DNA of 61,954 bases. It comes from Bacteroidales bacterium (GTDB lineage: Bacteria; Bacteroidota; Bacteroidia; Bacteroidales; F082). Position 1 is the first letter of the stretch. Each line of letters starts with the position of its first letter. The notes under the pieces are model-generated. The model was given only the letters and a program-made list of their open reading frames with translations. It did not search any database and was not told where the DNA came from. The position numbers were made by a program, and so were the translations under genes. Positions 1 through 61,954 of the stretch are shown here, piece by piece. The stretch lies in NCBI GenBank assembly GCA_030683155.1, contig JAUXMV010000103.1:1-61954 (forward strand). Direction: 5' to 3'.

Positions 1-70
1 TTAATGAATAAGTCATAAAAGCAGAAAGCCATATAAAAAACTTTTCCTCGATGATTTTTACGCGTCTCAT
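1..70 (-). CDS. pstA: Phosphate ABC transporter permease PstA, N-terminal fragment
   Basis: Only the first 23 codons lie inside the window; the gene runs off the left edge. The ATG overlaps the stop of pstC as ATGA, the usual translational coupling of these two permeases. The visible start (MRRVKIIEEKFF, then a hydrophobic stretch) fits a cytoplasmic N-terminus entering a first membrane helix. Identity rests mainly on gene order (pstS-pstC-next gene), since the fragment is too short to show a family motif. Confidence 0.7.
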   Translation of the reverse strand, partial: MRRVKIIEEKFFIWLSAFMTYSL

Positions 71-954
71 TGTCGTTTGGTTTTATGGATAAGATACCTG
101 AAGAAAAGGTTTATCATCAAAATAATTATAAACAACAGGAAGGCAGCAAACATCAATGCGGCATCGTACATTGGAATTGAAAGCATTTCGCCATAATTGT
201 TGGCGATAAGCGCTGGCAATGGATAGGCCGCTTCAAAAGGATTCCCTGAGGTTTTTACCATGTTGCCCACAACCATCATTACGGCAATAGTTTCTCCAAA
301 GGCCTTTGCAATGCCCAAGCCATAGGCTGAAATAATTCCCGGATAATTTCCTCTGATCACCACATGCTTGACCGATTCCCACATTGTGGCGCCAAGCGAA
401 AGCGATGCTTCTTTCAGCCCGTTTGGTACTGTGTTGAAAACTTCAATCAGCATATTGAGTGTATAAGGAATGCACATTACGGCTAAAACAATTCCTCCTG
501 AAAGTACCGAATAGCCTGACGAGGTAGTGCCAAAGAATGGAGCTGCATAATCTGAAACAAATGGAACGATGACAAGAATTCCCCATACACCATAGATCAC
601 CGAGGGTAAGCCTGCCAAAACATCAATCACCGGATGCATAACACGGATAAGCCCGGGCGAGGAAAACTGTGTCAGATAAATTGCTGCAAACAGACAAACA
701 GGGGCAGTAAACAAAAACGAAAGTAAAGTGACATATAATGATCCTGTAATAAATGGCCAGAATCCGAATTCACCTGTTGATGGAGCCCAGCTGGAAGAAA
801 ATATTAATTTGAGTAAAGATTGATTTTCGAAAAGTGGTGCTGCTTTTAGATAAAGGCCAACACCGATAATAAAAGGAATAATCAGGATGGTTATCATAGA
901 AAAAACCATCCAGACTCCGTTTACTTTATCAAGAAAAATTCTCCTGAACTGCAT
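67..954 (-). CDS. pstC: Phosphate ABC transporter permease PstC
   Basis: A 295-residue inner-membrane permease with about six hydrophobic helices, the usual PstC size. The cytoplasmic coupling loop typical of binding-protein-dependent permeases is visible near residues 180-225 (EASLSLGATMWESVKHVVIRG, followed by GLGIAKAFGETIAVMMVVGN), which is the characteristic PstC/PstA signature. It would form the membrane channel with PstA and be powered by PstB, which is not in the window. It starts 5 bp after the pstS stop and overlaps pstA, so the three genes form one operon. Confidence 0.93.
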   Translation of the reverse strand: MQFRRIFLDKVNGVWMVFSMITILIIPFIIGVGLYLKAAPLFENQSLLKLIFSSSWAPSTGEFGFWPFITGSLYVTLLSFLFTAPVCLFAAIYLTQFSSPGLIRVMHPVIDVLAGLPSVIYGVWGILVIVPFVSDYAAPFFGTTSSGYSVLSGGIVLAVMCIPYTLNMLIEVFNTVPNGLKEASLSLGATMWESVKHVVIRGNYPGIISAYGLGIAKAFGETIAVMMVVGNMVKTSGNPFEAAYPLPALIANNYGEMLSIPMYDAALMFAAFLLFIIILMINLFFRYLIHKTKRQ

Positions 955-959
955 TTACA

Positions 960-1898
960 CTATTCTATTTCTGACAGATAGTCATCAATTTTATTCTGAT
1001 CAATGGGCACATAACCGGCTTCCTTCACATATTGTTGGCCATCGGTCAGACACCATCTCAAAAAGTCAAGTACAGCTTGCTTTTCGGGTTTTCCCTTAGA
1101 AACGAAATAGAGTTCCCTTGCAGGTGGAGAAGGATACACGCCTGCTGCAATTGCATTTAGAACACCATCAAAAGTCTCATAGAAATCTTCTTCAGGATCA
1201 ATTAAACCATTGTTGTTGATGTCGATAGGTATTACTTCAACACCAGGTCGCTTTAGACCGGTATGGATATCATACGCATAGATAGTATTGTTAAACCCGA
1301 TGCTCAGCTTGTCTTTTGCGACAGCATCAGCCAGCCCTGGATCGCCATAAACGCCGACTCCAAGAAGGTTTTCCTGTTTCCCATCCAGATATTTGGCCCA
1401 GGTTTCAGCAGCTCCACAGGCATCGGAACGTGTGTAAATAAATATTTTTGAGTTACCCTGAATGTTAAGTATTGAACACCAGTCAGTTGTAGTTCCTTCA
1501 ATGAAAATCGATTTGAATGCTTCTCTGCTGAGACCTTTTTGTTTGATTATTGCAAGATGCGGGTTCTCGCTGTTAATTGTCGGCACAACGGCATCAATTG
1601 TCAGACCAACCCACCATACACCCTGATCAATTTCTTCCTGTGCTATTTCTCTGGAGAACATGCCAAGGTCAACAGCTTCAGAAAGTGCGTCAGCCATGCC
1701 TTTTCCGGCACCTCCACCTGAAATGTTGAATCTTACTTCCGGATTGATTTTTTTGTATTCCTCAGCCCATTTCACGGCTAAAGGATAAAGCGCAAAAGCA
1801 CCGGAAAGACTTATTGTTTGATCCTTTCTTTTTTGGGATGCACAAGAATTGAGTAAAACTAAAGCAATAATGCATAATAGAAATCCTGTCTTTTTCAT
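960..1898 (-). CDS. pstS: Phosphate-binding lipoprotein PstS family
   Basis: A 312-residue substrate-binding protein of the PstS-like family. A lipoprotein signal ends at Cys19 (LLNSC). The phosphate-binding glycine loop (GGGAGKG, residues 61-67, preceded by NIS) and the later SDACGAAETW segment (about 158-168) match PstS-type phosphate binders. It would sit on the outer face of the inner membrane and deliver phosphate to PstC/PstA. It follows an outer-membrane barrel by 10 bp and precedes pstC by 5 bp, giving a complete route from outer to inner membrane. Confidence 0.88.
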   Translation of the reverse strand: MKKTGFLLCIIALVLLNSCASQKRKDQTISLSGAFALYPLAVKWAEEYKKINPEVRFNISGGGAGKGMADALSEAVDLGMFSREIAQEEIDQGVWWVGLTIDAVVPTINSENPHLAIIKQKGLSREAFKSIFIEGTTTDWCSILNIQGNSKIFIYTRSDACGAAETWAKYLDGKQENLLGVGVYGDPGLADAVAKDKLSIGFNNTIYAYDIHTGLKRPGVEVIPIDINNNGLIDPEEDFYETFDGVLNAIAAGVYPSPPARELYFVSKGKPEKQAVLDFLRWCLTDGQQYVKEAGYVPIDQNKIDDYLSEIE

Positions 1899-1908
1899 AT
1901 CCTGTTGA

Positions 1909-3189
1909 TTATAAAGGTGATGCTGTTTGTCTGAATATTTCAGTGCTTAAGGTTAACTGAAGGTAAAAGAATTGCGAAAATTTGTTGTCAGGGACATTTT
2001 GCACTGCTTTTAAGGTTTCAGTTGGCAGCATAAAACTATAGCCGCCCTCCAGATTGCCCCATGAGCTGAACCGATATCTGAGCAAAAGATCATTTTCAAT
2101 TCCCAATGCTTTATCAGTCGGAGTGTTTGGGTTTGTCTTTGAAAGGGTAAAATAGTGACATATATTTTTTACACCAATCGACTTTGAGAGTTTGAAATCG
2201 AGATACAAATAGTAATCAGCCAATCCGCCTTGTTTTGTGTGTGCAGGGAAATTGCTGAAGTAGTCCATATTGCCAAAAAATGCATGTCTGTTGCCATACA
2301 GCGGATCGAAAAGATTGTCCGTATTATCATTGTCCGGAATGATGTTATTGCCGCTCAAATAGCCAATTCCTGCTCCTGCCGTGAGTTTCCCTTTGGAATA
2401 ACTAATGTCAGCATCGAAAAGCAGCGCGCTTAAATTGTTTCCATTCTGGTTTTTTCCGTATTGATAATAACCACTTCCCCAGGCTGTTAAACCCTTGTTT
2501 TTATAAATTCCATAGAAACCTGTTGTATGTCTGAAATTCAGTGCATTTGTAGTGTCAGTTTTTGTTACACCCGACGAAATGTGCATTAGTGAGAGCTTAA
2601 AATGATTGTTTATTTCTCTGTTTACCCAAAGAAAATTCAATGATTTTATTCTGGATTTAGGATAAGGATTTTCCCTTAGCGCATCGACAAGTGTATTCCA
2701 ACTGGCTCCTGCGTTAATATTCCAGCCCTTTGGCTTTAGTTTAAGAACAACGGCATCATAGCTGATGCTGTTCTGATTCCAGTTTCTGTCGCCAAGCAGA
2801 CGTTTGTTGTCATAGACTAATTGCTGTCGTCCCGTTGAAACCCAAGTATTTTTTCCAAGTTTCAGCTCTGCGTAAGCCTCCAAAATGTCGAGTGAGGGAT
2901 TATCTCCCGGTCCGGTGGCGCTCATTCTGGCCTGATCGCCCCAGATTCTTACATCCTGTGGTGTGAACCTGATTTTCAGTAAATCATTATCAAATCCAAG
3001 CGTCATGCGGGTTCGTTGCGAAATCAACAGCGCCGGTTGCTGGCCTTCAGTGGCCAGTTTTTGATAGCCATCACGCAGCTCGAGACGGTTTCTTAGTTGA
3101 GTATCAACAAAAAACTGTCCATTTACCTGATTGAACGCCGAAAGCATGCAGATCAGCAATGTAAAAAATATGACTTGAAATCGTAACAT
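1909..3189 (-). CDS. Outer-membrane beta-barrel porin, alginate-export-like, linked to pst
   Basis: A 426-residue protein with a signal peptide (about residues 1-24, ending VNGQ) and then alternating amphipathic strands rich in aromatic residues, as in outer-membrane barrels. The opening (QLRNRLELRDGYQ, then RTRMTLGFDND, TPQDVRIWGDQ) and the GRQQLVYDNKRLLGDRNWNQN segment resemble alginate-export-domain porins of Bacteroidota. As first gene of the pst operon it most likely lets phosphate or small phosphorylated compounds cross the outer membrane, playing the part PhoE plays in enterobacteria; that role is inferred from position. A clear promoter precedes it. Confidence 0.75.
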   Translation of the reverse strand: MLRFQVIFFTLLICMLSAFNQVNGQFFVDTQLRNRLELRDGYQKLATEGQQPALLISQRTRMTLGFDNDLLKIRFTPQDVRIWGDQARMSATGPGDNPSLDILEAYAELKLGKNTWVSTGRQQLVYDNKRLLGDRNWNQNSISYDAVVLKLKPKGWNINAGASWNTLVDALRENPYPKSRIKSLNFLWVNREINNHFKLSLMHISSGVTKTDTTNALNFRHTTGFYGIYKNKGLTAWGSGYYQYGKNQNGNNLSALLFDADISYSKGKLTAGAGIGYLSGNNIIPDNDNTDNLFDPLYGNRHAFFGNMDYFSNFPAHTKQGGLADYYLYLDFKLSKSIGVKNICHYFTLSKTNPNTPTDKALGIENDLLLRYRFSSWGNLEGGYSFMLPTETLKAVQNVPDNKFSQFFYLQLTLSTEIFRQTASPL

Positions 3190-3211
3190 TGATATGGTAA
3201 TTATGACAGCT

Positions 3212-3239
3212 CAAAATTACCTTTACCAGTTAGGCCAAA
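3212..3239 (-). promoter_or_regulatory. Bacteroidota-type promoter of the porin-pst operon
   Basis: On the minus strand a TTTG (3239-3236) and a TAATTTTG (3219-3212) lie 20 bp apart, matching the Bacteroidota -33/-7 consensus (TTTG, TAnnTTTG). Transcription would begin near 3206, a short leader before the ATG at 3189. A perfect palindrome GTCTTAAGAC sits just upstream at 3245-3254 and could be an operator, but nothing identifies its binding protein. Confidence 0.65.
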
Positions 3240-3306
3240 CAACAGTCTTAAGACGTAATTAGTCCTCTACGTTTAAAAGCGGATCGATAAGTCTTTAGTC
3301 GTAGAC

Positions 3307-3951
3307 TTACACATCCACAATGCCATTTCTGATTGCATACATGACAAGGCCTGCAGTGTTTTTGCTTTCAGTTTTTAGCAATATGTTTTCACGGTGCTTG
3401 TCAACAGTACGTTTGCTGATTCCAATATTTTCTGCAATCTCATGATTTGACAATCCCTGACAGATGTGATACAACACCTCTTCCTCCCGTTCGGAAAGTA
3501 AACCCGATTTTAAAGGGCGTTTTTTTTTGGTAAGATTTCTGGTAATTCCTGACAGAATCTCAGGTGAAAAGTAATTAAAGCCCGAGATAACATTTTCGAG
3601 GCATTCTTCTACTTGCTTCATGCCCGAGTTTTTCAGGATAAACCCACGCGCGCCAGCATTGATCATCCGCGTATAGTAATCTTCATCCGCATACATGGAA
3701 AGCGCAATAATTTTCAAATCAGGATATTTTTCGAGTGCTTGAATTGTCGTTTCAATGCCATCCATGCCGGGCATGCCAATGTCCATAAAAATCAAATCCG
3801 GCTTGAAGGTATTTAATAATTCCAAAAACATGTAGCCGTCAGAAGCCTCCTGAACGTTTTTGATGTAGGGCAGCGATTCTAACAGAATGCTCAAACCCTC
3901 CCTGAACAGCTTGTGATCATCGACAATGCAAACAGAAAATGGATTCATCAT
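3307..3951 (-). CDS. NarL/FixJ-family response regulator
   Basis: A 214-residue two-domain regulator. The receiver domain has the acidic pair DD at 11-12, the phosphoacceptor Asp57 (FMDIGMPGMDG), Ser85 and Lys107. The C-terminal LuxR-type helix-turn-helix spans about 150-210 (LSEREEEVLYHICQGLSN through ISKRTVDKHRENI). It lies 106 bp downstream of a matching sensor kinase and is its likely partner. Targets are unknown; the neighbouring pst operon is an obvious candidate but the sequence does not prove it. Confidence 0.93.
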   Translation of the reverse strand: MMNPFSVCIVDDHKLFREGLSILLESLPYIKNVQEASDGYMFLELLNTFKPDLIFMDIGMPGMDGIETTIQALEKYPDLKIIALSMYADEDYYTRMINAGARGFILKNSGMKQVEECLENVISGFNYFSPEILSGITRNLTKKKRPLKSGLLSEREEEVLYHICQGLSNHEIAENIGISKRTVDKHRENILLKTESKNTAGLVMYAIRNGIVDV

Positions 3952-4057
3952 TCGTTTTGTTTTTGTTTATTCACCTAAAAATGAAATGATTCTATCAATT
4001 TGAAAAGTCATTATTTGTAAAATCCTAAAAAAGTTTGGTTAAACATGTTCAATGTGC

Positions 4058-5020
4058 TCAGGCGTCTTTTTTGTTAATCTTACCAATAGTGATGTTCACC
4101 CTGACGCCTTCCCCCGGCATGGTATAGGTGTCGATGGTGCCATTCAAAGATATAACTCTTGATCTGATATTTTCAAACCCAAGGCCTTTTTCTTCTATTT
4201 TTAGAATGTCTTTGTTAAAGCCGATGCCATCATCAAGGTAGTCGAGCTTTAGAAAACTATCTTCTTCGAATAGTGTAATGTATATGTTCCTAGCCTGCGA
4301 ATGCTGAAGAGAGTTCGAAATAAGCTCACACACAACTCTGTAAATTACGACTTCTACGTTGTACAGATATCTTTTGTTTTCGGTGTTGGTTTCAAAATTT
4401 ATTGAAAGGGAACCTGTGTCAGGCAATCGGGAAATGAAAGATTTTATGGCTTTATTCAGTCCAAAATTGTTCAGTATGTGTGGACTAAGCTTGTTTGAGA
4501 TTTCTTTGAGCGAAGTGATTGATTCATCAATTAATTTTTCAGCATTGGAGAGCACTTTGTTTTCTTTGACATCACTTTTCATAGTAAGACTTGCAGAAAT
4601 CGCCATTTTTACAGAAGATAAGAGCGGCCCTAAACCATCATGCAATTCTTTAGAAAAGTTCAGGCGTTCGTTTTCCTCTGTTCTCACTATTGCTGACAGC
4701 ACCCGGGATTCGTTTTCCTTCCGCAACTCATCCATACGTTTCTGAATGTTGAAGATGCGTTTTATAAAAATCAAGCTTACAAGCATTAAAACTGAAATAA
4801 TCACTCCAGTCCAGGTGCTTAACAAACCTGTCACCAGCCTGCTCTCTGAATCGGTAAGCTGGAAAAATTCGATGACTCTTCTTATTGCCATCAGCAAAAA
4901 ACCAATGGAAATAAGCCACCACGCAATATTGTTTTTGGTTCTTTTTGTTAAAGAAAGACCAATAATCGCTGCCGCAAATTGCAGAATGATAGAAATAATT
5001 AATGCAACTTTAATCGTCAT
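4058..5020 (-). CDS. Membrane sensor histidine kinase (HisKA_3 type)
   Basis: A 320-residue kinase. Three hydrophobic segments (about 3-22, 33-50, 68-88) anchor it with almost no periplasmic sensor domain, so it probably senses something in or near the membrane. The dimerisation helix carries the phosphoacceptor His127 in KELHDGLGPLLSSVK, the HisKA_3 form that pairs with NarL-type regulators. The ATPase domain shows the N box (Asn236 in ELISNSLQH), DDGIGF at 263-268 and GLGFENI at 279-285. It is followed by its likely cognate regulator. Confidence 0.92.
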   Translation of the reverse strand: MTIKVALIISIILQFAAAIIGLSLTKRTKNNIAWWLISIGFLLMAIRRVIEFFQLTDSESRLVTGLLSTWTGVIISVLMLVSLIFIKRIFNIQKRMDELRKENESRVLSAIVRTEENERLNFSKELHDGLGPLLSSVKMAISASLTMKSDVKENKVLSNAEKLIDESITSLKEISNKLSPHILNNFGLNKAIKSFISRLPDTGSLSINFETNTENKRYLYNVEVVIYRVVCELISNSLQHSQARNIYITLFEEDSFLKLDYLDDGIGFNKDILKIEEKGLGFENIRSRVISLNGTIDTYTMPGEGVRVNITIGKINKKDA

Positions 5021-5347
5021 AGGTTGAATTATTGTGACAAAGTTATCACCTTCTTATGATAAATGTGACTTAATCCGGAAATAACTTTCTTAAGTGCAGT
5101 TTATTTCAATAACGTAACGCTGCCCTTGTTTTTTCGCTCATGGCTTCTTAAGATTTTGCTTTCAATCTTTTCAGTTGATTTCTGTGATTTTTTGACCGGC
5201 TCCTTCAACAAAACAAAAGATCTGAATTTATTGGATAATTTTGCAGAAGATTTGATAATTAGGAACAGTAAACCCTGAAGATATTTTTCGGGCAAATTAC
5301 TTTTCCATTTTAGCCTTGAAATATTAATGGCATAATTGTAAATTTTG
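5021..5347. promoter_or_regulatory. Intergenic region with kinase promoter
   Basis: The gap between the kinase and hydE, which point away from each other. The minus strand carries TAACTTTG at 5045-5038, a -7 box 18 bp before the kinase ATG. A 64-codon reading frame at 5101-5295 (minus) has no recognisable family and a lysine/serine-rich composition, so I do not call it a gene. Confidence 0.5.
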
Positions 5348-6433
5348 ATGAAAAAAATTTCAGAGATACTTCAGCAGGATAATTTTTCACGCAATGATAT
5401 CGTAGCTTTGCTGAAAAGCGAAGGAAAAGAAAAACAGCTTTTGTTCGAAAAATCGCATGAAACAAAGCAGCGTTTTGTCGAAAATAAAGTTTATTTCAGA
5501 GGCTTGATTGAGTTTTCGAATATTTGCAGAAAAGATTGCCTTTATTGTGGCATTCGAAATTCAAATAAGGAAGTGCTTCGGTATGATTTAACGGACGAAG
5601 AGATAATTGATGCAGCACGTTTTGCTTACGAAAACCGTTACGGATCGGTAGTTTTGCAGTCGGGCGAAATCACAAGTCCCAATTTCACTGAGCGCATCAA
5701 CAGATTGTTGGATCAAATTATGAAGTTATCAAACAATAATCTCAGGGTAACTTTGTCCTGTGGTGAGCAAACTTATGAAACTTATGAAAAATGGTTTAAC
5801 CACGGTGCGACAAGATATCTGCTGAGAATCGAAACTTCCAACAAGAATCTTTATTACAAGCTGCACCCTGAAAACGCAGCCCATTCATTCGAAAAGAGAA
5901 TCAGCTGTCTTGAATCACTTAAAAAAATCGGTTATCAGGTTGGCACCGGCGTGATGATAGGATTGCCTTTTCAAACGAGTGAAAATCTTGCAGATGATCT
6001 CATTTGGATGCAAAATATTGAGGTGGATATGGTTGGTATGGGACCCTATCTGGAGCATGAACAAACGCCTTTGTTTGCTTATCGGGATCAATTGCTGCCG
6101 CTTCAGACAAGATTTGATCTTTCTTTGAAAATGATAGCAGTACTGAGAATCATGATGAAAAACATCAATATTGCCGCTGCTACAGCCATGCAGGCAATTG
6201 ATAAACTTGGCCGTGAAAAAGCCATTAAAGTCGGTGCCAATGTAATTATGCCGAATATCACTCCCGGAACTTACAGAGATAATTATAAATTATACGAAAA
6301 CAAACCTTGCACTGACGAGGAGCGAGAAGATTGCAAAACATGCCTCGAAATGCGAATTGCATTGACAAGCAACGATATCGCTTATGATGAATGGGGCGAT
6401 TCGCAGCATTTTATCCTGAGGAAGGAGTCCTGA
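5348..6433 (+). CDS. hydE: [FeFe] hydrogenase H-cluster radical SAM maturase HydE
   Basis: A 361-residue radical SAM enzyme that helps build the 2Fe subcluster of [FeFe] hydrogenase in the cytoplasm. The cluster motif CX3CX2C is at Cys60, Cys64 and Cys67 (CRKDCLYCGIR). Near the C-terminus the CX7CX2C set (CTDEEREDCKTC) matches the second iron-sulfur site described for Thermotoga HydE. I start at the ATG at 5348; a TTG directly before it is less likely. HydF, HydG and the hydrogenase itself are not in this window. Confidence 0.93.
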   Translation: MKKISEILQQDNFSRNDIVALLKSEGKEKQLLFEKSHETKQRFVENKVYFRGLIEFSNICRKDCLYCGIRNSNKEVLRYDLTDEEIIDAARFAYENRYGSVVLQSGEITSPNFTERINRLLDQIMKLSNNNLRVTLSCGEQTYETYEKWFNHGATRYLLRIETSNKNLYYKLHPENAAHSFEKRISCLESLKKIGYQVGTGVMIGLPFQTSENLADDLIWMQNIEVDMVGMGPYLEHEQTPLFAYRDQLLPLQTRFDLSLKMIAVLRIMMKNINIAAATAMQAIDKLGREKAIKVGANVIMPNITPGTYRDNYKLYENKPCTDEEREDCKTCLEMRIALTSNDIAYDEWGDSQHFILRKES

Positions 6434-7116
6434 GGAAACAAAAAATCTTGAATAAGTATCAGTAAAGGTGAATATTTGCAAATAATGAGTCCCTTAGAGG
6501 AAACATTTTTGACAAGAGTTTATAATTCTTTCGATTAGTTTCCTAACGAAGACTTATGGAAACTGATATTCATTTTTTTTCGATTAGACTTTTTTTCGAG
6601 AAACTACTTTTAGATTAATGACTCATTTTCTGTCAAAAAAAAGCAATTTTTTATGAATTTAGAATGCAGAATTTTCACCTCTTTAAACTTTGATTTGAAA
6701 TTTAGAATCAATCTTGATAAGAATGCATGTAGTTTATTACAAGCTATATAGATTGCATTCAGCAACAGCTGAAAAAAGTTTTCTTTAAAATAAGGCTTGT
6801 ATTAATTTAAATATTTTCTTATTATTGTTTCTTGAGCATTAGGACAATGACAACACTCAACAACCAGTCATACCCCCCCCGCCCGCCGCAAAACCAAGTC
6901 TTTGCTGGTTTAGTTGTACCATATTTTGTAATTTTGAGTGTTTGGTATGAGTTGTACAATACGATCACAATTAGCAAACTATTTATACCATGTTGCACAA
7001 CAAAATATATTTTTTTGTTAGGGAAGAATAAGTTTGACTGAATGTTACACCGTATATCATTTTATACGGTGTATAAATAAAGTTTTTTTAGGTTACAAAA
7101 ATAAATATTTAGCAAA
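6434..7116. other. Gene-poor AT-rich region of about 680 bp
   Basis: No credible gene on either strand. It contains an unusual run of eight C followed by a GC-rich stretch (6873-6889) inside otherwise very AT-rich DNA, a small inverted repeat (AAACCA at 6891-6896 with TGGTTT at 6906-6911), and a TGTTGCACAACA palindrome near 6992. A 69-codon frame at 6832-7041 begins with TTG, crosses the C run and looks like chance. The region could be a decayed mobile element or gene, but no terminal repeats or transposase remnant are visible. Confidence 0.5.
7046..7073. repeat. Perfect 11-bp inverted repeat upstream of orphan lipoprotein
   Basis: TACACCGTATA (7046-7056) and TATACGGTGTA (7063-7073) flank a 6-nt loop, 43 bp before the ATG at 7117. 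No strong T-run follows directly, so an operator or a 5' UTR hairpin is about as likely as a terminator. Confidence 0.6.
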
Positions 7117-8199
7117 ATGAGAACAGTTATAGAAAAATCAATTATATTAGTTATCCTTGTAAGTTTCTTTTCTTGTGATAAGAGTTTTGAAAACACAAGG
7201 AGCAATCTAGCAACAAAAAGTACAACTTTGCAAAAAATTAGTGAGTATAGTCCTCCCGCCAATTTTGCAGGGGATATTTTTTACGGTTTTACATCTGAAG
7301 TTAAGACAAACAACAACCTTGATTTGAAAAGCCAAAATAGTATTGAAGATAGACCGATTGATGAGGTTATCTGGTTAATTGGCGCATTAATTAACAGGAA
7401 TTATGGATTTGTAAAAGATTCAATTGAATACCTTGTGATTGATACAGCATATCATATTCTGCCAATAAAATCATTTAATAGTGATGGTATGCCAATTATT
7501 GAGGGAGAAACCATCTTGAACAAATACTATGAAATTGAAAATAACATTAAGTTAAACGATGAAAATGAATTTTCATTTTGGTCACTGGCCTTAATAGTTG
7601 AAGATTATGATGAAGAAGAGATATTGATAATGTCTGTTTCAAGTGGGGGCCCTAAAAGTAGTACACGTATTCTTATTATGCCCCTTCCACCTGGTACACC
7701 TATGCCTTTGTTTGATACGAATGATTGGCTTTGGGCCGGATCAAGTCCAGATTTTGGCATATATCACCCAATTCATAATACCGCAAGTTATAGATTCTTT
7801 GAGAAGTATTCCCAAGGTTCTCCTTATACTTATCCCTATGAGTATGTTTATACATATAGTTATTATCATTCAAGATCAGCCTATATCGCACCAGGCGTTG
7901 CTGACAATAGATTTATTTGGGACAATGGAATTTGTGCTTCCCGCAAAATGTATGGTCCAGAACTAAATCAATTTCTTTTATCAACGAAACAACTTATTGA
8001 TGAATGGAATCCTTTATATAACGGACACCCGGATTTCCCGAATTTAGTTATTGGCTGGTTTTACATTTATTGTGTGGACTACCTTTGTTCTAGTCCTCCA
8101 TGTCCTAGTCCGGGATCTCCTTATGGCTATCAAACCTGGTTTACTCATAGATATTATGGGCAAGTTTACCGCCGTACTTATGTTGGACCTGCGGAGTAA
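7117..8199 (+). CDS. Orphan lipoprotein, function unknown
   Basis: A 360-residue protein with a lipoprotein signal (FFSC, Cys20), so it is probably anchored in the outer membrane or periplasm. I recognise no domain. The middle is acidic (VEDYDEEEILI) and the second half is very rich in Tyr, Pro and Ser, with a tyrosine-dense stretch near residues 233-256 (YTYPYEYVYTYSYYHSR) and a cysteine pair in CSSPPCPSPG near 326-331. Such composition suits a surface-exposed or matrix-like protein. It is more AT-rich than its housekeeping neighbours and follows a gene-poor region, consistent with horizontal acquisition. Confidence 0.75.
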   Translation: MRTVIEKSIILVILVSFFSCDKSFENTRSNLATKSTTLQKISEYSPPANFAGDIFYGFTSEVKTNNNLDLKSQNSIEDRPIDEVIWLIGALINRNYGFVKDSIEYLVIDTAYHILPIKSFNSDGMPIIEGETILNKYYEIENNIKLNDENEFSFWSLALIVEDYDEEEILIMSVSSGGPKSSTRILIMPLPPGTPMPLFDTNDWLWAGSSPDFGIYHPIHNTASYRFFEKYSQGSPYTYPYEYVYTYSYYHSRSAYIAPGVADNRFIWDNGICASRKMYGPELNQFLLSTKQLIDEWNPLYNGHPDFPNLVIGWFYIYCVDYLCSSPPCPSPGSPYGYQTWFTHRYYGQVYRRTYVGPAE

Positions 8200-8232
8200 T
8201 AGACTATATTAGCAACAAAAATATTTACACTC

Positions 8233-9732
8233 ATGAAAAACATCATTACACAATTCCGGCTGTTGGCATTTATAGTTTGCATTACAATCTCAAACTTTGG
8301 TATCGGCCAGCCATTAAAGCCTGTATGGATCAGCACGGGTGATTATGTTGCACCCACTTTCATGCTTGAAACTCCTGAAAGGTATATTTTGGGAACACTC
8401 GCAAGTACACTGAAACCTGATGGAAACATGGGCGATCCCTTTGTTGATTGGGGCAGTATTATTGTATCGACAGATAAAAATCTGATGATTCAGGACAGCA
8501 TTTTTATTCAATTTATCGACGACTGGTACGTAATGATTTATCAAACCCTGCTTCTGGACAATGGCCAGATTCTTTTAACTGGACGCGCCTTTCATACCGA
8601 TTCAAACGATTACAAACTGGGAATGATATGGTTGGATGAATCGTTGAACCAATTGCATCACAAATTGGTTGGTATTGAAAATCATTATATTGACCCAAGT
8701 GGCGCGATAGTCGTCAATCAGGCAGGGAATCTTGTAACCTGGGGTCATGTGCCGCAAAGGGAAGCTGTAGGTACTGAAACACCATCCAATCAGTACTTTT
8801 TCATTGAAATGGATCAAAATGGAGAAATCGTCAACAGTCTGGTGCAAAACCTTGATGGCAACCCATATTATTTGTGGCCTGTAGGTCCAGATAAATACCA
8901 TATGTGGAGCTGGGAGTACAGCGTCGTTCAGTTGAATGCTGATTTAAGCCATGATACTACCTATCCGATCAATCTGTCTTCTGAATTTTTTATCTGGCGA
9001 CCCCAGCCATTCAACGACCAAAGTTATTTTTTACTTGGTGACAGGCATGGTGACAGTCCTGGTATTCTTCAACTTAATATTGCAGTTGTGCATGTTGATA
9101 ATGAAGCAAATGTGCTGAATTCTTTTATGTTTGGTTTTGATGGAGAATTGGCCACCGGAGCATGCTTGAGCAGCATTGATCCTGATATTTTGTTCATAGG
9201 TGGGACGAGAAGGGAGGTAGATTTGACGCTGATTGATTCTACTGATTTTAACCAAATTTTTATCAACAAAACCAATATTTCAGGCGAAATAATTAGAACT
9301 AGCTTTTATAGTACAAACGGTCAAATATGGCTGGGTAATCTCTTAGCCACTTCTGATGGGGGATGCCTTATCTCTGGTGGATATTATGACTTTATGAATC
9401 ATCCTTTTACACATATTTCAGATGCATTTTTTCTGAAAATGGATGCCAATGGCATAATTACTAGTCTGCAAACAAATAAAACGCCCTTAAAGCCAACAGC
9501 TTATACAATACATCCCAATCCGGTTAAAGAAAAATTCAGGATTCAGTGTGCAACTGGTCAGACAACTAAGGCAATGCTTTACAACCTGAACGGTGCATTG
9601 GTACAGCGTTTTGAGTTTGTTTCGGATTTTGAAGCCGATGTTTCGACTCTCATGCCAGGAGCCTATTTACTGCAACTCAACCGGCAGGATGGTTACATGG
9701 AATCAAGAAAATTGATAATTATGAACAGATAA
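8233..9732 (+). CDS. Secreted protein with T9SS type A sorting domain
   Basis: A 499-residue secreted protein. A signal peptide ends near residue 25 (FGIGQ). The middle has repeated motifs of the type 'GGxxGDxLxxxKMDxNG' (DAFFLKMDANGII, FFIEMDQNGEIV, LGMIWLDESLNQ), as in delta-60/PQQ-like repeat proteins that fold as beta-propellers. The last ~75 residues (HPNPVKEKFRIQ, LYNLNGALV, LMPGAYLLQL) are a type IX secretion C-terminal domain, so it should be exported and attached to the cell surface. It follows the orphan lipoprotein by 33 bp and may be cotranscribed. Confidence 0.88.
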   Translation: MKNIITQFRLLAFIVCITISNFGIGQPLKPVWISTGDYVAPTFMLETPERYILGTLASTLKPDGNMGDPFVDWGSIIVSTDKNLMIQDSIFIQFIDDWYVMIYQTLLLDNGQILLTGRAFHTDSNDYKLGMIWLDESLNQLHHKLVGIENHYIDPSGAIVVNQAGNLVTWGHVPQREAVGTETPSNQYFFIEMDQNGEIVNSLVQNLDGNPYYLWPVGPDKYHMWSWEYSVVQLNADLSHDTTYPINLSSEFFIWRPQPFNDQSYFLLGDRHGDSPGILQLNIAVVHVDNEANVLNSFMFGFDGELATGACLSSIDPDILFIGGTRREVDLTLIDSTDFNQIFINKTNISGEIIRTSFYSTNGQIWLGNLLATSDGGCLISGGYYDFMNHPFTHISDAFFLKMDANGIITSLQTNKTPLKPTAYTIHPNPVKEKFRIQCATGQTTKAMLYNLNGALVQRFEFVSDFEADVSTLMPGAYLLQLNRQDGYMESRKLIIMNR

Positions 9733-9795
9733 AAACCAAAGCATCGAAATTATCCAAAGTATATTACAATTTGCTTTAATGCATTTTGTTGTGAA

Positions 9796-9829
9796 AAAAC
9801 GGCTGAAACATCTCTGCATCAGCCGTTTT
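9796..9829. terminator. Bidirectional intrinsic terminator
   Basis: Arms AAAACGGCTGA (9796-9806) and TCAGCCGTTTT (9819-9829) form an 11-bp hairpin with A- and T-rich flanks on both sides. It lies between the converging T9SS protein gene and fumC and can serve both. Confidence 0.8.
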
Positions 9830-9850
9830 ATTTATCAGTACAAGATAAGT

Positions 9851-11236
9851 TTAAATCATCTTTTTTGGATCAACCCATTCAGTGAACTGTTCGTCGGTGA
9901 GCAATCCCAATGCGAGTGCTGCCTGGCGCAGTGTGCTTTTTTCGGCATGTGCTTTTTTGGCAATTTTGGCTGCGTTGTCGTAGCCAATGTACGGATTCAG
10001 GGCTGTGACAAGCATCAGTGAGTTTTCGAGGTTCATTTTTATGCGCTCCTCATCGGCTTCAATATCCACTACTGCATGGTCAGTAAAGCTCACGCATCCA
10101 TCACCGAGCAGACGTGCCGCCTGAAGCAGATTGTAAATCATCACAGGCTTGAAGACATTGAGTTGAAAATGACCCTGCATTCCACCGGCAGTGATGGCAG
10201 CATCGTTGCCAATAACCTGTGCGCAAACCATCGAAAGGGATTCGTTTTGTGTCGGATTCACCTTGCCCGGCATAATCGATGAACCGGGTTCATTGGCCGG
10301 TAAAATGATTTCGCCTATACCACAGCGTGGCCCTGAAGCCATAAGACGCGTGTTGTTGGCAATATGCATCAGGCTTACTGCCAATTGTTTGAGTGCGCCC
10401 GAAGTTTCGACAATGGCATCGTGCGCTGAGAGGGCTTCAAACTTATTGGGAGCAGTGACAAATGGCAAACCGCTGAGTTTTGAAATGTTTTCGGCAACTT
10501 TTTCCGAATAACCTTTTGGCGTATTGATGCCTGTTCCGACAGCGGTTCCGCCCAAAGCAAGTTCACTCAAATGATCGAGGGTGTTTTTCAAGGCCTTTAT
10601 TCCATGGTCTAACTGCGAAACATAACCTGAAAACTCTTGTCCTAAAGTAAGTGGTGTGGCATCCATCAGGTGGGTACGGCCAATTTTTACAACATCTTTG
10701 AAAGCAAGCGCTTTTTCGTTGAGTGCATCACGCAGTTTTTCAACACCAGGAATGGTGACTTCAACAACCATTTTGTAGGCTGCGATATGCATTGCTGTTG
10801 GAAAAGTGTCGTTTGAAGACTGTGATTTATTCACGTCGTCGTTTGGGTGGATGATCTTTTTGGCATCATCGAGGCTGCCGCCACCAATCACATGTGCGCG
10901 GTTAGCAATGACTTCATTCACGTTCATATTGCTTTGTGTGCCGGAGCCTGTCTGCCAGATAACGAGCGGGAAATTGTCGTCTAACTTACCTTCCAGAATT
11001 TCATCAGCTGCTTTGGCAATGAGGTCGCATTTTTCTGTTGAAAGCACACCGAGCTCCATGTTGGTGATGGCTGCAGCTTTTTTCAGATAGGCAAAAGCAT
11101 AAACAATTTCCTGTGGCATGGAACCTTCAGGCCCAATGCGGAAATTGTTGCGTGAACGTTCTGTTTGGGCGCCCCAGTATTTTTCGGCTGGCACCTCCAC
11201 CGGTCCCATTGTGTCTTTTTCGATGCGGAATTTCAT
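9851..11236 (-). CDS. fumC: Fumarate hydratase class II
   Basis: A 461-residue homotetrameric, iron-free fumarase that interconverts fumarate and malate in the cytoplasm. The family signature [13 protein letters not shown] is at 318-330, with the substrate-site segments [14 protein letters not shown] (97-109), [11 protein letters not shown] (140-150) and the TH pair at 188-189 in GRTHLMDA. Length is normal. It is the last gene of a tight run prfB, ArsC-like, four-helix bundle, fumC with gaps of 11-27 bp. Together with mdh at 15.1 kb it provides adjacent steps of the (probably reductive or branched) citric acid pathway. Confidence 0.96.
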
Positions 11237-11263
11237 GGTAAAAGTTTTTTGGTTTGAAAATTT

Positions 11264-11635
11264 TTATTTGAATTTCTTTTCTATACGACTGCTTATGTTA
11301 TGTAAATCTTCGCCGATTTTGCGCATGTCTTCCTGATAGCTTTCAAATTCACTTTTTTTCAGAATGCCAATCTGAGAACATACATAGAGCAAAGTTTCCA
11401 CTTCAAAAAGCACTTCAGCTGCTTTACGCATATTTTCTGCACTGCCGGGCTGAATACCGTTTCGTGTGCCGGAAGCCACTAGCACGGGCAGGTCAACGAT
11501 ACGGGTTCTTATTCTGCGGGTGATACCTTCTTTTTCTTCGGGAGGAAACGTTGAGCTGATTGCATAGATGAGTTTGACAAACTGCATCAGGTTTTCCCAT
11601 ACCGGAAGATTTGTAAATTGGTGGTTTTTATTCAT
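11264..11635 (-). CDS. Four-helix-bundle protein (23S rRNA intervening-sequence protein family)
   Basis: A 123-residue helical protein. The pattern LPVWENLMQFVKLIYAISSTFP followed by GITRRIRTRIVDLPVLVASG matches the family found inside some 23S rRNA intervening sequences and widely in Bacteroidota genomes (usual form: 'VW..A..L...IY..T..FP..E..GL..Q.RRA..SIP.NIAEG'). Here it is a free-standing gene 12 bp after an ArsC-like gene and 27 bp before fumC. Its biochemical role is not established in the family. Confidence 0.82.
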   Translation of the reverse strand: MNKNHQFTNLPVWENLMQFVKLIYAISSTFPPEEKEGITRRIRTRIVDLPVLVASGTRNGIQPGSAENMRKAAEVLFEVETLLYVCSQIGILKKSEFESYQEDMRKIGEDLHNISSRIEKKFK

Positions 11636-11647
11636 AGAAAAATGTTT

Positions 11648-11989
11648 TTACAAAATTCGTAAAATATTCTCAGGAGGATCAGCCCAGACAGCTTTTTCTT
11701 CTGTTTCGACGAGAGGACGCTTCAGAAGCTTTGGATTTGCCGCAATTTCTGCTATCAGCTCACTGTTCGATAACTGACTGTCTTTAATGTTTTCCTTGTA
11801 ATACTCTTCTTGTTTGCGCATCATTTCGCCTGCAGCAAGACCCGTTTTCTTAATCAGGGCTGCCATTTCTTTTGTCGTAAGTGGATTTTTGAGGTAGTCA
11901 ATTACTTCAAATTCTTTGTTAAGACTTTTAAGATACTCTAAACCAGCTCTGGATTTTTTGCATCTTGAATTGTGATAGATTTTAATCAT
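11648..11989 (-). CDS. ArsC-family thioredoxin-fold protein (arsenate reductase-like)
   Basis: A 113-residue protein with the ArsC/Spx fold. The catalytic cysteine is Cys10 in HNSRCKKSR, close to the NPRCSKSR motif of glutaredoxin-dependent arsenate reductases, and RPLVET near residue 92 retains the family's conserved arginine. It may reduce arsenate, but many ArsC-like proteins lie outside ars operons, as here between prfB and a four-helix-bundle gene, and no arsenite exporter or ArsR is nearby. Function in arsenic resistance is therefore uncertain. Confidence 0.82.
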   Translation of the reverse strand: MIKIYHNSRCKKSRAGLEYLKSLNKEFEVIDYLKNPLTTKEMAALIKKTGLAAGEMMRKQEEYYKENIKDSQLSNSELIAEIAANPKLLKRPLVETEEKAVWADPPENILRIL

Positions 11990-12000
11990 GATTTTTTTTG

Positions 12001-13090
12001 TTAGTCTCTGCCAAATTCCATGAGGAATGCTTTCAGAAAACCATTCAGGTCACCATCCAGCACGCCCTGCGCGTTGGATGTTTCAAAACCTGTTCTGTTA
12101 TCTTTTACAAGTTTATAAGGATGCAAAACGTAGGATCGTATCTGTGATCCCCATTCAATTTTCTTTTTGCTTCCCTCAATGATGTCAATGGCTTCCTGTT
12201 TTTTTCTTAATTCGAGTTCATATAATTGTGAACGCAGCATCTGCATTGCTTTTTCCCTGTTTTGGCCTTGCGACCGTGTTACCTGACATTCGATCACGAT
12301 GCCTGAAGGCGCATGTCGCAAACGAACGGCTGTTTCTACTTTGTTTACATTTTGCCCGCCCGGACCACTCGAACGAAAGGTGTCCCAGCTGATATCGGAA
12401 GGATTGATTACAATAGTGATATTGTCGTCCACCACCGGATATACATAAACAGAAGCAAAACTTGTATGCCTTCTGTTTGCTGAATCAAATGGTGAAAGCC
12501 TTACCAAACGATGAACGCCGTTTTCGCCTTTCAGATAACCAAAGGCATAGTCACCCTCTATTTCGAGCGAAACGCTTTTGATGCCTGCCACTTCGCCCTC
12601 CTGAAGGTCGAGTTGTTTCACCTTATATTTGTTGTCTTCAGCCCACATAAGATACATGCGCATAAGCATTTCTGCCCAATCCTGACTTTCGGTGCCGCCT
12701 GCGCCGGCATTGATGTTTACAATGGCCGCAAGCTTATCTTCTTCGCCGCCGAGCATATTCAGAAACTCCAGATGCTCAATCTTTTCGAGGCAGTTTTTGT
12801 AGGCCAGATCAATGTCATTTTCGTCGGCATCGCCACTCTCAAAAAAATCGCGGGCCAATGCAAGTTCTTCATAAAGTTGCACTGCTGTGGCATAACCTTC
12901 TGTCCAGCGTTTTTTTTCGTTGATAACTTTAAGCTGTTGCTCGGCTTTTTTGGCATCATCCCAAAAGTCGGGAGCAAGCGTCTTTTCTTCTTCTTCTTCT
13001 ATTTCAATCTTTTTACGATCGACGTCAAAGATGCCTCCTCAGGGCTTCAAGCCTCTTACCCAATTCCTTGTACTGTTCGGTATTGATCAT
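12001..13090 (-). CDS. prfB: Peptide chain release factor 2, programmed +1 frameshift
   Basis: Release factor 2 recognises UGA and UAA and triggers peptide release through its GGQ loop ([12 protein letters not shown]); the stop-reading SPF tripeptide is present in [13 protein letters not shown]. The complete gene begins at the ATG at 13090 with 21 codons ([12 protein letters not shown] through RRHL), meets an in-frame TGA at 13027-13025, and continues after a +1 slip into the long downstream frame. The product is about 362 residues, the normal RF2 length. It heads a tight cluster with the ArsC-like, four-helix-bundle and fumC genes. An annotation starting only inside the second frame would miss about 70 residues. 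Confidence 0.95.
13024..13039 (-). promoter_or_regulatory. RF2 programmed frameshift signal
   Basis: On the minus strand the sequence reads AGGAGG, CAT, CTT, TGA, C. This is the textbook arrangement: a Shine-Dalgarno-like AGGAGG three bases before the CTT slip codon, then the UGA that RF2 itself reads. When RF2 is scarce, the ribosome slips and makes more RF2. The AGGAGG is notable in a Bacteroidota genome, where start sites rarely use strong Shine-Dalgarno sequences. Confidence 0.95.
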
Positions 13091-13203
13091 ATTTTATTCG
13101 TATTTGTGTGATTAATCAATTTTATAATGTGGGGATTTAAATCTGTAATAGATGCCGCAATGAAAGTCGCGAAGTTACATAAAAAGGCAATAAACCGCTG
13201 TAG

Positions 13204-13656
13204 CTAAATCTTTTCGTTGATTATCTGCCAAACCAAGGAAGGTTGAAATCCTTTCTGAATGGCATATTGGGCCAGTTTTGCATTGTATTTATAGGGGTCT
13301 GACTCATTAATCTTTTTTGAAGACAGTACTTTTTTTAAAATTTGAATATACTCTTCACTGTCAAGCTCTTCTAATCCAATCTGAATGATGAGATCGGGTA
13401 TGTTTTTGCTTCGCAGGGCATACAGAATTTTATTTCTTCCCCATTTGTTGATTCTGAGTTTTCCCAACGCAAAAGCACGCACAAAGCGGTCTTCATCCAG
13501 ATAGTTTTCGTTTTCAAGCTGAATAACTATTTTGTCGATTAACTCACTTTGCACACTCCATTGTGATAGTTTGTTTTTCACATCTTGTATGCAGCGTTCT
13601 TCGTAATCGCAGTATTGACGTGCTTTTTCAAGCATTATTGTTTGCTCCGGCGTCAT
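13204..13656 (-). CDS. recX: RecX family regulatory protein
   Basis: A 150-residue protein built of three-helix repeats typical of RecX, which binds and inhibits RecA filaments. Recognisable segments are AFALGKLRINKWGRNKILYALRSKNI (the conserved 'R....G..+I...L..KGI' pattern) in the middle and YLDEDRFVRAF just before it. It ends 113 bp upstream of the prfB start. recA is not in the window. Confidence 0.85.
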   Translation of the reverse strand: MTPEQTIMLEKARQYCDYEERCIQDVKNKLSQWSVQSELIDKIVIQLENENYLDEDRFVRAFALGKLRINKWGRNKILYALRSKNIPDLIIQIGLEELDSEEYIQILKKVLSSKKINESDPYKYNAKLAQYAIQKGFQPSLVWQIINEKI

Positions 13657-13731
13657 AAATAGCGTTATTGGTTTTACGACTGCAATGTACGCAAAAAACT
13701 GCCTGAAAGCAAGTTACATACAGAAAGAGTT

Positions 13732-14190
13732 TCAGTTGGAAAAAGCGTTTAAAGTCACATCAAAAATTAGAATGGAGTTGGCCGGTATGGTTCCGGTGAC
13801 TCTGTTTCCATAGCCGAGGGTTGAAGGAAGATATAGCTTGATTCTTCCGCCGGTGCCAATAAGTGGAATTCCAAGCTGCCATCCTGTGATAAGGCTGCTG
13901 AGGGGAGAAGTAAAACTATTGCTTTCATCGAATGTGGCTCCTGTCATTAAGGTTCCTTTGTACTTGACCGTTACTGTTGAATTTACCGTTGGTTTCGATT
14001 CAGATCCGGGAACTGAAATGACGTAATAAAAACCACTTTCGCTATACTGTGCCTCGATGCCGCTGTTATTAAGAAAGGTTTTGATTTTTTCGAGATCAAC
14101 CGCTTGTTGGTCAACCGCGTCTTTGGTGCAACCTGAAAGCAAAAAAATAAAAATAAATGCTATCGGAAGCAGTGAAATTTTAATGTTCAT
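13732..14190 (-). CDS. FKBP-type peptidyl-prolyl isomerase lipoprotein
   Basis: A 152-residue lipoprotein (signal ends LLSGC, Cys20) with a C-terminal FKBP domain: TVTVKYKGTLMTGATFDES, then GWQLGIPLIGTGGRIKLYLPSTLGYGNR and IPANSILIFDVTLN. It should assist proline isomerisation in proteins folding at the envelope. Bacteroidota typically encode several such lipidated FKBPs. It has no clear operon partner. Confidence 0.9.
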   Translation of the reverse strand: MNIKISLLPIAFIFIFLLSGCTKDAVDQQAVDLEKIKTFLNNSGIEAQYSESGFYYVISVPGSESKPTVNSTVTVKYKGTLMTGATFDESNSFTSPLSSLITGWQLGIPLIGTGGRIKLYLPSTLGYGNRVTGTIPANSILIFDVTLNAFSN

Positions 14191-14288
14191 ATAAATTTAA
14201 GTTTGTTTAAGCCATTGTCAGGCGTTCAATTAAAAAGTGAAATAATAATTTATGTTTTTTTTTGGCTACTTATGGTTTCATAACCTGT

Positions 14289-14984
14289 TCATGCGTTGTG
14301 TGCTTTGATCAGCTCACCGACCAACTCCGGCAAACCGGTGGCAGCAGTTTTTTTGATGTAGACAACATTGGTGAGGTATGAAGAGGCCGTAGCTTTTGGA
14401 TCGACCAGATAAACCGGTATAGAAGAGGGTGCATAATCAAGCAGGCCTGCCGCCGGATACACTTGCAATGAGGTGCCAACAACAATCATAATATCGGCTT
14501 TTCTAGTGATGGGAATCGCCTTCGAAATATTGGGGACAGCTTCTCCGAACCAAACAATATGTGGCCTGAGCTGAGCGCCTTCGGCACATTTATCGCCCTT
14601 TTTCAGTTCCCAATGGTCGAGGGTGTACACAAGACCGGGATTTTTGGTGCTGCGTACTTTCTTCAGTTCTCCATGGAGGTGTAAAACGTTTTTCGAGCCG
14701 GCTCTTTCATGCAGATCGTCCACATTTTGGGTTATGATATCGACATGAAAATAAGATTCCAACTTAACCAACGCATGATGGCCTTCATTGGGTTCAACTT
14801 CAAAAAGCTGTTTGCGTCTTTCGTTGTAAAAATCCAGTACAAGCTGCATATTTCTTTCCCAGGCCTCCGGAGTGGCAAGGTCTTCGAAACGATGTGTGCG
14901 CCACAGACCATCATCATCTCTGAAGGTCTTGATACCACTTTCGGCACTGATGCCGGCACCTGTAAGCACTACAATTCTTTTCAT
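14289..14984 (-). CDS. NAD-dependent protein deacylase (sirtuin), zinc-cysteine-less form
   Basis: A 231-residue sirtuin removing acyl groups from lysines with NAD as cosubstrate. The NAD motif GAGISAESGIKTFRD lies near residues 9-23, QNVDDLHERAG in the middle, and the catalytic histidine in HLHGELKKV. The four cysteines that normally hold a zinc between this His and LRPHIVWFGE are absent; the intervening loop is VRSTKNPGLVYTLDHWELKKGDKC. The MK at 14984 is chosen because the motif then begins at the usual distance; an upstream TTG at 15002 is less likely. Substrate class (acetyl, succinyl) is unresolved. Confidence 0.92.
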   Translation of the reverse strand: MKRIVVLTGAGISAESGIKTFRDDDGLWRTHRFEDLATPEAWERNMQLVLDFYNERRKQLFEVEPNEGHHALVKLESYFHVDIITQNVDDLHERAGSKNVLHLHGELKKVRSTKNPGLVYTLDHWELKKGDKCAEGAQLRPHIVWFGEAVPNISKAIPITRKADIMIVVGTSLQVYPAAGLLDYAPSSIPVYLVDPKATASSYLTNVVYIKKTAATGLPELVGELIKAHNA

Positions 14985-15059
14985 AATAATCCTTTCAGAC
15001 AAAATTTATTTTGAGTGTTTTCAGGAGGTAAAATTACAATATGTACTTCAAACCGACAT

Positions 15060-15092
15060 AAAGAAAGCCGCTCCCGAAAGGCGGCTTTCTTT
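15060..15092 (-). terminator. Intrinsic terminator of mdh
   Basis: Arms AAGAAAGCCGC (15061-15071) and GCGGCTTTCTT (15081-15091) flank the loop TCCCGAAAG, just downstream of the mdh stop at 15105 on the minus strand and ending in T-rich sequence. Confidence 0.8.
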
Positions 15093-15104
15093 GGAATGTT
15101 TTTT

Positions 15105-16043
15105 TTAGAATAATTTCATTTCGTCCAATACCTTCATCAAGCCTTGAACTGATTCGGATGAATCATAAAGCAACTTCTTCTCTTCTTTATTCAGATCTAC
15201 TTCAATGATTTCTTCGATACCGCGACGGCCGAGTTTTACAGGTACACCAAGATATACATCTCTCAGTCCATATTCACCTTGTAAGTATGCGCAAACAGGG
15301 AAGATACGGTTTTGATCGTCAACAATGGCTTCAACCATTTGTGCAGCAGCGGCTCCCGGAGCATACCATGCAGAGGTTCCCATCAGATTTACGAGCTCAC
15401 CACCACCTTTTTTAGTGCGTTCCACAATCTTGTCGAGTTCTTCTTTTCCAAGAAGCTCAGTTACCGGAATACCATTGATTGATGTGTATCTCGGCAGTGG
15501 AACCATTGTATCGCCATGGCCTCCCATCAAAAGGGCATGCACGTCGGTGGGAGAAACATTCAATGCGTCAGAAATAAATGCACGATAGCGGGCAGTATCC
15601 AATGTTCCGGCCATACCGAAAACCTTGCGGGATGGTTTGTTGCTTGCCATATAAGCTGCATAGGTCATTACGTCAAGCGGATTTGAAACCACAATGATGA
15701 TGGCATCAGGCGAGTATTTGACGGCCTTTTCGGTCACTTCCTTCACAATGTTTGCGTTTGTCTTAATCAAATCATCGCGCGACATGCCGGGTTTACGCGG
15801 CAAGCCTGAGGTTATAACAATAACCCCTGAACCTTTGGTTTTCAGGTAATCGTTCGTTGAACCTGTAACACGTGTGTTGTAATGGTTGATAGGGGCAGTC
15901 TGCCAGATATCGAGGGCTTTGCCTTCGGCAGTACCTTCTTTGATATCAACCAGAACAACTTCTTTACAAAGATTTTTGTGAGCGATAACATTGGCGCAGG
16001 TTGCACCTACATTTCCGGCTCCGATAACAGTGATTTTTTCCAT
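15105..16043 (-). CDS. mdh: Malate dehydrogenase (LDH-like type)
   Basis: A 312-residue cytoplasmic NAD-dependent dehydrogenase. The Rossmann motif GAGNVGATCA is at 7-16, an acidic residue ends strand 2 (VVLVDIKEG), favouring NAD over NADP, GLPRKPGMSRDDL carries the arginines that select malate/oxaloacetate rather than lactate, and GGHGDTMVPLPRYTSI holds the catalytic histidine. Length and motifs match bacterial LDH-like malate dehydrogenases. It works directly downstream of fumarase in the citric acid pathway. Confidence 0.95.
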   Translation of the reverse strand: MEKITVIGAGNVGATCANVIAHKNLCKEVVLVDIKEGTAEGKALDIWQTAPINHYNTRVTGSTNDYLKTKGSGVIVITSGLPRKPGMSRDDLIKTNANIVKEVTEKAVKYSPDAIIIVVSNPLDVMTYAAYMASNKPSRKVFGMAGTLDTARYRAFISDALNVSPTDVHALLMGGHGDTMVPLPRYTSINGIPVTELLGKEELDKIVERTKKGGGELVNLMGTSAWYAPGAAAAQMVEAIVDDQNRIFPVCAYLQGEYGLRDVYLGVPVKLGRRGIEEIIEVDLNKEEKKLLYDSSESVQGLMKVLDEMKLF

Positions 16044-16167
16044 AGTTGTGTATTTAACTTTGTTTCGAATAATTCAGTTTTTTCCATTTTGTTGTGCAAC
16101 CCGACTTATTTTTTTCTACAAACCAAATGTTGAAACATCAAAGAAGTTGCGCAAACGAAGTAATGCA

Positions 16168-16175
16168 CAAATATA
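16168..16175 (-). promoter_or_regulatory. Candidate -7 box for mdh
   Basis: Minus strand TATATTTG at 16175-16168 fits TAnnTTTG and lies about 125 bp before the mdh ATG. No good -33 element is seen. Confidence 0.35.
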
Positions 16176-16267
16176 CATATCTTGTTTTATGTTTGTTGCC
16201 GGCAAATTAATTTTTTAGTCTTTATTGTGATTTTTTTTGACGTAAGTTATGTCTTCAGCATGCATAA

Positions 16268-16296
16268 AAAAGGCCGGATTGTTTGTCCGGCCTTTT
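16268..16296 (-). terminator. Intrinsic terminator of the beta-propeller gene
   Basis: AAAAGGCCGGA (16268-16278) and TCCGGCCTTTT (16286-16296) form an 11-bp stem with a 7-nt loop, followed on the minus strand by a T run, 16 bp after the stop at 16312. Confidence 0.88.
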
Positions 16297-16311
16297 ATGA
16301 AGATTTAAAAT

Positions 16312-19300
16312 TTACCTCATTTGTGGCAAACGTCCGGGTGTAAATGGTGCATTGAGGGCATCCAGACTGGCTTCAACAGATTTTAATTCATCGTCGAGTT
16401 TTTTCAGATGGTCTAACACTACCGGCAATTCTTCCCTGACGATTTCGTAATTGGAACGCATGGTTTGTGTTGGTTCGCTTGTCGATGCCCATGTTCCTGA
16501 AAGAACTGCGCCCATTCTGTAGCTCAGTGATACTTGTTCCGGTGGAACTTCTTCGAAACTTGCAGCTGCTTTTGTTCCGTTCATTGTGTAGTCGATATCG
16601 CGCAATTGTTCGGTGATGCTGCGTGTTTTCTGGCGCAAGGCGTCAGGAGCCTGATAGGTGTACTGAAGCAGTTGACGGATGTTTTCATTGCGTCTTTCGA
16701 GCTCTCTTGCAAAGCGCTGAGCGCCATCAACAACGCTTCTGAGTGCTGCAGCATCTTTATGGAACTGAACCATTGCCGGTCTGTTGGCAGCTGGCAAAGA
16801 AGTATTGTTCAACACTTTGGCTTCAAAAGATACTGGTCCGCCAAGTTGTTTCACTTCACCGTTATGGTCCATTGAAAGTTCAACTGAATATTTACCCGGC
16901 AAAATCATCATACCGTCCATATTGTTTGAAGAAGGCTTGAATTCGGGCTTTTCAGCAGCGCGCGCCATTGGGCTGTCATAACGCAGGCGCCAGTTAACGC
17001 GGTTGATACCTGTTTTGGGTTCCTGATAAAGTTTTCTGACGATATTGCCCTCTTCATCTTTAATCGTAAAAATGAGGTAAGGAGCGATTTCGTCTTCTTC
17101 GGCTCTTAATTCTTCTTTTGTTGGCTGAGGAATGGGTTCAGATTTATCGAAAAGTTCTTTTTCTTTTTTAAGACGCAAATCCTTTTTTGTTTTTGGAACT
17201 TCCTTCAGGAAATAGGTGAAAGTTGCACCAAAATCGGGGTTGGGAGCTGTAAAATACATGGAACCGGTTCCGTATCTTGCACCAGCCTCAAGATACATCA
17301 ATGCATCTTTCACTGGGAAAAGCATAGCTTCTTCGCTTTTTAGTTTTTTGGCATCAACATGGCGCAAAGGGTCATAGTTGTCTATAATATAGAATCCGCG
17401 GCCAAAGGTGGCAATGACAAGATCGTTTTCTCGTTCCTGAATGGCAATGTCGCGAACAGGGATATCGGGCAGGCCAGCACCAAGTTTGGTCCAGATTTTT
17501 CCGCCATCAACACTGAAGAAGAAACTGAATTCTGTTCCAACAAACAAAAGGTCTTCTTTTATGAAATCTTGTGCAATGGTATGAACAGTTTCTTTTGGCA
17601 GATTGCTCGAAACTGAAGTCCATGTTCTTCCTTTATCGGATGATTTCAACACATAGGCTGTAAAATCATCGCTTTTCAGGTTGTTGAATGTTGCAAAAAC
17701 AACATTTTCATCAAAGCGGGAAGGCATGACATCGCTTACATAGGCATACTTAGGTACGCCGGGGAAATTTTCCTGTTTTCTCCATGTTTTGCCATCATCT
17801 TCGGTCACCTGAATCAGACCGTCATCGGTACCGACATAAATCAATCCAGCTTTAATTGGAGACTCAGCCAATGATACAATTGTTCCCCACTGTGAGGTCG
17901 AAAGGTCCTTGGCTACGGCATTGGATGGCCAGTATTTATCCATCACTTTAAACTGGTTGCGGTCTTCATCGCGTGTGAGGTCTTCGCTGATAACTTCCCA
18001 GCTGTTGCCTCTGTCGTTGCTTCTGAAAACTTTGTTGGCACCCATATAAAGTCTTGTTTTATTGTGTTTGCTCAGGAAAAACGGGCTGTCCCAGTTCCAG
18101 CGGTAGTGCAGTTCATCTTTGCGCGGTTCGGGCTTGATCTTTATGCGTTCGGCACTTAATTTGTCATAGCGGAAAATGTTTCCGTATTGATAAGCCGAAT
18201 AAACAATGTTTGGGTTGTCTTCTTCGATTGCCTGCCAGAAACCGTCGCCACCAAGGGTTACAACCCATTCATCACTGGCAACGCCGCTGCTGTTGGTGTT
18301 GCGGGATGGACCACCCATGCTGTTGTTGTCTTGTGTGCCACCGTATACCCAGTAGAAAGGTTCAGTATTATCTACATTGACACGGTAATACTGTGTGACG
18401 GGTAAATTTGATTTGAATATATAATGTTCGCCATCATCAAATGTTTCGTACAAACCGCCATCACCACCAATGGTAAAGTGTTTTGTGTTTTCAGGATTGA
18501 TCCACATGCAATGGTCGTCGACATGGCGTTTACTGACGCCAATATTGTTCCAGGTTTTGCCACCATCGTTTGTAACCTTTGAATAAACTTCGAGGCTGTA
18601 AACTTTATCCTTATCAACCGGATCACAAACGATGAAGTTGAAATATTGTCCGCTGGAAGAATAACTGCTCATTTTCGTCCATGAAGCACCTCTGTTTGTT
18701 GAACGGAAGAAGCCACCTTTGTCATCGGCAGCTTCGGCAATCAGGTATATATAATCAGGATTTGCAGGGGAAACTTCGATACACATTCCGCCAACATGAC
18801 CTGAAGGAAGGCCGCTTGTGAGCTTCTGCCAGTTTTTGCCGGCATCGGTAGTTTTGTAAACAGCTGACTCAGGTCCTCCGCCGATTTTGGTATAGAAATG
18901 TCTGCGCCGTTGTTCAGAAGTTGCATAAATGACATCCGGATTACGGGGATCCATCGTCATATGGTTTACACCTGTGTTTTCGCTGATGTAAAGCACTCTT
19001 TCCCAGGTTTTGCCGCCGTCGGTGGTTTTATAGAGACCTCTTTCGCCGCCCGGCCCCCAAACAGAACCTTCTGCTGCCACATAAACAACGTCAGAGTTGC
19101 GTGGGTCAATCAATATCTTTCCAATCTGACGGGATTCTTTCAAGCCCATGTTTTTCCATGTTTTTCCGCCATCTTCGGTTTTGAAAATGCCGTTACCATA
19201 TCCCAAAGCCCGTTGATGTGTGTTTTCGCCTGTGCCTGCCCACACAACGTTGGTATTGTTGGGGTCGATGGCCATTGCACCAATGGCGTATGCGCCATAA

Positions 19301-19602
19301 TTATCGAATACAGGTGTAAATGTAGTTCCGTTATTAACGGTTTTCCAGATGTGGCCTGATCCAACTCCAGCGTAGTATTCGCTGTAGTCGTTGGGGTTTA
19401 CAGCGATGGCTGAGATGCGTCCCGAAGTAAATGCTGGTCCAATGCCGCGCCATTTCAGTCCGCTGAAAGTTCCGCTTTTTAATGTGTCAGATGCCTGACT
19501 GTCTGTTTTTTTCTTTTGCGCGCTCAGGGGTGAGGCCAGTGCAAAGACCAAAAACATTGAAAGAATTAGTAAAGTCGCTCTTTTCATAAATAATTGTTTC
19601 AT
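16312..19602 (-). CDS. Large secreted BNR/sortilin-type beta-propeller protein
   Basis: A 1096-residue protein with a signal peptide (ending about LSAQ, residue 29). It contains many Asp-box repeats (DGGKTWKN, DGGKTWER, DAGKNWQK, DDGKTWRK, DKGRTWTS), the hallmark of BNR/VPS10-sortilin propellers; two seven- or ten-bladed propellers would account for residues 40-750. The C-terminal 300 residues are a separate region with a fibronectin-like part (GINRVNWRLRYDSP) and a helical tail. Such proteins are common in Bacteroidota and are often called glycosyl hydrolases without proof; I see no sialidase arginine triad and would not assign an enzyme activity. Confidence 0.85.
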   Translation of the reverse strand: MKQLFMKRATLLILSMFLVFALASPLSAQKKKTDSQASDTLKSGTFSGLKWRGIGPAFTSGRISAIAVNPNDYSEYYAGVGSGHIWKTVNNGTTFTPVFDNYGAYAIGAMAIDPNNTNVVWAGTGENTHQRALGYGNGIFKTEDGGKTWKNMGLKESRQIGKILIDPRNSDVVYVAAEGSVWGPGGERGLYKTTDGGKTWERVLYISENTGVNHMTMDPRNPDVIYATSEQRRRHFYTKIGGGPESAVYKTTDAGKNWQKLTSGLPSGHVGGMCIEVSPANPDYIYLIAEAADDKGGFFRSTNRGASWTKMSSYSSSGQYFNFIVCDPVDKDKVYSLEVYSKVTNDGGKTWNNIGVSKRHVDDHCMWINPENTKHFTIGGDGGLYETFDDGEHYIFKSNLPVTQYYRVNVDNTEPFYWVYGGTQDNNSMGGPSRNTNSSGVASDEWVVTLGGDGFWQAIEEDNPNIVYSAYQYGNIFRYDKLSAERIKIKPEPRKDELHYRWNWDSPFFLSKHNKTRLYMGANKVFRSNDRGNSWEVISEDLTRDEDRNQFKVMDKYWPSNAVAKDLSTSQWGTIVSLAESPIKAGLIYVGTDDGLIQVTEDDGKTWRKQENFPGVPKYAYVSDVMPSRFDENVVFATFNNLKSDDFTAYVLKSSDKGRTWTSVSSNLPKETVHTIAQDFIKEDLLFVGTEFSFFFSVDGGKIWTKLGAGLPDIPVRDIAIQERENDLVIATFGRGFYIIDNYDPLRHVDAKKLKSEEAMLFPVKDALMYLEAGARYGTGSMYFTAPNPDFGATFTYFLKEVPKTKKDLRLKKEKELFDKSEPIPQPTKEELRAEEDEIAPYLIFTIKDEEGNIVRKLYQEPKTGINRVNWRLRYDSPMARAAEKPEFKPSSNNMDGMMILPGKYSVELSMDHNGEVKQLGGPVSFEAKVLNNTSLPAANRPAMVQFHKDAAALRSVVDGAQRFARELERRNENIRQLLQYTYQAPDALRQKTRSITEQLRDIDYTMNGTKAAASFEEVPPEQVSLSYRMGAVLSGTWASTSEPTQTMRSNYEIVREELPVVLDHLKKLDDELKSVEASLDALNAPFTPGRLPQMR

Positions 19603-19683
19603 TGTAAATAGGATTTTGAAGAGTTTAAAAGTACTTCCAGAAAAACAAAACCATAATCTAAATCAGTTAACGGTTGTTTTAAG

Positions 19684-20505
19684 TCAGAAACTGATTCCGT
19701 CTTTTAAAATGATGCCGGAAGCAACGATGACCAGAAGTGCTAAAAAAGGTAAAATGAGTGCAGGTTTTTTATTAATATAAATCAACTCTTTTTGCTTTGG
19801 CGGCGACACAAATAAGGAAGGCAAGAGCAGTAAAAGCATAAACCCTGCCATGATAAAATCTTTTTTGTCGACACTTTCTCCTGCCAGAAAAATTATGATG
19901 ACACTGCCTGCCATCCATGGAAGGAAAAAGAAATAAAAGGCAAGTTTTCCTCTGATGCTTTTCTCAGAAATGAAATTACAATCCAGATGAGTGTAGAATA
20001 ATTTGGCTGCCAGAATTCCTGATTTCACCAGAAAAAACAGCGACAATCCGATCGTAAGAATTATCATGATACTTCTTAAACCCATTTCCTGGGCCACTTT
20101 TATCAGTCCGGTCTGTGTAATCAGATTCTCACTAAGCAGTCCAAAAGTCATGTTGAAAGCTTGCAGAAATATCCAGATGCTTGCAAAAAGATACAGGGCG
20201 GTTTTCTTTTTCTTTATCATGAAAATAAAAATTGAGACTATGCCAACAACAAAACTGCTCACCGGAGTGGCCATAAAAACACTGATTGTGGCATCAGAAG
20301 TCCATAGCGGACTATCATCGGACAGACCGAAATGAATATTGTTGATATAGAGCCGTGCCGGAATATCAAAATCGTAAGCAATGTAAAGTACTGAAAGCCC
20401 TGAAATAAAATAAGCCAGGTAATAGGTTATTAGAAACAACGAAAGGGATTGAACAGATAGTATCAGATACTTTGTCTTGTTCGTTTTGAGGGTTGTTTCG
20501 TCCAT
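19684..20505 (-). CDS. Multi-pass membrane protein, unknown function
   Basis: A 273-residue inner-membrane protein with about seven hydrophobic segments and no soluble domain. I recognise no family. The start at 20505 (MDETTLKTNK) is preferred because it places a short polar head before the first helix; this start lies inside the 3' end of the YgiQ gene, overlapping by 43 bp in another frame, which suggests translational coupling. A longer frame reaching 20610 exists but would be unusual. Confidence 0.65.
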   Translation of the reverse strand: MDETTLKTNKTKYLILSVQSLSLFLITYYLAYFISGLSVLYIAYDFDIPARLYINNIHFGLSDDSPLWTSDATISVFMATPVSSFVVGIVSIFIFMIKKKKTALYLFASIWIFLQAFNMTFGLLSENLITQTGLIKVAQEMGLRSIMIILTIGLSLFFLVKSGILAAKLFYTHLDCNFISEKSIRGKLAFYFFFLPWMAGSVIIIFLAGESVDKKDFIMAGFMLLLLLPSLFVSPPKQKELIYINKKPALILPFLALLVIVASGIILKDGISF

Positions 20506-22349
20506 GTTTTTTCTTTTTTCGATGAAGAAAGCAGTTTTTCTGCTAAATCTTCTCGCTTGAGTTTCGTCAGGGTTTGTTTTATCCAGGCTTGATTTTCTTG
20601 TTTGTACCAAAAGAAAAACTTTTGCTGCGACTGTTTTTCGGTTTTATTTCGGGCAGTAAAAACAGGTTTCAGTGTATATGGGTCAAAACCCGAATAGTAT
20701 ATCACTGTTGCCACGGTCATTGGCGTTGGCGTGAAATCCTGCACCTGTTCCAGTTTAAAACCAAGCTCCTTGGTGTCGGCGGCCAACTGTGCCATCTCTT
20801 CAATTGTGCTTTCGGGATGGCTTGAAATGAAGTAAGGGATAAGTTGCTGTTTCATGCCTGTTTCGGCATTGATTTGCTCAAACTTCTGCTTGAGCTTATG
20901 AAATAGCTTGAACGAAGGCTTGCGCATGGCTTTCAAAACTTTCTCTGAAGTGTGCTCAGGCGCCACTTTGAGTCTTCCGCTGACATGGCGTGTCACCAAT
21001 TGACGCAGGTATTCGTCATAACCCAGTTTTTTGTTCTCGTCATCGTTGTCGCTCAAAAAAATGTCATAGCGCAATCCTGAACTTACAAAAGCTTTTTTGA
21101 TGGCCGGATGATTATCTACCTCTCGGTAAATTTCAGTCATTGGGGTGTGATCGGTATCCAGATTGCTGCATATGCTTGGAAAAATGCAGCTTGGCCTTTT
21201 GCAGTTGTCGCAAATCTGAAGGTGTTTGCCCTTCATTTTGTACATGTTTGCAGATGGACCCCCGAGGTCGCTGATGTAGCCTTTGAAGTCGTCCATTTTT
21301 GTAATCTGATCAACCTCAGCCAAAATGGATTTCTTGCTGCGGCTTGCAACAAATTTACCCTGATGGGCTGATATGGTACAGAAGCTGCAGCCGCCAAAAC
21401 AACCGCGGTGCATATTCACCGAGTGGCGAATCATGGTGTAGGCAGGTATTTCACCTCGCTTTTCATATTTTGGGTGCGGTTTGCGCGTAAATGGCAGGTC
21501 GAAGGACGCGTCCATCTGCTCTTCGGAATAAGTTGGGAAGGGCGGATTGATAAAAAGACGCTTGTCGCCGACTTCCTGAACAAGCCGTGCAGCATGGGTT
21601 TTATTCGATTCCTGCTCGATATGACGGAAGTTTCCTGCATAGGATTTTTTATCTTTCAGACATGTTTCATGTGAGGCCAGATGGATTTCGCCCCAGGCAG
21701 ATTTTTCGGCAGCTTCATTTTTGTCTTTCAGAAAAAAAGTCTGCTTGATATTGGTCAGCTCTTCGATTTTTTTGCCTTCATCAAGCGAATGCAGCAACTC
21801 AAGCAGTGCAAGTTCGCCCATCCCGTAGATGCCGATATCGGCTTTTGAATCGACAAGGATGCAGGACTTCAGCTTGTCTGACCAGTAATCGTAATGTGTC
21901 ACACGACGCAGGGAAGCTTCAACGCCTCCAAGCACAACGGGGACATCGGGATAAATACTTTTCAGGATGCTGCTGTAAACGGTGGTGGCATAATCGGGCC
22001 GGAAACCACTTTTGCCGCCGGGTGTATAAGCGTCGTTTGAGCGCAGACGGATGTTGGCTGTATAATGGTTCACCATGGAGTCCATATTGCCGGAAGTGAC
22101 ACCGAAAAACAGTCTTGGCTTGCCAAATTTCCTGAAATCACGCAGGTCGTCCTGCCAGTTGGGTTGCGCAATAATGGCAATTTTAAATCCTTCTCTTTCG
22201 ATGATGCGGCCAATAACAGCAGCGCCAAAAGCAGGATGATCCACATAGGCATCGCCGGTGATGAGGACAACATCCAGTTGATCCCATCCGCGGAGTTCAG
22301 CTTCTTTTTTTGTCGTTGGAAGCCAGTCAGTAAGTTGATAGTTTTTCAT
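20463..22349 (-). CDS. YgiQ family radical SAM protein
   Basis: A 628-residue protein of the YgiQ/UPF0313 family. The radical SAM cluster motif CX3CX2C is at Cys317, Cys321 and Cys324 (HRGCFGGCSFCTISAHQG). The N-terminal 290 residues form the family's characteristic B12-binding-like domain (ITGDAYVDHPAFGAAVIGRI, VVLGGVEASLRRVTHYDYW). Length is normal. The physiological reaction of the family is not established. A membrane-protein gene overlaps its 3' end. Confidence 0.93.
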   Translation of the reverse strand: MKNYQLTDWLPTTKKEAELRGWDQLDVVLITGDAYVDHPAFGAAVIGRIIEREGFKIAIIAQPNWQDDLRDFRKFGKPRLFFGVTSGNMDSMVNHYTANIRLRSNDAYTPGGKSGFRPDYATTVYSSILKSIYPDVPVVLGGVEASLRRVTHYDYWSDKLKSCILVDSKADIGIYGMGELALLELLHSLDEGKKIEELTNIKQTFFLKDKNEAAEKSAWGEIHLASHETCLKDKKSYAGNFRHIEQESNKTHAARLVQEVGDKRLFINPPFPTYSEEQMDASFDLPFTRKPHPKYEKRGEIPAYTMIRHSVNMHRGCFGGCSFCTISAHQGKFVASRSKKSILAEVDQITKMDDFKGYISDLGGPSANMYKMKGKHLQICDNCKRPSCIFPSICSNLDTDHTPMTEIYREVDNHPAIKKAFVSSGLRYDIFLSDNDDENKKLGYDEYLRQLVTRHVSGRLKVAPEHTSEKVLKAMRKPSFKLFHKLKQKFEQINAETGMKQQLIPYFISSHPESTIEEMAQLAADTKELGFKLEQVQDFTPTPMTVATVIYYSGFDPYTLKPVFTARNKTEKQSQQKFFFWYKQENQAWIKQTLTKLKREDLAEKLLSSSKKEKTWTKQPSKRTRQSI

Positions 22350-22766
22350 AGTTGAAAGTCGGTAGCATGCAAAAGTAGTAAAAGAAATACAACCACGATT
22401 ATACGGCTCTTTCTTTCGTGCTTTTACGAATGCTTTTATCTTTCTGAAGATCTCAGAAATAAAGTGCTGCCGGTGAATCAGCTGCTGGGTTTTTAAGGCA
22501 AATATTTATCCTTAAGGATAATGGGCTGAAAATTTTCAATACACTCCCCTGAAGTTCAAAATTCTACATTCTTTTGTCAAATCCAAAAATTCCCAAACCC
22601 TTAAATCTACGAAAAGCATTCGTTTTAATAGCAGAGTATAATGAATCCCTAATGAGATGAGGCAATACATAGCAGGCGAATTTTGTTTAAAGACAGCCTC
22701 AGAGGCATAAAAAAAACAGGGCAAATGTTACCACTTGCCCTGTCTGTAAAAGCTAACCGTGTCAGA
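22350..22766. other. Intergenic region, one terminator
   Basis: About 420 bp between the YgiQ start and the end of the heme lipoprotein gene. Apart from the terminator at its right end I see only AT-rich non-coding sequence; the 62-codon frame at 22536-22724 has no recognisable features. Confidence 0.5.
22711..22743 (-). terminator. Intrinsic terminator of the rrf2-heme lipoprotein operon
   Basis: ACAGGGCAA (22716-22724) pairs with TTGCCCTGT (22735-22743); on the minus strand the hairpin is followed by a T run. It lies 24 bp past the stop at 22767. Confidence 0.88.
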
Positions 22767-24254
22767 TTAATTGAGTACTGAAGTTGTTAAAAGTGAAGCA
22801 TTGTCTTTATGACAATCTACGCACTTCATTGTTTCAAGTACTGCAACGCCAGGGTGTGCAGCACTTTTCAAATAATCTGTTGTATATTTTCCCATTGCAG
22901 ATTGTTTTACCCAATATGTATCATAAACCGGAATCGTACTCCAATCAATATTATTGATATTGGTCACCTGCATGGCTTGAATGTTATCATCTTTATCTGT
23001 AGAAAGAATCAAAGGCAGCGAAATATCATGGGAAATAGCTGCTCCGCCAGCGTCATGCATTGCAAAACTGATGCTGAATTTTTTACCTGTTGACAAACCA
23101 GACAGATCAGCATCGCGGTTCGAACCGGTCGAAAGTTTTCTTTTCAGAACAACAGTCCATTCGTTTCTGTTTGCATCGTAGCTGCTTTCTGAAGTAATGT
23201 CATGCTGATCAGAGTTGTAAATAATGCCTACACTGCGTGCTACCATAGCATTTTTGCCGGAAGCTACCCACTCAGCGTGTATTTCATTGAGTTTGGCAAG
23301 TGCAGCAGCCTGTGATGAAACAGCGCTTTCGCTTTGCCAGAATGTTTTCCAAGCCTCAAAATCCGCAGAACCTACCTCTCGAAGATGTGCTGGCAAATGA
23401 GTTGTTTGATTCAATGCAAGCCAAATAAGATAAGATAAATCAAGTGCATTTACTTTTTCTACTTTATCAAACTGACGATCCTGAAAGATTACTAAAAGAC
23501 TGCGGTTAACACTCACATTTTTAACCTGAGGAATTTGGGTGAAAGGATCAGTAATAACCTGATTGGCTTCGTTTGCCATAAAATAACTTGGAACAACATA
23601 TGTTCCTAAGGTTTTACCTTTATTGAAAACAAAACGGGGAAATCCATCTGTCAATACGCCGTGTCCTGTACCTGTAAGAACCGGTTGATCCTCTCTGAAC
23701 CTGTCACCTGCTGCGCGGATAAACTTTGAAAGTGGTGTGCCGACATTGTCCCTGATTCTTTCAACATTGCCTACTGCAGCATCTTCAGCATAACCCATCG
23801 GGCCACTGCGTCCACCGCGCCAATGCCAATGGTCGACAACATTTTCTGTCAGTAGACGATGACTTGCCATACCCGTATGGCAGGTAATTGCACAGTTGGC
23901 TTTGGCAAATCCTGGTACTTGTGTGTTGTAATCATCTATCATAAACGATACGCGGTCTTCCTGTAAACGCTGAGCTGATGGAAGACGGTCAAATTTCTCT
24001 CCATTATGCTTCAACATATCATGAAAATGACCTGGATAATTTAATCCATTGCTTGAAATACCAGCTGGAAGCGTTTTCTTTTGGCTTTTCCATACAAATT
24101 TGAAAGCCACATTACTGGCATCATAAGCAACTTGAACACGTGTTTGGGTTTCCAAAGGCTTTTGTTGTTCAGGTTTTGGATCATCATCTGATTTACATCC
24201 GTTTATCAATAGAGAAATTGATAGAAAGAAAAGAAGAAGTTTAATTTGTTTCAT
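22767..24254 (-). CDS. Heme-binding lipoprotein, ethylbenzene-dehydrogenase-like (EB_dh) with C-terminal c-heme
   Basis: A 495-residue lipoprotein (INGC, Cys20). The N-terminal half resembles the heme-binding gamma-subunit-like domain associated with DMSO-reductase-family dehydrogenases: EDRVSFMIDDYN, then FAKANCAITCH, DHWHWRGGRSGP. Later NEWTVVLKRKLS with FSISFAMHDAGG matches the 'WTV...R.L...F.IAFAV.D' pattern of EB_dh domains. Two cysteine-histidine motifs are present: an unusual CX3CH (Cys121-Cys125-His126) and a standard CXXCH (478-482, CVDCH). It probably carries electrons at the outer face of the inner membrane or in the outer membrane. No molybdenum enzyme is adjacent, so its partner is unknown. 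Cotranscribed with an Rrf2 regulator 29 bp upstream. Confidence 0.78.
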   Translation of the reverse strand: MKQIKLLLFFLSISLLINGCKSDDDPKPEQQKPLETQTRVQVAYDASNVAFKFVWKSQKKTLPAGISSNGLNYPGHFHDMLKHNGEKFDRLPSAQRLQEDRVSFMIDDYNTQVPGFAKANCAITCHTGMASHRLLTENVVDHWHWRGGRSGPMGYAEDAAVGNVERIRDNVGTPLSKFIRAAGDRFREDQPVLTGTGHGVLTDGFPRFVFNKGKTLGTYVVPSYFMANEANQVITDPFTQIPQVKNVSVNRSLLVIFQDRQFDKVEKVNALDLSYLIWLALNQTTHLPAHLREVGSADFEAWKTFWQSESAVSSQAAALAKLNEIHAEWVASGKNAMVARSVGIIYNSDQHDITSESSYDANRNEWTVVLKRKLSTGSNRDADLSGLSTGKKFSISFAMHDAGGAAISHDISLPLILSTDKDDNIQAMQVTNINNIDWSTIPVYDTYWVKQSAMGKYTTDYLKSAAHPGVAVLETMKCVDCHKDNASLLTTSVLN

Positions 24255-24283
24255 AAATTAAAGTTTAAAAATAGTTATTTTGA

Positions 24284-24703
24284 TTAGTTATAAGGTTCTT
24301 TTTTTGTTGTAACAAGGTCAGCTAATTTAACCTGCATCATTTCATTTTTGATTTTGGTGTTTAATTGGAACCAATAGTCCCTCGTTGGACACTCATTGGA
24401 TTTTTTACACATGTTATGTTCACATGTACAGTCCACAATTGCCAATTCAGGTTCAAAAGCCCTGTATATATCATAAATGGAAATTTCGTTGGGTTTTTTT
24501 GTTAAAATGTACCCACTTCCCTTACTGGAGAAATTAGTCATTAAACCAGATGTTTTAAGTTGATTAATGATATGCTCCAGATACTTAATGGGAATTTCCT
24601 GAGTATTGGCTATTTCCTTTTGCAAGACGCCGCCATTCTCCCTGTGTTTTGCGATCTCGATCATCGCCCTTAAGCCGTACCTAACTTTAGTGTTTAACTT
24701 CAT
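24284..24703 (-). CDS. Rrf2-family transcriptional regulator with iron-sulfur cysteines
   Basis: A 139-residue winged-helix regulator. The N-terminal KVRYGLRAMIEIAKH and the recognition region IPIKYLEHIINQLKTSGLM are typical of Rrf2 proteins (IscR, NsrR, RsrR). Cysteines at 92, 94, 99 and 105 in the region CTCEHNMCKKSNEC supply a CX4CX5C set close to the cluster-binding cysteines of IscR/NsrR, so it probably senses redox state, nitric oxide or iron-sulfur status. It is first in an operon with the heme lipoprotein and has a perfect palindrome at its own promoter. Confidence 0.92.
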   Translation of the reverse strand: MKLNTKVRYGLRAMIEIAKHRENGGVLQKEIANTQEIPIKYLEHIINQLKTSGLMTNFSSKGSGYILTKKPNEISIYDIYRAFEPELAIVDCTCEHNMCKKSNECPTRDYWFQLNTKIKNEMMQVKLADLVTTKKEPYN

Positions 24704-24710
24704 AAAGACA

Positions 24711-24749
24711 ATCCTACTTATCCTACTACATTAGTAGGATACAAAATTA
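24711..24749 (-). promoter_or_regulatory. Rrf2 operator palindrome at the promoter
   Basis: TATCCTACTA (24719-24728) and TAGTAGGATA (24732-24741) form a perfect 10-bp palindrome with a 3-bp centre. An extra half-site ATCCTACTT overlaps at 24711-24719. Immediately upstream on the minus strand is the -7 box TAATTTTG (24749-24742), so the palindrome covers the transcription start, a position suited to repression. Size and symmetry match Rrf2-family operators. Confidence 0.85.
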
Positions 24750-25026
24750 ATCACTTTTATAAAATCTGCAACATGGTGGGCTAATTTGTACAGAGTCTAA
24801 ATAACTAGTTTACAATACAATTTTAATATTGCTGCTTCTGTATTCAGAAAACTATGCTTGTCGCAATAGAGTAATCACCAAAAGAAAAGCATAGACGGGC
24901 TGCACTTTTTATACCAAAGTGAATTATAAATGAATCCAAAAGCTGTAATGGTATAATGTCGATGGATAGAAATGTTAGGCCAATTGAGGGAGCGATAATT
25001 GGACTATTACATTTCTCCTTTCGGTA
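24750..25026. other. AT-rich spacer without recognisable genes
   Basis: About 280 bp between the Rrf2 promoter and the gene remnants at 25.0 kb. No reading frame, repeat or hairpin stands out. Confidence 0.4.
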
Positions 25027-25118
25027 TTAAAGTTCCGCTAACACATCCAAGGCCATCAAATCTGTTTTTTCCATTGTGATTTTTACTGCTTCGATATTCT
25101 TAAGAATATGCGCTTCAC
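25027..25118 (-). pseudogene. 3' remnant of an aldo/keto reductase gene
   Basis: The last ~30 codons (EAHILKNIEAVKITMEKTD, ending LDVLAEL) closely match the C-terminus of the intact aldo/keto reductase at 37212-38072 (EAHILENIEAVKFIMEAED, ending LDGITEAAV), at both protein and DNA level. Similarity stops abruptly near 25118; upstream codons on this strand read through an unrelated gene fragment. It is therefore a truncated copy of a paralogue, not a gene. Confidence 0.75.
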
Positions 25119-25377
25119 ATACATCTACAACGAAAGTGGTCAGTTGATCGAAAACAATCGTTTCAGCCCGGAAGGTGTATTGCTGCGTTCGCTGCAATAT
25201 AGCTACGATAAATCTGGTTATCCTTCGCAAGAGGTTCATCTTTTGGCAGATGGCAAAATTCAGAGAACAATGCACTTTACATACAAATGGGATCAGCAGG
25301 GAAACTGGGTGCAAAAAGTTATCTTCGAAAATGATCTGCCAACACAGATTGTTGAACGGGAAATTGTTTACAGATAG
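25108..25377 (+). pseudogene. C-terminal fragment of a YD-repeat-like protein
   Basis: 89 codons with repeats of the form 'F.Y.Y...G..I' (FTYIYNESGQLIE, LQYSYDKSGYPSQ, MHFTYKWDQQGNWV), ending in EREIVYR, as at the C-terminus of YD/RHS-like secreted proteins of Bacteroidota. There is no signal peptide, and the apparent ATG arises at the junction with the aldo/keto reductase remnant. Most likely the 3' end of a deleted gene; expression as a small protein cannot be excluded. Confidence 0.6.
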
Positions 25378-25475
25378 TCGAAGTAATCCTTAATAAAGCT
25401 AGAATACCCGAAGGAGTAAGTGTTCAGGCATACCGGCAATTTGAAAAAATATTTATAATTTCTGATTGATATTTG

Positions 25476-25505
25476 AATCGATATGCATAATTTTGCAACT
25501 CGAAT
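25476..25505 (+). promoter_or_regulatory. Promoter of the lipoprotein/TonB receptor cluster
   Basis: TAATTTTG at 25498-25505 fits the -7 consensus, with a TTG at 25476-25478 about 20-22 bp upstream. Transcription would start near 25511, just before the ATG at 25525. Confidence 0.55.
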
Positions 25506-25524
25506 CATAAACCATTAGAAAATT

Positions 25525-26100
25525 ATGAAAAGTTACACATTAAAACTTATTACGCTGTTTTTGGTATTGTCTTTCAGTTTTTCAAGCTGCAAAAAAGACG
25601 AAGATCCGGAACCACAAAAGAACATTGCCAAACTTGGTGCACAGTCTAACGCAAGTTTCGGCGGTTTTTTGTCAGTTAGTACAAAAACCGTTTACAAACA
25701 AGCAGATGCTTTCGCCAATCAGGGAAAAATTGACATCCTTTGTTTTTATGAAGAAGCTGGTGGCAATAACATCGCTGTTGCAGCACCTGGAACAGGCATC
25801 AATGGGATCTTTACCGGAGATTCTTCCCCCGAAAACTGGACTACTACCAACCAAACTTATTTTACTGATCCGGCAACTGAGATAACTTCAGCACAATTCG
25901 ATCAGCTGAAAGATGGTGATGCTGTTATTCCGGGATATTTTGATGAAAGCATCACAAGCGGAAACAGAAAAAAGAAGGACATGAAAATTGGTGACATTTA
26001 TGCCTTCAAAACTGCCGATGGCATTTATGGCGTTTTCAAAGTTACTGATGTGGCTCAGGGTGCTTCAGGATTCATGGAATTTGAGTATAAGATAAAGTAA
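25525..26100 (+). CDS. Small lipoprotein paired with TonB receptor
   Basis: A 191-residue lipoprotein (FSSC, Cys22, followed by KKDEDPEP, a linker typical of surface-exposed Bacteroidota lipoproteins). The C-terminus (DIYAFKTADGIYGVFKVTD then SGFMEFEYKIK) is related to that of the next gene product, indicating a shared fold. It contains one non-lipid cysteine (CFYEE). I know no function; with a TonB-dependent receptor downstream it may bind the receptor's ligand at the cell surface, in the manner of HmuY, but no HmuY motif is certain. Confidence 0.8.
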   Translation: MKSYTLKLITLFLVLSFSFSSCKKDEDPEPQKNIAKLGAQSNASFGGFLSVSTKTVYKQADAFANQGKIDILCFYEEAGGNNIAVAAPGTGINGIFTGDSSPENWTTTNQTYFTDPATEITSAQFDQLKDGDAVIPGYFDESITSGNRKKKDMKIGDIYAFKTADGIYGVFKVTDVAQGASGFMEFEYKIK

Positions 26101-26119
26101 GTCAACCAATTGTATTAAG

Positions 26120-26154
26120 GTGCCGGAAAGCCGTTTCTTTTCCGGTACTTTTTT
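26120..26154 (+). terminator. Hairpin with T run between the two lipoproteins
   Basis: GTGCCGGAAA (26120-26129) pairs with TTTCCGGTAC (26139-26148, one G-T pair), followed by TTTTTT. It may end most transcripts after the first lipoprotein, so that it is made in excess of the receptor. Confidence 0.75.
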
Positions 26155-26180
26155 AATTCTTCCACCTTACTCAATGCGCC

Positions 26181-27104
26181 ATGACAAAATCTGCTATTCT
26201 TTCATGTAAAATCCTGCTTTTGTTCGCAGCTGTTGTTTTCTTTTCAGGATGTCAAAAAGACAGCAAGGAAATCATTCAACCAATCCTTTTATTAAAGTCG
26301 GGAGACTTTACAGCCGATGGTGCAATTATTCCCGTTGGAGGAAGGCTTTCTTTTGGTATTGTTGCAACAGAAGGCAGCGCTCCATTGACCAATCTAAGTG
26401 TCTTCAGAGAGGTTCATGGCAAGCGCATTACTGAACTTGACAAAGGAATTTACATTGAAAGTGGCGGACTTGATTTCATCTTTAACGCTGTGAAATCTAA
26501 TGCTGATATTGAAATATGGCACTTCAGAGTGTTTAATGCCAACAGAGATTCCGCAACAGTTAAACTGACGATTACACTTGGCGAAGGGTCAGCATACGGC
26601 CCTGTTTTCCATTTCACTTCGGTCAGGATTGGTATGCAAGAAAATACAATCTATCCGAAATATCTCGACTTGCATTCAGGAATTGCTTATTCATCGGAAA
26701 ACCTGGCCGGAAATGAAAACCTGATTGATTTCGTAGGTTTTGTTTATAAAACAGGTGGTGTTATGTCACCAACCCTTTGCTGCCCTGCATATTCCGGCAG
26801 CTCTTCTGTTACAGGCTTCTATCCTGAAATCGGAAGCTGGAGCGTAAGAAATTCTACCCTATATGATTACTATAGCTCAGACAACGGATTGATCAGCAAT
26901 GCTTTATTTGATAGCGCCACGAATGACAGTCTTTTGGTTACAGCCTTTAATCCGGGCAATGTAAGTGGCTTGTGCAAATATGGTTATGCAGGACGCGTGA
27001 TTCCTTTCAAAACTGAAGATGGCAGATATGGAATGATTAAAATGATCCATTCAGATACAACAACATCTGGATATATGGAAATGGAAATAAAAATTCAACA
27101 TTAA
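26181..27104 (+). CDS. Lipoprotein related to upstream lipoprotein, partner of TonB receptor
   Basis: A 307-residue lipoprotein (FSGC, Cys24). Its last ~40 residues (RVIPFKTEDGRYGMIKMIH, then SGYMEMEIKIQ) match the end of the preceding protein. The N-terminal half is longer, has an Ig-like character (DGAIIPVGGRLSFGI), and a CC pair occurs in SPTLCCPAYSGSS. It ends 6 bp before the TonB-dependent receptor and is surely cotranscribed with it. Likely a surface ligand-capturing protein; ligand unknown. Confidence 0.8.
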   Translation: MTKSAILSCKILLLFAAVVFFSGCQKDSKEIIQPILLLKSGDFTADGAIIPVGGRLSFGIVATEGSAPLTNLSVFREVHGKRITELDKGIYIESGGLDFIFNAVKSNADIEIWHFRVFNANRDSATVKLTITLGEGSAYGPVFHFTSVRIGMQENTIYPKYLDLHSGIAYSSENLAGNENLIDFVGFVYKTGGVMSPTLCCPAYSGSSSVTGFYPEIGSWSVRNSTLYDYYSSDNGLISNALFDSATNDSLLVTAFNPGNVSGLCKYGYAGRVIPFKTEDGRYGMIKMIHSDTTTSGYMEMEIKIQH

Positions 27105-27110
27105 GCTCAC

Positions 27111-29414
27111 ATGCGGATTTTAAGTTTAATAATTACAATCCTATGCCTCAGTTTCAACCTTTTGGCGCAAAACACACTTTCCGGAATTGTGGCAGAAGAA
27201 GCAACCGGACAGCCAATACCGGCTGCACATATTACCATAGGAAAACAAACGCTTGCAGCAAATGTATCAGGTGAATTCAATGTCTCAGACATTCGTGAGG
27301 ACAGTTTAAGAATTATTGTCAGCGCAATTGGGTTTATAAAACAGGAAATCACCGTTGTTTTCAAACATAATAACCAATTTCTAAAGATCAGCATGTCTGA
27401 AGACCAAAAACTGCTTGATGAGGTGATTGTTGTTGGAACGCGCACAGAGAACCTTATTATGGATATACCAGGCAGAATTGAAATGATTACGGCAGAAAAA
27501 CTCCGTTTGATCAACAACAATTCTGTTGATGAAGTAATTGCTTTCTTACCTGGAGTTCAGACATCACGCACTTTTGGATTGTTTTCCCATAAAGCAACTG
27601 TTTCGATGAGAGGTGTGAGTGGCAAGGAACAAGCACGGACGCTTGTGTTGCTGGATGGTATACCTGTGAATAAATCGGACGGAGGTTCTGTCAACTGGAA
27701 TCTCATTTCGACCGGAGATATAGAAAAAATTGAAGTGATGAAAGGGCCGGGTTCGTCTCTTTACGGAGGCAATGCAATGGGTGGGATCATTAACATTGTT
27801 TCAAAAAAACCGACAAAAAAACTTGAAGGAAACTTAACTACCTCTTATGGAACATATAATACAAGAGGAATAAAAGGAAGTATCGGAGGCGTTCCAAAAA
27901 TAGGGTACTACTGGGCTGCGTCAGGTTTGTACCGAAAAAGTGATGGATACATTGTGCAGTCTTATGCTGACAGAATCTCAAATCCACATATCATAAAATC
28001 CAACTTTGACGAAAAGGTTCTTAACATGAAAGCAGGCTATAGTCGTTCAGAAAAGTTTTCTGCCGGCATAAACTTCACTTTCTATGATGACAGAAGGGGA
28101 ACCGGAGAAAAAGTATATCAACCTTATGGAAATACAACCGACCACGACACCTACAGCATTAGAGCAAGTTTGTCGGGTAAAAACACCTACTGGAACTGGA
28201 ACGCTTCCTTGTTTTATATGGCAGAAAAATACAAGCGTGTAAGTGAATGGCTGAAAGACGATTACACCTGGTATGATGTTATTTCAAAGCGCGTTGACTA
28301 TGGATTACTTACAGGAGTACACCGGACATTCAGAAACCATACCATATCTGCAGGCTTTGATGTCAGAAAAGGTTCTGTGAATGCTTCCGATATCTATTTC
28401 ACTTCAACGGATCAAGTGGACAACAGAGGTAAAATGGATTTCTACGCTTTTTATATTCAGGACTTTTTTCGGCTTTTTAATAATAAAATCACTATCATTT
28501 CGGGACTGCGATATGATAATTCAACATTCTATCAGGGTGCATTTACAATCCTTCAGCCTTCATCTGAGACAAACTTTATGCAGGAATATCAGTTTTCAAA
28601 CCTGAGCAATCAGACCTGGGGCGCTGTAAGTCCACGTCTTTCAATTCAATACACTCCAGATGATGACCTTCGCATCTATGCCGGCTACAGCAAAGGATTC
28701 AGACCTTCAGTACTTGATGATCTTTGTCGTTCGGGACGAATACGCGGTGGTTTCAAAGTGGCAAACCCTCAGCTGAACCCTGAACATCTGCATAACCTGG
28801 AAATCGGCGGAGACTATAAACCTGCCGATTGGGCAAAAATCAGCATAAGTGCCTACAATTCTATTGGTCGCGATTTTCTATACTATGTTTCCACAGGCGA
28901 CAGCATCGACATGGGTTTTGGCAACCGGCCAATTATGATCAGAGCCAATATTTCAGATGTCAGGATATATGGCTTTGAAATGAATATGACATTATCACCG
29001 CTTGATTACCTGAATTTTTTTGGGGCTTATGCATGGAATGAATCTGTAATTTCGAATTATGAACCCATCAGTAAAGCCGAAAATACTGATCTGACAGGAA
29101 AATTTCTGACTGATGTGCCTGTACATTCTTTTTCTGCAGGGGCGCTGATACGGTCAGCTATAGCCGATTGCAGTATTACAGGACGATATGTCGGAGAAAT
29201 GTATATCAATGACCAGAATATTACAGATGATATTCTTCTTACAGAAAAATATCCTGCAGCGTTCACACTTGACATGAAAGTGCAACGTGAATTTTACAAA
29301 ATACTGACAGCCTCCCTCAGCATTCAGAATCTGCTTGATAAAAAAATCTATGAGAGCAAAGGTGCGGTCGGACCGGGAAGGTTTATTATGCTTGATCTGG
29401 GAGTTAAATTTTAA
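27111..29414 (+). CDS. TonB-dependent outer-membrane receptor
   Basis: A 767-residue receptor. After a signal peptide comes a carboxypeptidase-regulatory-like domain (LSGIVAEEATGQPIPAAHITI), then a plug domain (VIVVGTRTENLIMDIPGRIE through MKGPGSSLYGGNAMGGIINI, about 105-225) and a 22-strand barrel ending in an aromatic residue (LGVKF). The plug is of the siderophore/cobalamin/heme type rather than the SusC polysaccharide type, and no SusD is adjacent. Ligand is not deducible; the two preceding lipoproteins are probable accessory binders. Confidence 0.93.
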   Translation: MRILSLIITILCLSFNLLAQNTLSGIVAEEATGQPIPAAHITIGKQTLAANVSGEFNVSDIREDSLRIIVSAIGFIKQEITVVFKHNNQFLKISMSEDQKLLDEVIVVGTRTENLIMDIPGRIEMITAEKLRLINNNSVDEVIAFLPGVQTSRTFGLFSHKATVSMRGVSGKEQARTLVLLDGIPVNKSDGGSVNWNLISTGDIEKIEVMKGPGSSLYGGNAMGGIINIVSKKPTKKLEGNLTTSYGTYNTRGIKGSIGGVPKIGYYWAASGLYRKSDGYIVQSYADRISNPHIIKSNFDEKVLNMKAGYSRSEKFSAGINFTFYDDRRGTGEKVYQPYGNTTDHDTYSIRASLSGKNTYWNWNASLFYMAEKYKRVSEWLKDDYTWYDVISKRVDYGLLTGVHRTFRNHTISAGFDVRKGSVNASDIYFTSTDQVDNRGKMDFYAFYIQDFFRLFNNKITIISGLRYDNSTFYQGAFTILQPSSETNFMQEYQFSNLSNQTWGAVSPRLSIQYTPDDDLRIYAGYSKGFRPSVLDDLCRSGRIRGGFKVANPQLNPEHLHNLEIGGDYKPADWAKISISAYNSIGRDFLYYVSTGDSIDMGFGNRPIMIRANISDVRIYGFEMNMTLSPLDYLNFFGAYAWNESVISNYEPISKAENTDLTGKFLTDVPVHSFSAGALIRSAIADCSITGRYVGEMYINDQNITDDILLTEKYPAAFTLDMKVQREFYKILTASLSIQNLLDKKIYESKGAVGPGRFIMLDLGVKF

Positions 29415-29536
29415 TCTTTCTCTAAAAGAGAGACGATTTTCAGTGTATAAAACGATTGCAATTCTGAATTAAGCTTAAATTAAAACACAGTATATCAGTT
29501 ATATATAAAATAAATAAAAATTATCTCAAAAATTAC

Positions 29537-29566
29537 TTGACAGTTAGTGATTATTAACTAACTTTG
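29537..29566 (+). promoter_or_regulatory. tetR promoter with operator 1
   Basis: TTGAC at 29538-29542 and TAACTTTG at 29559-29566 form a Bacteroidota-type promoter. Between and overlapping them is a perfect inverted repeat, AGTTAGT (29542-29548) and ACTAACT (29557-29563) with an 8-bp centre, 22 bp in all, a normal TetR operator size. Binding here would block polymerase, giving autoregulation. Confidence 0.78.
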
Positions 29567-29586
29567 CCGCATCAAATCTTGAAACA

Positions 29587-30186
29587 ATGCTAACAGATCG
29601 TCAACTTGAAATAATTCACACTTCGATAAAATTGATTTCTTCAAAAGGAATTCAGGGATTAACGATGAAAAACCTGTCGAAAGAAATTGGAATTTCTGAA
29701 CCGGCTATTTATCGTCATTACGAGAATAAAATTGAAATTTTAATCAGCATTCTTGATTATTTCAGCACTACAACACAAATGATTTTTGTTTCTGAAGTTC
29801 AAAAAACAGGATCTTCCTTGGATAAAATTCAACGGATTTTTGACAATCATTTCAAAGTTTTTTCCGAAACGCCATCGCTTGTAGCTGTAATTTTTTCTGA
29901 AGAAATCTTTCGAAGTGAGCCTTTGCTTGCAAAAAAAGTGAAAGAAATTATGGAAAGAAACAGCAGGGCCATTCAAGCGATTCTGGAAGAAGGAAAGCAA
30001 AATGGTGAAATTGATCAGAATCACAATGTTCAGCATCTTGCAATTATCATCATGGGTTCTCTGAGACTGCTGATAAAGCAATGGCAAATGGCTGATTTTG
30101 CGTTTGATCTGCAATCAAAAGGGATAGGATTTTTTAAGACCTTGAAACAGCTTGTCGGAGCAAAGATAAGCAATGAAATAGATTGA
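29587..30186 (+). CDS. TetR/AcrR-family repressor
   Basis: A 199-residue regulator. The N-terminal helix-turn-helix is clear at about 24-47 (GLTMKNLSKEIGISEPAIYRHYENK). The C-terminal ligand domain is not specific to a known inducer class. It sits first, before a cupin gene and an MMPL transporter operon, and its own operator is repeated before the transporter gene, so it most likely represses that operon until a lipid-like or hydrophobic inducer appears. Confidence 0.93.
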   Translation: MLTDRQLEIIHTSIKLISSKGIQGLTMKNLSKEIGISEPAIYRHYENKIEILISILDYFSTTTQMIFVSEVQKTGSSLDKIQRIFDNHFKVFSETPSLVAVIFSEEIFRSEPLLAKKVKEIMERNSRAIQAILEEGKQNGEIDQNHNVQHLAIIIMGSLRLLIKQWQMADFAFDLQSKGIGFFKTLKQLVGAKISNEID

Positions 30187-30230
30187 AAGTCTTAATAATG
30201 AGCATCATAAATCATAAAATATTATAGAAA

Positions 30231-30569
30231 ATGAAAATTACAGACTGGAAACAACAAGAAATCAAGCAAACTCCGCACAAAGTGGATGTACGTCAGCTTT
30301 ATGACAAAACTGATGCACAGGCTGTGCATATTTTGCTTCAACCCGGCGAACAACTGAAACCTCATATCACTCCGGTGGATGTGTTTTTCTTTATTCTTGA
30401 AGGAACACCTTCCGTGCAAATAGGTAATGAAATCAGTGTCGTGCAGGAAAACAATCTGGTTGAAAGCCCAAAAGATATTGTTCACTGTCTGTTTAATCAC
30501 TCGGAAAGACAAGCAAGAATTTTGGTGGTTAAAACACCAAAACCTATATCAAATGCCAGATTATTATAA
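30231..30569 (+). CDS. Small cupin-domain protein
   Basis: A 112-residue single-domain cupin (QPGEQLKPHITPVDVFFFILEG for the first motif, SPKDIVHCLFNHSE for the second). The usual HxH of motif 1 is reduced to one histidine, so metal binding may be weak. It may be a small sensor or enzyme. It lies 44 bp after tetR and is followed by a terminator, so it is probably cotranscribed with tetR rather than with the transporter. Confidence 0.82.
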   Translation: MKITDWKQQEIKQTPHKVDVRQLYDKTDAQAVHILLQPGEQLKPHITPVDVFFFILEGTPSVQIGNEISVVQENNLVESPKDIVHCLFNHSERQARILVVKTPKPISNARLL

Positions 30570-30589
30570 TCTTTAATTCAAATCATTTC

Positions 30590-30614
30590 AGGCATGTATG
30601 ACATGTCTTTTTTT
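30590..30614 (+). terminator. Intrinsic terminator after the cupin gene
   Basis: AGGCATGT (30590-30597) pairs with ACATGTCT (30601-30608, one G-T pair) around a 3-nt loop, followed by seven T. It separates the tetR-cupin transcript from the transporter operon. Confidence 0.72.
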
Positions 30615-30624
30615 AGAACACATT

Positions 30625-30646
30625 AGTTAGTTAACATTAACAAACA
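30625..30646 (+). promoter_or_regulatory. TetR operator 2 before the MMPL operon
   Basis: A 22-bp stretch that matches operator 1 at 29542-29563 in 17 of 22 positions: the left arm AGTTAGT is identical and the right half (ATTAACAAACA) is a degenerate copy of ATTAACTAACT. It lies 8 bp before the transporter ATG, behind its own terminator-isolated region, the place expected for a target operator. Confidence 0.65.
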
Positions 30647-30653
30647 TCAAACT

Positions 30654-32948
30654 ATGACACAAAAATCAATGAAAAACCTGGCCTGGGTGGTCATTATTGC
30701 TATCATGGCTGTGAGCATTTTCTTCGTTTTCGAAATGGTTAAAAACGCCAGCATGGAAACCGATCTTGACGAATATATGCCTAAGGAGCATCCCGCCTTT
30801 GTATACAGCGATCAGGCCGAGAAGTGGTTTAACATCAAGGATGGTATTTTGATAGCAATCGAGAATGTAGATGGCATATACAATCAGGCTACTTTGCAAA
30901 AAATCAAAGACATTACTGAGGGCCTGCAAGATATGCCGGAATTTGAAGCTGCCGATATCGTTTCACTTTACACAGCCGACAATATAATTGGTAATGAAGA
31001 AGGTCTTGATGTTAAGTCTTTTTACAAAAATGTTCCTCAAACAGCGGAGAAACTAAAAGAGTTGCAGTTAAATGTAGCTTCGAATGAGATGGTTCAAGGA
31101 AGGTTGGTCTCCGATAACAATCAAGTTGCACTTGTTGTTGCTGCGCTGAACGACAGCGTTTTTTCGATGGAATTCTATGACAAAATCCTTGCTTTTGCCG
31201 ATTCTTTCAACGGCCCTGAGGAAATTTATGTTGCTGGAGTACCCATTGTGGAAGGCACGATGGCTTATCTGGGTCCGAAGGACATGAAAACGATGGTTCC
31301 AATTGTGATTCTGGTGATTGTTATCATTTTGTATGCTGTGCTGCGAAGCGTGAGAAACACTCTTGCCACTTTGTTTGTGGTATTGTTTAGTACCATTTGG
31401 GCATTTGGACTTATGTCGCTCACAGGAATTCCAATTTATGCCGTAACGATTATGATTCCGGTGATGCTTATTGCCATTGGAGTGGCTGATGGCATCCATC
31501 TTTACAACCATCTTGATCTTTTTATGCAGGAAAATGAGGGCGTTAATAAGATTGAAGCCATCAAAGACATGCTGAAAAACATGTGGAAACCTGTTGTGAT
31601 GACATCCGTTACTACTGCTGTTGGTTTCATTTCGCTGCTTACCTCAGAAGTCCTTCCAATCAAGTATTTTGGACTTTTTACGGCTTTCGGTGTTATGGCT
31701 GCGATGGTTTTCTCATTGGTTTTTATTCCGGCAGCCATCATGGTTTTTGGTATTAAAAAGAAGAAAATCATACATAAAGATGACAACAATCACGCAAGTT
31801 TTGCATACAGTTTTGCGGAAAAAACGCTTAAACATAAAGTGCTTGTCATTTCTGTTACAGCAGTTTTGATTTTTGTGTCCATTTTTGGAATTGGGAAAGT
31901 CTGGATCAACTCCAGTTTTCTTGAAAACTTTGAACGCAACAGTGATATCGTTCGCACAGATGCTTTTGTCAACAAGCATTTTGGAGGCACCAGCATGATC
32001 AATGTCATACTTGAATCGGAAAATGATGGTGTAATGTTGCAGCATGATGTGCAAAAAATGATGGTACAAATGCAGACATCTGTTGAAAATGTTGAGACAG
32101 TTGGAAGCTCATTTTCGATTGCAGATTATATCAAAAGGATGAATAAAGTCATGAATGCTGATGAAGAGGCTTTCAATGTCATTCCGGATGAAAACGACTT
32201 AATAGCGCAGTACTTGCTGCTTTATGAAATGTCAGGTGATCCTGAAAACTTATGGAAAGTGATAGATTATGACTATAAAAAAGCAAATATCACGTTTCAA
32301 CTCAAAAGCGATAATTCCAAAGAACTTAACAAAGCCATTGAAGCGATTGAGGTTTTTAGAAAGCCATTTGAAGAAAAAGGTATCAGCATCAATTATGCTG
32401 GCAGCGGCTACAAAGCACTTGTATTTACCGGTCTTATTCTAACAGGCCAGATTAAAAGTCTTATTTTGTCAATAATCATCATTATACTGCTGCTTTCTTT
32501 AATGTTTAAAAAGCTCAGCATTGGACTGATTGGCTCAATTCCGGTGGTTTTGACTGCCATCATAAGTTTTGGGTTGATGGGTCTGTTGAATATTCCGCTG
32601 AGTACAACAACGGCACTTATTTCGAGTATTGCCATTGGTATCGGCATCGATTATGCGGTGCATTTTATTGACCGTTACCGCATCAATGCCCTTGAAACCG
32701 GCGACAAGCTGGCAACAATAAGAGAGACAATGCATCACTCCGGAAGAGCGATTGCCTTTAATGCAGTGGTTGTTATTGTTGGTTTTTTGGTTTTGCTATT
32801 CTCCGTTTTTCCTCCAAACCGTTCACTCGGAGCATTGGTTTCCATGAACATGTTTATCAGTTTCCTGGCAACTGTAACCATCATGTATCTGGTACTTTAC
32901 AAATCCAATGTGTTCTTTAATAAAAAGAATAAAAGGACTGACATTTAA
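30654..32948 (+). CDS. MMPL/RND-superfamily transporter
   Basis: A 764-residue inner-membrane transporter with two repeated halves, each with one helix, a large periplasmic domain and five clustered helices. The conserved helix-4-type motifs are GVADGIHLYNHLDLF in the first half and GIGIDYAVHFIDRYR in the second, as in MMPL/SSD-type exporters that move lipids or other hydrophobic compounds using the proton gradient. No membrane-fusion or TolC protein is encoded nearby; instead three envelope proteins follow directly, including a LolA-like carrier. Substrate is most likely a lipid. Confidence 0.92.
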   Translation: MTQKSMKNLAWVVIIAIMAVSIFFVFEMVKNASMETDLDEYMPKEHPAFVYSDQAEKWFNIKDGILIAIENVDGIYNQATLQKIKDITEGLQDMPEFEAADIVSLYTADNIIGNEEGLDVKSFYKNVPQTAEKLKELQLNVASNEMVQGRLVSDNNQVALVVAALNDSVFSMEFYDKILAFADSFNGPEEIYVAGVPIVEGTMAYLGPKDMKTMVPIVILVIVIILYAVLRSVRNTLATLFVVLFSTIWAFGLMSLTGIPIYAVTIMIPVMLIAIGVADGIHLYNHLDLFMQENEGVNKIEAIKDMLKNMWKPVVMTSVTTAVGFISLLTSEVLPIKYFGLFTAFGVMAAMVFSLVFIPAAIMVFGIKKKKIIHKDDNNHASFAYSFAEKTLKHKVLVISVTAVLIFVSIFGIGKVWINSSFLENFERNSDIVRTDAFVNKHFGGTSMINVILESENDGVMLQHDVQKMMVQMQTSVENVETVGSSFSIADYIKRMNKVMNADEEAFNVIPDENDLIAQYLLLYEMSGDPENLWKVIDYDYKKANITFQLKSDNSKELNKAIEAIEVFRKPFEEKGISINYAGSGYKALVFTGLILTGQIKSLILSIIIIILLLSLMFKKLSIGLIGSIPVVLTAIISFGLMGLLNIPLSTTTALISSIAIGIGIDYAVHFIDRYRINALETGDKLATIRETMHHSGRAIAFNAVVVIVGFLVLLFSVFPPNRSLGALVSMNMFISFLATVTIMYLVLYKSNVFFNKKNKRTDI

Positions 32949-32970
32949 TCAGTTAAAAATCAGATCTGCC

Positions 32971-33900
32971 ATGAAACACTCTTTGAAACACTGCGGGATA
33001 TTGATTTTGACAATTTTAATGGGTCTTGATACAATGGCTCAGAATGAATTGCCGGAAAGTGATTTTTTCAGTTCGGTCAGAGCCAATCAGACAGATAGTT
33101 ATGTAACATTTTTGCAAGGAATCGGAAATCTTGAACCGCTTGTTTTTGAAGCAATGGTCGCACCCACATTTTTGTTGAGAACCAACAGCAGCGCTCAATA
33201 CGGAGCGACAATCTCAACGGCAATCCGACTTAGGATGTATGCTGAAGAGTCAGTTCCTGTCAGATCGCCAAGCTATATGCCAAACATCACCTTCTATTAC
33301 AACTTACCAAACTTTTATCCGGGTAATGATGGCTCCAACTATGTCTTTTTACTTTTGGGGCATCATTCCAACGGACAGGACGGAGATTTTTTTCTGGAGG
33401 ATGGCAGCTACAATACCAAAACAGGAAATTTTTCAACAAATTACATGGAGCTTGGATTGTTCTTTAACCAAAAAATCGTTCCTTTTTCGAATACCTCCGA
33501 ATACTTTAAAATAGCGCTTGAGTGGCATCCAAAAATAGACCTGAGTCCCGGCCTGGAAGGCAGGTATGGGTTTCTGCGCTTACACAACAGCTTAAATATT
33601 AACAGGTTCACAATAGGAAGGGTGAAATCAATTTTTAAAAATGTAAACCGGATCTACAACGATGTGCCACGGGTGCAAACGAGTATCGAAACAACCTGGA
33701 TTTTTGGTGACAGAAGTGGCGCAAAAGCCTTTGATTTTAAAGAACGCTTTAACCTTAACCTGAAAATTGCTTACCGTCCTCAAGTGCTCAAAGATGTTAG
33801 TTTTTTTGCGCGCTTTTACACGGGTGAAGATTATTACAATATGTTTTTTTACCGCAGAATTAACATACTTCAAATAGGACTTCAAGCTTTTGCATTTTAA
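32971..33900 (+). CDS. Outer-membrane phospholipase A-like beta-barrel
   Basis: A 309-residue protein with a signal peptide (ending about TMAQ, residue 24) and barrel-like strands ending in an aromatic residue. Residues His131-x-Ser133 in GHHSNGQDGD, followed by Asn157 in FSTNYMEL, resemble the active site of outer-membrane phospholipase A (HxSNG, then SxN), with a longer loop between Ser and Asn. Overall similarity is otherwise not obvious, so activity is uncertain. Start at 32971 follows the transporter stop by 22 bp and gives a proper signal peptide. It belongs to the TetR-controlled transporter operon. Confidence 0.65.
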   Translation: MKHSLKHCGILILTILMGLDTMAQNELPESDFFSSVRANQTDSYVTFLQGIGNLEPLVFEAMVAPTFLLRTNSSAQYGATISTAIRLRMYAEESVPVRSPSYMPNITFYYNLPNFYPGNDGSNYVFLLLGHHSNGQDGDFFLEDGSYNTKTGNFSTNYMELGLFFNQKIVPFSNTSEYFKIALEWHPKIDLSPGLEGRYGFLRLHNSLNINRFTIGRVKSIFKNVNRIYNDVPRVQTSIETTWIFGDRSGAKAFDFKERFNLNLKIAYRPQVLKDVSFFARFYTGEDYYNMFFYRRINILQIGLQAFAF

Positions 33901-33989
33901 CTTTAGCATGTCTTAATAATTCAAGAACAGCACATTAAAAAAAATTAAATAATTCATTTATAAATTAACAAATTAAAATCTCTATAAAA

Positions 33990-34769
33990 ATGAAAACAAT
34001 TCAAATGCTCTTTGCAGCAATAATCTTTTTTAGCCTTGCCGGATTCACAACAGTGAATGCTCAAATGGATGGGCAGAAAATTATGGAAGCAGTGTATAAC
34101 AATCCTTCCGGAGATGATGTACAAGGCGAACTGAAAATGATTCTCAGAAACAAACAAGGCGATGAAAGAGTACGTCAGCTAAAGCAATTCATCAAAGTTG
34201 ATGCTCAAACGGAGAAAAAAATCATGTTTTTCCTGTCGCCTGCCGATGTTAAGGGAACCTCTTTTATGAGTTGGAGCTATGTTGATGGCCGAGATGACGA
34301 CCAATGGATTTATTTGCCGGCTTTGAAACGCACAAAACGAATTTCAAGCGACAGCAAAGCAGATTATTTCATGGGTTCAGATTTCACATATGATGATCTT
34401 GGCGACCGTCATCCATCGGAAGACCATCACCTATTGCTTCGTGAAGAAACAGTGGACAAACACGCATGCTATGTGGTTGAAAGCAAGCCAAAAGAAGCTG
34501 ATTATATGTATTCCAAAACAATAACCTGGGTTATGAAAGACAATTTTCTTGGCTTGAAAAGAGACTTCTATGACGAAAAAGGCAATTTGTTAAAAACACT
34601 TACAATCACAAAGTTTGAAAAGATAAACGGGTTTTGGACGATTCTCGAAACCGAAATGCATAACGTACAAAAGAGTCATACTACAAAAATGATTTTTAGT
34701 GATGTTAAAATAAATCAGGGAGTTCCTGAAAGTAAATTCACAGAACGGAGTATGACATTGGGTCAATAA
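33990..34769 (+). CDS. LolA-like outer-membrane lipoprotein-sorting protein
   Basis: A 259-residue periplasmic protein with a signal peptide (ending VNAQ, residue 25) and the half-barrel pattern of the 'outer membrane lipoprotein-sorting protein' family: KKIMFFLSPADVKGTSFMSW, DDQWIYLPALKRTKRISSDSK, FMGSDFTYDDLGDR. The family is regularly encoded beside MMPL-type transporters and is thought to carry lipid-like cargo across the periplasm. Here it sits between an OMPLA-like barrel and a DUF1302-like barrel. Confidence 0.9.
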   Translation: MKTIQMLFAAIIFFSLAGFTTVNAQMDGQKIMEAVYNNPSGDDVQGELKMILRNKQGDERVRQLKQFIKVDAQTEKKIMFFLSPADVKGTSFMSWSYVDGRDDDQWIYLPALKRTKRISSDSKADYFMGSDFTYDDLGDRHPSEDHHLLLREETVDKHACYVVESKPKEADYMYSKTITWVMKDNFLGLKRDFYDEKGNLLKTLTITKFEKINGFWTILETEMHNVQKSHTTKMIFSDVKINQGVPESKFTERSMTLGQ

Positions 34770-34883
34770 TTTTAAAAACATAATGCAGATGAAGGTGAAT
34801 CGATATCAGGGAAGCCGGTTTCAGAATTTATTTTGGTTTTCTTTAAGGTCACCTTCTCTGCATTGCCTAATAAATATGCAAAA

Positions 34884-36131
34884 ATGAAAAGTAAACTTAC
34901 AAGCATTCTCCTTATTTTGCTGTCGATCGCAATGCAAATAAGTGTAAATGCACAGTCTGAAAACATCAGTTTTTCTGGCTATGTGCGCAATTATACGGGC
35001 GCTTTGACAAGCAGTCCGAATGATTTTACGATTGTCCAAAACACCTTTAACCTTAACATTGAAAAGCGAACCGATAAGATTGGGTTTAAAGTAAACCCCT
35101 TTTTGTACCACTATTTTGACAAGGAACTTGATCTGGGTTTGCGCGAAGCCTATGTGGACATGTATTTTAAAAATTTTGATTTGCGGGTTGGTCGTCAGCA
35201 GATTATTTGGGGAAAAGCTGAAGGTGTATTTATTACAGATGTGGTTTCTCCAAAAGATTTACGTGAGTTCCTTTTGCCCGACTTTGATGAAATCCGCATG
35301 GGTATCACTGCTTTTAAACTGAACTATTATCTTGGTAACAGCAGTATCGAAGCAGTATGGTCTCCTGTGTTCATTCCAACACAAATGCCAGAAAATGAAT
35401 CAATTTGGGCTCCAAAAATGATTTTCCCCATGTCGCCTGAATTTGATTATTCACATTCTGAAGTAAAACCGTCTCTCAAAAACAGCGAGCTTTTTGTGCG
35501 ATACGCTTCAATGGGCTCCAAAATAGATTTTGAACTCGTGGGCGGAACATTTTTTTACGATGACCCTGCCATGAACATTACCCGAACCATAGATCCATCA
35601 ACGATGCAACTTTCGGGTTTGATCGTAAAGCCAGAATATAATAGGGTCAACATGGCCGGAGGAAGTTTCAGTAAAGTGCTTGGTGGCTTTGTTCTTCGCG
35701 GTGAAGGCGCTTTTTACAATGGAAGATATTTTCAAACCAGCGATCCAATGGTCAAGGGCTCGGTAATTGAAAAGGACAATCTGCATTATATGGCAGGGCT
35801 GGATTACACCCTCGGCGGCGTGAAGCTCAGCTCACAGATTGTACAGGAATACATTATCGATTATGAAGAAGGCATCAGCAACCAGGAATTTGAAAACACG
35901 ATGACTTTTTTAGCCAAAAAGGACTACTTAAGGGAGAAGCTTTGGCTGGAATTATTTGCCTATGTTGGTTTAAATAATGGCGATGCACTCGTGAGGCCAA
36001 AAGTTAGTTATGCCTTTGCCGATGGTTTTGATGTGCAGGCTGGAGCCAATCTGTTTTTTGGTGATAACGGACGATTTGGTCAATATGATAAAAATGATAT
36101 GGTGTATCTGAAACTGAAATATGGTTTCTGA
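34884..36131 (+). CDS. DUF1302-like outer-membrane beta-barrel protein
   Basis: A 415-residue protein with signal peptide (ending VNAQ, about residue 24) and a barrel ending in LKYGF. The stretch DLRVGRQQIIWGKAEGVFITDVVSPKD is the most recognisable part and resembles DUF1302-type porins, which are found with MMPL and LolA-like/DUF1329 genes in other phyla. The ATG at 34884 is chosen over 34833 because it directly starts the signal peptide. Last gene of the operon; it probably forms the outer-membrane end of the pathway. Confidence 0.78.
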   Translation: MKSKLTSILLILLSIAMQISVNAQSENISFSGYVRNYTGALTSSPNDFTIVQNTFNLNIEKRTDKIGFKVNPFLYHYFDKELDLGLREAYVDMYFKNFDLRVGRQQIIWGKAEGVFITDVVSPKDLREFLLPDFDEIRMGITAFKLNYYLGNSSIEAVWSPVFIPTQMPENESIWAPKMIFPMSPEFDYSHSEVKPSLKNSELFVRYASMGSKIDFELVGGTFFYDDPAMNITRTIDPSTMQLSGLIVKPEYNRVNMAGGSFSKVLGGFVLRGEGAFYNGRYFQTSDPMVKGSVIEKDNLHYMAGLDYTLGGVKLSSQIVQEYIIDYEEGISNQEFENTMTFLAKKDYLREKLWLELFAYVGLNNGDALVRPKVSYAFADGFDVQAGANLFFGDNGRFGQYDKNDMVYLKLKYGF

Positions 36132-36193
36132 AATTTCAAAAAGATGACTTTTGGCGTCAAATCATAACAAATCAAAAAATGCAGATTTGTAAA

Positions 36194-36234
36194 GACGAAA
36201 GTTAGCTTCAAATTTTTTTATGCTAACTTTTGTC
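36194..36234 (+). terminator. Terminator hairpin after the transporter operon
   Basis: GACGAAAGTTAGC (36194-36206) pairs with GCTAACTTTTGTC (36222-36234, one G-T pair), followed by a short T-rich stretch. It lies about 60 bp past the stop at 36131. Confidence 0.65.
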
Positions 36235-36327
36235 CTTTTCGCATTCTTTGAATTTCAAGGATTATTACATCATCAAAAATTTGACCTTTACGGTCATTTT
36301 ATTTCTTTTTGAAGCAAAATATTGTTG

Positions 36328-37116
36328 CTATTTGAAAGAAACTGCCGGTGGTGCAGCAACCTTTTCCATTTCAAAACTGGTGATTAATCCGTTTTCTCTA
36401 AGGCCTGTCCAGTACATTTTATTTCCTTCAATGCGAAAATTCCAGCATTCATATGCTTTTCCTGTTCCGCCAGTGATGAGATCGTTGGTGTAATTGCTAG
36501 CCATGAGATCACCATAAAGATAATAGCGGCCCTCATTATCAGGTTTGTTTATCCAGTTGCCTGAACCATCCTGAAAATAGTAATCGTAGGTGCCGTCAGC
36601 AAAATAATCCCAGTAGTGAAAGCTGTTATCTGTACTGCCGGCCGTAGTGGTTTTCCCATACCAGGTGCCTACAAACTGACTTTTCATATCAACTGTAATT
36701 TTCTTGTTGGTATAGGTTTTCGAATCAGGATATTCAACATTGTCAACCAAAAATTTTGTCACAGCATACTTTAATGTTTGCTGATCTGCATAAATGATTT
36801 CAAATTCCATATTAAATGTGTTCCCGAATTGATTGGCACCGACAACAGTAATTTTTTTTCCGTCAACACTATAGGTGAAACTGTTGTTCTCAATCCAGGT
36901 CTTGTTGTTTGCATCTAAAATATTGCCAGATGCATAAGTCTGAGCTTTATCAGTCCTGTACTCAAAAGCAAAAGCTTCATCGGTGAGAACAGCCACATCG
37001 TTAACATGGGTATTCACCCATTTGCCGATAACCATTGCAGCATAATCGTTTTCTTCTTCTTTTTTACAACTCAAAAGCACTGAGAATAGTAGAATAACTA
37101 AAAATAACTTTCTCAT
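36328..37116 (-). CDS. Lipoprotein, lipocalin-like, function unknown
   Basis: A 262-residue lipoprotein (signal MRKLFLVILLFSVLLSC, Cys17, then KKEEEND). Two similar segments suggest a tandem lipocalin-like fold: VIGKWVNTHVNDVAVLTDEAF and FVGTWYGKTTTAGSTDNSFHYW each begin with a 'GxW' opening strand, and the second contains DYFADGTYDYYFQDGSG. The ATG at 37116 starts the signal directly. Ligand and role unknown. Confidence 0.75.
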   Translation of the reverse strand: MRKLFLVILLFSVLLSCKKEEENDYAAMVIGKWVNTHVNDVAVLTDEAFAFEYRTDKAQTYASGNILDANNKTWIENNSFTYSVDGKKITVVGANQFGNTFNMEFEIIYADQQTLKYAVTKFLVDNVEYPDSKTYTNKKITVDMKSQFVGTWYGKTTTAGSTDNSFHYWDYFADGTYDYYFQDGSGNWINKPDNEGRYYLYGDLMASNYTNDLITGGTGKAYECWNFRIEGNKMYWTGLRENGLITSFEMEKVAAPPAVSFK

Positions 37117-37211
37117 AATTAATGGTTTATTTACTTGTTTTGTTAAAATCATGTTTCTTAATATTACTGAAATAACTTTTTATGTCAAAGAGTCACTGAT
37201 AAAAGCAAAGA

Positions 37212-38072
37212 TCAGACGGCTGCTTCAGTTATGCCGTCCAAGGCTAAAATATCTTCAGCTTCCATTATAAATTTCACAGCTTCGATATTCTCAAGAATAT
37301 GTGCTTCACTTGTCATTTTTGGAATAGCGAGCATGAGTGGTTTGCTTATCAGCCAGTTGAGGGCAATCTGAAAGGCTGTTTTGTTGTATTTCGTTGTAAG
37401 CGCTTGCACAAGTGGATGTGTCAATGTGCTGGAATCACCTTTTAAGACCGGCCGCCACGCAGTGATGCTGATACCGTTTTTGTGGCAGTAGGGAATGACT
37501 TCAGATTCAATATTTTGGTTGTAGCTGGCTTTGTTGCGCGTAAAAAGATTGTACTCCACCTGATTTGTGATGATGGGTGCTTCGGTGTAGAAAGCTACTT
37601 CGTGCAGAAGCTTCACAGGAAAATTGCTCAGTCCGAAATAGCGGATAGTCTTATCTTCCAGCAGTTTATTAATGGCACTCATGGTTTGACTTAAAGGCAC
37701 CTTTGCGTTAGGCCAGTGCAGCAAAAAGAGGTCGATCTGATCTATGCCCAGTCTTTTACGGCTTGCTGCAGCAGAGCGTAAAACATCGTTGAACTGAAGT
37801 GTGTCGCCTGAAACTTTTGTGGTGATAAAAAGTTTGTTTCGTTCATGGTTTTTTATTGCTTCTCCAACAAGTTTTTCGGCATGGCCTGCACCATAGATGG
37901 CAGCGGTATCAATGTGTTTGATTCCGTTTCCAATGGCAAAGTCAATGGCATGAAGCCATTTTTTATCTTCGCTTGTGTCGGCTTTCTGACGGCCACCCAT
38001 TTCCCATGTGCCAAGGCCAAGCACAGGTAGGGTCAGTTGATTTTGAATAACAATTTCCGGGATAATGCTCAT
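37212..38072 (-). CDS. Aldo/keto reductase
   Basis: A 286-residue NAD(P)H-dependent reductase. Catalytic residues are visible: Asp and Tyr in HIDTAAIYGAGHAE, Lys in FITTKVSG, His in FLLHWPNAK; the cofactor end is LAIPKMTSEAHILENIEA. Its ATG overlaps the stop of the class II aldolase gene (ATGA), so the two are translated together. In that context it probably reduces the aldehyde released by the aldolase (acetaldehyde, lactaldehyde or methylthioacetaldehyde), an inference. A truncated paralogue is present at 25.0 kb. Confidence 0.93.
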   Translation of the reverse strand: MSIIPEIVIQNQLTLPVLGLGTWEMGGRQKADTSEDKKWLHAIDFAIGNGIKHIDTAAIYGAGHAEKLVGEAIKNHERNKLFITTKVSGDTLQFNDVLRSAAASRKRLGIDQIDLFLLHWPNAKVPLSQTMSAINKLLEDKTIRYFGLSNFPVKLLHEVAFYTEAPIITNQVEYNLFTRNKASYNQNIESEVIPYCHKNGISITAWRPVLKGDSSTLTHPLVQALTTKYNKTAFQIALNWLISKPLMLAIPKMTSEAHILENIEAVKFIMEAEDILALDGITEAAV

Positions 38073-38698
38073 CTGTTCATTAATTTATCTATGGCTTCAA
38101 GCTGTAATTTACTAAGTGGATTTATTGCTCCCAGGTTATTGACAATGAGGTTTACTTTGGCACAGTTTTCAAGTACTTCGATGCGGTCGAATGCTTCCAA
38201 AAGGCTTTTGCCGACGGCTAAAATTCCATGATTTACCATCATAACCACCTCAGAATTTTTCGCTGCCTCTGCCACCTGCTGCGCCAGTTGTGGAGTACCC
38301 ATCAAAGCATAGGGTGCCAGAGCAATATCTCCCAATATAGCCCATGATTCGCCCATGAGTGTGGTGTCGATTTTCTTCTGTGCCACTGCAAAGGCAGTCG
38401 CTGTGGGCGGATGTGCATGCACAATGGCCATCACATCGGGACGGGCGGCATAAACGGCAAGATGCATGCCGGTTTCCATGCTGAGCTTAAGTTCAGGGTT
38501 CTGATTGATTCCATTCATATCCAGAATCCCTATTTCCCTGGCTTTCATGCGTCCTTTGTCAGTCTGCGAAGGTGTGACAAGGATATAATCTCCCGCCCTG
38601 ACACTGATATTTCCACCTGAAGTTGTTGTCAGGCCTTGCTTGTAGAGCCGGCGCATGAAGTAGGCAATAGCTTTTTTATGTGTCTTTAATTCATTCAT
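38069..38698 (-). CDS. Class II aldolase/adducin family protein (fuculose-phosphate aldolase-like)
   Basis: A 209-residue zinc-dependent aldolase of the L-fuculose-1-phosphate/5-methylthioribulose family. Recognisable are TSGGNISVRAG (phosphate site), METGMHLAVYAARPDVMAIVHAHPPTA (catalytic acid and two zinc histidines) and VMMVNHGILAVGK (third histidine). Directly after mtnA (4 bp gap), so its likely substrate is 5-deoxyribulose-1-phosphate or 5-methylthioribulose-1-phosphate, split into DHAP and an aldehyde, or in the MtnB case dehydrated. mtnC/D-type genes are absent here, which favours the aldolase (DHAP shunt) reading. Confidence 0.88.
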   Translation of the reverse strand: MNELKTHKKAIAYFMRRLYKQGLTTTSGGNISVRAGDYILVTPSQTDKGRMKAREIGILDMNGINQNPELKLSMETGMHLAVYAARPDVMAIVHAHPPTATAFAVAQKKIDTTLMGESWAILGDIALAPYALMGTPQLAQQVAEAAKNSEVVMMVNHGILAVGKSLLEAFDRIEVLENCAKVNLIVNNLGAINPLSKLQLEAIDKLMNR

Positions 38699-38702
38699 AT
38701 CA

Positions 38703-39749
38703 TCAGTTTTTCAACAAGGCCGCGATAGACTGATAATGTGCTTTTACAACGCCTTTTTCGGTGATAATACCGCTGATCAATTTTGCCGGCGTCACATCAA
38801 ATGCGGGATTATAAGCATCTGAACCCGGCGAGGCCACACGAATTCTGACCATATTTCCGTTGGTATCGATGCCGTCCTGGTAAAGCACTTCATCCTGATT
38901 CCGGTGTTCGATCACAATGTCTTTTCCGCTTTTACAATCCTTGTCGAAAGTCGATGTTGGAGCTGCCACATAAAATGGGATTCCGTAATGACTGGCAAGA
39001 ATGGCCCTGTCGAGTGTGCCTATTTTATTGGCTACATCACCGTTTCGGGCAATGCGGTCAGCTCCAACGATCACTAAATCAATCTTTCCTTCAGCCATAA
39101 GACCGGCAGCGGCATTGTCAGGGATAATCAGATGAGGAATATTTTCGTTGTTCAATTCCCATGCTGTGAGCCTTGCTCCCTGTCCGCGCGGGCGTGTTTC
39201 ATCCACATAAACGAACACATTCTTTTTTTGATCACGGGCAGTGTAAATGGGAGACAAGGCAGTGCCGTAATCAACAAAAGCAAGCCAGCCTGCGTTGCAA
39301 TGGGTAAGAATTCTGGATTTGCTGCGAATCAACTGACTTCCATATAGTCCGATTGATCGCGTGTCTTCAGCATCTTTGCGGGCAACTTCCACTGCTTCTT
39401 CCATGGCTTTTTCCCGTGAAATTTTGCCGGCTTCAAAAACTCGTTCAACGGCATAAAACAAATTTCGTGCTGTTGGTCTCGTTGATTCGATGTCCTGACG
39501 AGCCTCTTTTAAGAAACCAATATAATTCTCTTCCGGGGCTTCCATACAAGCCTGTGCCATAGCATACCCAGCTGCAGCACCAATGGCTCCCGCACCTCTT
39601 ACCACCATTTCTGTAATGGCCATGCAGGTGTCCCAATAGGTTTTACATTCATGAATATGGAAGTTGAAAGGAAGCATGTTTTGATGAATCATCATCACTG
39701 AACTGCCTTCCATCCAGATGGTTTGATAAGATTTTCCGTTTACAAGCAT
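38703..39749 (-). CDS. mtnA: S-methyl-5-thioribose-1-phosphate isomerase
   Basis: A 348-residue isomerase converting methylthioribose-1-phosphate (or 5-deoxyribose-1-phosphate) to the ribulose form. The active-site Cys is in RILTHCNAGWLAFVDYGT, ETRPRGQGARLTAWEL follows, and the catalytic Asp is in VGADRIARNGDVANKIGT. eIF2B-alpha-like relatives lack this combination. It is 29 bp after an M20 peptidase gene and 4 bp before a class II aldolase gene, forming a four-gene salvage-type operon. Confidence 0.95.
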   Translation of the reverse strand: MLVNGKSYQTIWMEGSSVMMIHQNMLPFNFHIHECKTYWDTCMAITEMVVRGAGAIGAAAGYAMAQACMEAPEENYIGFLKEARQDIESTRPTARNLFYAVERVFEAGKISREKAMEEAVEVARKDAEDTRSIGLYGSQLIRSKSRILTHCNAGWLAFVDYGTALSPIYTARDQKKNVFVYVDETRPRGQGARLTAWELNNENIPHLIIPDNAAAGLMAEGKIDLVIVGADRIARNGDVANKIGTLDRAILASHYGIPFYVAAPTSTFDKDCKSGKDIVIEHRNQDEVLYQDGIDTNGNMVRIRVASPGSDAYNPAFDVTPAKLISGIITEKGVVKAHYQSIAALLKN

Positions 39750-39778
39750 TAAAAATACTTTTTTTGATACAAAGGTTT

Positions 39779-40966
39779 TTATACTTTTTCAAGCAGTTTT
39801 AAAGCAATCCATGCCATTGAAGCCACGCCAGTTTCAAGGCTGTTTTCATCGATGTCGAAAGTGGACGTATGCAATGCATTATTGATTCCTTTTGCATTGT
39901 TGGCTGTTCCAAGTCGAAAAAAACATGCCGGTATCTCATGGGAGTACCAACCAAAATCCTCGGTTGTCATCCGTTGGGGAAGGTCTGTAACAGCTTCCTG
40001 ACCGAAGAATTCTATTGCTGCCATCTGTGCCTGAGCTGTAATCTTATCGTTGTTGAGCAGCACAGGATAGCCCTTTTCGATGAAAACTTCTGCCGTTGCT
40101 CCGGCAGCAATGGCTGTATGCTGTGCAATAAGTGCGATTTGATTTCTTGCTTTTTCGCGCCAGTTTTCATCAAAAGTTCTGAAGGTGCCTTGAATCGTAA
40201 CCTCTGCAGGGATGATATTGTAAGATCCTTCGGCAATAAGTCTTCCGAACGAAAGCACTGTTGGTGTAGATGGAGGCGCCATACGGCTGACAACCTGCTG
40301 GAGATTCACTATAATTTGTGATGCGATGAGCACCGTATCTGTAATGAGGTCAGGCATGGCGGCGTGACCACCCTTGCCTTTCACTGTAATATTTACTTCA
40401 TCTCCTGATGCCATGAACGGACCAGCCCTGAAGCCAAGACTTCCACTTTCCATCGATGGCAAAACATGCAGCCCAATGATGGTATTAACCTCAGGATTTT
40501 GCAATACGCCGGCATCAATCATGGCTTTGGCACCACCGGGCAGCTTTTCCTCTGCAGGTTGAAAGATCAGCTTGATGGTTCCTTCAAAATCGTTTTTCAA
40601 TTCCTTGAGAATCCGGCCTGCAGAAAGCAATATGGCTGAATGCGCATCGTGACCACAGGCATGCATTACTCCTTCATTGCGGGAGCAATAGGGTTGAGAA
40701 GATTGTTCTCTGATGGGCAACGCATCCATATCAGCGCGAAGAGCGATGCAACGCTTCCCGGGGTTCTTTCCTTCTATTAACGCGACGATGCCGTGGCCCG
40801 CAATACCTGTTTGGTGTGAAATACCGTATTCTTTCAGCTTTGCTGAGATAAATGCGGCTGTTTCCTTTTCCTGAAAACTCAGCTCCGGATGCTGATGAAG
40901 GTGCCGCCTTATAGCAACAGTTTCAACAAAAAAGGACGCCGCAAGCTCCTGTACCTTTCGATGCAT
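39779..40966 (-). CDS. M20-family amidohydrolase (N-acyl amino acid hydrolase-like)
   Basis: A 395-residue two-zinc hydrolase of the M20D group (hippurate hydrolase, IAA-amino acid hydrolase relatives). Metal-site motifs are CGHDAHSAILL, FQPAEEKLPGGAKAMI and GLHVLPSMESGSL, with a late histidine in LHTSTFDID. No signal peptide, so cytoplasmic. The start at 40966 is supported by a -7 box at 41004-40997; a longer frame to 41035 would begin upstream of the promoter. It heads the operon with mtnA, aldolase and aldo/keto reductase; its metabolic link to them is not obvious. Confidence 0.9.
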   Translation of the reverse strand: MHRKVQELAASFFVETVAIRRHLHQHPELSFQEKETAAFISAKLKEYGISHQTGIAGHGIVALIEGKNPGKRCIALRADMDALPIREQSSQPYCSRNEGVMHACGHDAHSAILLSAGRILKELKNDFEGTIKLIFQPAEEKLPGGAKAMIDAGVLQNPEVNTIIGLHVLPSMESGSLGFRAGPFMASGDEVNITVKGKGGHAAMPDLITDTVLIASQIIVNLQQVVSRMAPPSTPTVLSFGRLIAEGSYNIIPAEVTIQGTFRTFDENWREKARNQIALIAQHTAIAAGATAEVFIEKGYPVLLNNDKITAQAQMAAIEFFGQEAVTDLPQRMTTEDFGWYSHEIPACFFRLGTANNAKGINNALHTSTFDIDENSLETGVASMAWIALKLLEKV

Positions 40967-40996
40967 GGTAAAGATTTTGATATTTTTGTATGAAGG

Positions 40997-41004
40997 CAAA
41001 GGTA
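40997..41004 (-). promoter_or_regulatory. -7 box of the M20-mtnA operon
   Basis: Minus-strand TACCTTTG (41004-40997) matches TAnnTTTG and would start transcription near 40990, about 25 bp before the ATG at 40966. Confidence 0.6.
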
Positions 41005-41556
41005 ATGCAAAAACAGATTTGACATAATAACCCATCTTTGTCCGACTTAAAAGACGGATGCTGTTTCAACAAAATTAAACGGAACGGATTCTGGAGTTTC
41101 TTACTGACCTGAAATCTTTGGGTTTGCAGTAGAAATTTTCTTTGCAACGAAAGGATTGTATGCAGCATATCCACGTGCTGAAAAGCCGTGTGAAGATTTC
41201 CCGTGCAATTGAGGAAACTTGTTTACTGAAAAAAAACCACCTTTCTTGTAACTCATAGGGCGGCAAAAATAGAATTTTCTTTCAGTCTGTTATTGAAAGA
41301 AAAAAATAGTTTTAAACAGTTTAATGCACTCATATTGTTTAGTCAAAATAAACTGAACCATGAACAGAATGATGTAAAATACTGAATTTAAAATAGATGG
41401 ATCAGGTGCATATTGTTTGAATCGAACAACTTTCAATACCAAACCCGTTGAAGCGCGTAAAATTTTAACAGGCCAATATATTTCTACAACGGTTGCGAAG
41501 AATTAATCGATAACCCCGTCAGCCACTTTTCACTTTCCATTTTTCACTTCTTTCCA
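41005..41556. other. Intergenic region between divergent genes
   Basis: About 550 bp. It holds upstream parts of the two divergent promoters and otherwise AT-rich sequence. A 63-codon minus-strand frame (41075-41266) shows no family and is not called. No hairpin with a T run is evident. Confidence 0.4.
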
Positions 41557-41564
41557 TACCTTTG
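41557..41564 (+). promoter_or_regulatory. -7 box 5 bp before the SDR start codon
   Basis: TACCTTTG at 41557-41564 matches the Bacteroidota -7 consensus and is followed by the ATG at 41569. Transcription would start at or next to the start codon, implying a leaderless or nearly leaderless mRNA. Confidence 0.6.
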
Positions 41565-41568
41565 CGCC

Positions 41569-42618
41569 ATGATCTTTGTTACAGGCGGTACGGGTTTGGT
41601 AGGCTCCCATCTTTTGGTGCAACTCAGCAACACGGGAAAAAGCATCAGGGCATTGCGCAGAAGAAGTTCTGAAATGCTTTTGGTCGAAAGGGTGTTTCAT
41701 CTTTATGGCACTAATCCCGAAGCGCAACTGAATGCCCTTGAATGGGTTGAGTGCGACCTGCTCGATGTGGCTGCACTGGATGAAATACTTCAAGATGTGA
41801 AGGAAATTTATCATTGTGCTGCAATGGTATCATTTCAGCCAAGCGAACGGATTAAGATGATGCAGACGAATGTGAAAGGAACAGCAAGCCTTGTAAATGC
41901 AGCTCTTCGCAAAGGAAATATCAGTTTCTGTCATGTAAGTTCCATCGCCTCTCTTGGCCGTGATGACTACGGCGGCATAGTGACGGAAAACACACTTTGG
42001 AAAAGCTCAAAGCTTCAATCGAATTATGCGGTTTCAAAGTACAAAAGCGAGCAGGAGGTATGGCGAGGCGTGGCCGAAGGACTGGATGCGGTTATAGTAA
42101 ATCCCTCCGTTATTCTGGGGCCGGGCAGTTGGAAATCAGGTAGCAGCGAACTTTTTAGTCTTGTGTGGAAAGGACTCCGCTTTTATACTGAAGGCATCAC
42201 AGGTTTTGTTGACGTCAGAGATGTGGCTTCAGCGATGGTGAAATTGATGGAAGGCAGGCACTTTGGACAAAAGTTCATCGTTTCAGCCGAGAATTTGAGT
42301 TACAAGCAAATCTTTACATGGATCGCCGAAGCGATGGGCAAAAGACCTCCCTCAATAAAAGTGCATCCGTGGATGGGTGAAGTTGCATGGCGGCTATTGG
42401 CAGTTTTGGGTTTATTTCAAAGAAAGAAGCCGGCAATAACGAAGGAAACAGCGCGCTCATCCAACAGAAACAAAAGTTTCTCTTCCGAAAAACTTATTCA
42501 GCAATGCAATTTCAGATTCATTCCGATTAAAAGTTGCATCTCAGATGTCACCCAATTGTTTCTTGCTGATCATCGTGGGCAGGGTAGACGGATAAAAGCA
42601 TGGCCGGACTTGAAATAG
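41569..42618 (+). CDS. NAD(P)-dependent epimerase/dehydratase (extended SDR)
   Basis: A 349-residue extended short-chain dehydrogenase. The nucleotide motif FVTGGTGLVGSHL starts at residue 3, so the start codon is secure. The catalytic Tyr-Lys pair is in NYAVSKYKSEQE, preceded by SSIASLGR. The C-terminal substrate part resembles dihydroflavonol-4-reductase-like or 3-beta-hydroxysteroid-dehydrogenase-like members rather than sugar epimerases. Substrate unknown; no operon partner. Confidence 0.88.
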   Translation: MIFVTGGTGLVGSHLLVQLSNTGKSIRALRRRSSEMLLVERVFHLYGTNPEAQLNALEWVECDLLDVAALDEILQDVKEIYHCAAMVSFQPSERIKMMQTNVKGTASLVNAALRKGNISFCHVSSIASLGRDDYGGIVTENTLWKSSKLQSNYAVSKYKSEQEVWRGVAEGLDAVIVNPSVILGPGSWKSGSSELFSLVWKGLRFYTEGITGFVDVRDVASAMVKLMEGRHFGQKFIVSAENLSYKQIFTWIAEAMGKRPPSIKVHPWMGEVAWRLLAVLGLFQRKKPAITKETARSSNRNKSFSSEKLIQQCNFRFIPIKSCISDVTQLFLADHRGQGRRIKAWPDLK

Positions 42619-42920
42619 GAGGGCAGCGGTTTGATTGTCTTTTATGTCATTATTTCAGGAAATTCCCTCAATTCAATCTTCGCAATCTTTGTGATCAATA
42701 TGTAAAATTTCAGGAATGCATCTTCATGACAAATGCTATTTAATTAAAATATAGTGTTTTAACGAAATTGATGCCCGTTAAAATTCATTTTAAAAACTTC
42801 GGGAAAAATATTTTTTTGTTTTTTCTTATTTAAACACATTCTAAAAACAGCACAAAATTGTAAAGCTCCGCCAATTAATTATAATTTTACAACCTTAAAC
42901 CTTAAGCAAAAAATCATCGT
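42619..42920. other. AT-rich intergenic region before flavodoxin
   Basis: About 300 bp with long A/T runs. TAATTTTA near 42890 resembles a degenerate -7 box for the flavodoxin gene. Nothing else stands out. Confidence 0.4.
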
Positions 42921-43445
42921 ATGAAAAAGACAGTGTTATTGTACTGGACTCCGGGCGGCAGTGTTGAGCGGGCTGCCAAAGTCATTTGCGAACAAATAGG
43001 AACTGATAAAGTGGATTTGTACGACCTCAGCAATTTCGACATCAAAAAGCTGGGTGAATATGACAACCTGATTATTGGCAGCGCCACCATAGGTGCCGAT
43101 GTTTGGCGGGATGCCAATGACAACAACAAATGGAATGAATTTTTTGTGAAAGCGGAGGGCATGGATTTGTCAGATAAAAAAATTGCTGCTTTTGGTCTTG
43201 GCAATCAGATTTTCTATCCTGACAATTTTGTTGATTCGCTGGGATATATGAAAACAGAGGTGGAAAAACTAGGCGGAAAACTGCTCGGGCCATGGCCTTC
43301 TGAGGGTTATAATTTCACAGATTCGGAAGGTTATAAGGACGGAATGTTTTTTGGACTCGCTCTGGATGAGGATCAGCAGCCGGAAAAAACACCGCAACGT
43401 GTTAAGGCATGGATAGAAATGTTGCGTAAAGACATGAATTTCTAA
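42921..43445 (+). CDS. Flavodoxin
   Basis: A 174-residue long-chain flavodoxin, a small FMN electron carrier that can replace ferredoxin under iron limitation. The phosphate loop is the segment WTPGGSVERAAKVICEQIG (residues 9-27, a variant of TxTGxT), followed by NLIIGSATIGADVWRDAND and FGLGNQIFYPDNFVDSLG, the usual flavin-flanking loops. It stands alone with its own upstream region. Confidence 0.92.
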   Translation: MKKTVLLYWTPGGSVERAAKVICEQIGTDKVDLYDLSNFDIKKLGEYDNLIIGSATIGADVWRDANDNNKWNEFFVKAEGMDLSDKKIAAFGLGNQIFYPDNFVDSLGYMKTEVEKLGGKLLGPWPSEGYNFTDSEGYKDGMFFGLALDEDQQPEKTPQRVKAWIEMLRKDMNF

Positions 43446-43548
43446 AATTTGGGTTTTCTTGAAGCGTATGAAAAAGGGCTTGTGCTTTGGCGCAGGTCCT
43501 TTCTTTCTTTGTCAGTATTGCTGTTTTAAACTGAAAAAGCTTTTCAGA

Positions 43549-44991
43549 TTAAGGACCAATAAGATTTTTGTAATGTTCGAAACGATCGATGATTTGCTCA
43601 ACAAACAAAAATGTTTCCTCTCCTCTCACATAACCATAATAGGAAGCAGGGTCGTTATAAAAGGCCGGACGGGATTTATTGCGCATGAAAAAATCAACAT
43701 TATCGGTCCAGATATCGGGGTTTTTGTTGTACTTGGCTGCCAGACGACGCGCATCCAGCACATGTCCGACGCCTGAATTGTAGCTGGCAAGCAGAAACTT
43801 TTTTCTTTCATTTATATCGGTGACCGATTCGGGAATCATGCGATCGAGATACAGAAGATATTTACCTCCCACACGGATATGCTCTTCCGGAGCTGAAGCT
43901 GTATCAATCCCAAATTGCTCCATCACTGCCGGCATCAACTGCATCAGTCCAAAGGCGCCTGCCCAACTGGTAACCTGATGTTTAAACTCCGATTCCTGAT
44001 AAATCAAAGAAGCTAGCAGACGCCAGTCCCAGCCTATTTCGTTGGCTACTTTACGAATTGTTTCATCATATTGGGATAACTTGCCTCCTGTAAATGAGTG
44101 AAATTCACTTCGACTTCTGTTTCGGATGCCTTCACCAAAATATTTGTCATAAAGGAGTCTGTAGGATGTTGAAGACTGAAAATTTCTGAGCCACTCATTG
44201 AGCTCGGCCAGAAGTTCATTGTTTTGTTCCTTTCTGAGCGCCCACGCAATTTTTTGCTGAAAACTGACGGGTGTTTTAATATCCAGATTTGAAAAATTTC
44301 GCAGAAGCACTGTTGCCATATGCTCATCAGCGATGGTAAAATCTATTTCTGAACGCGACACGGCACCAATGAGCTCCTCCACATCGCGGTTGTCTTCGAT
44401 GATATAGATGGTGTCGCCAATTTCATCGGCCAGCGTTTCAAGTCTTTTTTTAAAGATGCTGCCTTTCTGCACATGGATAGTCAAGCCGGCAAACTCCAGG
44501 CTGTTTCGCAACAATTGCTTTTCAATTTCATCGCGAGTGCGCATTTGCTGCCAGTTTTTGGGCATTCGTTGGATGAGCACCTGACGCGTAATCAGGATGG
44601 GATCAGAGAAATCGTAGCGGATCATTCGCTCACCCGTGACGGTCATGCCGAGAGCGATCATTTGCGCATTTCCCTCCTCAAGGTCGCGTTTGGCTTTTAA
44701 AAGATTGTTCTCAACATTCAACTCAAGCCGAACACCCAAATGGTTGCTGAAGGCTTTAAGTAGCTCATACTGAAAACCCATCGGTTCGCCACGATAAATG
44801 TAGTAATTGACAGAATTATAATCTGTTAACACCTTTATTCTTCCCTTTGAAAGGACAACATCAAGGCTCGAAAGGGTGTCATTTGATATTGTTTCCAGCA
44901 ATGGTTCCACCTTATTTTCACATGCACTTAAAAAGAGCAAAACAGCAATAAAAAGTGCAACCGCAAACACATGCAAATGATTTAGCCGCAT
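43549..44991 (-). CDS. mltF: Membrane-bound lytic transglycosylase F-like (MltF)
   Basis: A 480-residue lipoprotein (LSAC near residue 24) with two domains: an N-terminal extracellular solute-binding (SBP_bac_3) domain (GRIKVLTDYNSVNYYIYRGEPMG, EIDFTIADEHMATVLL) and a C-terminal lytic transglycosylase domain with the catalytic glutamate in LIYQESEFKHQV, GAFGLMQLMP and ASYNSGVGHV. This is the MltF arrangement: it cleaves peptidoglycan, with the binding domain sensing muropeptides. ATG at 44991 is preferred over a TTG at 45003. Confidence 0.93.
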   Translation of the reverse strand: MRLNHLHVFAVALFIAVLLFLSACENKVEPLLETISNDTLSSLDVVLSKGRIKVLTDYNSVNYYIYRGEPMGFQYELLKAFSNHLGVRLELNVENNLLKAKRDLEEGNAQMIALGMTVTGERMIRYDFSDPILITRQVLIQRMPKNWQQMRTRDEIEKQLLRNSLEFAGLTIHVQKGSIFKKRLETLADEIGDTIYIIEDNRDVEELIGAVSRSEIDFTIADEHMATVLLRNFSNLDIKTPVSFQQKIAWALRKEQNNELLAELNEWLRNFQSSTSYRLLYDKYFGEGIRNRSRSEFHSFTGGKLSQYDETIRKVANEIGWDWRLLASLIYQESEFKHQVTSWAGAFGLMQLMPAVMEQFGIDTASAPEEHIRVGGKYLLYLDRMIPESVTDINERKKFLLASYNSGVGHVLDARRLAAKYNKNPDIWTDNVDFFMRNKSRPAFYNDPASYYGYVRGEETFLFVEQIIDRFEHYKNLIGP

Positions 44992-45206
44992 ATCAAACCT
45001 CAAGTATTAGACCTACTAAATTAATTGATTTATCTATCAAAGATACAGACTTTATTTTTTTAAGTAAAATGTATTCTGTTTTTTCACGGGAACTTTACGA
45101 TTTTGTCAAGCAATTTAAATTCTCAAACACCAACAAAAAACTTTTATAAGTAATTTTTACAAGCTTTCTATAGTATATTTGTCAATTGAACCGCAACACA
45201 CCCTTT

Positions 45207-47348
45207 ATGAAGCTATTCAGTGTTTTCAAATATTTTACGATACAGGCTTTTCTTTTTCTGTTTTTTTTGCCATTATTTTCTCATGCTGCTCTTAGTAAAA
45301 TTGATAGTCTGCAAAATATTATTCAAAGCAGTAAAAATCAACAGGAAGTGGTTGCTGCACAAATTGAACTTGCCCGCAAGCTCATTCCCGCCAAACTTGA
45401 CACGGCTTTCTTTCTCTTAAAAAAATCGGAACCTTTTCTTGGAGTCGGCGAAAACCTGACAAAGGCAAATCTTTTTAACACCTACGGATTATATTACTGG
45501 TTCAGGAACAACCAGGACAGTGCGATTTATTACCTGAAGAAAACTATTGCGCTGCCCGAAATGGACGAATTGGTTTATTATAAAGCGGAGGCCGTCAACA
45601 ATACAGGAACATTATACAGCAAACTTGGCGAAAGTGACAGCTCTTTGCATTATTTAAACAAGGCGCTTGAGATAGATCAGAGAAGAAATAATCAAACAGG
45701 TTTAGCAAAAACATATTATGACTTAGCGGTTATATACAAACGAAGAGATCAGCTTGAACTTTCTGTACAATATCTTTTGAAATCAATAGCTATCCATGAG
45801 AAGCAGAAAGCAACAGATCGTTTGATTGCCAGTCTTAATGTTCTTGCCGGAAGATATTTTGATATCAAAGATACCGCAAACTGCATCCAAACCTATAAAA
45901 GAGCTGAAAAATTAGCTGTTGAAACACTCGACACAAATAACATGATACTGACTTACTCCAATATGTCACATTACTATCTCATGACTGATAATCTTGCCTT
46001 TGCAATAGTTTACTCAAAAAAGGGAATTGACCTTGCGCTAAAAACCAATGCACTTGATAAACTCAGCTCACTTTATGGAAATGCGGCAATCGCATTTTCG
46101 AAAATTAATGATCATAAAAAATCAGTTGAATTAATTCGAAAATCGAAAAATTTTATTCCCTACGTTTCTGCAATCAACAAGGCCGGAGTGTATTTGGCTA
46201 CCTCAGATATCTATCTTAAAGCCGGATTAGTTGATTCCTCCAAATATTTCAATGATATGGGAATGGCTGAAGCCAGAAGAATAGGTTCAGTCGAATGGGA
46301 AAGCTGGGGATATAAATCGCTGGCTTCTATTGACAGTGCTAAAAATGACTTCAAAAGCGCACTGAAACATTTTCAAAAAAGCGTCATCCTGCGCGACAGT
46401 ATCTTAAACAACCAACATAAATCGCGCATCGAAGAATTGTTTATCCTTCATGATCTTGAAAACAAGGAAAAAGAAAACGTTGTTCTGCGAACGCAAAACG
46501 CATTGAACGAGAAAATAATACGCAATCAGTGGTATGTTATATTTCTGTCAGTCATTATTCTTGCTCTCGTTGCTTTATTTGGGCTTTTACAGTCGAAAGC
46601 CCGTAAAAAAATCATGTTGCAGAAACAAGAGATCGAACAGAAAAACATGGCATTAAATGCGCTCAACAAAACCAAAGATAAGTTCATCACCATCATTGCA
46701 CACGATTTGCGGAGTCCTTTTAACTCACTGCTTGGACTGCTTGATGTGCTTGTTTCTGATTACGATTCCATTTCCGATAATCAAAAACTCCAACTACTGA
46801 AATCATTGCACGAAAGCAGCACCAACACCTACAATTTGCTTGTGAATTTGCTGGAATGGTCACTTACACAACGAAATGGATTAACCTATAAGCCTGAAAA
46901 AGTAAACGTCAGAAATACAATCGCAACAGTATTTAGCTTTCTTGCTTCGCGGGCAGATCAAAAATCCCACCAGCTTATAAACAATGTTTCAGAAGAAACT
47001 GAGATCATAACCGACCCGAACATCGTTTCAAACATATTGATAAATCTGATAAACAACTCTATTAAATTCACTCCGGCAAACGGAATTATTTCTGTTGAAG
47101 CATTGGAATTGGAAGACAAAATCCGGATTTATGTAAAAGACAATGGAGTTGGAATACCTGCAGAGCGCATCGGAAGTATCTTTGATATTGATTCTGATTT
47201 TCAGCGAAGGGGAACAGAAAATGAAGTGGGAACTGGACTTGGCTTAATCCTCGTCAAAGAGTTCGTTGAATTATGCAAAGGGAAAATCAGTGTTGAAAGT
47301 GAGCCGGATAAAGGAAGCAGTTTTTGTGTAGAACTTCCTCAGGCTTAG
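45207..47348 (+). CDS. TPR-containing sensor histidine kinase
   Basis: A 713-residue hybrid-free kinase common in Bacteroidota. A signal peptide leads into about seven tetratricopeptide repeats in the periplasm (visible 'A..Y...G...A...Y..+AL' units such as DSSLHYLNKALEIDQ, LELSVQYLLKSIAI), then one transmembrane helix near 440-460, a coiled segment, and a cytoplasmic kinase: phosphoacceptor His in IIAHDLRSPFNSLLG, N box INLINNSIKF, G boxes DNGVGIPAER and GTGLGLILVKE. No regulator gene is adjacent. Signal unknown. Confidence 0.93.
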   Translation: MKLFSVFKYFTIQAFLFLFFLPLFSHAALSKIDSLQNIIQSSKNQQEVVAAQIELARKLIPAKLDTAFFLLKKSEPFLGVGENLTKANLFNTYGLYYWFRNNQDSAIYYLKKTIALPEMDELVYYKAEAVNNTGTLYSKLGESDSSLHYLNKALEIDQRRNNQTGLAKTYYDLAVIYKRRDQLELSVQYLLKSIAIHEKQKATDRLIASLNVLAGRYFDIKDTANCIQTYKRAEKLAVETLDTNNMILTYSNMSHYYLMTDNLAFAIVYSKKGIDLALKTNALDKLSSLYGNAAIAFSKINDHKKSVELIRKSKNFIPYVSAINKAGVYLATSDIYLKAGLVDSSKYFNDMGMAEARRIGSVEWESWGYKSLASIDSAKNDFKSALKHFQKSVILRDSILNNQHKSRIEELFILHDLENKEKENVVLRTQNALNEKIIRNQWYVIFLSVIILALVALFGLLQSKARKKIMLQKQEIEQKNMALNALNKTKDKFITIIAHDLRSPFNSLLGLLDVLVSDYDSISDNQKLQLLKSLHESSTNTYNLLVNLLEWSLTQRNGLTYKPEKVNVRNTIATVFSFLASRADQKSHQLINNVSEETEIITDPNIVSNILINLINNSIKFTPANGIISVEALELEDKIRIYVKDNGVGIPAERIGSIFDIDSDFQRRGTENEVGTGLGLILVKEFVELCKGKISVESEPDKGSSFCVELPQA

Positions 47349-47392
47349 TTTTATCCCATTTTCAGAATGACCTTTTGGTAAATGAAATCAAT

Positions 47393-47427
47393 AAAAAAAT
47401 GCCGCTAACCTTCCCGGGGTAGCGGCA
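47393..47427 (-). terminator. Intrinsic terminator of the DUF2147 gene
   Basis: TGCCGCTA (47400-47407) pairs with TAGCGGCA (47420-47427); on the minus strand seven T follow. It lies 47 bp past the stop at 47474. Confidence 0.82.
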
Positions 47428-47473
47428 CTATCTTAACGGCAGTTTCTGCTTTTAGCTGTATTTTTTTTTACAA

Positions 47474-47926
47474 TTATTTCACCCTAGTCCAGGAAGTCGT
47501 TCTGCCTAAAAGTGAAATACCAACATAGCCTCTGATTTTAAGAACGTCTTTACTTTCAAAGACCATAAAACTGCTGTAGGTTTTTCCGCTTTTTGGATCG
47601 TAGATTTCTCCGCCCGACCATTCCTTTTTACCATCGAAAGTAAATCCTTTGAGTATTTCCAAGCCCAATGTTGGCCTTGATTTCAGTTTAGCATCCGGAT
47701 TGTGCTTGTCGGTTTTTGGCTTTCCTGTTTCCGAATCAATTGGTTCTTTGAGCCAAACAATTTTGCCATAGATTTTACCATCACGCTTAAACATTTCAAC
47801 ATGTGCATCTTTGTCCTGATTGAGCCAGGTTCCCAAAACATCATCTGCTTTGTTTTGTGCACTTAGATTCATTGAAGGCATTGCGATGAGCAACCCCATT
47901 AAAAAAACAATAATTCTGATTTTCAT
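47474..47926 (-). CDS. DUF2147 family secreted protein
   Basis: A 150-residue protein with a signal peptide (ending LSAQ, residue 24) and a single DUF2147 domain: VLGTWLNQDKDAHVEMFKRDGKIYGKIVWLKEP, GLEILKGFTF, WSGGEIYDPKSGKTYSS. The family has a small lipocalin/calycin-like barrel and is widespread in Bacteroidota and Proteobacteria; function is not established. Single-gene unit with its own terminator. Confidence 0.9.
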   Translation of the reverse strand: MKIRIIVFLMGLLIAMPSMNLSAQNKADDVLGTWLNQDKDAHVEMFKRDGKIYGKIVWLKEPIDSETGKPKTDKHNPDAKLKSRPTLGLEILKGFTFDGKKEWSGGEIYDPKSGKTYSSFMVFESKDVLKIRGYVGISLLGRTTSWTRVK

Positions 47927-48511
47927 TCTTTTTCCCTTTTCGTTAATAAATTCCGTTTAATAATCCATTCGTTTCCTGATACAAGCCTTTTCTGGAAAAA
48001 GTGAACTGCCATACCATGACCGAAAGTGTGGCCAAATATAACAACTTCTTTCATACTGAAGCAATAGCTGATTGTGAAAAATGTTTTTTAAAGCAAAATT
48101 CACTTTTGAAGCAAATACATTTCAGACAGTTTCTAAGCCTGAAAACTGAAAACATATTGCAGGGCATTTTTTTCTTTATAATCAATTGAGATTGTTTTTT
48201 CTTTGTGCCTTAATGTCTTCTTGGTGGTTCTCTGCGCCATAGCAATATCACAATCTACTCAACTCCTACAACTGTCGGAGCATGGACTTGCACAAAGAGA
48301 TAATGGATTCAGAATCCGAAAGTTTTCAGATTAAAAACATTCCTCAGCACATCAAAGTAAGATTTAGCCATTTTTTTTAGAATGATGATCCATGTCGGGC
48401 AATTTCATAATTTTGCACCTCAAAGAAAATCGAAAACTTATAATAATGTCATCACCAATTGCGCGAATTTTCTTTGGCAAATCACTTTTTTATTTTGAAT
48501 TATAATTGATT
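47927..48511. other. Intergenic region with one likely promoter
   Basis: About 585 bp between two diverging genes. TAATTTTG at 48408-48415 fits the -7 consensus and would serve the lipoprotein gene at 48512 with a leader of about 90 nt. The 62-codon frame at 48001-48189 starts with GTG, has no family features and is not called. Confidence 0.5.
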
Positions 48512-48922
48512 ATGAAAAAAACATTCTTTTACCTGATTGCCTTTACAATCATAACTTTTCCAATGTTCTATGCCTGCAATTCCGGAAAAAGCAGTAAAAT
48601 GACAGGTGTCTGGACAGTTGATAATGTTGACGCGCAGTTTGATGAAACCAAAGTTAACCCGCAAACACTGCAGCAGGTAATTGAGATGGAAAAGCAGACC
48701 ATGCTCAAATTCATTGACGACAGCACAATGAATATTATCATGGGTGAAAGCACTTTTCGTACCTATTGGAATTTAGACAAAGAAACTGGCAAACTTTTTT
48801 ATCGTTTTGAGGATACCAAAACCAATTACAACGAACTTGGTGTTTTAATTGATGGCGTCATCGTAGCCGAATCTACTACCCCTGTCGGTAAGATCAAGGT
48901 AAGTTATAAGAAGACGAAATAG
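48512..48922 (+). CDS. Small lipocalin-like lipoprotein
   Basis: A 136-residue lipoprotein (FYAC near residue 21) with the compact pattern of small Bacteroidota lipocalin-like proteins: MTGVWTVDNVDAQFD at the start, LKFIDDSTMNIIMGES in the middle and GKIKVSYKKTK at the end. No specific ligand or pathway can be named. I use the ATG at 48512; a TTG lies two codons earlier. Confidence 0.72.
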   Translation: MKKTFFYLIAFTIITFPMFYACNSGKSSKMTGVWTVDNVDAQFDETKVNPQTLQQVIEMEKQTMLKFIDDSTMNIIMGESTFRTYWNLDKETGKLFYRFEDTKTNYNELGVLIDGVIVAESTTPVGKIKVSYKKTK

Positions 48923-48962
48923 TCTGCCGAAAAACTTGCATTCAAGCCAAATTAATCGAACT

Positions 48963-49955
48963 TTATTCAGGAAATTCGAGGCTGTAAATGATAGCCTCCA
49001 ATTGTCTTAAATGGTCCCGTTTGGGTTTGTTTGGTGCATACACATAACCCTCAATGGTAATCAATTGACCATTTTTGGGATGTATGACAGTGTAAGAAAC
49101 AAAAGGCCCTGCCATGAAATCGCCTACAACATTCCATACTCCTCTTGTCTCGACAGCAAAATCAGTGACAAAATTCGTTGTATTTTTTACCACAGGGGGC
49201 ATAAATTCTTTGTCGGTCGACATAAATGAACCTTCTGCAGGCCCGGGGATATGCTGTTGAACCAGGAGATCCCGGCGTGAAATAACCTTATATGGGTTCA
49301 AATCGGTTGTATCAAGGTACGGCGTAGTGAAGATAATCAGCGCCTGACTGAAATCGTTGGCTTCTTTTCTGATCCACATAAAGTCAGCTTCGTTTTTAGC
49401 GATGTAAAAACCCTCGGGTATAAGTAGCTTAATGTCAAAGGCTTTTAAAACAGGTTCCATCACTTTAACATTAGCAGTAGGCCTGAAAATGTTTAGCAAT
49501 CTTTCGCGCTCCGACCGGTCATAAAGAAGCTTAAAGCCCTCCTTGTTCCTGTCGAAGGCTTCAATCCACGATGTAGCATCCGGGGCTGTAATTTTAATCA
49601 CCCTTTGAGGCTTGGCCCACAGATCACTGCGCGTTTCAACCATAGCGTCCTTTAATTTTGGGTTGATTTCAACAACAAGCATGTTGCGATGCTTTTTAAA
49701 CATATCGGAGAGGTTATCCACGTTGATGTTAGACAACCTGAACAGAGGCTCACTTTGTGTGAGGCCTATCTGATCCTGGCCAAAAAAATCTCTGATAGCG
49801 TCACCTTCAGCGCCCTGCCATTGTTGAGGGTTCTGCACAACAACTAAAATCTCAGAAGTCGCACCTACAGAACGGGCAATTCTTTGCTGGGGTTCATTGC
49901 AAGCTGCAAAGGCAAAAAGTGTGGCGACCAAAAAAAGAAAAAGATGCTTTTTCAT
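48963..49955 (-). CDS. DUF4837 family lipoprotein
   Basis: A 330-residue lipoprotein (FAAC, Cys19). The opening (SEILVVVQNPQQWQGAEGDAIRDFF, then LFRLSNINVDNLSDMFKKHRNMLVVE) and the later WIRKEANDFSQALIIFTTPY match the Bacteroidota-restricted DUF4837 family. Function unknown; it is usually a stand-alone core gene, as here. Confidence 0.88.
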   Translation of the reverse strand: MKKHLFLFLVATLFAFAACNEPQQRIARSVGATSEILVVVQNPQQWQGAEGDAIRDFFGQDQIGLTQSEPLFRLSNINVDNLSDMFKKHRNMLVVEINPKLKDAMVETRSDLWAKPQRVIKITAPDATSWIEAFDRNKEGFKLLYDRSERERLLNIFRPTANVKVMEPVLKAFDIKLLIPEGFYIAKNEADFMWIRKEANDFSQALIIFTTPYLDTTDLNPYKVISRRDLLVQQHIPGPAEGSFMSTDKEFMPPVVKNTTNFVTDFAVETRGVWNVVGDFMAGPFVSYTVIHPKNGQLITIEGYVYAPNKPKRDHLRQLEAIIYSLEFPE

Positions 49956-50066
49956 AGCTATAAGGGATTATAGAAGATGAACGAATCGACATTCAGAATA
50001 TTGCGCATTAGTCTTTCAGACTAAACAACCAAAAATAATACCCCTGACAGCAAAAATTGAATAGAT

Positions 50067-51791
50067 TTATGTCACTGAGGCGATACGTAGTTTTTGTCCC
50101 GGCTTGATCTGAGAATTATTGTTGAGGTTGTTGAGTTTTTTTATCTGTTCCACTGTTACGCCATCATAACGCCGTGCGATATCCCATAGTGTGTCACCCG
50201 ACTTCACAGTATAGATGACATATTTTCCATTACTGGTAGAAGTTTTGGCTGCCATTTGTTCGGGTGGATAAACACGTAGCTTTTGTCCGACTGCAATGGT
50301 TGATCCTTTAATGTTGTTCCATTCTCTGAGGTCGGTGATGCTGCATTTATATTTGTTGGCAAGACCGCCAAGGGTTTCGCCGCTTTTGACAGTATGAAAA
50401 GTTGCCTGAGCAGTCCTTGCCACAGGCGCTTCTCCTGGCTGTGTAACTGGTGTACCGGAACTATACACAACTAATTTCTGACCAATTCTAAGGTTCGTGG
50501 AACGCAGGTTGTTCCATGTCTGCAACTGCTTCACCGAAACGCGGTGTTTCTTGGCAATTAAACCAAGGTTTTCACCTTTCTTTACAATATGAACGTTTTG
50601 GTCACTTACCTTTTTTACTTCTTCGATAAGGGTTTCTTTTTCTATCCCCTTTTTTGTTTTAAATGCATAAATTTCCTGCTCATTGTTTAGAAATGGGCCT
50701 ACATATTCTGAAGGGATTCTTATGATATAAGGATTGTCATTTGAAGCCGGGATAATATCTTTTTTAAACTGCGGATTGAAAAAGCGCAAATCTCCAATAG
50801 GAATATTAAGTTTTTCGTTTAGCTGCTCAAATGAAAGGATTTCTCTTACTGTTACTGTATCTGTTCCGTGCATCATCATGCCCGGATGCACAGGATAAAT
50901 ATTGTGCTCAGTGGCATATTTCATTACGTAATTCACTGCGATGAATGCAGGCACATAACCTCTTGTTTCACGCGGGAGATAAGGCCAAATTGCCCAATAA
51001 TTTTTCACGCCTCCGGCACGGCGGATGGCGCGGTTCACATTACCTGCGCCGGCATTATATGCCGCAAGCACCAAGAACCAGTCTTCATAGATGTTATATA
51101 AATCAAGCATGTGCTGGCAGGCAGCTTCGGTGGATTTGTAAGGATCAAAACGGTCGTCGACAAGCGAAGTAACTTTAAGATTGTACACTTTGCCTGTTCC
51201 ATACATAAACTGCCACAGGCCTTTTGCGCCCATATGCGATCCGGCGGTTGGGTTGAGTGCCGACTCCACCATAGCGAGATATTTCAGTTCGAGCGGAATA
51301 TCGTAGCGGTCGAGCAGCTCTTCAAACATTGGAAAATAAAGGTAGGAAAGGCCTAGCATTCTGCTTGTGAGGCCTCTTTTCCGTACGGCATACAGATCGA
51401 TAAAACTTTTTACATGGCTGTTAAAAACAAGTGGTATCGGGGTTTCGCGGTTAAGATCCTTAATGCGTGCCGCATACACACTATCAGAAAAAGTTGGCAC
51501 ATGGGAGAGGTCGTAACCATATTTATTCATGGTGGCAGAATCAAAGTACATGATACTGTCGTTGAAATACCTGATCCTGAAAAGACTGTCGAGCATTTTA
51601 ACGATTGGGGAATCGTCGGCATAAAACTGTGCACTTTGTTCTTCAAGAAAGTCGGTGGAGATTCCCTGAGTGGTGTCGCCTGCCATAAGGCCAAGTGAAT
51701 CCGGATACATTTCCTCTATTTCTGACTGGGAGCGGACTCCTATAGTAATCAAACACAAAAAAGCAATGATCAATAATTTCTTTTTGGCCAT
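50067..51791 (-). CDS. MltD-like lytic transglycosylase with three LysM domains
   Basis: A 574-residue secreted enzyme (signal peptide ending about VRSQ). The catalytic glutamate is in MVESALNPTAGSHMGAKGLWQFM, with AAYNAGAGNVNRAIRRAGG completing the SLT domain (about 150-300). Three C-terminal LysM repeats (HIVKKGENLGLIAKKH, FHTVKSGETLGGLANKY, YTVKSGDTLWDIARRY) bind peptidoglycan. It cleaves glycan strands producing 1,6-anhydro ends. I start at the ATG at 51791 rather than a TTG at 51800. Confidence 0.95.
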   Translation of the reverse strand: MAKKKLLIIAFLCLITIGVRSQSEIEEMYPDSLGLMAGDTTQGISTDFLEEQSAQFYADDSPIVKMLDSLFRIRYFNDSIMYFDSATMNKYGYDLSHVPTFSDSVYAARIKDLNRETPIPLVFNSHVKSFIDLYAVRKRGLTSRMLGLSYLYFPMFEELLDRYDIPLELKYLAMVESALNPTAGSHMGAKGLWQFMYGTGKVYNLKVTSLVDDRFDPYKSTEAACQHMLDLYNIYEDWFLVLAAYNAGAGNVNRAIRRAGGVKNYWAIWPYLPRETRGYVPAFIAVNYVMKYATEHNIYPVHPGMMMHGTDTVTVREILSFEQLNEKLNIPIGDLRFFNPQFKKDIIPASNDNPYIIRIPSEYVGPFLNNEQEIYAFKTKKGIEKETLIEEVKKVSDQNVHIVKKGENLGLIAKKHRVSVKQLQTWNNLRSTNLRIGQKLVVYSSGTPVTQPGEAPVARTAQATFHTVKSGETLGGLANKYKCSITDLREWNNIKGSTIAVGQKLRVYPPEQMAAKTSTSNGKYVIYTVKSGDTLWDIARRYDGVTVEQIKKLNNLNNNSQIKPGQKLRIASVT

Positions 51792-51953
51792 ATATATCAA
51801 CTGTTTTAAATCTAATCAAATAAATACACGACAGTAATTTCAAAAATTTTAACTGTTGTGTAACGCGGAAAAACAAAGCAATGTTGCTTCAATTGAAAAA
51901 AAGAGGACAATTATCATCCGGCAAACATAAAAATGATGCCAGTCGAATTATAT

Positions 51954-52142
51954 CTACTTCTCTTTATTTTCCTTGTCTTTGTCTTCTTCGCCGCTGATCC
52001 CGTCTTTGAACTCCTTTACGCCACGGCCAAGCCCACGCATGAGTTCCGGAATTTTCTTGCCTCCAAAAAGCAACAATATCACCAATACTATTATCAGAAT
52101 CTGGGTTGGTCCGACCATACCTAGTAAAATAGACGTCAACAT
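51954..52142 (-). CDS. tatA: Twin-arginine translocase subunit TatA/E
   Basis: A 62-residue protein with the full TatA layout: a short N-terminal membrane helix ([18 protein letters not shown]), the conserved hinge [22 protein letters not shown] amphipathic helix, and a charged tail. TatA oligomers form the pore for folded proteins in the inner membrane. tatC is not in the window. It stands alone and is transcribed away from the deiminase gene; TATATTTG at 52174-52167 is its likely -7 box. Confidence 0.95.
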
Positions 52143-52166
52143 GTTTTTTAAGTTTTAAATGCACGG

Positions 52167-52217
52167 CAAATATACAACAAAAAATATGTGCCGTATGAAG
52201 CACGTTTCATACCTTTG
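52167..52217. promoter_or_regulatory. Divergent promoters of tatA and the deiminase gene
   Basis: Minus-strand TATATTTG (52174-52167) faces tatA; plus-strand TACCTTTG (52210-52217) faces the deiminase, with a ~45 nt leader to the ATG at 52267. Both match TAnnTTTG; -33 elements are weak. Confidence 0.55.
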
Positions 52218-52266
52218 GAGCCAAAATATAACTGAAAAGTTCAAATTATTTAAGGTTTTACTATTT

Positions 52267-54312
52267 ATGAAGCGATTTTACAGTGTCTTAGCTATTCTTT
52301 TGTTCTTCTTTTACGCACCTTCTTTTGCGCAATGGACGCCGGATTCAAAACCAGATTACCGCAAACTTCGGTATCTCTCAGAAGAAGAGATGCTCATACC
52401 TGTGCGCACCAATATTGATTTTGCTGAAACACCGCCTCCTCCCGGAAATGTCAGGCTTGTTGGCGAATATGAGCCCATGCAGGCTGTTTTGATCCGTTAT
52501 CCCTTTGGAATTCCTTATACGCTTATACGCGCACTGGCAACTGACATTCAGGTGATTACACTAGTAGCCTCAAACAACGAAGCGAACACCGTACTCAGTT
52601 TGTACCAAAGCAACAACGTAAATACAACCAACTGTACTTTTCTTATTGCCCCTTCCAACTCATACTGGACACGCGACTATGGCCCATGGTTCATCTTTGA
52701 CGGAAATAACCAGCCGGGTATTGTTGATTTTCCTTATAACAGACCACGCCCCAGCGACAACAATGTTCCTCCACGCGTAGCAGAGCATCTCAACATAAAC
52801 CTCTATGGAATGAACCTGATGCATACCGGCGGCAACATGATGTCTGACGGATTCAAAATCGGAGCCTCCACCGACTTGGTATACGATGACAACTTGCAAT
52901 TGTCAAATGCGCAGGTAGCTCAGAAAATGAATGATTACCTGGGGATTGAGCGCTATGATGTTACTATTGACCCGCTTGCCGATTATATCAAACATATTGA
53001 CTGCTGGGGAAAGTATCTTGCTCCGGATAAGATTCTCCTTGGTCAGGTTCCGCCAAACGATCCCAGATACAATGATTTTGAAGCGGTGGCCAATTATTTC
53101 GCTACCACACCCAGTGCCTATGGCTATCCTTATAAAGTTTACAGAGTATATACGCCAGGCGGAACTCCGGCGACACCTTATACAAATTCTCTAATCCTCA
53201 ACAACAAAGTGTTTGTTCCAACAACCGGAAGCCAGCATGATAACGCCGCTATTGCTGTTTATCAGCAAGCAATGCCCGGTTATCAAATTGTTCCGATTCT
53301 GCATAATTCCGGCACTACACGTTGGCAAAATACTGATGCACTGCATTGCCGCACGCATGAAGTGGCCGATCTGGGGATGTTGTTCGTTGAACACATGCCT
53401 TTATATGGTCTTCAAACCTGGCAGGATTCGATTCAGCTCACTGCCGGTATTATTCCTTACACAGGACAGGAACTTCTTGCCGATTCACTTCGTATCTTCT
53501 ACAGTATCAATGGGCAAGACTATAACAGCGTGTCCTTGACGCAATCAAATGAATCTGTTTTTGGAGGTTATCTCAAAAACTATAGTGGAAACGATACCAT
53601 CCGTTATTTCATCGCTGCTGCTGATGCCTCAGGCAGAAGCATCCGCCATCCTTATATGGGCGCTCTCGATCCACATATGTTTGTCCTCGGCGATCAAATG
53701 ATGAACGACATCACCATCACTCCCGATACGCTTTATTTTATTGAAGATCGTTTCGGAAACTTTGTCATTAAAAATCAGACCGCCAATGAGGTGCTGATCG
53801 ACGAAATAATGCCTATTGATGAGGATTATTTTGTAATGCTGCCATCGCTGCCAGAATTCCCTTTTGTGCTTGCGCAGGGCGATTCCCTTGTTGTAGAAGT
53901 TGGAATAAGGCCAGGTGTTTTTGCCTTAAATCCAAACTTGAATTATCTCACCTTCGAAGTTGGTATTGAAACCAATCTCAGTAACAGAACTATTACTCTA
54001 ATGGTGAACGATCAGCTCATAAGTCAGAATCCTGAAACAGCTTTGACAAACTTTTCTGTCAGACCCAACCCATTCAGCGAATCAGTCGTCTTCTCGTTCA
54101 CTTCCCTTGAAAAGCAGGATGTCGAACTGATTATATTTGACGTGCAGGGCCGCAGGTTGTTCAGCAAAATTGTTGCCACCGATAGCAATATGAGCAGCGA
54201 AATCCGCTGGAATGCCAATGAACATAGCGGTCTTTCTGCAAAAAGCGGACTGTATTTCTATCAGCTTAAAACGAATAACTGGCTTCATACCGGAAAAATA
54301 TTACAGTATTAG
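52267..54312 (+). CDS. Secreted peptidylarginine deiminase (PPAD-like) with T9SS sorting domain
   Basis: A 681-residue secreted enzyme: signal peptide (ending SFAQ, residue 22), a PAD_porph/agmatine-deiminase-type catalytic domain to about 375, an Ig-like part, and a C-terminal T9SS sorting domain (RPNPFSESVVFSF, IFDVQGRRLF, SGLYFYQLK). Residues aligning with Porphyromonas gingivalis PPAD, as I recall its numbering, are all present at constant offset: Asp137, Arg159, Arg161, Tyr240, His243, Asp245, Asn307 and nucleophile Cys361 (ALHCRTHE). It should convert peptidyl arginine, probably C-terminal arginine, to citrulline at the cell surface. Start at 52267 gives the signal peptide directly. Confidence 0.88.
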   Translation: MKRFYSVLAILLFFFYAPSFAQWTPDSKPDYRKLRYLSEEEMLIPVRTNIDFAETPPPPGNVRLVGEYEPMQAVLIRYPFGIPYTLIRALATDIQVITLVASNNEANTVLSLYQSNNVNTTNCTFLIAPSNSYWTRDYGPWFIFDGNNQPGIVDFPYNRPRPSDNNVPPRVAEHLNINLYGMNLMHTGGNMMSDGFKIGASTDLVYDDNLQLSNAQVAQKMNDYLGIERYDVTIDPLADYIKHIDCWGKYLAPDKILLGQVPPNDPRYNDFEAVANYFATTPSAYGYPYKVYRVYTPGGTPATPYTNSLILNNKVFVPTTGSQHDNAAIAVYQQAMPGYQIVPILHNSGTTRWQNTDALHCRTHEVADLGMLFVEHMPLYGLQTWQDSIQLTAGIIPYTGQELLADSLRIFYSINGQDYNSVSLTQSNESVFGGYLKNYSGNDTIRYFIAAADASGRSIRHPYMGALDPHMFVLGDQMMNDITITPDTLYFIEDRFGNFVIKNQTANEVLIDEIMPIDEDYFVMLPSLPEFPFVLAQGDSLVVEVGIRPGVFALNPNLNYLTFEVGIETNLSNRTITLMVNDQLISQNPETALTNFSVRPNPFSESVVFSFTSLEKQDVELIIFDVQGRRLFSKIVATDSNMSSEIRWNANEHSGLSAKSGLYFYQLKTNNWLHTGKILQY

Positions 54313-54341
54313 AAAATTAAAAACCAGATACTTTTCTAATT

Positions 54342-54377
54342 GAAAATGCCTGACTGCAAAAACAGTCAGGCATTTTC
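54342..54377. terminator. Bidirectional intrinsic terminator
   Basis: AAAATGCCTGACTG (54343-54356) and CAGTCAGGCATTTT (54363-54376) form a 14-bp perfect stem with a 6-nt A-rich loop. It serves the deiminase gene and, on the other strand, the SPOR/small membrane protein transcript. Confidence 0.9.
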
Positions 54378-54397
54378 GTTGCAGGAAAACCAAGCAA

Positions 54398-54517
54398 TCA
54401 GACAAGAATTTGCGAAAGATAAATTGCTGCTGCCAAAGCAATTACGATAATCCAAAAAGTTACTGTTTTTGGCAGGTCATCTCTTTCAGGCTGATAGTCA
54501 AAATCACTGTTGCTCAT
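54398..54517 (-). CDS. 39-residue single-pass membrane protein
   Basis: A short frame not usually called: a polar, acidic head (MSNSDFDYQPERDDLPK) followed by one hydrophobic helix (TFWIIVIALAAAIYLSQILV). It lies 71 bp after the SPOR gene and 21 bp before a strong terminator, so it is inside a transcript. The head-then-helix design and exact fit between the gene end and the terminator support a real gene; no family is recognised. Confidence 0.6.
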   Translation of the reverse strand: MSNSDFDYQPERDDLPKTVTFWIIVIALAAAIYLSQILV

Positions 54518-54588
54518 TTTTTATTCTGTTGATTTTTTTAATTTCTATGCAAAAATAGGCTATTTAAACAAAAAATTCAATTTTGTTA

Positions 54589-55809
54589 CTACCTGGTTTT
54601 AGGAAAAGCGGCCTGTCTTTGTCCGTTTTCAAAGTATACGATGAAGGCATCAGTAACACCATTCTCATCCCGGACGATATTACGGCTTCGTGCAGCCTCA
54701 TTGTAGGTCGCAAAAGAACCAACGGTGTAAATAAACATCCCGTTGTACATGTCTTGTTTTATTTCAGCAGCATCCATTTTAAACCGTTTGGCTAAGGCTG
54801 TAATATCAGCCGCTTTCTTTCCATTGGCAAGAATCTGAACGCGGTATTCTGCATCTTTGATTGCTGAAGCCGGCGGGATTTCAGTGACAGTTTTAACCAC
54901 AGTTTCTTTTTCAAAGTCTGTGGTGTCTACAACAACTTTCTCCACAACAACTTCTTTTTCAACCGGATCTGCTTCGATTACTTTATTCAATAAAAGCCAG
55001 CTGTCGTCAATAACTTTTTTAACGGTATCTGCTTCTTTTTCCGGGATTTGCGTTTTAGGTACTTCCGGAAGGTTTCTGATACTACCCGGACGCTTGCCAA
55101 AAGAATACTTAAGGCCTAAAGTAGTATAGTTGTAAATATCATATTTGAAACCATCGGCTTTCAAATCGAAATTGTCGGTTGCAAGCGCTCTGTTGGCAGT
55201 CTCGAAACGAATTGATAAATTTGGACTGAGCGGTATATCAAGGCCTATACCGCCTAGTAAAAAAGCATCCATTTGTGTTCCACCGATGCCATTGCCGTTT
55301 CCGTATCCGGCGCTTGCGAGTTCGTTACCCGTACTCAACTGATATAATTTCGCGTTATAACTGGCTATTCCGCCACCCAAAACGATATAAAAATCAGCAA
55401 AAAGCTTTGTGTCATAGCCTGAAATCAGGTTAATAGGGTAGAAGAGTGCCGTTGCATTGGCTTCGTAGACAAAAGATTGAAAATGAATATCGCTGATGCG
55501 TCTTGTGCCAACAACATGTGAATAGGCTGCCTGAAACCGGGCAGCAAAGGATGCGGAAAACCGGCGTTCAAGACCAATATCTGCAACATAGCGCAATTCG
55601 CTTCTGTTGGTGGTAACTGGTAAAACAGGATTTTGCTTTACATCGCCAAAAAAAATTGAAGTGCCGCCCGATGCTGAAATAATCCAGCTTGAAAGCGAAT
55701 TTTTACTATCACTTCTTCCTGAGCTTTCAACACTTTGCTGAGCCTTGATGTTGCTGCTAAAAGCTATAAAAAACAAAACGGCCAGGATGTATTTTACAGA
55801 ATTGGTCAT
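54589..55809 (-). CDS. Outer-membrane beta-barrel protein with C-terminal SPOR domain
   Basis: A 406-residue protein: signal peptide (ending IKAQ, residue 24), an N-terminal eight-strand-like outer-membrane domain (ISASGGTSIFFGDVKQNP, LRYVADIGLERRFSASFAARFQAAY, TTLGLKYSFGKRPGS), an acidic valine-rich linker (VVEKVVVDTTDFEKETVVKTV), and a SPOR-type domain (YRVQILANGKKAADITALAKRF, YTVGSFATYNEAARSRNIV). SPOR domains bind peptidoglycan lacking stem peptides, so the protein probably ties the outer membrane to the cell wall. Confidence 0.88.
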   Translation of the reverse strand: MTNSVKYILAVLFFIAFSSNIKAQQSVESSGRSDSKNSLSSWIISASGGTSIFFGDVKQNPVLPVTTNRSELRYVADIGLERRFSASFAARFQAAYSHVVGTRRISDIHFQSFVYEANATALFYPINLISGYDTKLFADFYIVLGGGIASYNAKLYQLSTGNELASAGYGNGNGIGGTQMDAFLLGGIGLDIPLSPNLSIRFETANRALATDNFDLKADGFKYDIYNYTTLGLKYSFGKRPGSIRNLPEVPKTQIPEKEADTVKKVIDDSWLLLNKVIEADPVEKEVVVEKVVVDTTDFEKETVVKTVTEIPPASAIKDAEYRVQILANGKKAADITALAKRFKMDAAEIKQDMYNGMFIYTVGSFATYNEAARSRNIVRDENGVTDAFIVYFENGQRQAAFPKTR

Positions 55810-56472
55810 ATGCGGATAATTTTGGCACTAAATTACCATAATATTAATATTAACACCAAATCAAATTTAATAAGCCTACAAAAAAGTCTTGTCTCAAATC
55901 AAAAACAAACGACTTGATTCAGGGGCTTCTCGGTTCTGATCTCTCACATCCCAGATTGGAAGACAGTTACCATCCTGCCCAACAAGTCTTGTTCTCGCTA
56001 TTGATGCACACCACTTTTGCCAAATTTATCCTGAGAATTCGGGAGTAAATGCCTATGCTACATGTAAATAATCCAATGAAACAAAAATATTGATGGCTTC
56101 GAAAGGACAATATTGAATGTGAAGGGGGTATTACATTTGTTTTTACTACGCAATATGTTTATTAGCAAAATGCACTATTACACTCCGAAAATAATTTTGA
56201 CTTGAAAAACTAAGCGTAATTATCATTTTTTTCACTTCAAAACACTTGATTTTTTTTCAAGATGGAAGTAATTTTGCCACATATCTCCTGCTTGATGCTA
56301 ATGCATTGCTATATTGATAAATACGGTCTTTTCAAACATGGAAAGAGGCAGTATTCTCACCCTCTAAAACAATTTCATTACTGGCATCGTCAATTAGCTT
56401 TACCCGTTACATGCAATAGGATTATGTAAGAGCTTTCATAAAAATCAGAATTTAATTTTAATCTTATTCAAA
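55810..56472. other. Non-coding region of about 660 bp
   Basis: No credible gene on either strand. Near 55840 the minus strand has TAATTTAG, a near-match to a -7 box for the SPOR gene. The rest has mixed composition without repeats or hairpins that I can see; a decayed gene is possible but not demonstrable by eye. Confidence 0.4.
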
Positions 56473-57333
56473 ATGAATCTAAAAGTCATAATAAGAACGA
56501 TTCTTGGTAATTCATTCTACTTGCCTTTTTTGCTTTTCTCCATTCAACCTTTACAGGCACAAAATAATGATAACATCCTAAACAATCTTTCTAACTTTTT
56601 GGGTGTTTCTTCATTTAAAGGAGGAGCGCAAAGCGTCCAAAGACATATAAATCAATATGGCAATTGCCATGCGATAGCTCCTACCAACTGGTTAATTACC
56701 GGAACACGGAGGGAAGGAGATGCTTTGGATATCATCAGTTCTGATGGTAGGTTAGCTGTTGGTTATTTAATTACGGGTGTTCAAGGGAATTTAACTACAG
56801 GATATTACAGTTATCAGTATGCAAATCCTGAAACATACCTCAGTTTCATTCTATCTGAAAATGGCGCGAAAAATGTTTCTTACGGCCAAGTTTTTCAAGA
56901 TCATTTAGGTTACATGATTCTTCCTTTCGAAATAAATCAATCACCGCCCGTAAAGGGAGTCGTTTTCTATCGTGTTTGGTCGATTCCAGGTGATCCATAT
57001 GGTTATATTATTTCCATGCGCCTGGCAAAAGGACTTGAATCAGTTTGGAAAACTCATGGTAATCAGGCAATTGCCGTAGCGCTTTCGATTCGTTGTAATA
57101 AACAGTTAATTGTTCAGGATAACAGTAGTTCCCAAAATACAACTGACAAAAGAGTAGAATCCGAATACAATATGCAGCTAGGTATGGAATATGCCCATGA
57201 TCCTGTTACCGGTGAAAACTACTGGGTCAATCCTTCGACTGACTTTAACGAAACAGGATTGTATGGTCCTGGTTATTACAAATCTGTGGGTAACGAAACA
57301 AAAAAACTGAAGAATGGACGAAGCGATAATTAG
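56473..57333 (+). CDS. Orphan secreted protein, function unknown
   Basis: A 286-residue protein with a signal peptide (ending LQAQ, about residue 30) and no other membrane segment. I recognise no domain. Features: NCHAIAPTNWLITGTRREGDALDI early, a middle similar in rhythm to beta-sandwich proteins (GYMILPFEIN, GVVFYRVWSIPGDPYGYI), and a C-terminal Gly/Tyr/Asn-rich segment (DPVTGENYWVNPSTDFNETG, GPGYYK). The upstream spacer is long and its codon use is AT-rich, so it may be acquired. Role unknown. Confidence 0.72.
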   Translation: MNLKVIIRTILGNSFYLPFLLFSIQPLQAQNNDNILNNLSNFLGVSSFKGGAQSVQRHINQYGNCHAIAPTNWLITGTRREGDALDIISSDGRLAVGYLITGVQGNLTTGYYSYQYANPETYLSFILSENGAKNVSYGQVFQDHLGYMILPFEINQSPPVKGVVFYRVWSIPGDPYGYIISMRLAKGLESVWKTHGNQAIAVALSIRCNKQLIVQDNSSSQNTTDKRVESEYNMQLGMEYAHDPVTGENYWVNPSTDFNETGLYGPGYYKSVGNETKKLKNGRSDN

Positions 57334-57539
57334 TTGAACAAAGCAATGAAAAGAATTATTTGTTCCTCCATCAAAACCTTTGATTCCATCATCTCTCAGT
57401 TCTGAAACCAATTAGGTATCTGCAATAGTCCAATCCATGTTGGTTAAAATTCAAAGTGGTATACAATCATTTGTAATTACCGTTGATACAAATTGCTCAA
57501 TGTTGTAGAATTTCATTCTCAAAAACCCGTATAAAATTA

Positions 57540-57547
57540 TAATTTTG
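57540..57547 (+). promoter_or_regulatory. -7 box of dut
   Basis: TAATTTTG at 57540-57547 fits TAnnTTTG, 27 bp before the dut ATG. No clear -33 element. Confidence 0.5.
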
Positions 57548-57574
57548 TGAAATTATTCTCATCACTCATTTTTT

Positions 57575-58006
57575 ATGGAGATAAAAATTGTAAATCATTC
57601 TGATAATCCTGTGCCTTGCTATGAAACAATGGCTTCTGCAGGAATGGATCTGCGTGCAAACCTAAAAGAAGCAGTTATATTAATGCCCATGCATCGTGCC
57701 TTAATTCCAACCGGATTGTTCATCAGTTTGCCAGTTGGTTTCGAAGCGCAGGTCAGACCCAGAAGCGGTCTTGCAATCAAGCATGGTGTTACTGTGCTAA
57801 ACTCTCCCGGAACAATAGATGCTGATTATCGGGGTGAAATAAAGGTGATTTTAATAAACCTGTCAGCTGAGCCATTTACAATTCAGCATAGCGACAGGAT
57901 TGCCCAGATGATTATCAGTCGGCATGAAAAAGCACAATGGATACAAGTAGATCAGCTCGATGAAACCGAAAGAGGAAGCGGTGGATTTGGACATACAGGG
58001 AAATAG
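57575..58006 (+). CDS. dut: Deoxyuridine 5'-triphosphate nucleotidohydrolase (dUTPase)
   Basis: A 143-residue trimeric dUTPase, hydrolysing dUTP to dUMP and so keeping uracil out of DNA. All five family motifs are present: [43 protein letters not shown] and the C-terminal [11 protein letters not shown]. Length is normal. Stand-alone gene. Confidence 0.97.
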
Positions 58007-58072
58007 GTTTGATTTGAAGTTTTCGTGCGATCCTTCCTCTCTTTTGAGAAAAACAAAAATTCTTCTGTTTGA

Positions 58073-58414
58073 TTATTTTCCAAGTTTGAATTTATTGCCT
58101 TCTGGAAAAAACACTAGCTTTTGGCCATAATAATGAATCTGAACCTGCTCCAGTTTGCCTGTAAATGGAAGATTGTTTTTATCTCTAAACTGTGCCAGAT
58201 GTATAAGAACACCAATGCGAGAGGCAATTTTTTCAAAACCGTGCTCAAATTGCTGCTTTTTTTCATTCATCACTACCACCTTTACCGGCCCTTTTGATCC
58301 TTTTCCATTGTTGTAAACAACAATTTCTTCCCTGTCAGGATCGTGATAATGATAAGAAAGATCAAATGAGGACAAATCCGGATTCCCTTTATTGAAACGT
58401 GAAAAGATACTCAT
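58073..58414 (-). CDS. Hypothetical protein
   Basis: A 113-residue soluble protein without signal peptide or recognised domain. Composition is basic and beta-rich (SYHYHDPDREEIVVYNNGKGSKGPVKVVV, ending LVFFPEGNKFKLGK). The frame is well shaped, has an ATG start and codon use like its neighbours, so I accept it as a gene. No functional clue from its position between dut and a metal-linked operon. Confidence 0.6.
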   Translation of the reverse strand: MSIFSRFNKGNPDLSSFDLSYHYHDPDREEIVVYNNGKGSKGPVKVVVMNEKKQQFEHGFEKIASRIGVLIHLAQFRDKNNLPFTGKLEQVQIHYYGQKLVFFPEGNKFKLGK

Positions 58415-58576
58415 GAATAGTTGGTTGTTAGGGTTGTTGTTTTTTGCTTATCAGGATGCAAATATAGATTTAAACACTACGGAAAATTTATTGTAATCAA
58501 ATATTTAATAAGCAGACAACATTTTTTTGACAGAAACATCTCGGGTGAAAAGGTAATCTGAAATAACAATAAATAA

Positions 58577-58611
58577 TAAGTGGACTTAATCATCATTTGT
58601 AAGTCCACTTA
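58577..58611. repeat. Perfect 12-bp inverted repeat downstream of HMA gene
   Basis: TAAGTGGACTTA (58577-58588) and TAAGTCCACTTA (58600-58611) with an 11-nt loop. Each arm is itself near-palindromic. It lies about 75 bp past the stop of the HMA gene and probably acts as its terminator, though the T run is weak. Confidence 0.6.
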
Positions 58612-58684
58612 ATTTGAATGAAATCCAGATTGTTTCAGCCGGATTTATCCTGAAGAAATGAGGGTGTTATTGTTAGTCTTTCAC

Positions 58685-59041
58685 TCAGTGCGGGTCATTG
58701 CCCTTTTGGCAACAGGCCGGCAATCTGTCATGTGCTTTCTGATCTGCTAAAAGATCATCTGCATCGTAACCAATTTTAGTGATGGCCTTCTTGAGTTTCT
58801 CCTTGTCATTCTTTCCCTTGCGAAACTCAATCGTGATGATCTTGGTTTCTTCATCCAACGAGACGGATTTAACGCCTTTTTCGAATGCGAGATTTTTCTC
58901 CAGCCTGTCTTTACACATGCCGCAGATGGCCGATGTTTGGATTTCCACCTTTTCAAATTTGCTTTCTGCATCCTGAGCGGTCAATGCAGTACTACCCAAA
59001 ACAAAAAGCAAAAGGATTATAACTGATTTAAAATTTTTCAT
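58685..59041 (-). CDS. Periplasmic heavy-metal-associated (HMA) domain protein
   Basis: A 118-residue protein with a signal peptide (ending LTAQ, residue 22) and an HMA fold whose metal site is CGMC in SAICGMCKDRLEKNL. The C-terminal tail adds a CC pair and histidines (AHDRLPACCQKGNDPH), further thiol ligands. It probably binds copper, mercury or a similar soft metal in the periplasm. It follows the TonB receptor by 69 bp on the same strand, suggesting that the receptor and this chaperone handle the same metal. Confidence 0.88.
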   Translation of the reverse strand: MKNFKSVIILLLFVLGSTALTAQDAESKFEKVEIQTSAICGMCKDRLEKNLAFEKGVKSVSLDEETKIITIEFRKGKNDKEKLKKAITKIGYDADDLLADQKAHDRLPACCQKGNDPH

Positions 59042-59110
59042 TTTCTGTTGATGTTATTGTTATCTATAATTTTTCATTGTGCCTTGCAGAATTTCTTTTA
59101 CATCAGCACT

Positions 59111-61324
59111 TTATTCTATGGTATACCTCAAACCGGCATAAATCTTGATTCCAGAAACAGGCCCCCAGACCATTGAAGAGTCGAAATGGCTTCCAAAAGG
59201 GTTTTCTGCCGAAATAATCGGATGATCCTGTTTGAAGTTGGTCAGGTTTTCACTGCCGAGATACATATTCCACTTGCGGTAGAACTTTGTAACCTGCGCA
59301 TGGATAATGGTGTACGAAGGTGAAATGGTTTCGCGCTGATGTATTTCCGGATAGCTTTCTGTGCTGGGTAATCGGGTTTGTCCGTTGAATTGTGTTGTGA
59401 AATCAAACTGCCATTTTTTGAGGTTGGTAACATACGAAAGACTTACCAAACCCTTGTATTTGTTCACAAGTGGCTTTTCGAGCAGGCTGTTGTCAAAAGT
59501 CATTTTAACGTCGTTCAACCTGAAGGCCGCTGTAAGATCTAATCCTTTAACGAGTTCATAGTTGGCTTCGACCTGAAAACTGTTTGAATAGGAACTGCCC
59601 TCCAGATTGTAGATCTGTATGAGTTCGATGTCGGAATCGCGGTCGACGATCACCTGATTGATGAAGTCGGTGCGGTAAAGGTCTGCATTGATGGTAAGCT
59701 CCCTGTTGCCAATCAAAATATGCTGACTCAGGTTAACGCCATAGTTCCATGCTTCTTCCATGGCCGGTGTATTTCTGAAAACAATCCTTCGTGCTGATGC
59801 AAGCAATGAAGTGTTTTCGGCCAACACATTTGTGGAGCGGTATCCTTTTCCTGCCGATGCCCTGAAAATCGTGTTATCAGTAAAATTGTATCTGAAATGC
59901 ATGCGGGGTGTAAAAAACAGACCATATTCATTGTGATGGTCTGCTCTGAGTCCGGCAATGAAGTTCAGCTTTTCGCCGTCGCTGAAACTGTATTGAAAAA
60001 ATGCTCCGGGAACTCTTTCTGTTCGTGCGAAAATACTGTCGTTCAACTGCTCATTGTACTGGTCATATACAAAACTGAAACCTGTGGTATAGGTGTGCAT
60101 GGTGTTTCCAATAAATGACTGAAAAAGCGCATTTCCATAATAGGAATTTTGGCGTGCGTCATAATCTTTAAGACCAAAGAAAGAATTCAGGTTATGATAA
60201 GTATATTGTTGTTGTATTCCTAAACTCGTTGCCGGTCTGTTGCGGAAAATGTAACCTGTTTTCAGAAATGCTTCAACGCGGTCAGTAAGGAGTTCAACCC
60301 CATAGCCATTTGTCAGATCTCTTGGTTTTTCGGGGTCAAAGCTTAGCTGTCCTCCACGACGGTCTTCTTTCATGGCTTTGATGCCAAATTGAAACTCGAA
60401 GCTTTCCGCATTATAATCCCAACGGTTAAAAAAATTGTACTGAGTGTAGAGCGGCTCATCGAGAAATCCGTCGTGGTTCATGTCCTGTTTACTGCCATTG
60501 AGGCTTACATGTCCGAGCACCATGGTTTGTAATTTCTCTGAAGGGCTCAGGCGCACATTGAAATTACCTTCCGAACGACCCATATGGTTTTGATAGAGAT
60601 TCAGAAAAAACCGTTCACTGTCTCTTGGTTTCTTATACTCAACATTGATCTGTCCGCTGATGGATTCATAGCCGTTCAGCACCGAAGATGTTCCCTTGGA
60701 AACCTGAATGCTTTCCATCCAGCTGCCCGGAATATAGCCCAAGCCGAAACTGTTGGCCAGACCACGCATACTTGGCATGTTTTCGCTCATCATCTGTGTG
60801 TAAATTCCAGACAAACCCAGCAGTTCAATCTGTTTGGCGCCAGTAACGGCATCGCTGTAGGAAACATCAACGCTGGCACTTGTTTCAAAGCTTTCGGAAA
60901 GGTTGCAGCATGCAGCACGTTGTAATTCACCTGAAGTGATGGTTATTGCATTTACTGTGCTCATCCTCGAAACATAATTTGTTTTGGCACGTGTTGTCAC
61001 TTCCACTTCTGAAAGCGTTAATGGCTGTTGCATTATATGTTTCAAGGGTTTGCCGTCAGCATGGTAATGAAGACTGTCGTTGGCATAACCGACAAAACTA
61101 AAAATTAAATGGTGGGCGCCCTTGGGTGTATCAAGGCTGAATGCTCCTTTGGCATCGGAAACAGTTCCCTTTTGTGTGCCTTCCCAGAAAATATTTACCC
61201 CTGGCAAAGGCAGCGTGTCATTGTTTATGCTCTCATAAACAAAGCCTTTTACTTTCTGTGCAAAACTTTGTTGTGAGATCATGAATATTGCCAGCAATGA
61301 CAATATCCGAATATAATTATTCAT
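59111..61324 (-). CDS. TonB-dependent receptor, metal-linked
   Basis: A 737-residue outer-membrane receptor with signal peptide (ending SFAQ), a carboxypeptidase-like N-terminal domain (VKGFVYESINNDTLPLPGVNIFW), a plug (about 110-230) and a barrel ending in LRYTIE. The plug has a CC pair in RAACCNLSESFETSASVDVSYSD and a methionine-rich loop (YTQMMSENMPSMRG), both plausible soft-metal ligands. It is flanked by an HMA protein and a HYC/CC protein on the same strand. Uptake or sensing of a copper-like metal or metallophore is likely but inferred. Confidence 0.92.
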   Translation of the reverse strand: MNNYIRILSLLAIFMISQQSFAQKVKGFVYESINNDTLPLPGVNIFWEGTQKGTVSDAKGAFSLDTPKGAHHLIFSFVGYANDSLHYHADGKPLKHIMQQPLTLSEVEVTTRAKTNYVSRMSTVNAITITSGELQRAACCNLSESFETSASVDVSYSDAVTGAKQIELLGLSGIYTQMMSENMPSMRGLANSFGLGYIPGSWMESIQVSKGTSSVLNGYESISGQINVEYKKPRDSERFFLNLYQNHMGRSEGNFNVRLSPSEKLQTMVLGHVSLNGSKQDMNHDGFLDEPLYTQYNFFNRWDYNAESFEFQFGIKAMKEDRRGGQLSFDPEKPRDLTNGYGVELLTDRVEAFLKTGYIFRNRPATSLGIQQQYTYHNLNSFFGLKDYDARQNSYYGNALFQSFIGNTMHTYTTGFSFVYDQYNEQLNDSIFARTERVPGAFFQYSFSDGEKLNFIAGLRADHHNEYGLFFTPRMHFRYNFTDNTIFRASAGKGYRSTNVLAENTSLLASARRIVFRNTPAMEEAWNYGVNLSQHILIGNRELTINADLYRTDFINQVIVDRDSDIELIQIYNLEGSSYSNSFQVEANYELVKGLDLTAAFRLNDVKMTFDNSLLEKPLVNKYKGLVSLSYVTNLKKWQFDFTTQFNGQTRLPSTESYPEIHQRETISPSYTIIHAQVTKFYRKWNMYLGSENLTNFKQDHPIISAENPFGSHFDSSMVWGPVSGIKIYAGLRYTIE

Positions 61325-61390
61325 GGTAACTATGCTTTAATCGTAAAAAAAAATGAAATGGATGCTCAGAAATTTTTGAGCGATGATGGA

Positions 61391-61819
61391 TTAAAGCAGT
61401 ACAGTTTCCAGTTTAAGCTGATGGATGGAAATGGCCAGATCTTTCCCGAAAAGGGAAGGCGGCTGATTTTGAATATCGAACAATGCCGTTTGCCCTGGGT
61501 TTGTTTTTGATGGAGCTATCAGCTCAAACAAACGCATCGTGAGGGCAAGAAACTTATTGAAAAGGGTTTTAAATTTAAGCTGTGGAAGGTCAAAGTCAGT
61601 AATTACTTTTAAAAACTGAAAGAAATCTTCGCAGCATTCTTCACTTAAAACAGGTTTTTGAGATGGTTCATTTTCTGGAATGAATGCACAGCAACTGTGA
61701 ACGCTATCGTCAGAAACCTGCGTAATTCCGTAAGATTCCATTCCTTGATGATCACATGAAATAGGAAAAGGTAAAAGTGATTTTTGCATTTCATGTGATG
61801 TATGACAGTAATGCAGCAA
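61391..61819 (-). pseudogene. HYC/CC-type cysteine-rich protein with disrupted N-terminus
   Basis: The 142-codon frame opens with LLHYCHTSHE from a TTG and later has SCC and ECC pairs (VHSCCAFIP, SEECCEDFF), the layout of the Bacteroidota HYC_CC_PP family often found before TonB receptors of metal clusters. Family members carry a signal peptide ahead of HYC. Here a hydrophobic signal-like segment (KGLAIVLFLCGIAALL) is encoded directly upstream but in another frame, and a run of seven T (61834-61828) lies within it. Either a real frameshift, slippage, or a sequencing error separates the two parts. The rest of the gene looks intact. Confidence 0.6.
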
Positions 61820-61875
61820 TTCCGCATAAAAAAAGGACTATAGCTAACCCCTTGTAAATGATTAAGCTAAAATAT

Positions 61876-61906
61876 TTTGGATAGAATATTTTTCGCACTA
61901 ATTTTG
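61876..61906 (+). promoter_or_regulatory. Candidate promoter for a gene beyond the right edge
   Basis: Plus-strand TTTG (61876-61879) and TAATTTTG (61899-61906) resemble a -33/-7 pair, though the spacing is about 3 bp long. It points out of the window and away from the HYC/CC gene. Confidence 0.4.
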
Positions 61907-61954
61907 TCACAGGTAAACAAGCGATTCGAAGCACGTCAACAATTTGTATAAATA

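What the first reader, a model, noticed from the sequence alone, without database searches (positions are those of the whole stretch)
29537..36234. TetR-controlled lipid-type envelope system: MMPL transporter, OMPLA-like barrel, LolA-like carrier and DUF1302-like barrel
Seen: a TetR gene and cupin gene, a terminator, then four contiguous genes spanning inner membrane, periplasm and outer membrane. Known: LolA-like proteins and DUF1302-type barrels accompany MMPL transporters in several phyla. Inference: the operon moves a lipid or hydrophobic compound between membranes, and the extra phospholipase-like barrel could process or retrieve it at the outer membrane, making it a possible repair or remodelling pathway. 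I do not know this exact gene set as a described system.
Basis: partly seen in the sequence, partly recalled or inferred. Interest (0 to 1): 0.78.

Follow-up and report, generated by a model that had tools for sequence, protein, structure and literature searches.

The report
Efflux operon with outer-membrane phospholipase-like barrel
A bacterium carries a switch-controlled set of genes that probably pumps a greasy compound out of the cell, together with an outer-membrane barrel resembling a phospholipase; relatives attach the same barrel to two other kinds of export pump, which hints that pumping and membrane repair are turned on together.

Summary
TetR, cupin, a hairpin with a T-tail, then MMPL/HAE3 permease, OMPLA-like barrel, LolA-like carrier and DUF1302 barrel lie at 29587-36131. 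The three-gene core (MMPL-LolA-DUF1302) is a known kind: it resembles AmeABCD, a monoterpene efflux system of Castellaniella. The fourth gene is the new part. Its model is a barrel of about 12 strands with OMPLA as best PDB match; the OMPLA His-x-Ser-Asn-Gly motif and Ca-site serine are invariant in 30 of 30 aligned sequences. In 247 genomes of the order, 14 of 36 orthologous MMPL loci carry it. Over 101 distinct loci it lies near MMPL/LolA (37), AcrB tripartite pumps (34) or ABC-2/TolC pumps (15, mostly Flavobacteriia); 15 show no exporter. The tree rejects a single origin of the MMPL-context barrels. A palindrome (GTTAGT-N8-ACTAAC) on the TetR promoter and before MMPL recurs in relatives. 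The TetR is closest to Bacillus FadR, an acyl-CoA sensor (recalled). Best reading: a TetR-switched exporter of a hydrophobic compound plus an outer-membrane phospholipase that repairs or reports membrane damage. Substrate, direction, catalysis and ligand are inferred, not shown.

The parts
29537..29566 (+). promoter of TetR: TTG-N19-TAnnTTTG (Bacteroidota-type -33/-7, motif recalled)
   Evidence: sequence; in relatives the -7 motif lies in register with the operator in 16 of 22 MMPL-context TetR regions that have a site with up to 3 mismatches
29543..29562 (.). operator 1, GTTAGTGATTATTAACTAAC
   Evidence: 0 mismatches; upstream of TetR in 18 of 30 MMPL-context relatives with up to 2 of 12 mismatches
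29587..30186 (+). TetR/FadR-like regulator
   Evidence: PF00440, PF08359; closest solved structure B. subtilis FadR 3whb (species recalled)
30231..30569 (+). small cupin
   Evidence: PF07883; recurs in 16 of 36 MMPL-context and 10 of 30 AcrB-context loci
30590..30614 (+). terminator-like hairpin and T-run
30626..30645 (.). operator 2, GTTAGTTAACATTAACAAAC, 8 bases before the MMPL start
   Evidence: 1 mismatch; the form GTTAGTTAAYRTTAACAAAC stands before MMPL in 16 of 36 relatives, 0-9 bases from the start; up to 2 of 12 mismatches in 25 of 34
30654..32948 (+). MMPL/HAE3-type RND permease, 764 aa
   Evidence: PF03176; TIGR00921 best NCBIfam match but below its cut-off
32971..33900 (+). OMPLA-like outer-membrane barrel of about 12 strands, 309 aa
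33990..34769 (+). LolA-like periplasmic carrier, 259 aa
   Evidence: PF17131 and DUF1329 matches; 9tp6, E 6e-58, which is P. gingivalis LolA3
34884..36131 (+). DUF1302-type porin-like barrel, 415 aa
   Evidence: PF06980; model resembles OmpC, OccK8, AlgE
36194..36234 (+). long inverted repeat after the last gene, possible terminator
   Evidence: fold z -3.99 for 36150-36240

Best explanation
It is a TetR-switched exporter of a hydrophobic or amphipathic, membrane-damaging compound. The HAE3/MMPL pump extracts the compound from the inner membrane with the proton gradient, the LolA-like protein carries it across the periplasm in its hydrophobic groove, and the DUF1302 barrel lets it out. The OMPLA-like barrel is an outer-membrane phospholipase that is switched on with the pump: it removes phospholipids that the compound has brought to the outer leaflet, and so repairs the barrier. 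The FadR-like TetR covers its own promoter and a second operator before MMPL, and is probably released by an acyl-CoA or a similar acyl ligand. Shown by sequence: gene set, conserved operator, OMPLA motif and predicted fold, repeated association with exporters. Inferred: direction, substrate, catalysis, ligand, and the repair role.
For: Core make-up equals that of AmeABCD, whose deletion lowers monoterpene tolerance and raises net Nile Red influx in CCCP-treated cells (PMC6394551, passages). By the labels the OMPLA-like barrel lies near AcrB pumps in 34 of 101 distinct loci, near ABC-2 pumps in 15 and near MMPL/LolA in 37; the pump is upstream on the same strand in 33 of 34, 14 of 15 and 36 of 37, and within 2.5 kb in 31, 13 and 33 (Pfam of examples L101, L082, L133). 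The MMPL-context barrels are not one clade (AU p 9.5e-8; 6 context changes on the careful tree, at least 4 forced by starred branches for the MMPL label). TetRs of seven AcrB loci are 40-54% identical to the window's, as near as many MMPL-context TetRs. Operator with up to 2 of 12 mismatches: 18 of 30 TetR and 25 of 34 MMPL upstream regions, against 9 of 840 other ORFs; in the own genome no other site has fewer than 2 mismatches. OMPLA is the best PDB match; His, Ser, Asn, Gly and the Ca-site Ser align with PldA and are invariant in 30 of 30 aligned. 3whb (FadR) is the nearest solved TetR.
Against: I know of no experiment on any member. 22 of 36 MMPL loci in the order sample lack the barrel, so the pump can do without it. 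The Asn of the OMPLA triad could not be placed: N148 and N157 are both invariant and the MAFFT alignment breaks there. OMPLA's Arg147 is Gln here. A profile search with the family found no PDB chain at E 1, the hhalign probability is only 13.7%, and fold scores are moderate (TM 0.49-0.55 by query; other barrels close behind). No TAnnTTTG is seen between cupin and MMPL (by eye). In AcrB loci only 4 of 20 TetR regions have the operator with up to 2 mismatches (14 of 20 with up to 3, against 47 of 840). Sought without the motif, the palindrome is the best inverted repeat in only 10 of 30 TetR and 16 of 33 MMPL regions. AcrB and ABC pumps are common, and I ran no control for how often they lie near an unrelated gene. 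The compound and TetR ligand are unknown; NCBIfam FadR scores 73 against a cut-off of 200. 15 of 101 loci show no exporter.
Confidence: 0.6

Rival explanations
1. A lipid-export pathway for an endogenous envelope lipid or pigment: MMPL and LolA deliver a native lipid to the outer membrane and the OMPLA-like barrel trims or matures it there.
For: MMPL and HpnN relatives move lipids (families matched; function recalled); F. johnsoniae LolA2/LolB2 sit in a flexirubin operon (PMC11885536, passages); LolA-type grooves bind acyl chains (recalled).
Against: No lipid biosynthesis family among the 14 proteins of window 25.5-41.0 kb that were scanned; the neighbourhoods of relatives were searched only for chosen families, so this is weak. 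The barrel goes at least as often with AcrB and ABC-2 pumps together as with MMPL; local TetR control suggests an inducible function.
Confidence: 0.2
2. The barrel is a catalytically dead or non-phospholipase OMPLA relative, for instance a small hydrophobic channel or another esterase that acts on the exported compound.
For: Pfam PLA1 below cut-off; Asn of the triad not placed; Arg147 replaced by Gln.
Against: HHSNG, the Ca-site Ser and the prolines P96 and P104 are invariant among relatives that are only 28-53% identical to the window's barrel, which a dead barrel would not need.
Confidence: 0.25
3. A lipid-scavenging system: the phospholipase frees fatty acids outside, the DUF1302 barrel and LolA-like protein bring them in, and the FadR-like TetR answers to their CoA esters.
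For: FadR-like TetR; in E. coli the fatty acids made by PldA do become acyl-CoA signals (PMC5874903 abstract).
Against: No beta-oxidation family among the 14 proteins of 25.5-41.0 kb that were scanned; operator with fewer than 2 mismatches unique to this locus in the genome; AcrB and ABC-2/TolC partners are exporter types.
Confidence: 0.1

Closest known systems
AmeABCD of Castellaniella defragrans (HAE3 RND efflux of apolar monoterpenes)
   Same: HAE3/MMPL permease, LolA-superfamily periplasmic protein (DUF1329; the window's LolA matches DUF1329 at 1.8e-16) and DUF1302 outer-membrane protein in one gene cassette (PMC6394551 passages).
   Different: Ame has AmeC (COG4447) and, as described, no OMPLA-like barrel; the window has TetR, cupin, operator and OMPLA-like barrel but no AmeC-like gene; PF17131 instead of DUF1329 is the best match of the carrier.
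OMPLA/PldA of E. coli
   Same: Barrel of about 12 strands, EESxPxR...YxP and HxSNG motifs aligned, Ca-site Ser106 equivalent.
   Different: 11-13% identity in the fold alignments, Arg147 to Gln, longer loop before the next strand; pldA in the fetched K-12 region lies between yigI and recQ, not with a pump.
LolA3 of Porphyromonas gingivalis (9TP6) and the Lol system
   Same: Closest solved relative of the carrier (199.6 bits); LolA/LolB-like fold with hydrophobic groove (PMC13103446 passages).
   Different: LolA3 hardly binds LolB and lacks the LolA Arg and LolB Leu; its gene context is not given in the passages read.
FadR of Bacillus subtilis (TetR family; acyl-CoA response recalled)
   Same: Nearest solved structure to the TetR family profile (3whb, E 2e-22), PF08359 C-terminal domain.
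   Different: Operator copies with fewer than 2 mismatches in one locus only, rather than a fatty-acid regulon.

Membership tests
HAE3/MMPL RND transporters | PF03176 domains over the curated cut-off | tested here: met
   147.7 bits, cut-off 20.5
HAE3/MMPL RND transporters | NCBIfam HAE3 subfamily TIGR00921 over cut-off | tested here: not met
   244.2 bits, cut-off 351.9; still the best NCBIfam match
AmeABCD-type HAE3 efflux cassette | HAE3 permease + LolA-superfamily + DUF1302 in one operon | tested here: met
   30 of 36 orthologous loci have DUF1302 and 33 of 36 LolA nearby
AmeABCD-type HAE3 efflux cassette | AmeC (COG4447) subunit | tested here: not met
   apart from the barrel and LolA no further gene between MMPL and DUF1302 in the window
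AmeABCD-type HAE3 efflux cassette | efflux of hydrophobic compounds measured | not testable with these tools
   bench assay needed
OMPLA (PF02253 phospholipase A1) | Pfam PLA1 over gathering score | tested here: not met
   17.8 bits against 27; the own-genome family search at E 0.1 misses even this barrel
OMPLA (PF02253 phospholipase A1) | 12-strand outer-membrane barrel of OMPLA fold | tested here: met
   model pLDDT 83.5, about 12 barrel strands; OMPLA 1ild first, E 7.8e-5, moderate TM-scores
OMPLA (PF02253 phospholipase A1) | catalytic His142-x-Ser144 and Ca-site Ser106 (roles recalled) | tested here: met
   aligned by hhalign and MAFFT; invariant in 30 of 30
OMPLA (PF02253 phospholipase A1) | catalytic Asn156 | tested here: inconclusive
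   N148 and N157 both invariant; alignment fails there
OMPLA (PF02253 phospholipase A1) | Ca-dependent phospholipase activity on dimerisation | not testable with these tools
   bench assay needed
Lol lipoprotein-sorting system | LolCDE partner and LolB receptor at the locus | tested here: not met
   partner is an RND permease, no ABC transporter or LolB family among the proteins of the locus
FadR-type TetR | NCBIfam FadR equivalog NF053878 over cut-off | tested here: not met
   73.3 bits against 200, though the best match
FadR-type TetR | acyl-CoA as ligand | not testable with these tools
   binding assay needed

The most novel reading that the evidence does not exclude
Bacteroidota possess a general repair-with-efflux module: an OMPLA-type phospholipase recruited several times into operons of three unrelated exporter types under TetR control, in which the enzyme both clears misplaced phospholipids and makes the acyl signal (fatty acid, then acyl-CoA) that releases a FadR-like repressor, so that outer-membrane damage itself switches on the pump and the repair enzyme in a positive loop.
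Probability: 0.2. Interest if true: 0.82.

Novelty: new variant of a known kind. Interest (0 to 1): 0.6.

Why it matters
Efflux pumps and outer-membrane lipid repair are mostly treated as separate defences. A phospholipase-like barrel that is found with HAE3, HAE1 (AcrB) and ABC-2 exporters would link them genetically and would give a function to a barrel family that matches no NCBIfam model in the window and three relatives. It offers a simple test: does damage to the outer membrane, through released acyl chains, induce the pump? It also suggests that LolA3-type proteins, studied with lipoprotein sorting in mind, may serve RND efflux.

Tried and rejected
Bacteroides BT_2792-2795 was my first guess for a known equivalent; the paper calls it a bile-salt tolerance efflux pump operon (PMC10994844 passages); I did not compare sequences. 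PMC10197588 held nothing relevant in the passage seen. A PF02253 enzyme elsewhere in the genome: none at E 0.1, but the same search misses the window's barrel, so divergent ones are not excluded. A sequence-profile search of the PDB with the barrel family found nothing. BFVD gave no match at E 0.001. The idea that the barrel belongs to LolA-type transport alone was dropped when AcrB and ABC-2 contexts appeared. The idea that the barrel entered MMPL operons once was rejected, after L121 was relabelled from AcrB to ABC-2 (its ABC-2 pump is upstream, its AcrB 10.5 kb downstream), L126 set aside (AcrB and DUF1302 fragments), and long branches L044, L096, L122 left out. L145 bears the ABC-2 label although the pump lies 10.8 kb downstream. 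Papers on the four-gene set or on a phospholipase in efflux operons: in searches none of the listed papers looks like it by title and start of abstract; at most the best 20 papers were listed per search (of up to 6,652), most subscription papers are not in the library, and bioRxiv is held only in part through PMC.

Rows dropped: alignment A1 holds the window and 29 of the 31 other matches (partial G013 and weak G151 left out). The tally leaves out two MMPL fragments of 54-55% identity (G076 contig 23, G233 contig 82). Of the 297 relatives found only the best 80 were returned, so the context counts lean to near relatives. Of 111 loci (L039-L149), 9 with identical barrel ends were merged and L069 has no barrel ORF, leaving 101. 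The first tree has 92 of 102 rows (L059-L067 as distant and L068 as short left out).
Full report
WHAT IS THERE. The locus runs from a promoter at 29537 to about 36234 on the + strand: TetR, cupin, hairpin with T-run, MMPL permease, a barrel, LolA-like protein, DUF1302 barrel. Pfam places five of the six proteins above cut-off; the barrel reaches only 17.8 of 27 bits for PLA1. Signal peptides are visible by eye at the N-termini of barrel, LolA-like protein and DUF1302 protein. The assembly is a 4.74 Mb genome in 111 contigs; the nearest named relatives of the barrel are Bacteroidetes metagenome assemblies (77% identity, L070).

CONSERVATION. In 247 genomes drawn from the same order, 36 loci encode a close MMPL orthologue (599 bits or more; two fragments left out). 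Within 12 kb on the same strand LolA lies in 33 of 36, DUF1302 in 30 of 36, the OMPLA-like barrel in 14 of 36. 29 of 247 genomes have a barrel match anywhere, one of them partial (G013) and one marginal (G151, 19 bits). Gene order varies: MMPL-barrel-LolA-DUF1302 in 6, MMPL-LolA-barrel-DUF1302 in 6, MMPL-LolA-DUF1302-barrel in 2. Fifteen genomes have both MMPL orthologue and barrel; in 14 they are in one cluster, and in the fifteenth (G099) the barrel sits beside an AcrB gene on a 3.9 kb contig. So the core is constant and the barrel is an optional but specific accessory. The own genome has a second MMPL-LolA-DUF1302 set on contig 58 (28, 31 and 24% identity), and only one barrel match.

THE BARREL IS FOUND WITH EXPORTERS. 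A scan of one genome for each of 84,980 species gave 297 relatives, of which the best 80 were returned. With the loci these are 111 loci, 101 after merging. Labels by neighbours within 11 kb on the same strand: 37 MMPL/LolA, 34 AcrB, 15 ABC-2, 15 none. The pump is upstream of the barrel in 36 of 37, 33 of 34 and 14 of 15, within 2.5 kb in 33, 31 and 13. Two labels are doubtful: L121 (AcrB far downstream, ABC-2 upstream) and L145 (ABC-2 10.8 kb downstream). Pfam of single examples confirms OEP (TolC), HlyD-type adaptor and ACR_tran in L101 and L082 and OEP, HlyD, two ABC ATPases and two ABC-2 permeases in L133; the others were assigned by similarity to proteins of these loci. Of the 15 'none' loci five begin close upstream of the barrel (L073, L075, L122, L131, L136), nine are distant paralogues (L059-L067) and one (L146) has TetR, cupin and DUF1302 fragments. 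I ran no control for how often AcrB or ABC pumps lie near unrelated genes. On the careful tree (89 rows, long branches left out) the context changes 6 times where 2 would suffice, starred branches force at least 4 for the MMPL label, and holding the MMPL-context barrels together is rejected (AU p 9.5e-8). ABC-2-context barrels form one group (99/97). The first tree, relabelled, gave 5 changes.

REGULATION. A palindrome GTTAGT-N8-ACTAAC occurs at 29543-29562 and, with one mismatch, at 30626-30645; at up to 3 mismatches the window has 10 strand-wise matches against 3.8 expected. In the 4.74 Mb genome no other site has fewer than two mismatches to the 14 fixed bases searched; the reversed control pattern is commoner (176 against 13 matches at up to 2), so it is the near-perfect copies that count, not the number. 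I saw the repeat by eye in the window, then sought inverted repeats upstream of the genes of relatives without giving the motif: the best repeat is this palindrome in 10 of 30 TetR and 16 of 33 MMPL regions of MMPL loci and 3 of 16 TetR regions of AcrB loci. With the motif, counting 12 fixed bases: up to 2 mismatches in 18 of 30 TetR and 25 of 34 MMPL regions of MMPL loci, 4 of 20 TetR regions of AcrB loci (14 of 20 at up to 3), against 9 of 840 other ORFs (47 of 840 at up to 3) and 69 of 5050 random windows, which include the true sites. In 16 of 22 MMPL-context TetR sites the right half runs into TAnnTTTG, the Bacteroidota -7 element (recalled; background 6 per 10,000 positions), but in only 1 of 14 AcrB-context sites; in the window a TTG ends 19 bases before it. 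Binding would block that promoter. The MMPL-side copy has the form GTTAGTTAAYRTTAACAAAC in 16 of 36 relatives, 0-9 bases from the start codon; only 2 of 28 MMPL-side sites carry TAnnTTTG, so how that promoter works is open. The TetR family profile matches FadR (3whb) best among solved structures (E 2e-22), and TetRs of seven AcrB loci are 40-54% identical to the window's. The TetR of the ABC-2 loci is a different one (22-31 bits where it matched), and I did not look for operators there. Acyl-CoA as ligand of FadR is recalled; for this TetR it is inference.

IS THE BARREL AN OMPLA? The AlphaFold2 model (pLDDT 83.5, 30 sequences) has about 12 barrel strands (13 listed, two of them short). Eight of the 21 PDB matches at E 0.001 are E. 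coli or Salmonella OMPLA, with the first two places; TM 0.49-0.55 by query, 0.58-0.69 by target. hhalign against E. coli PldA (sequence) aligns 47 columns at E 0.002, probability only 13.7%, with EESxPxR, YxP and H-x-S-N-G in register; MAFFT gives the same pairs: S94 to Ser106, H131 to His142, S133 to Ser144, Q136 to Arg147. S94, P96, P104, H131, S133, N134 and G135 are invariant in 30 of 30 aligned. That Ser106 and Arg147 are Ca ligands and His142-Ser144-Asn156 the triad is recalled (the N156A structures are titled 'active site mutant'). The Asn is not settled: N148 and N157 are both invariant; N157 lies at the start of the next strand (155-166), where Asn156 lies in OMPLA (recalled). I call it an OMPLA-like probable phospholipase, not a proven member: the Pfam threshold test fails.

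THE OTHER PARTS. The LolA-like protein's best solved relative is P. gingivalis LolA3 (9TP6), which in the paper hardly binds LolB and is given a separate, unknown function (PMC13103446, passages). In the order sample, LolA relatives of similar score to 9TP6 sit next to MMPL and DUF1302 relatives (for example G083 contig 97 and G186 contig 75), which suggests that LolA3-type proteins serve RND efflux rather than lipoprotein sorting; I did not see the P. gingivalis locus. The DUF1302 model (pLDDT 85.2) resembles general porins by E-value and, by TM-score to the query among the 50 listed, OccK8 and AlgE (0.57-0.58), which fits an exit channel.

HOW IT MOST LIKELY WORKS. By analogy with AmeABCD (deletion lowers tolerance to monoterpenes; more net dye influx; PMC6394551, passages) the core exports a hydrophobic compound. 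The strongest new argument is comparative: the same barrel, with the same TetR and cupin families, is attached to AcrB/TolC tripartite pumps, and the barrel also to ABC-2/TolC pumps; what these share is export across the outer membrane, not lipid traffic by LolA. In E. coli PldA removes misplaced surface phospholipids and its fatty acids, as acyl-CoA, signal the damage (PMC5874903, abstract). A barrel of this type in an exporter operon would repair damage by the same compound. Whether its products also release the TetR is the boldest reading that the data leave open.

COMPARISON AND NOVELTY. Core: already known kind. Addition of the OMPLA-like barrel, its exporter contexts, and the shared operator: not seen in the listings of searches of the held open-access library. 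I therefore rate it a new variant of a known kind.

Noticed in passing
L111:7773-8615, L164:7485-8895, L158, L159, L160, L161, L162, L165: A calcineurin-like phosphoesterase followed at once by a ~200-220 aa protein (no Pfam match in the 7 ORFs scanned; the one read, P0001, looks like a small barrel) recurs, in some genomes inside the same MMPL or AcrB operons; the phosphoesterase lies near the barrel in 14 of 101 loci. A bile-induced B. thetaiotaomicron pair BT_0691-BT_0692 is described as outer membrane protein plus calcineurin phosphohydrolase (PMC10994844 legend); homology not tested.
   Followed up: partly
G000 contig 58: 33450-37908: Second MMPL-LolA-DUF1302 set in the same genome, 24-31% identical, without OMPLA-like barrel.
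   Followed up: no
L133:10912-11754 and other Flavobacteriaceae loci: A 280 aa protein with ATP-cone and Mrr_cat matches follows the barrel in many ABC-2-type loci; unrelated in appearance to transport.
   Followed up: no
window 25525-29414: Two lipoprotein-like genes without Pfam match and a TonB-dependent receptor (best NCBIfam TonB-hemin, below cut-off) lie just upstream; perhaps a heme uptake locus.
   Followed up: no
window 37212-39749, - strand: Aldo/keto reductase, class II aldolase and IF-2B family (MtnA-like) protein in a row, perhaps a methylthioribose salvage set (pathway recalled).
   Followed up: no
L076, L089, L096: The set also appears in contigs assigned to Neomarinimicrobiota, Kiritimatiellae (contig ends within LolA) and Cloacimonadota MAGs; transfer or mis-binning.
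   Followed up: no
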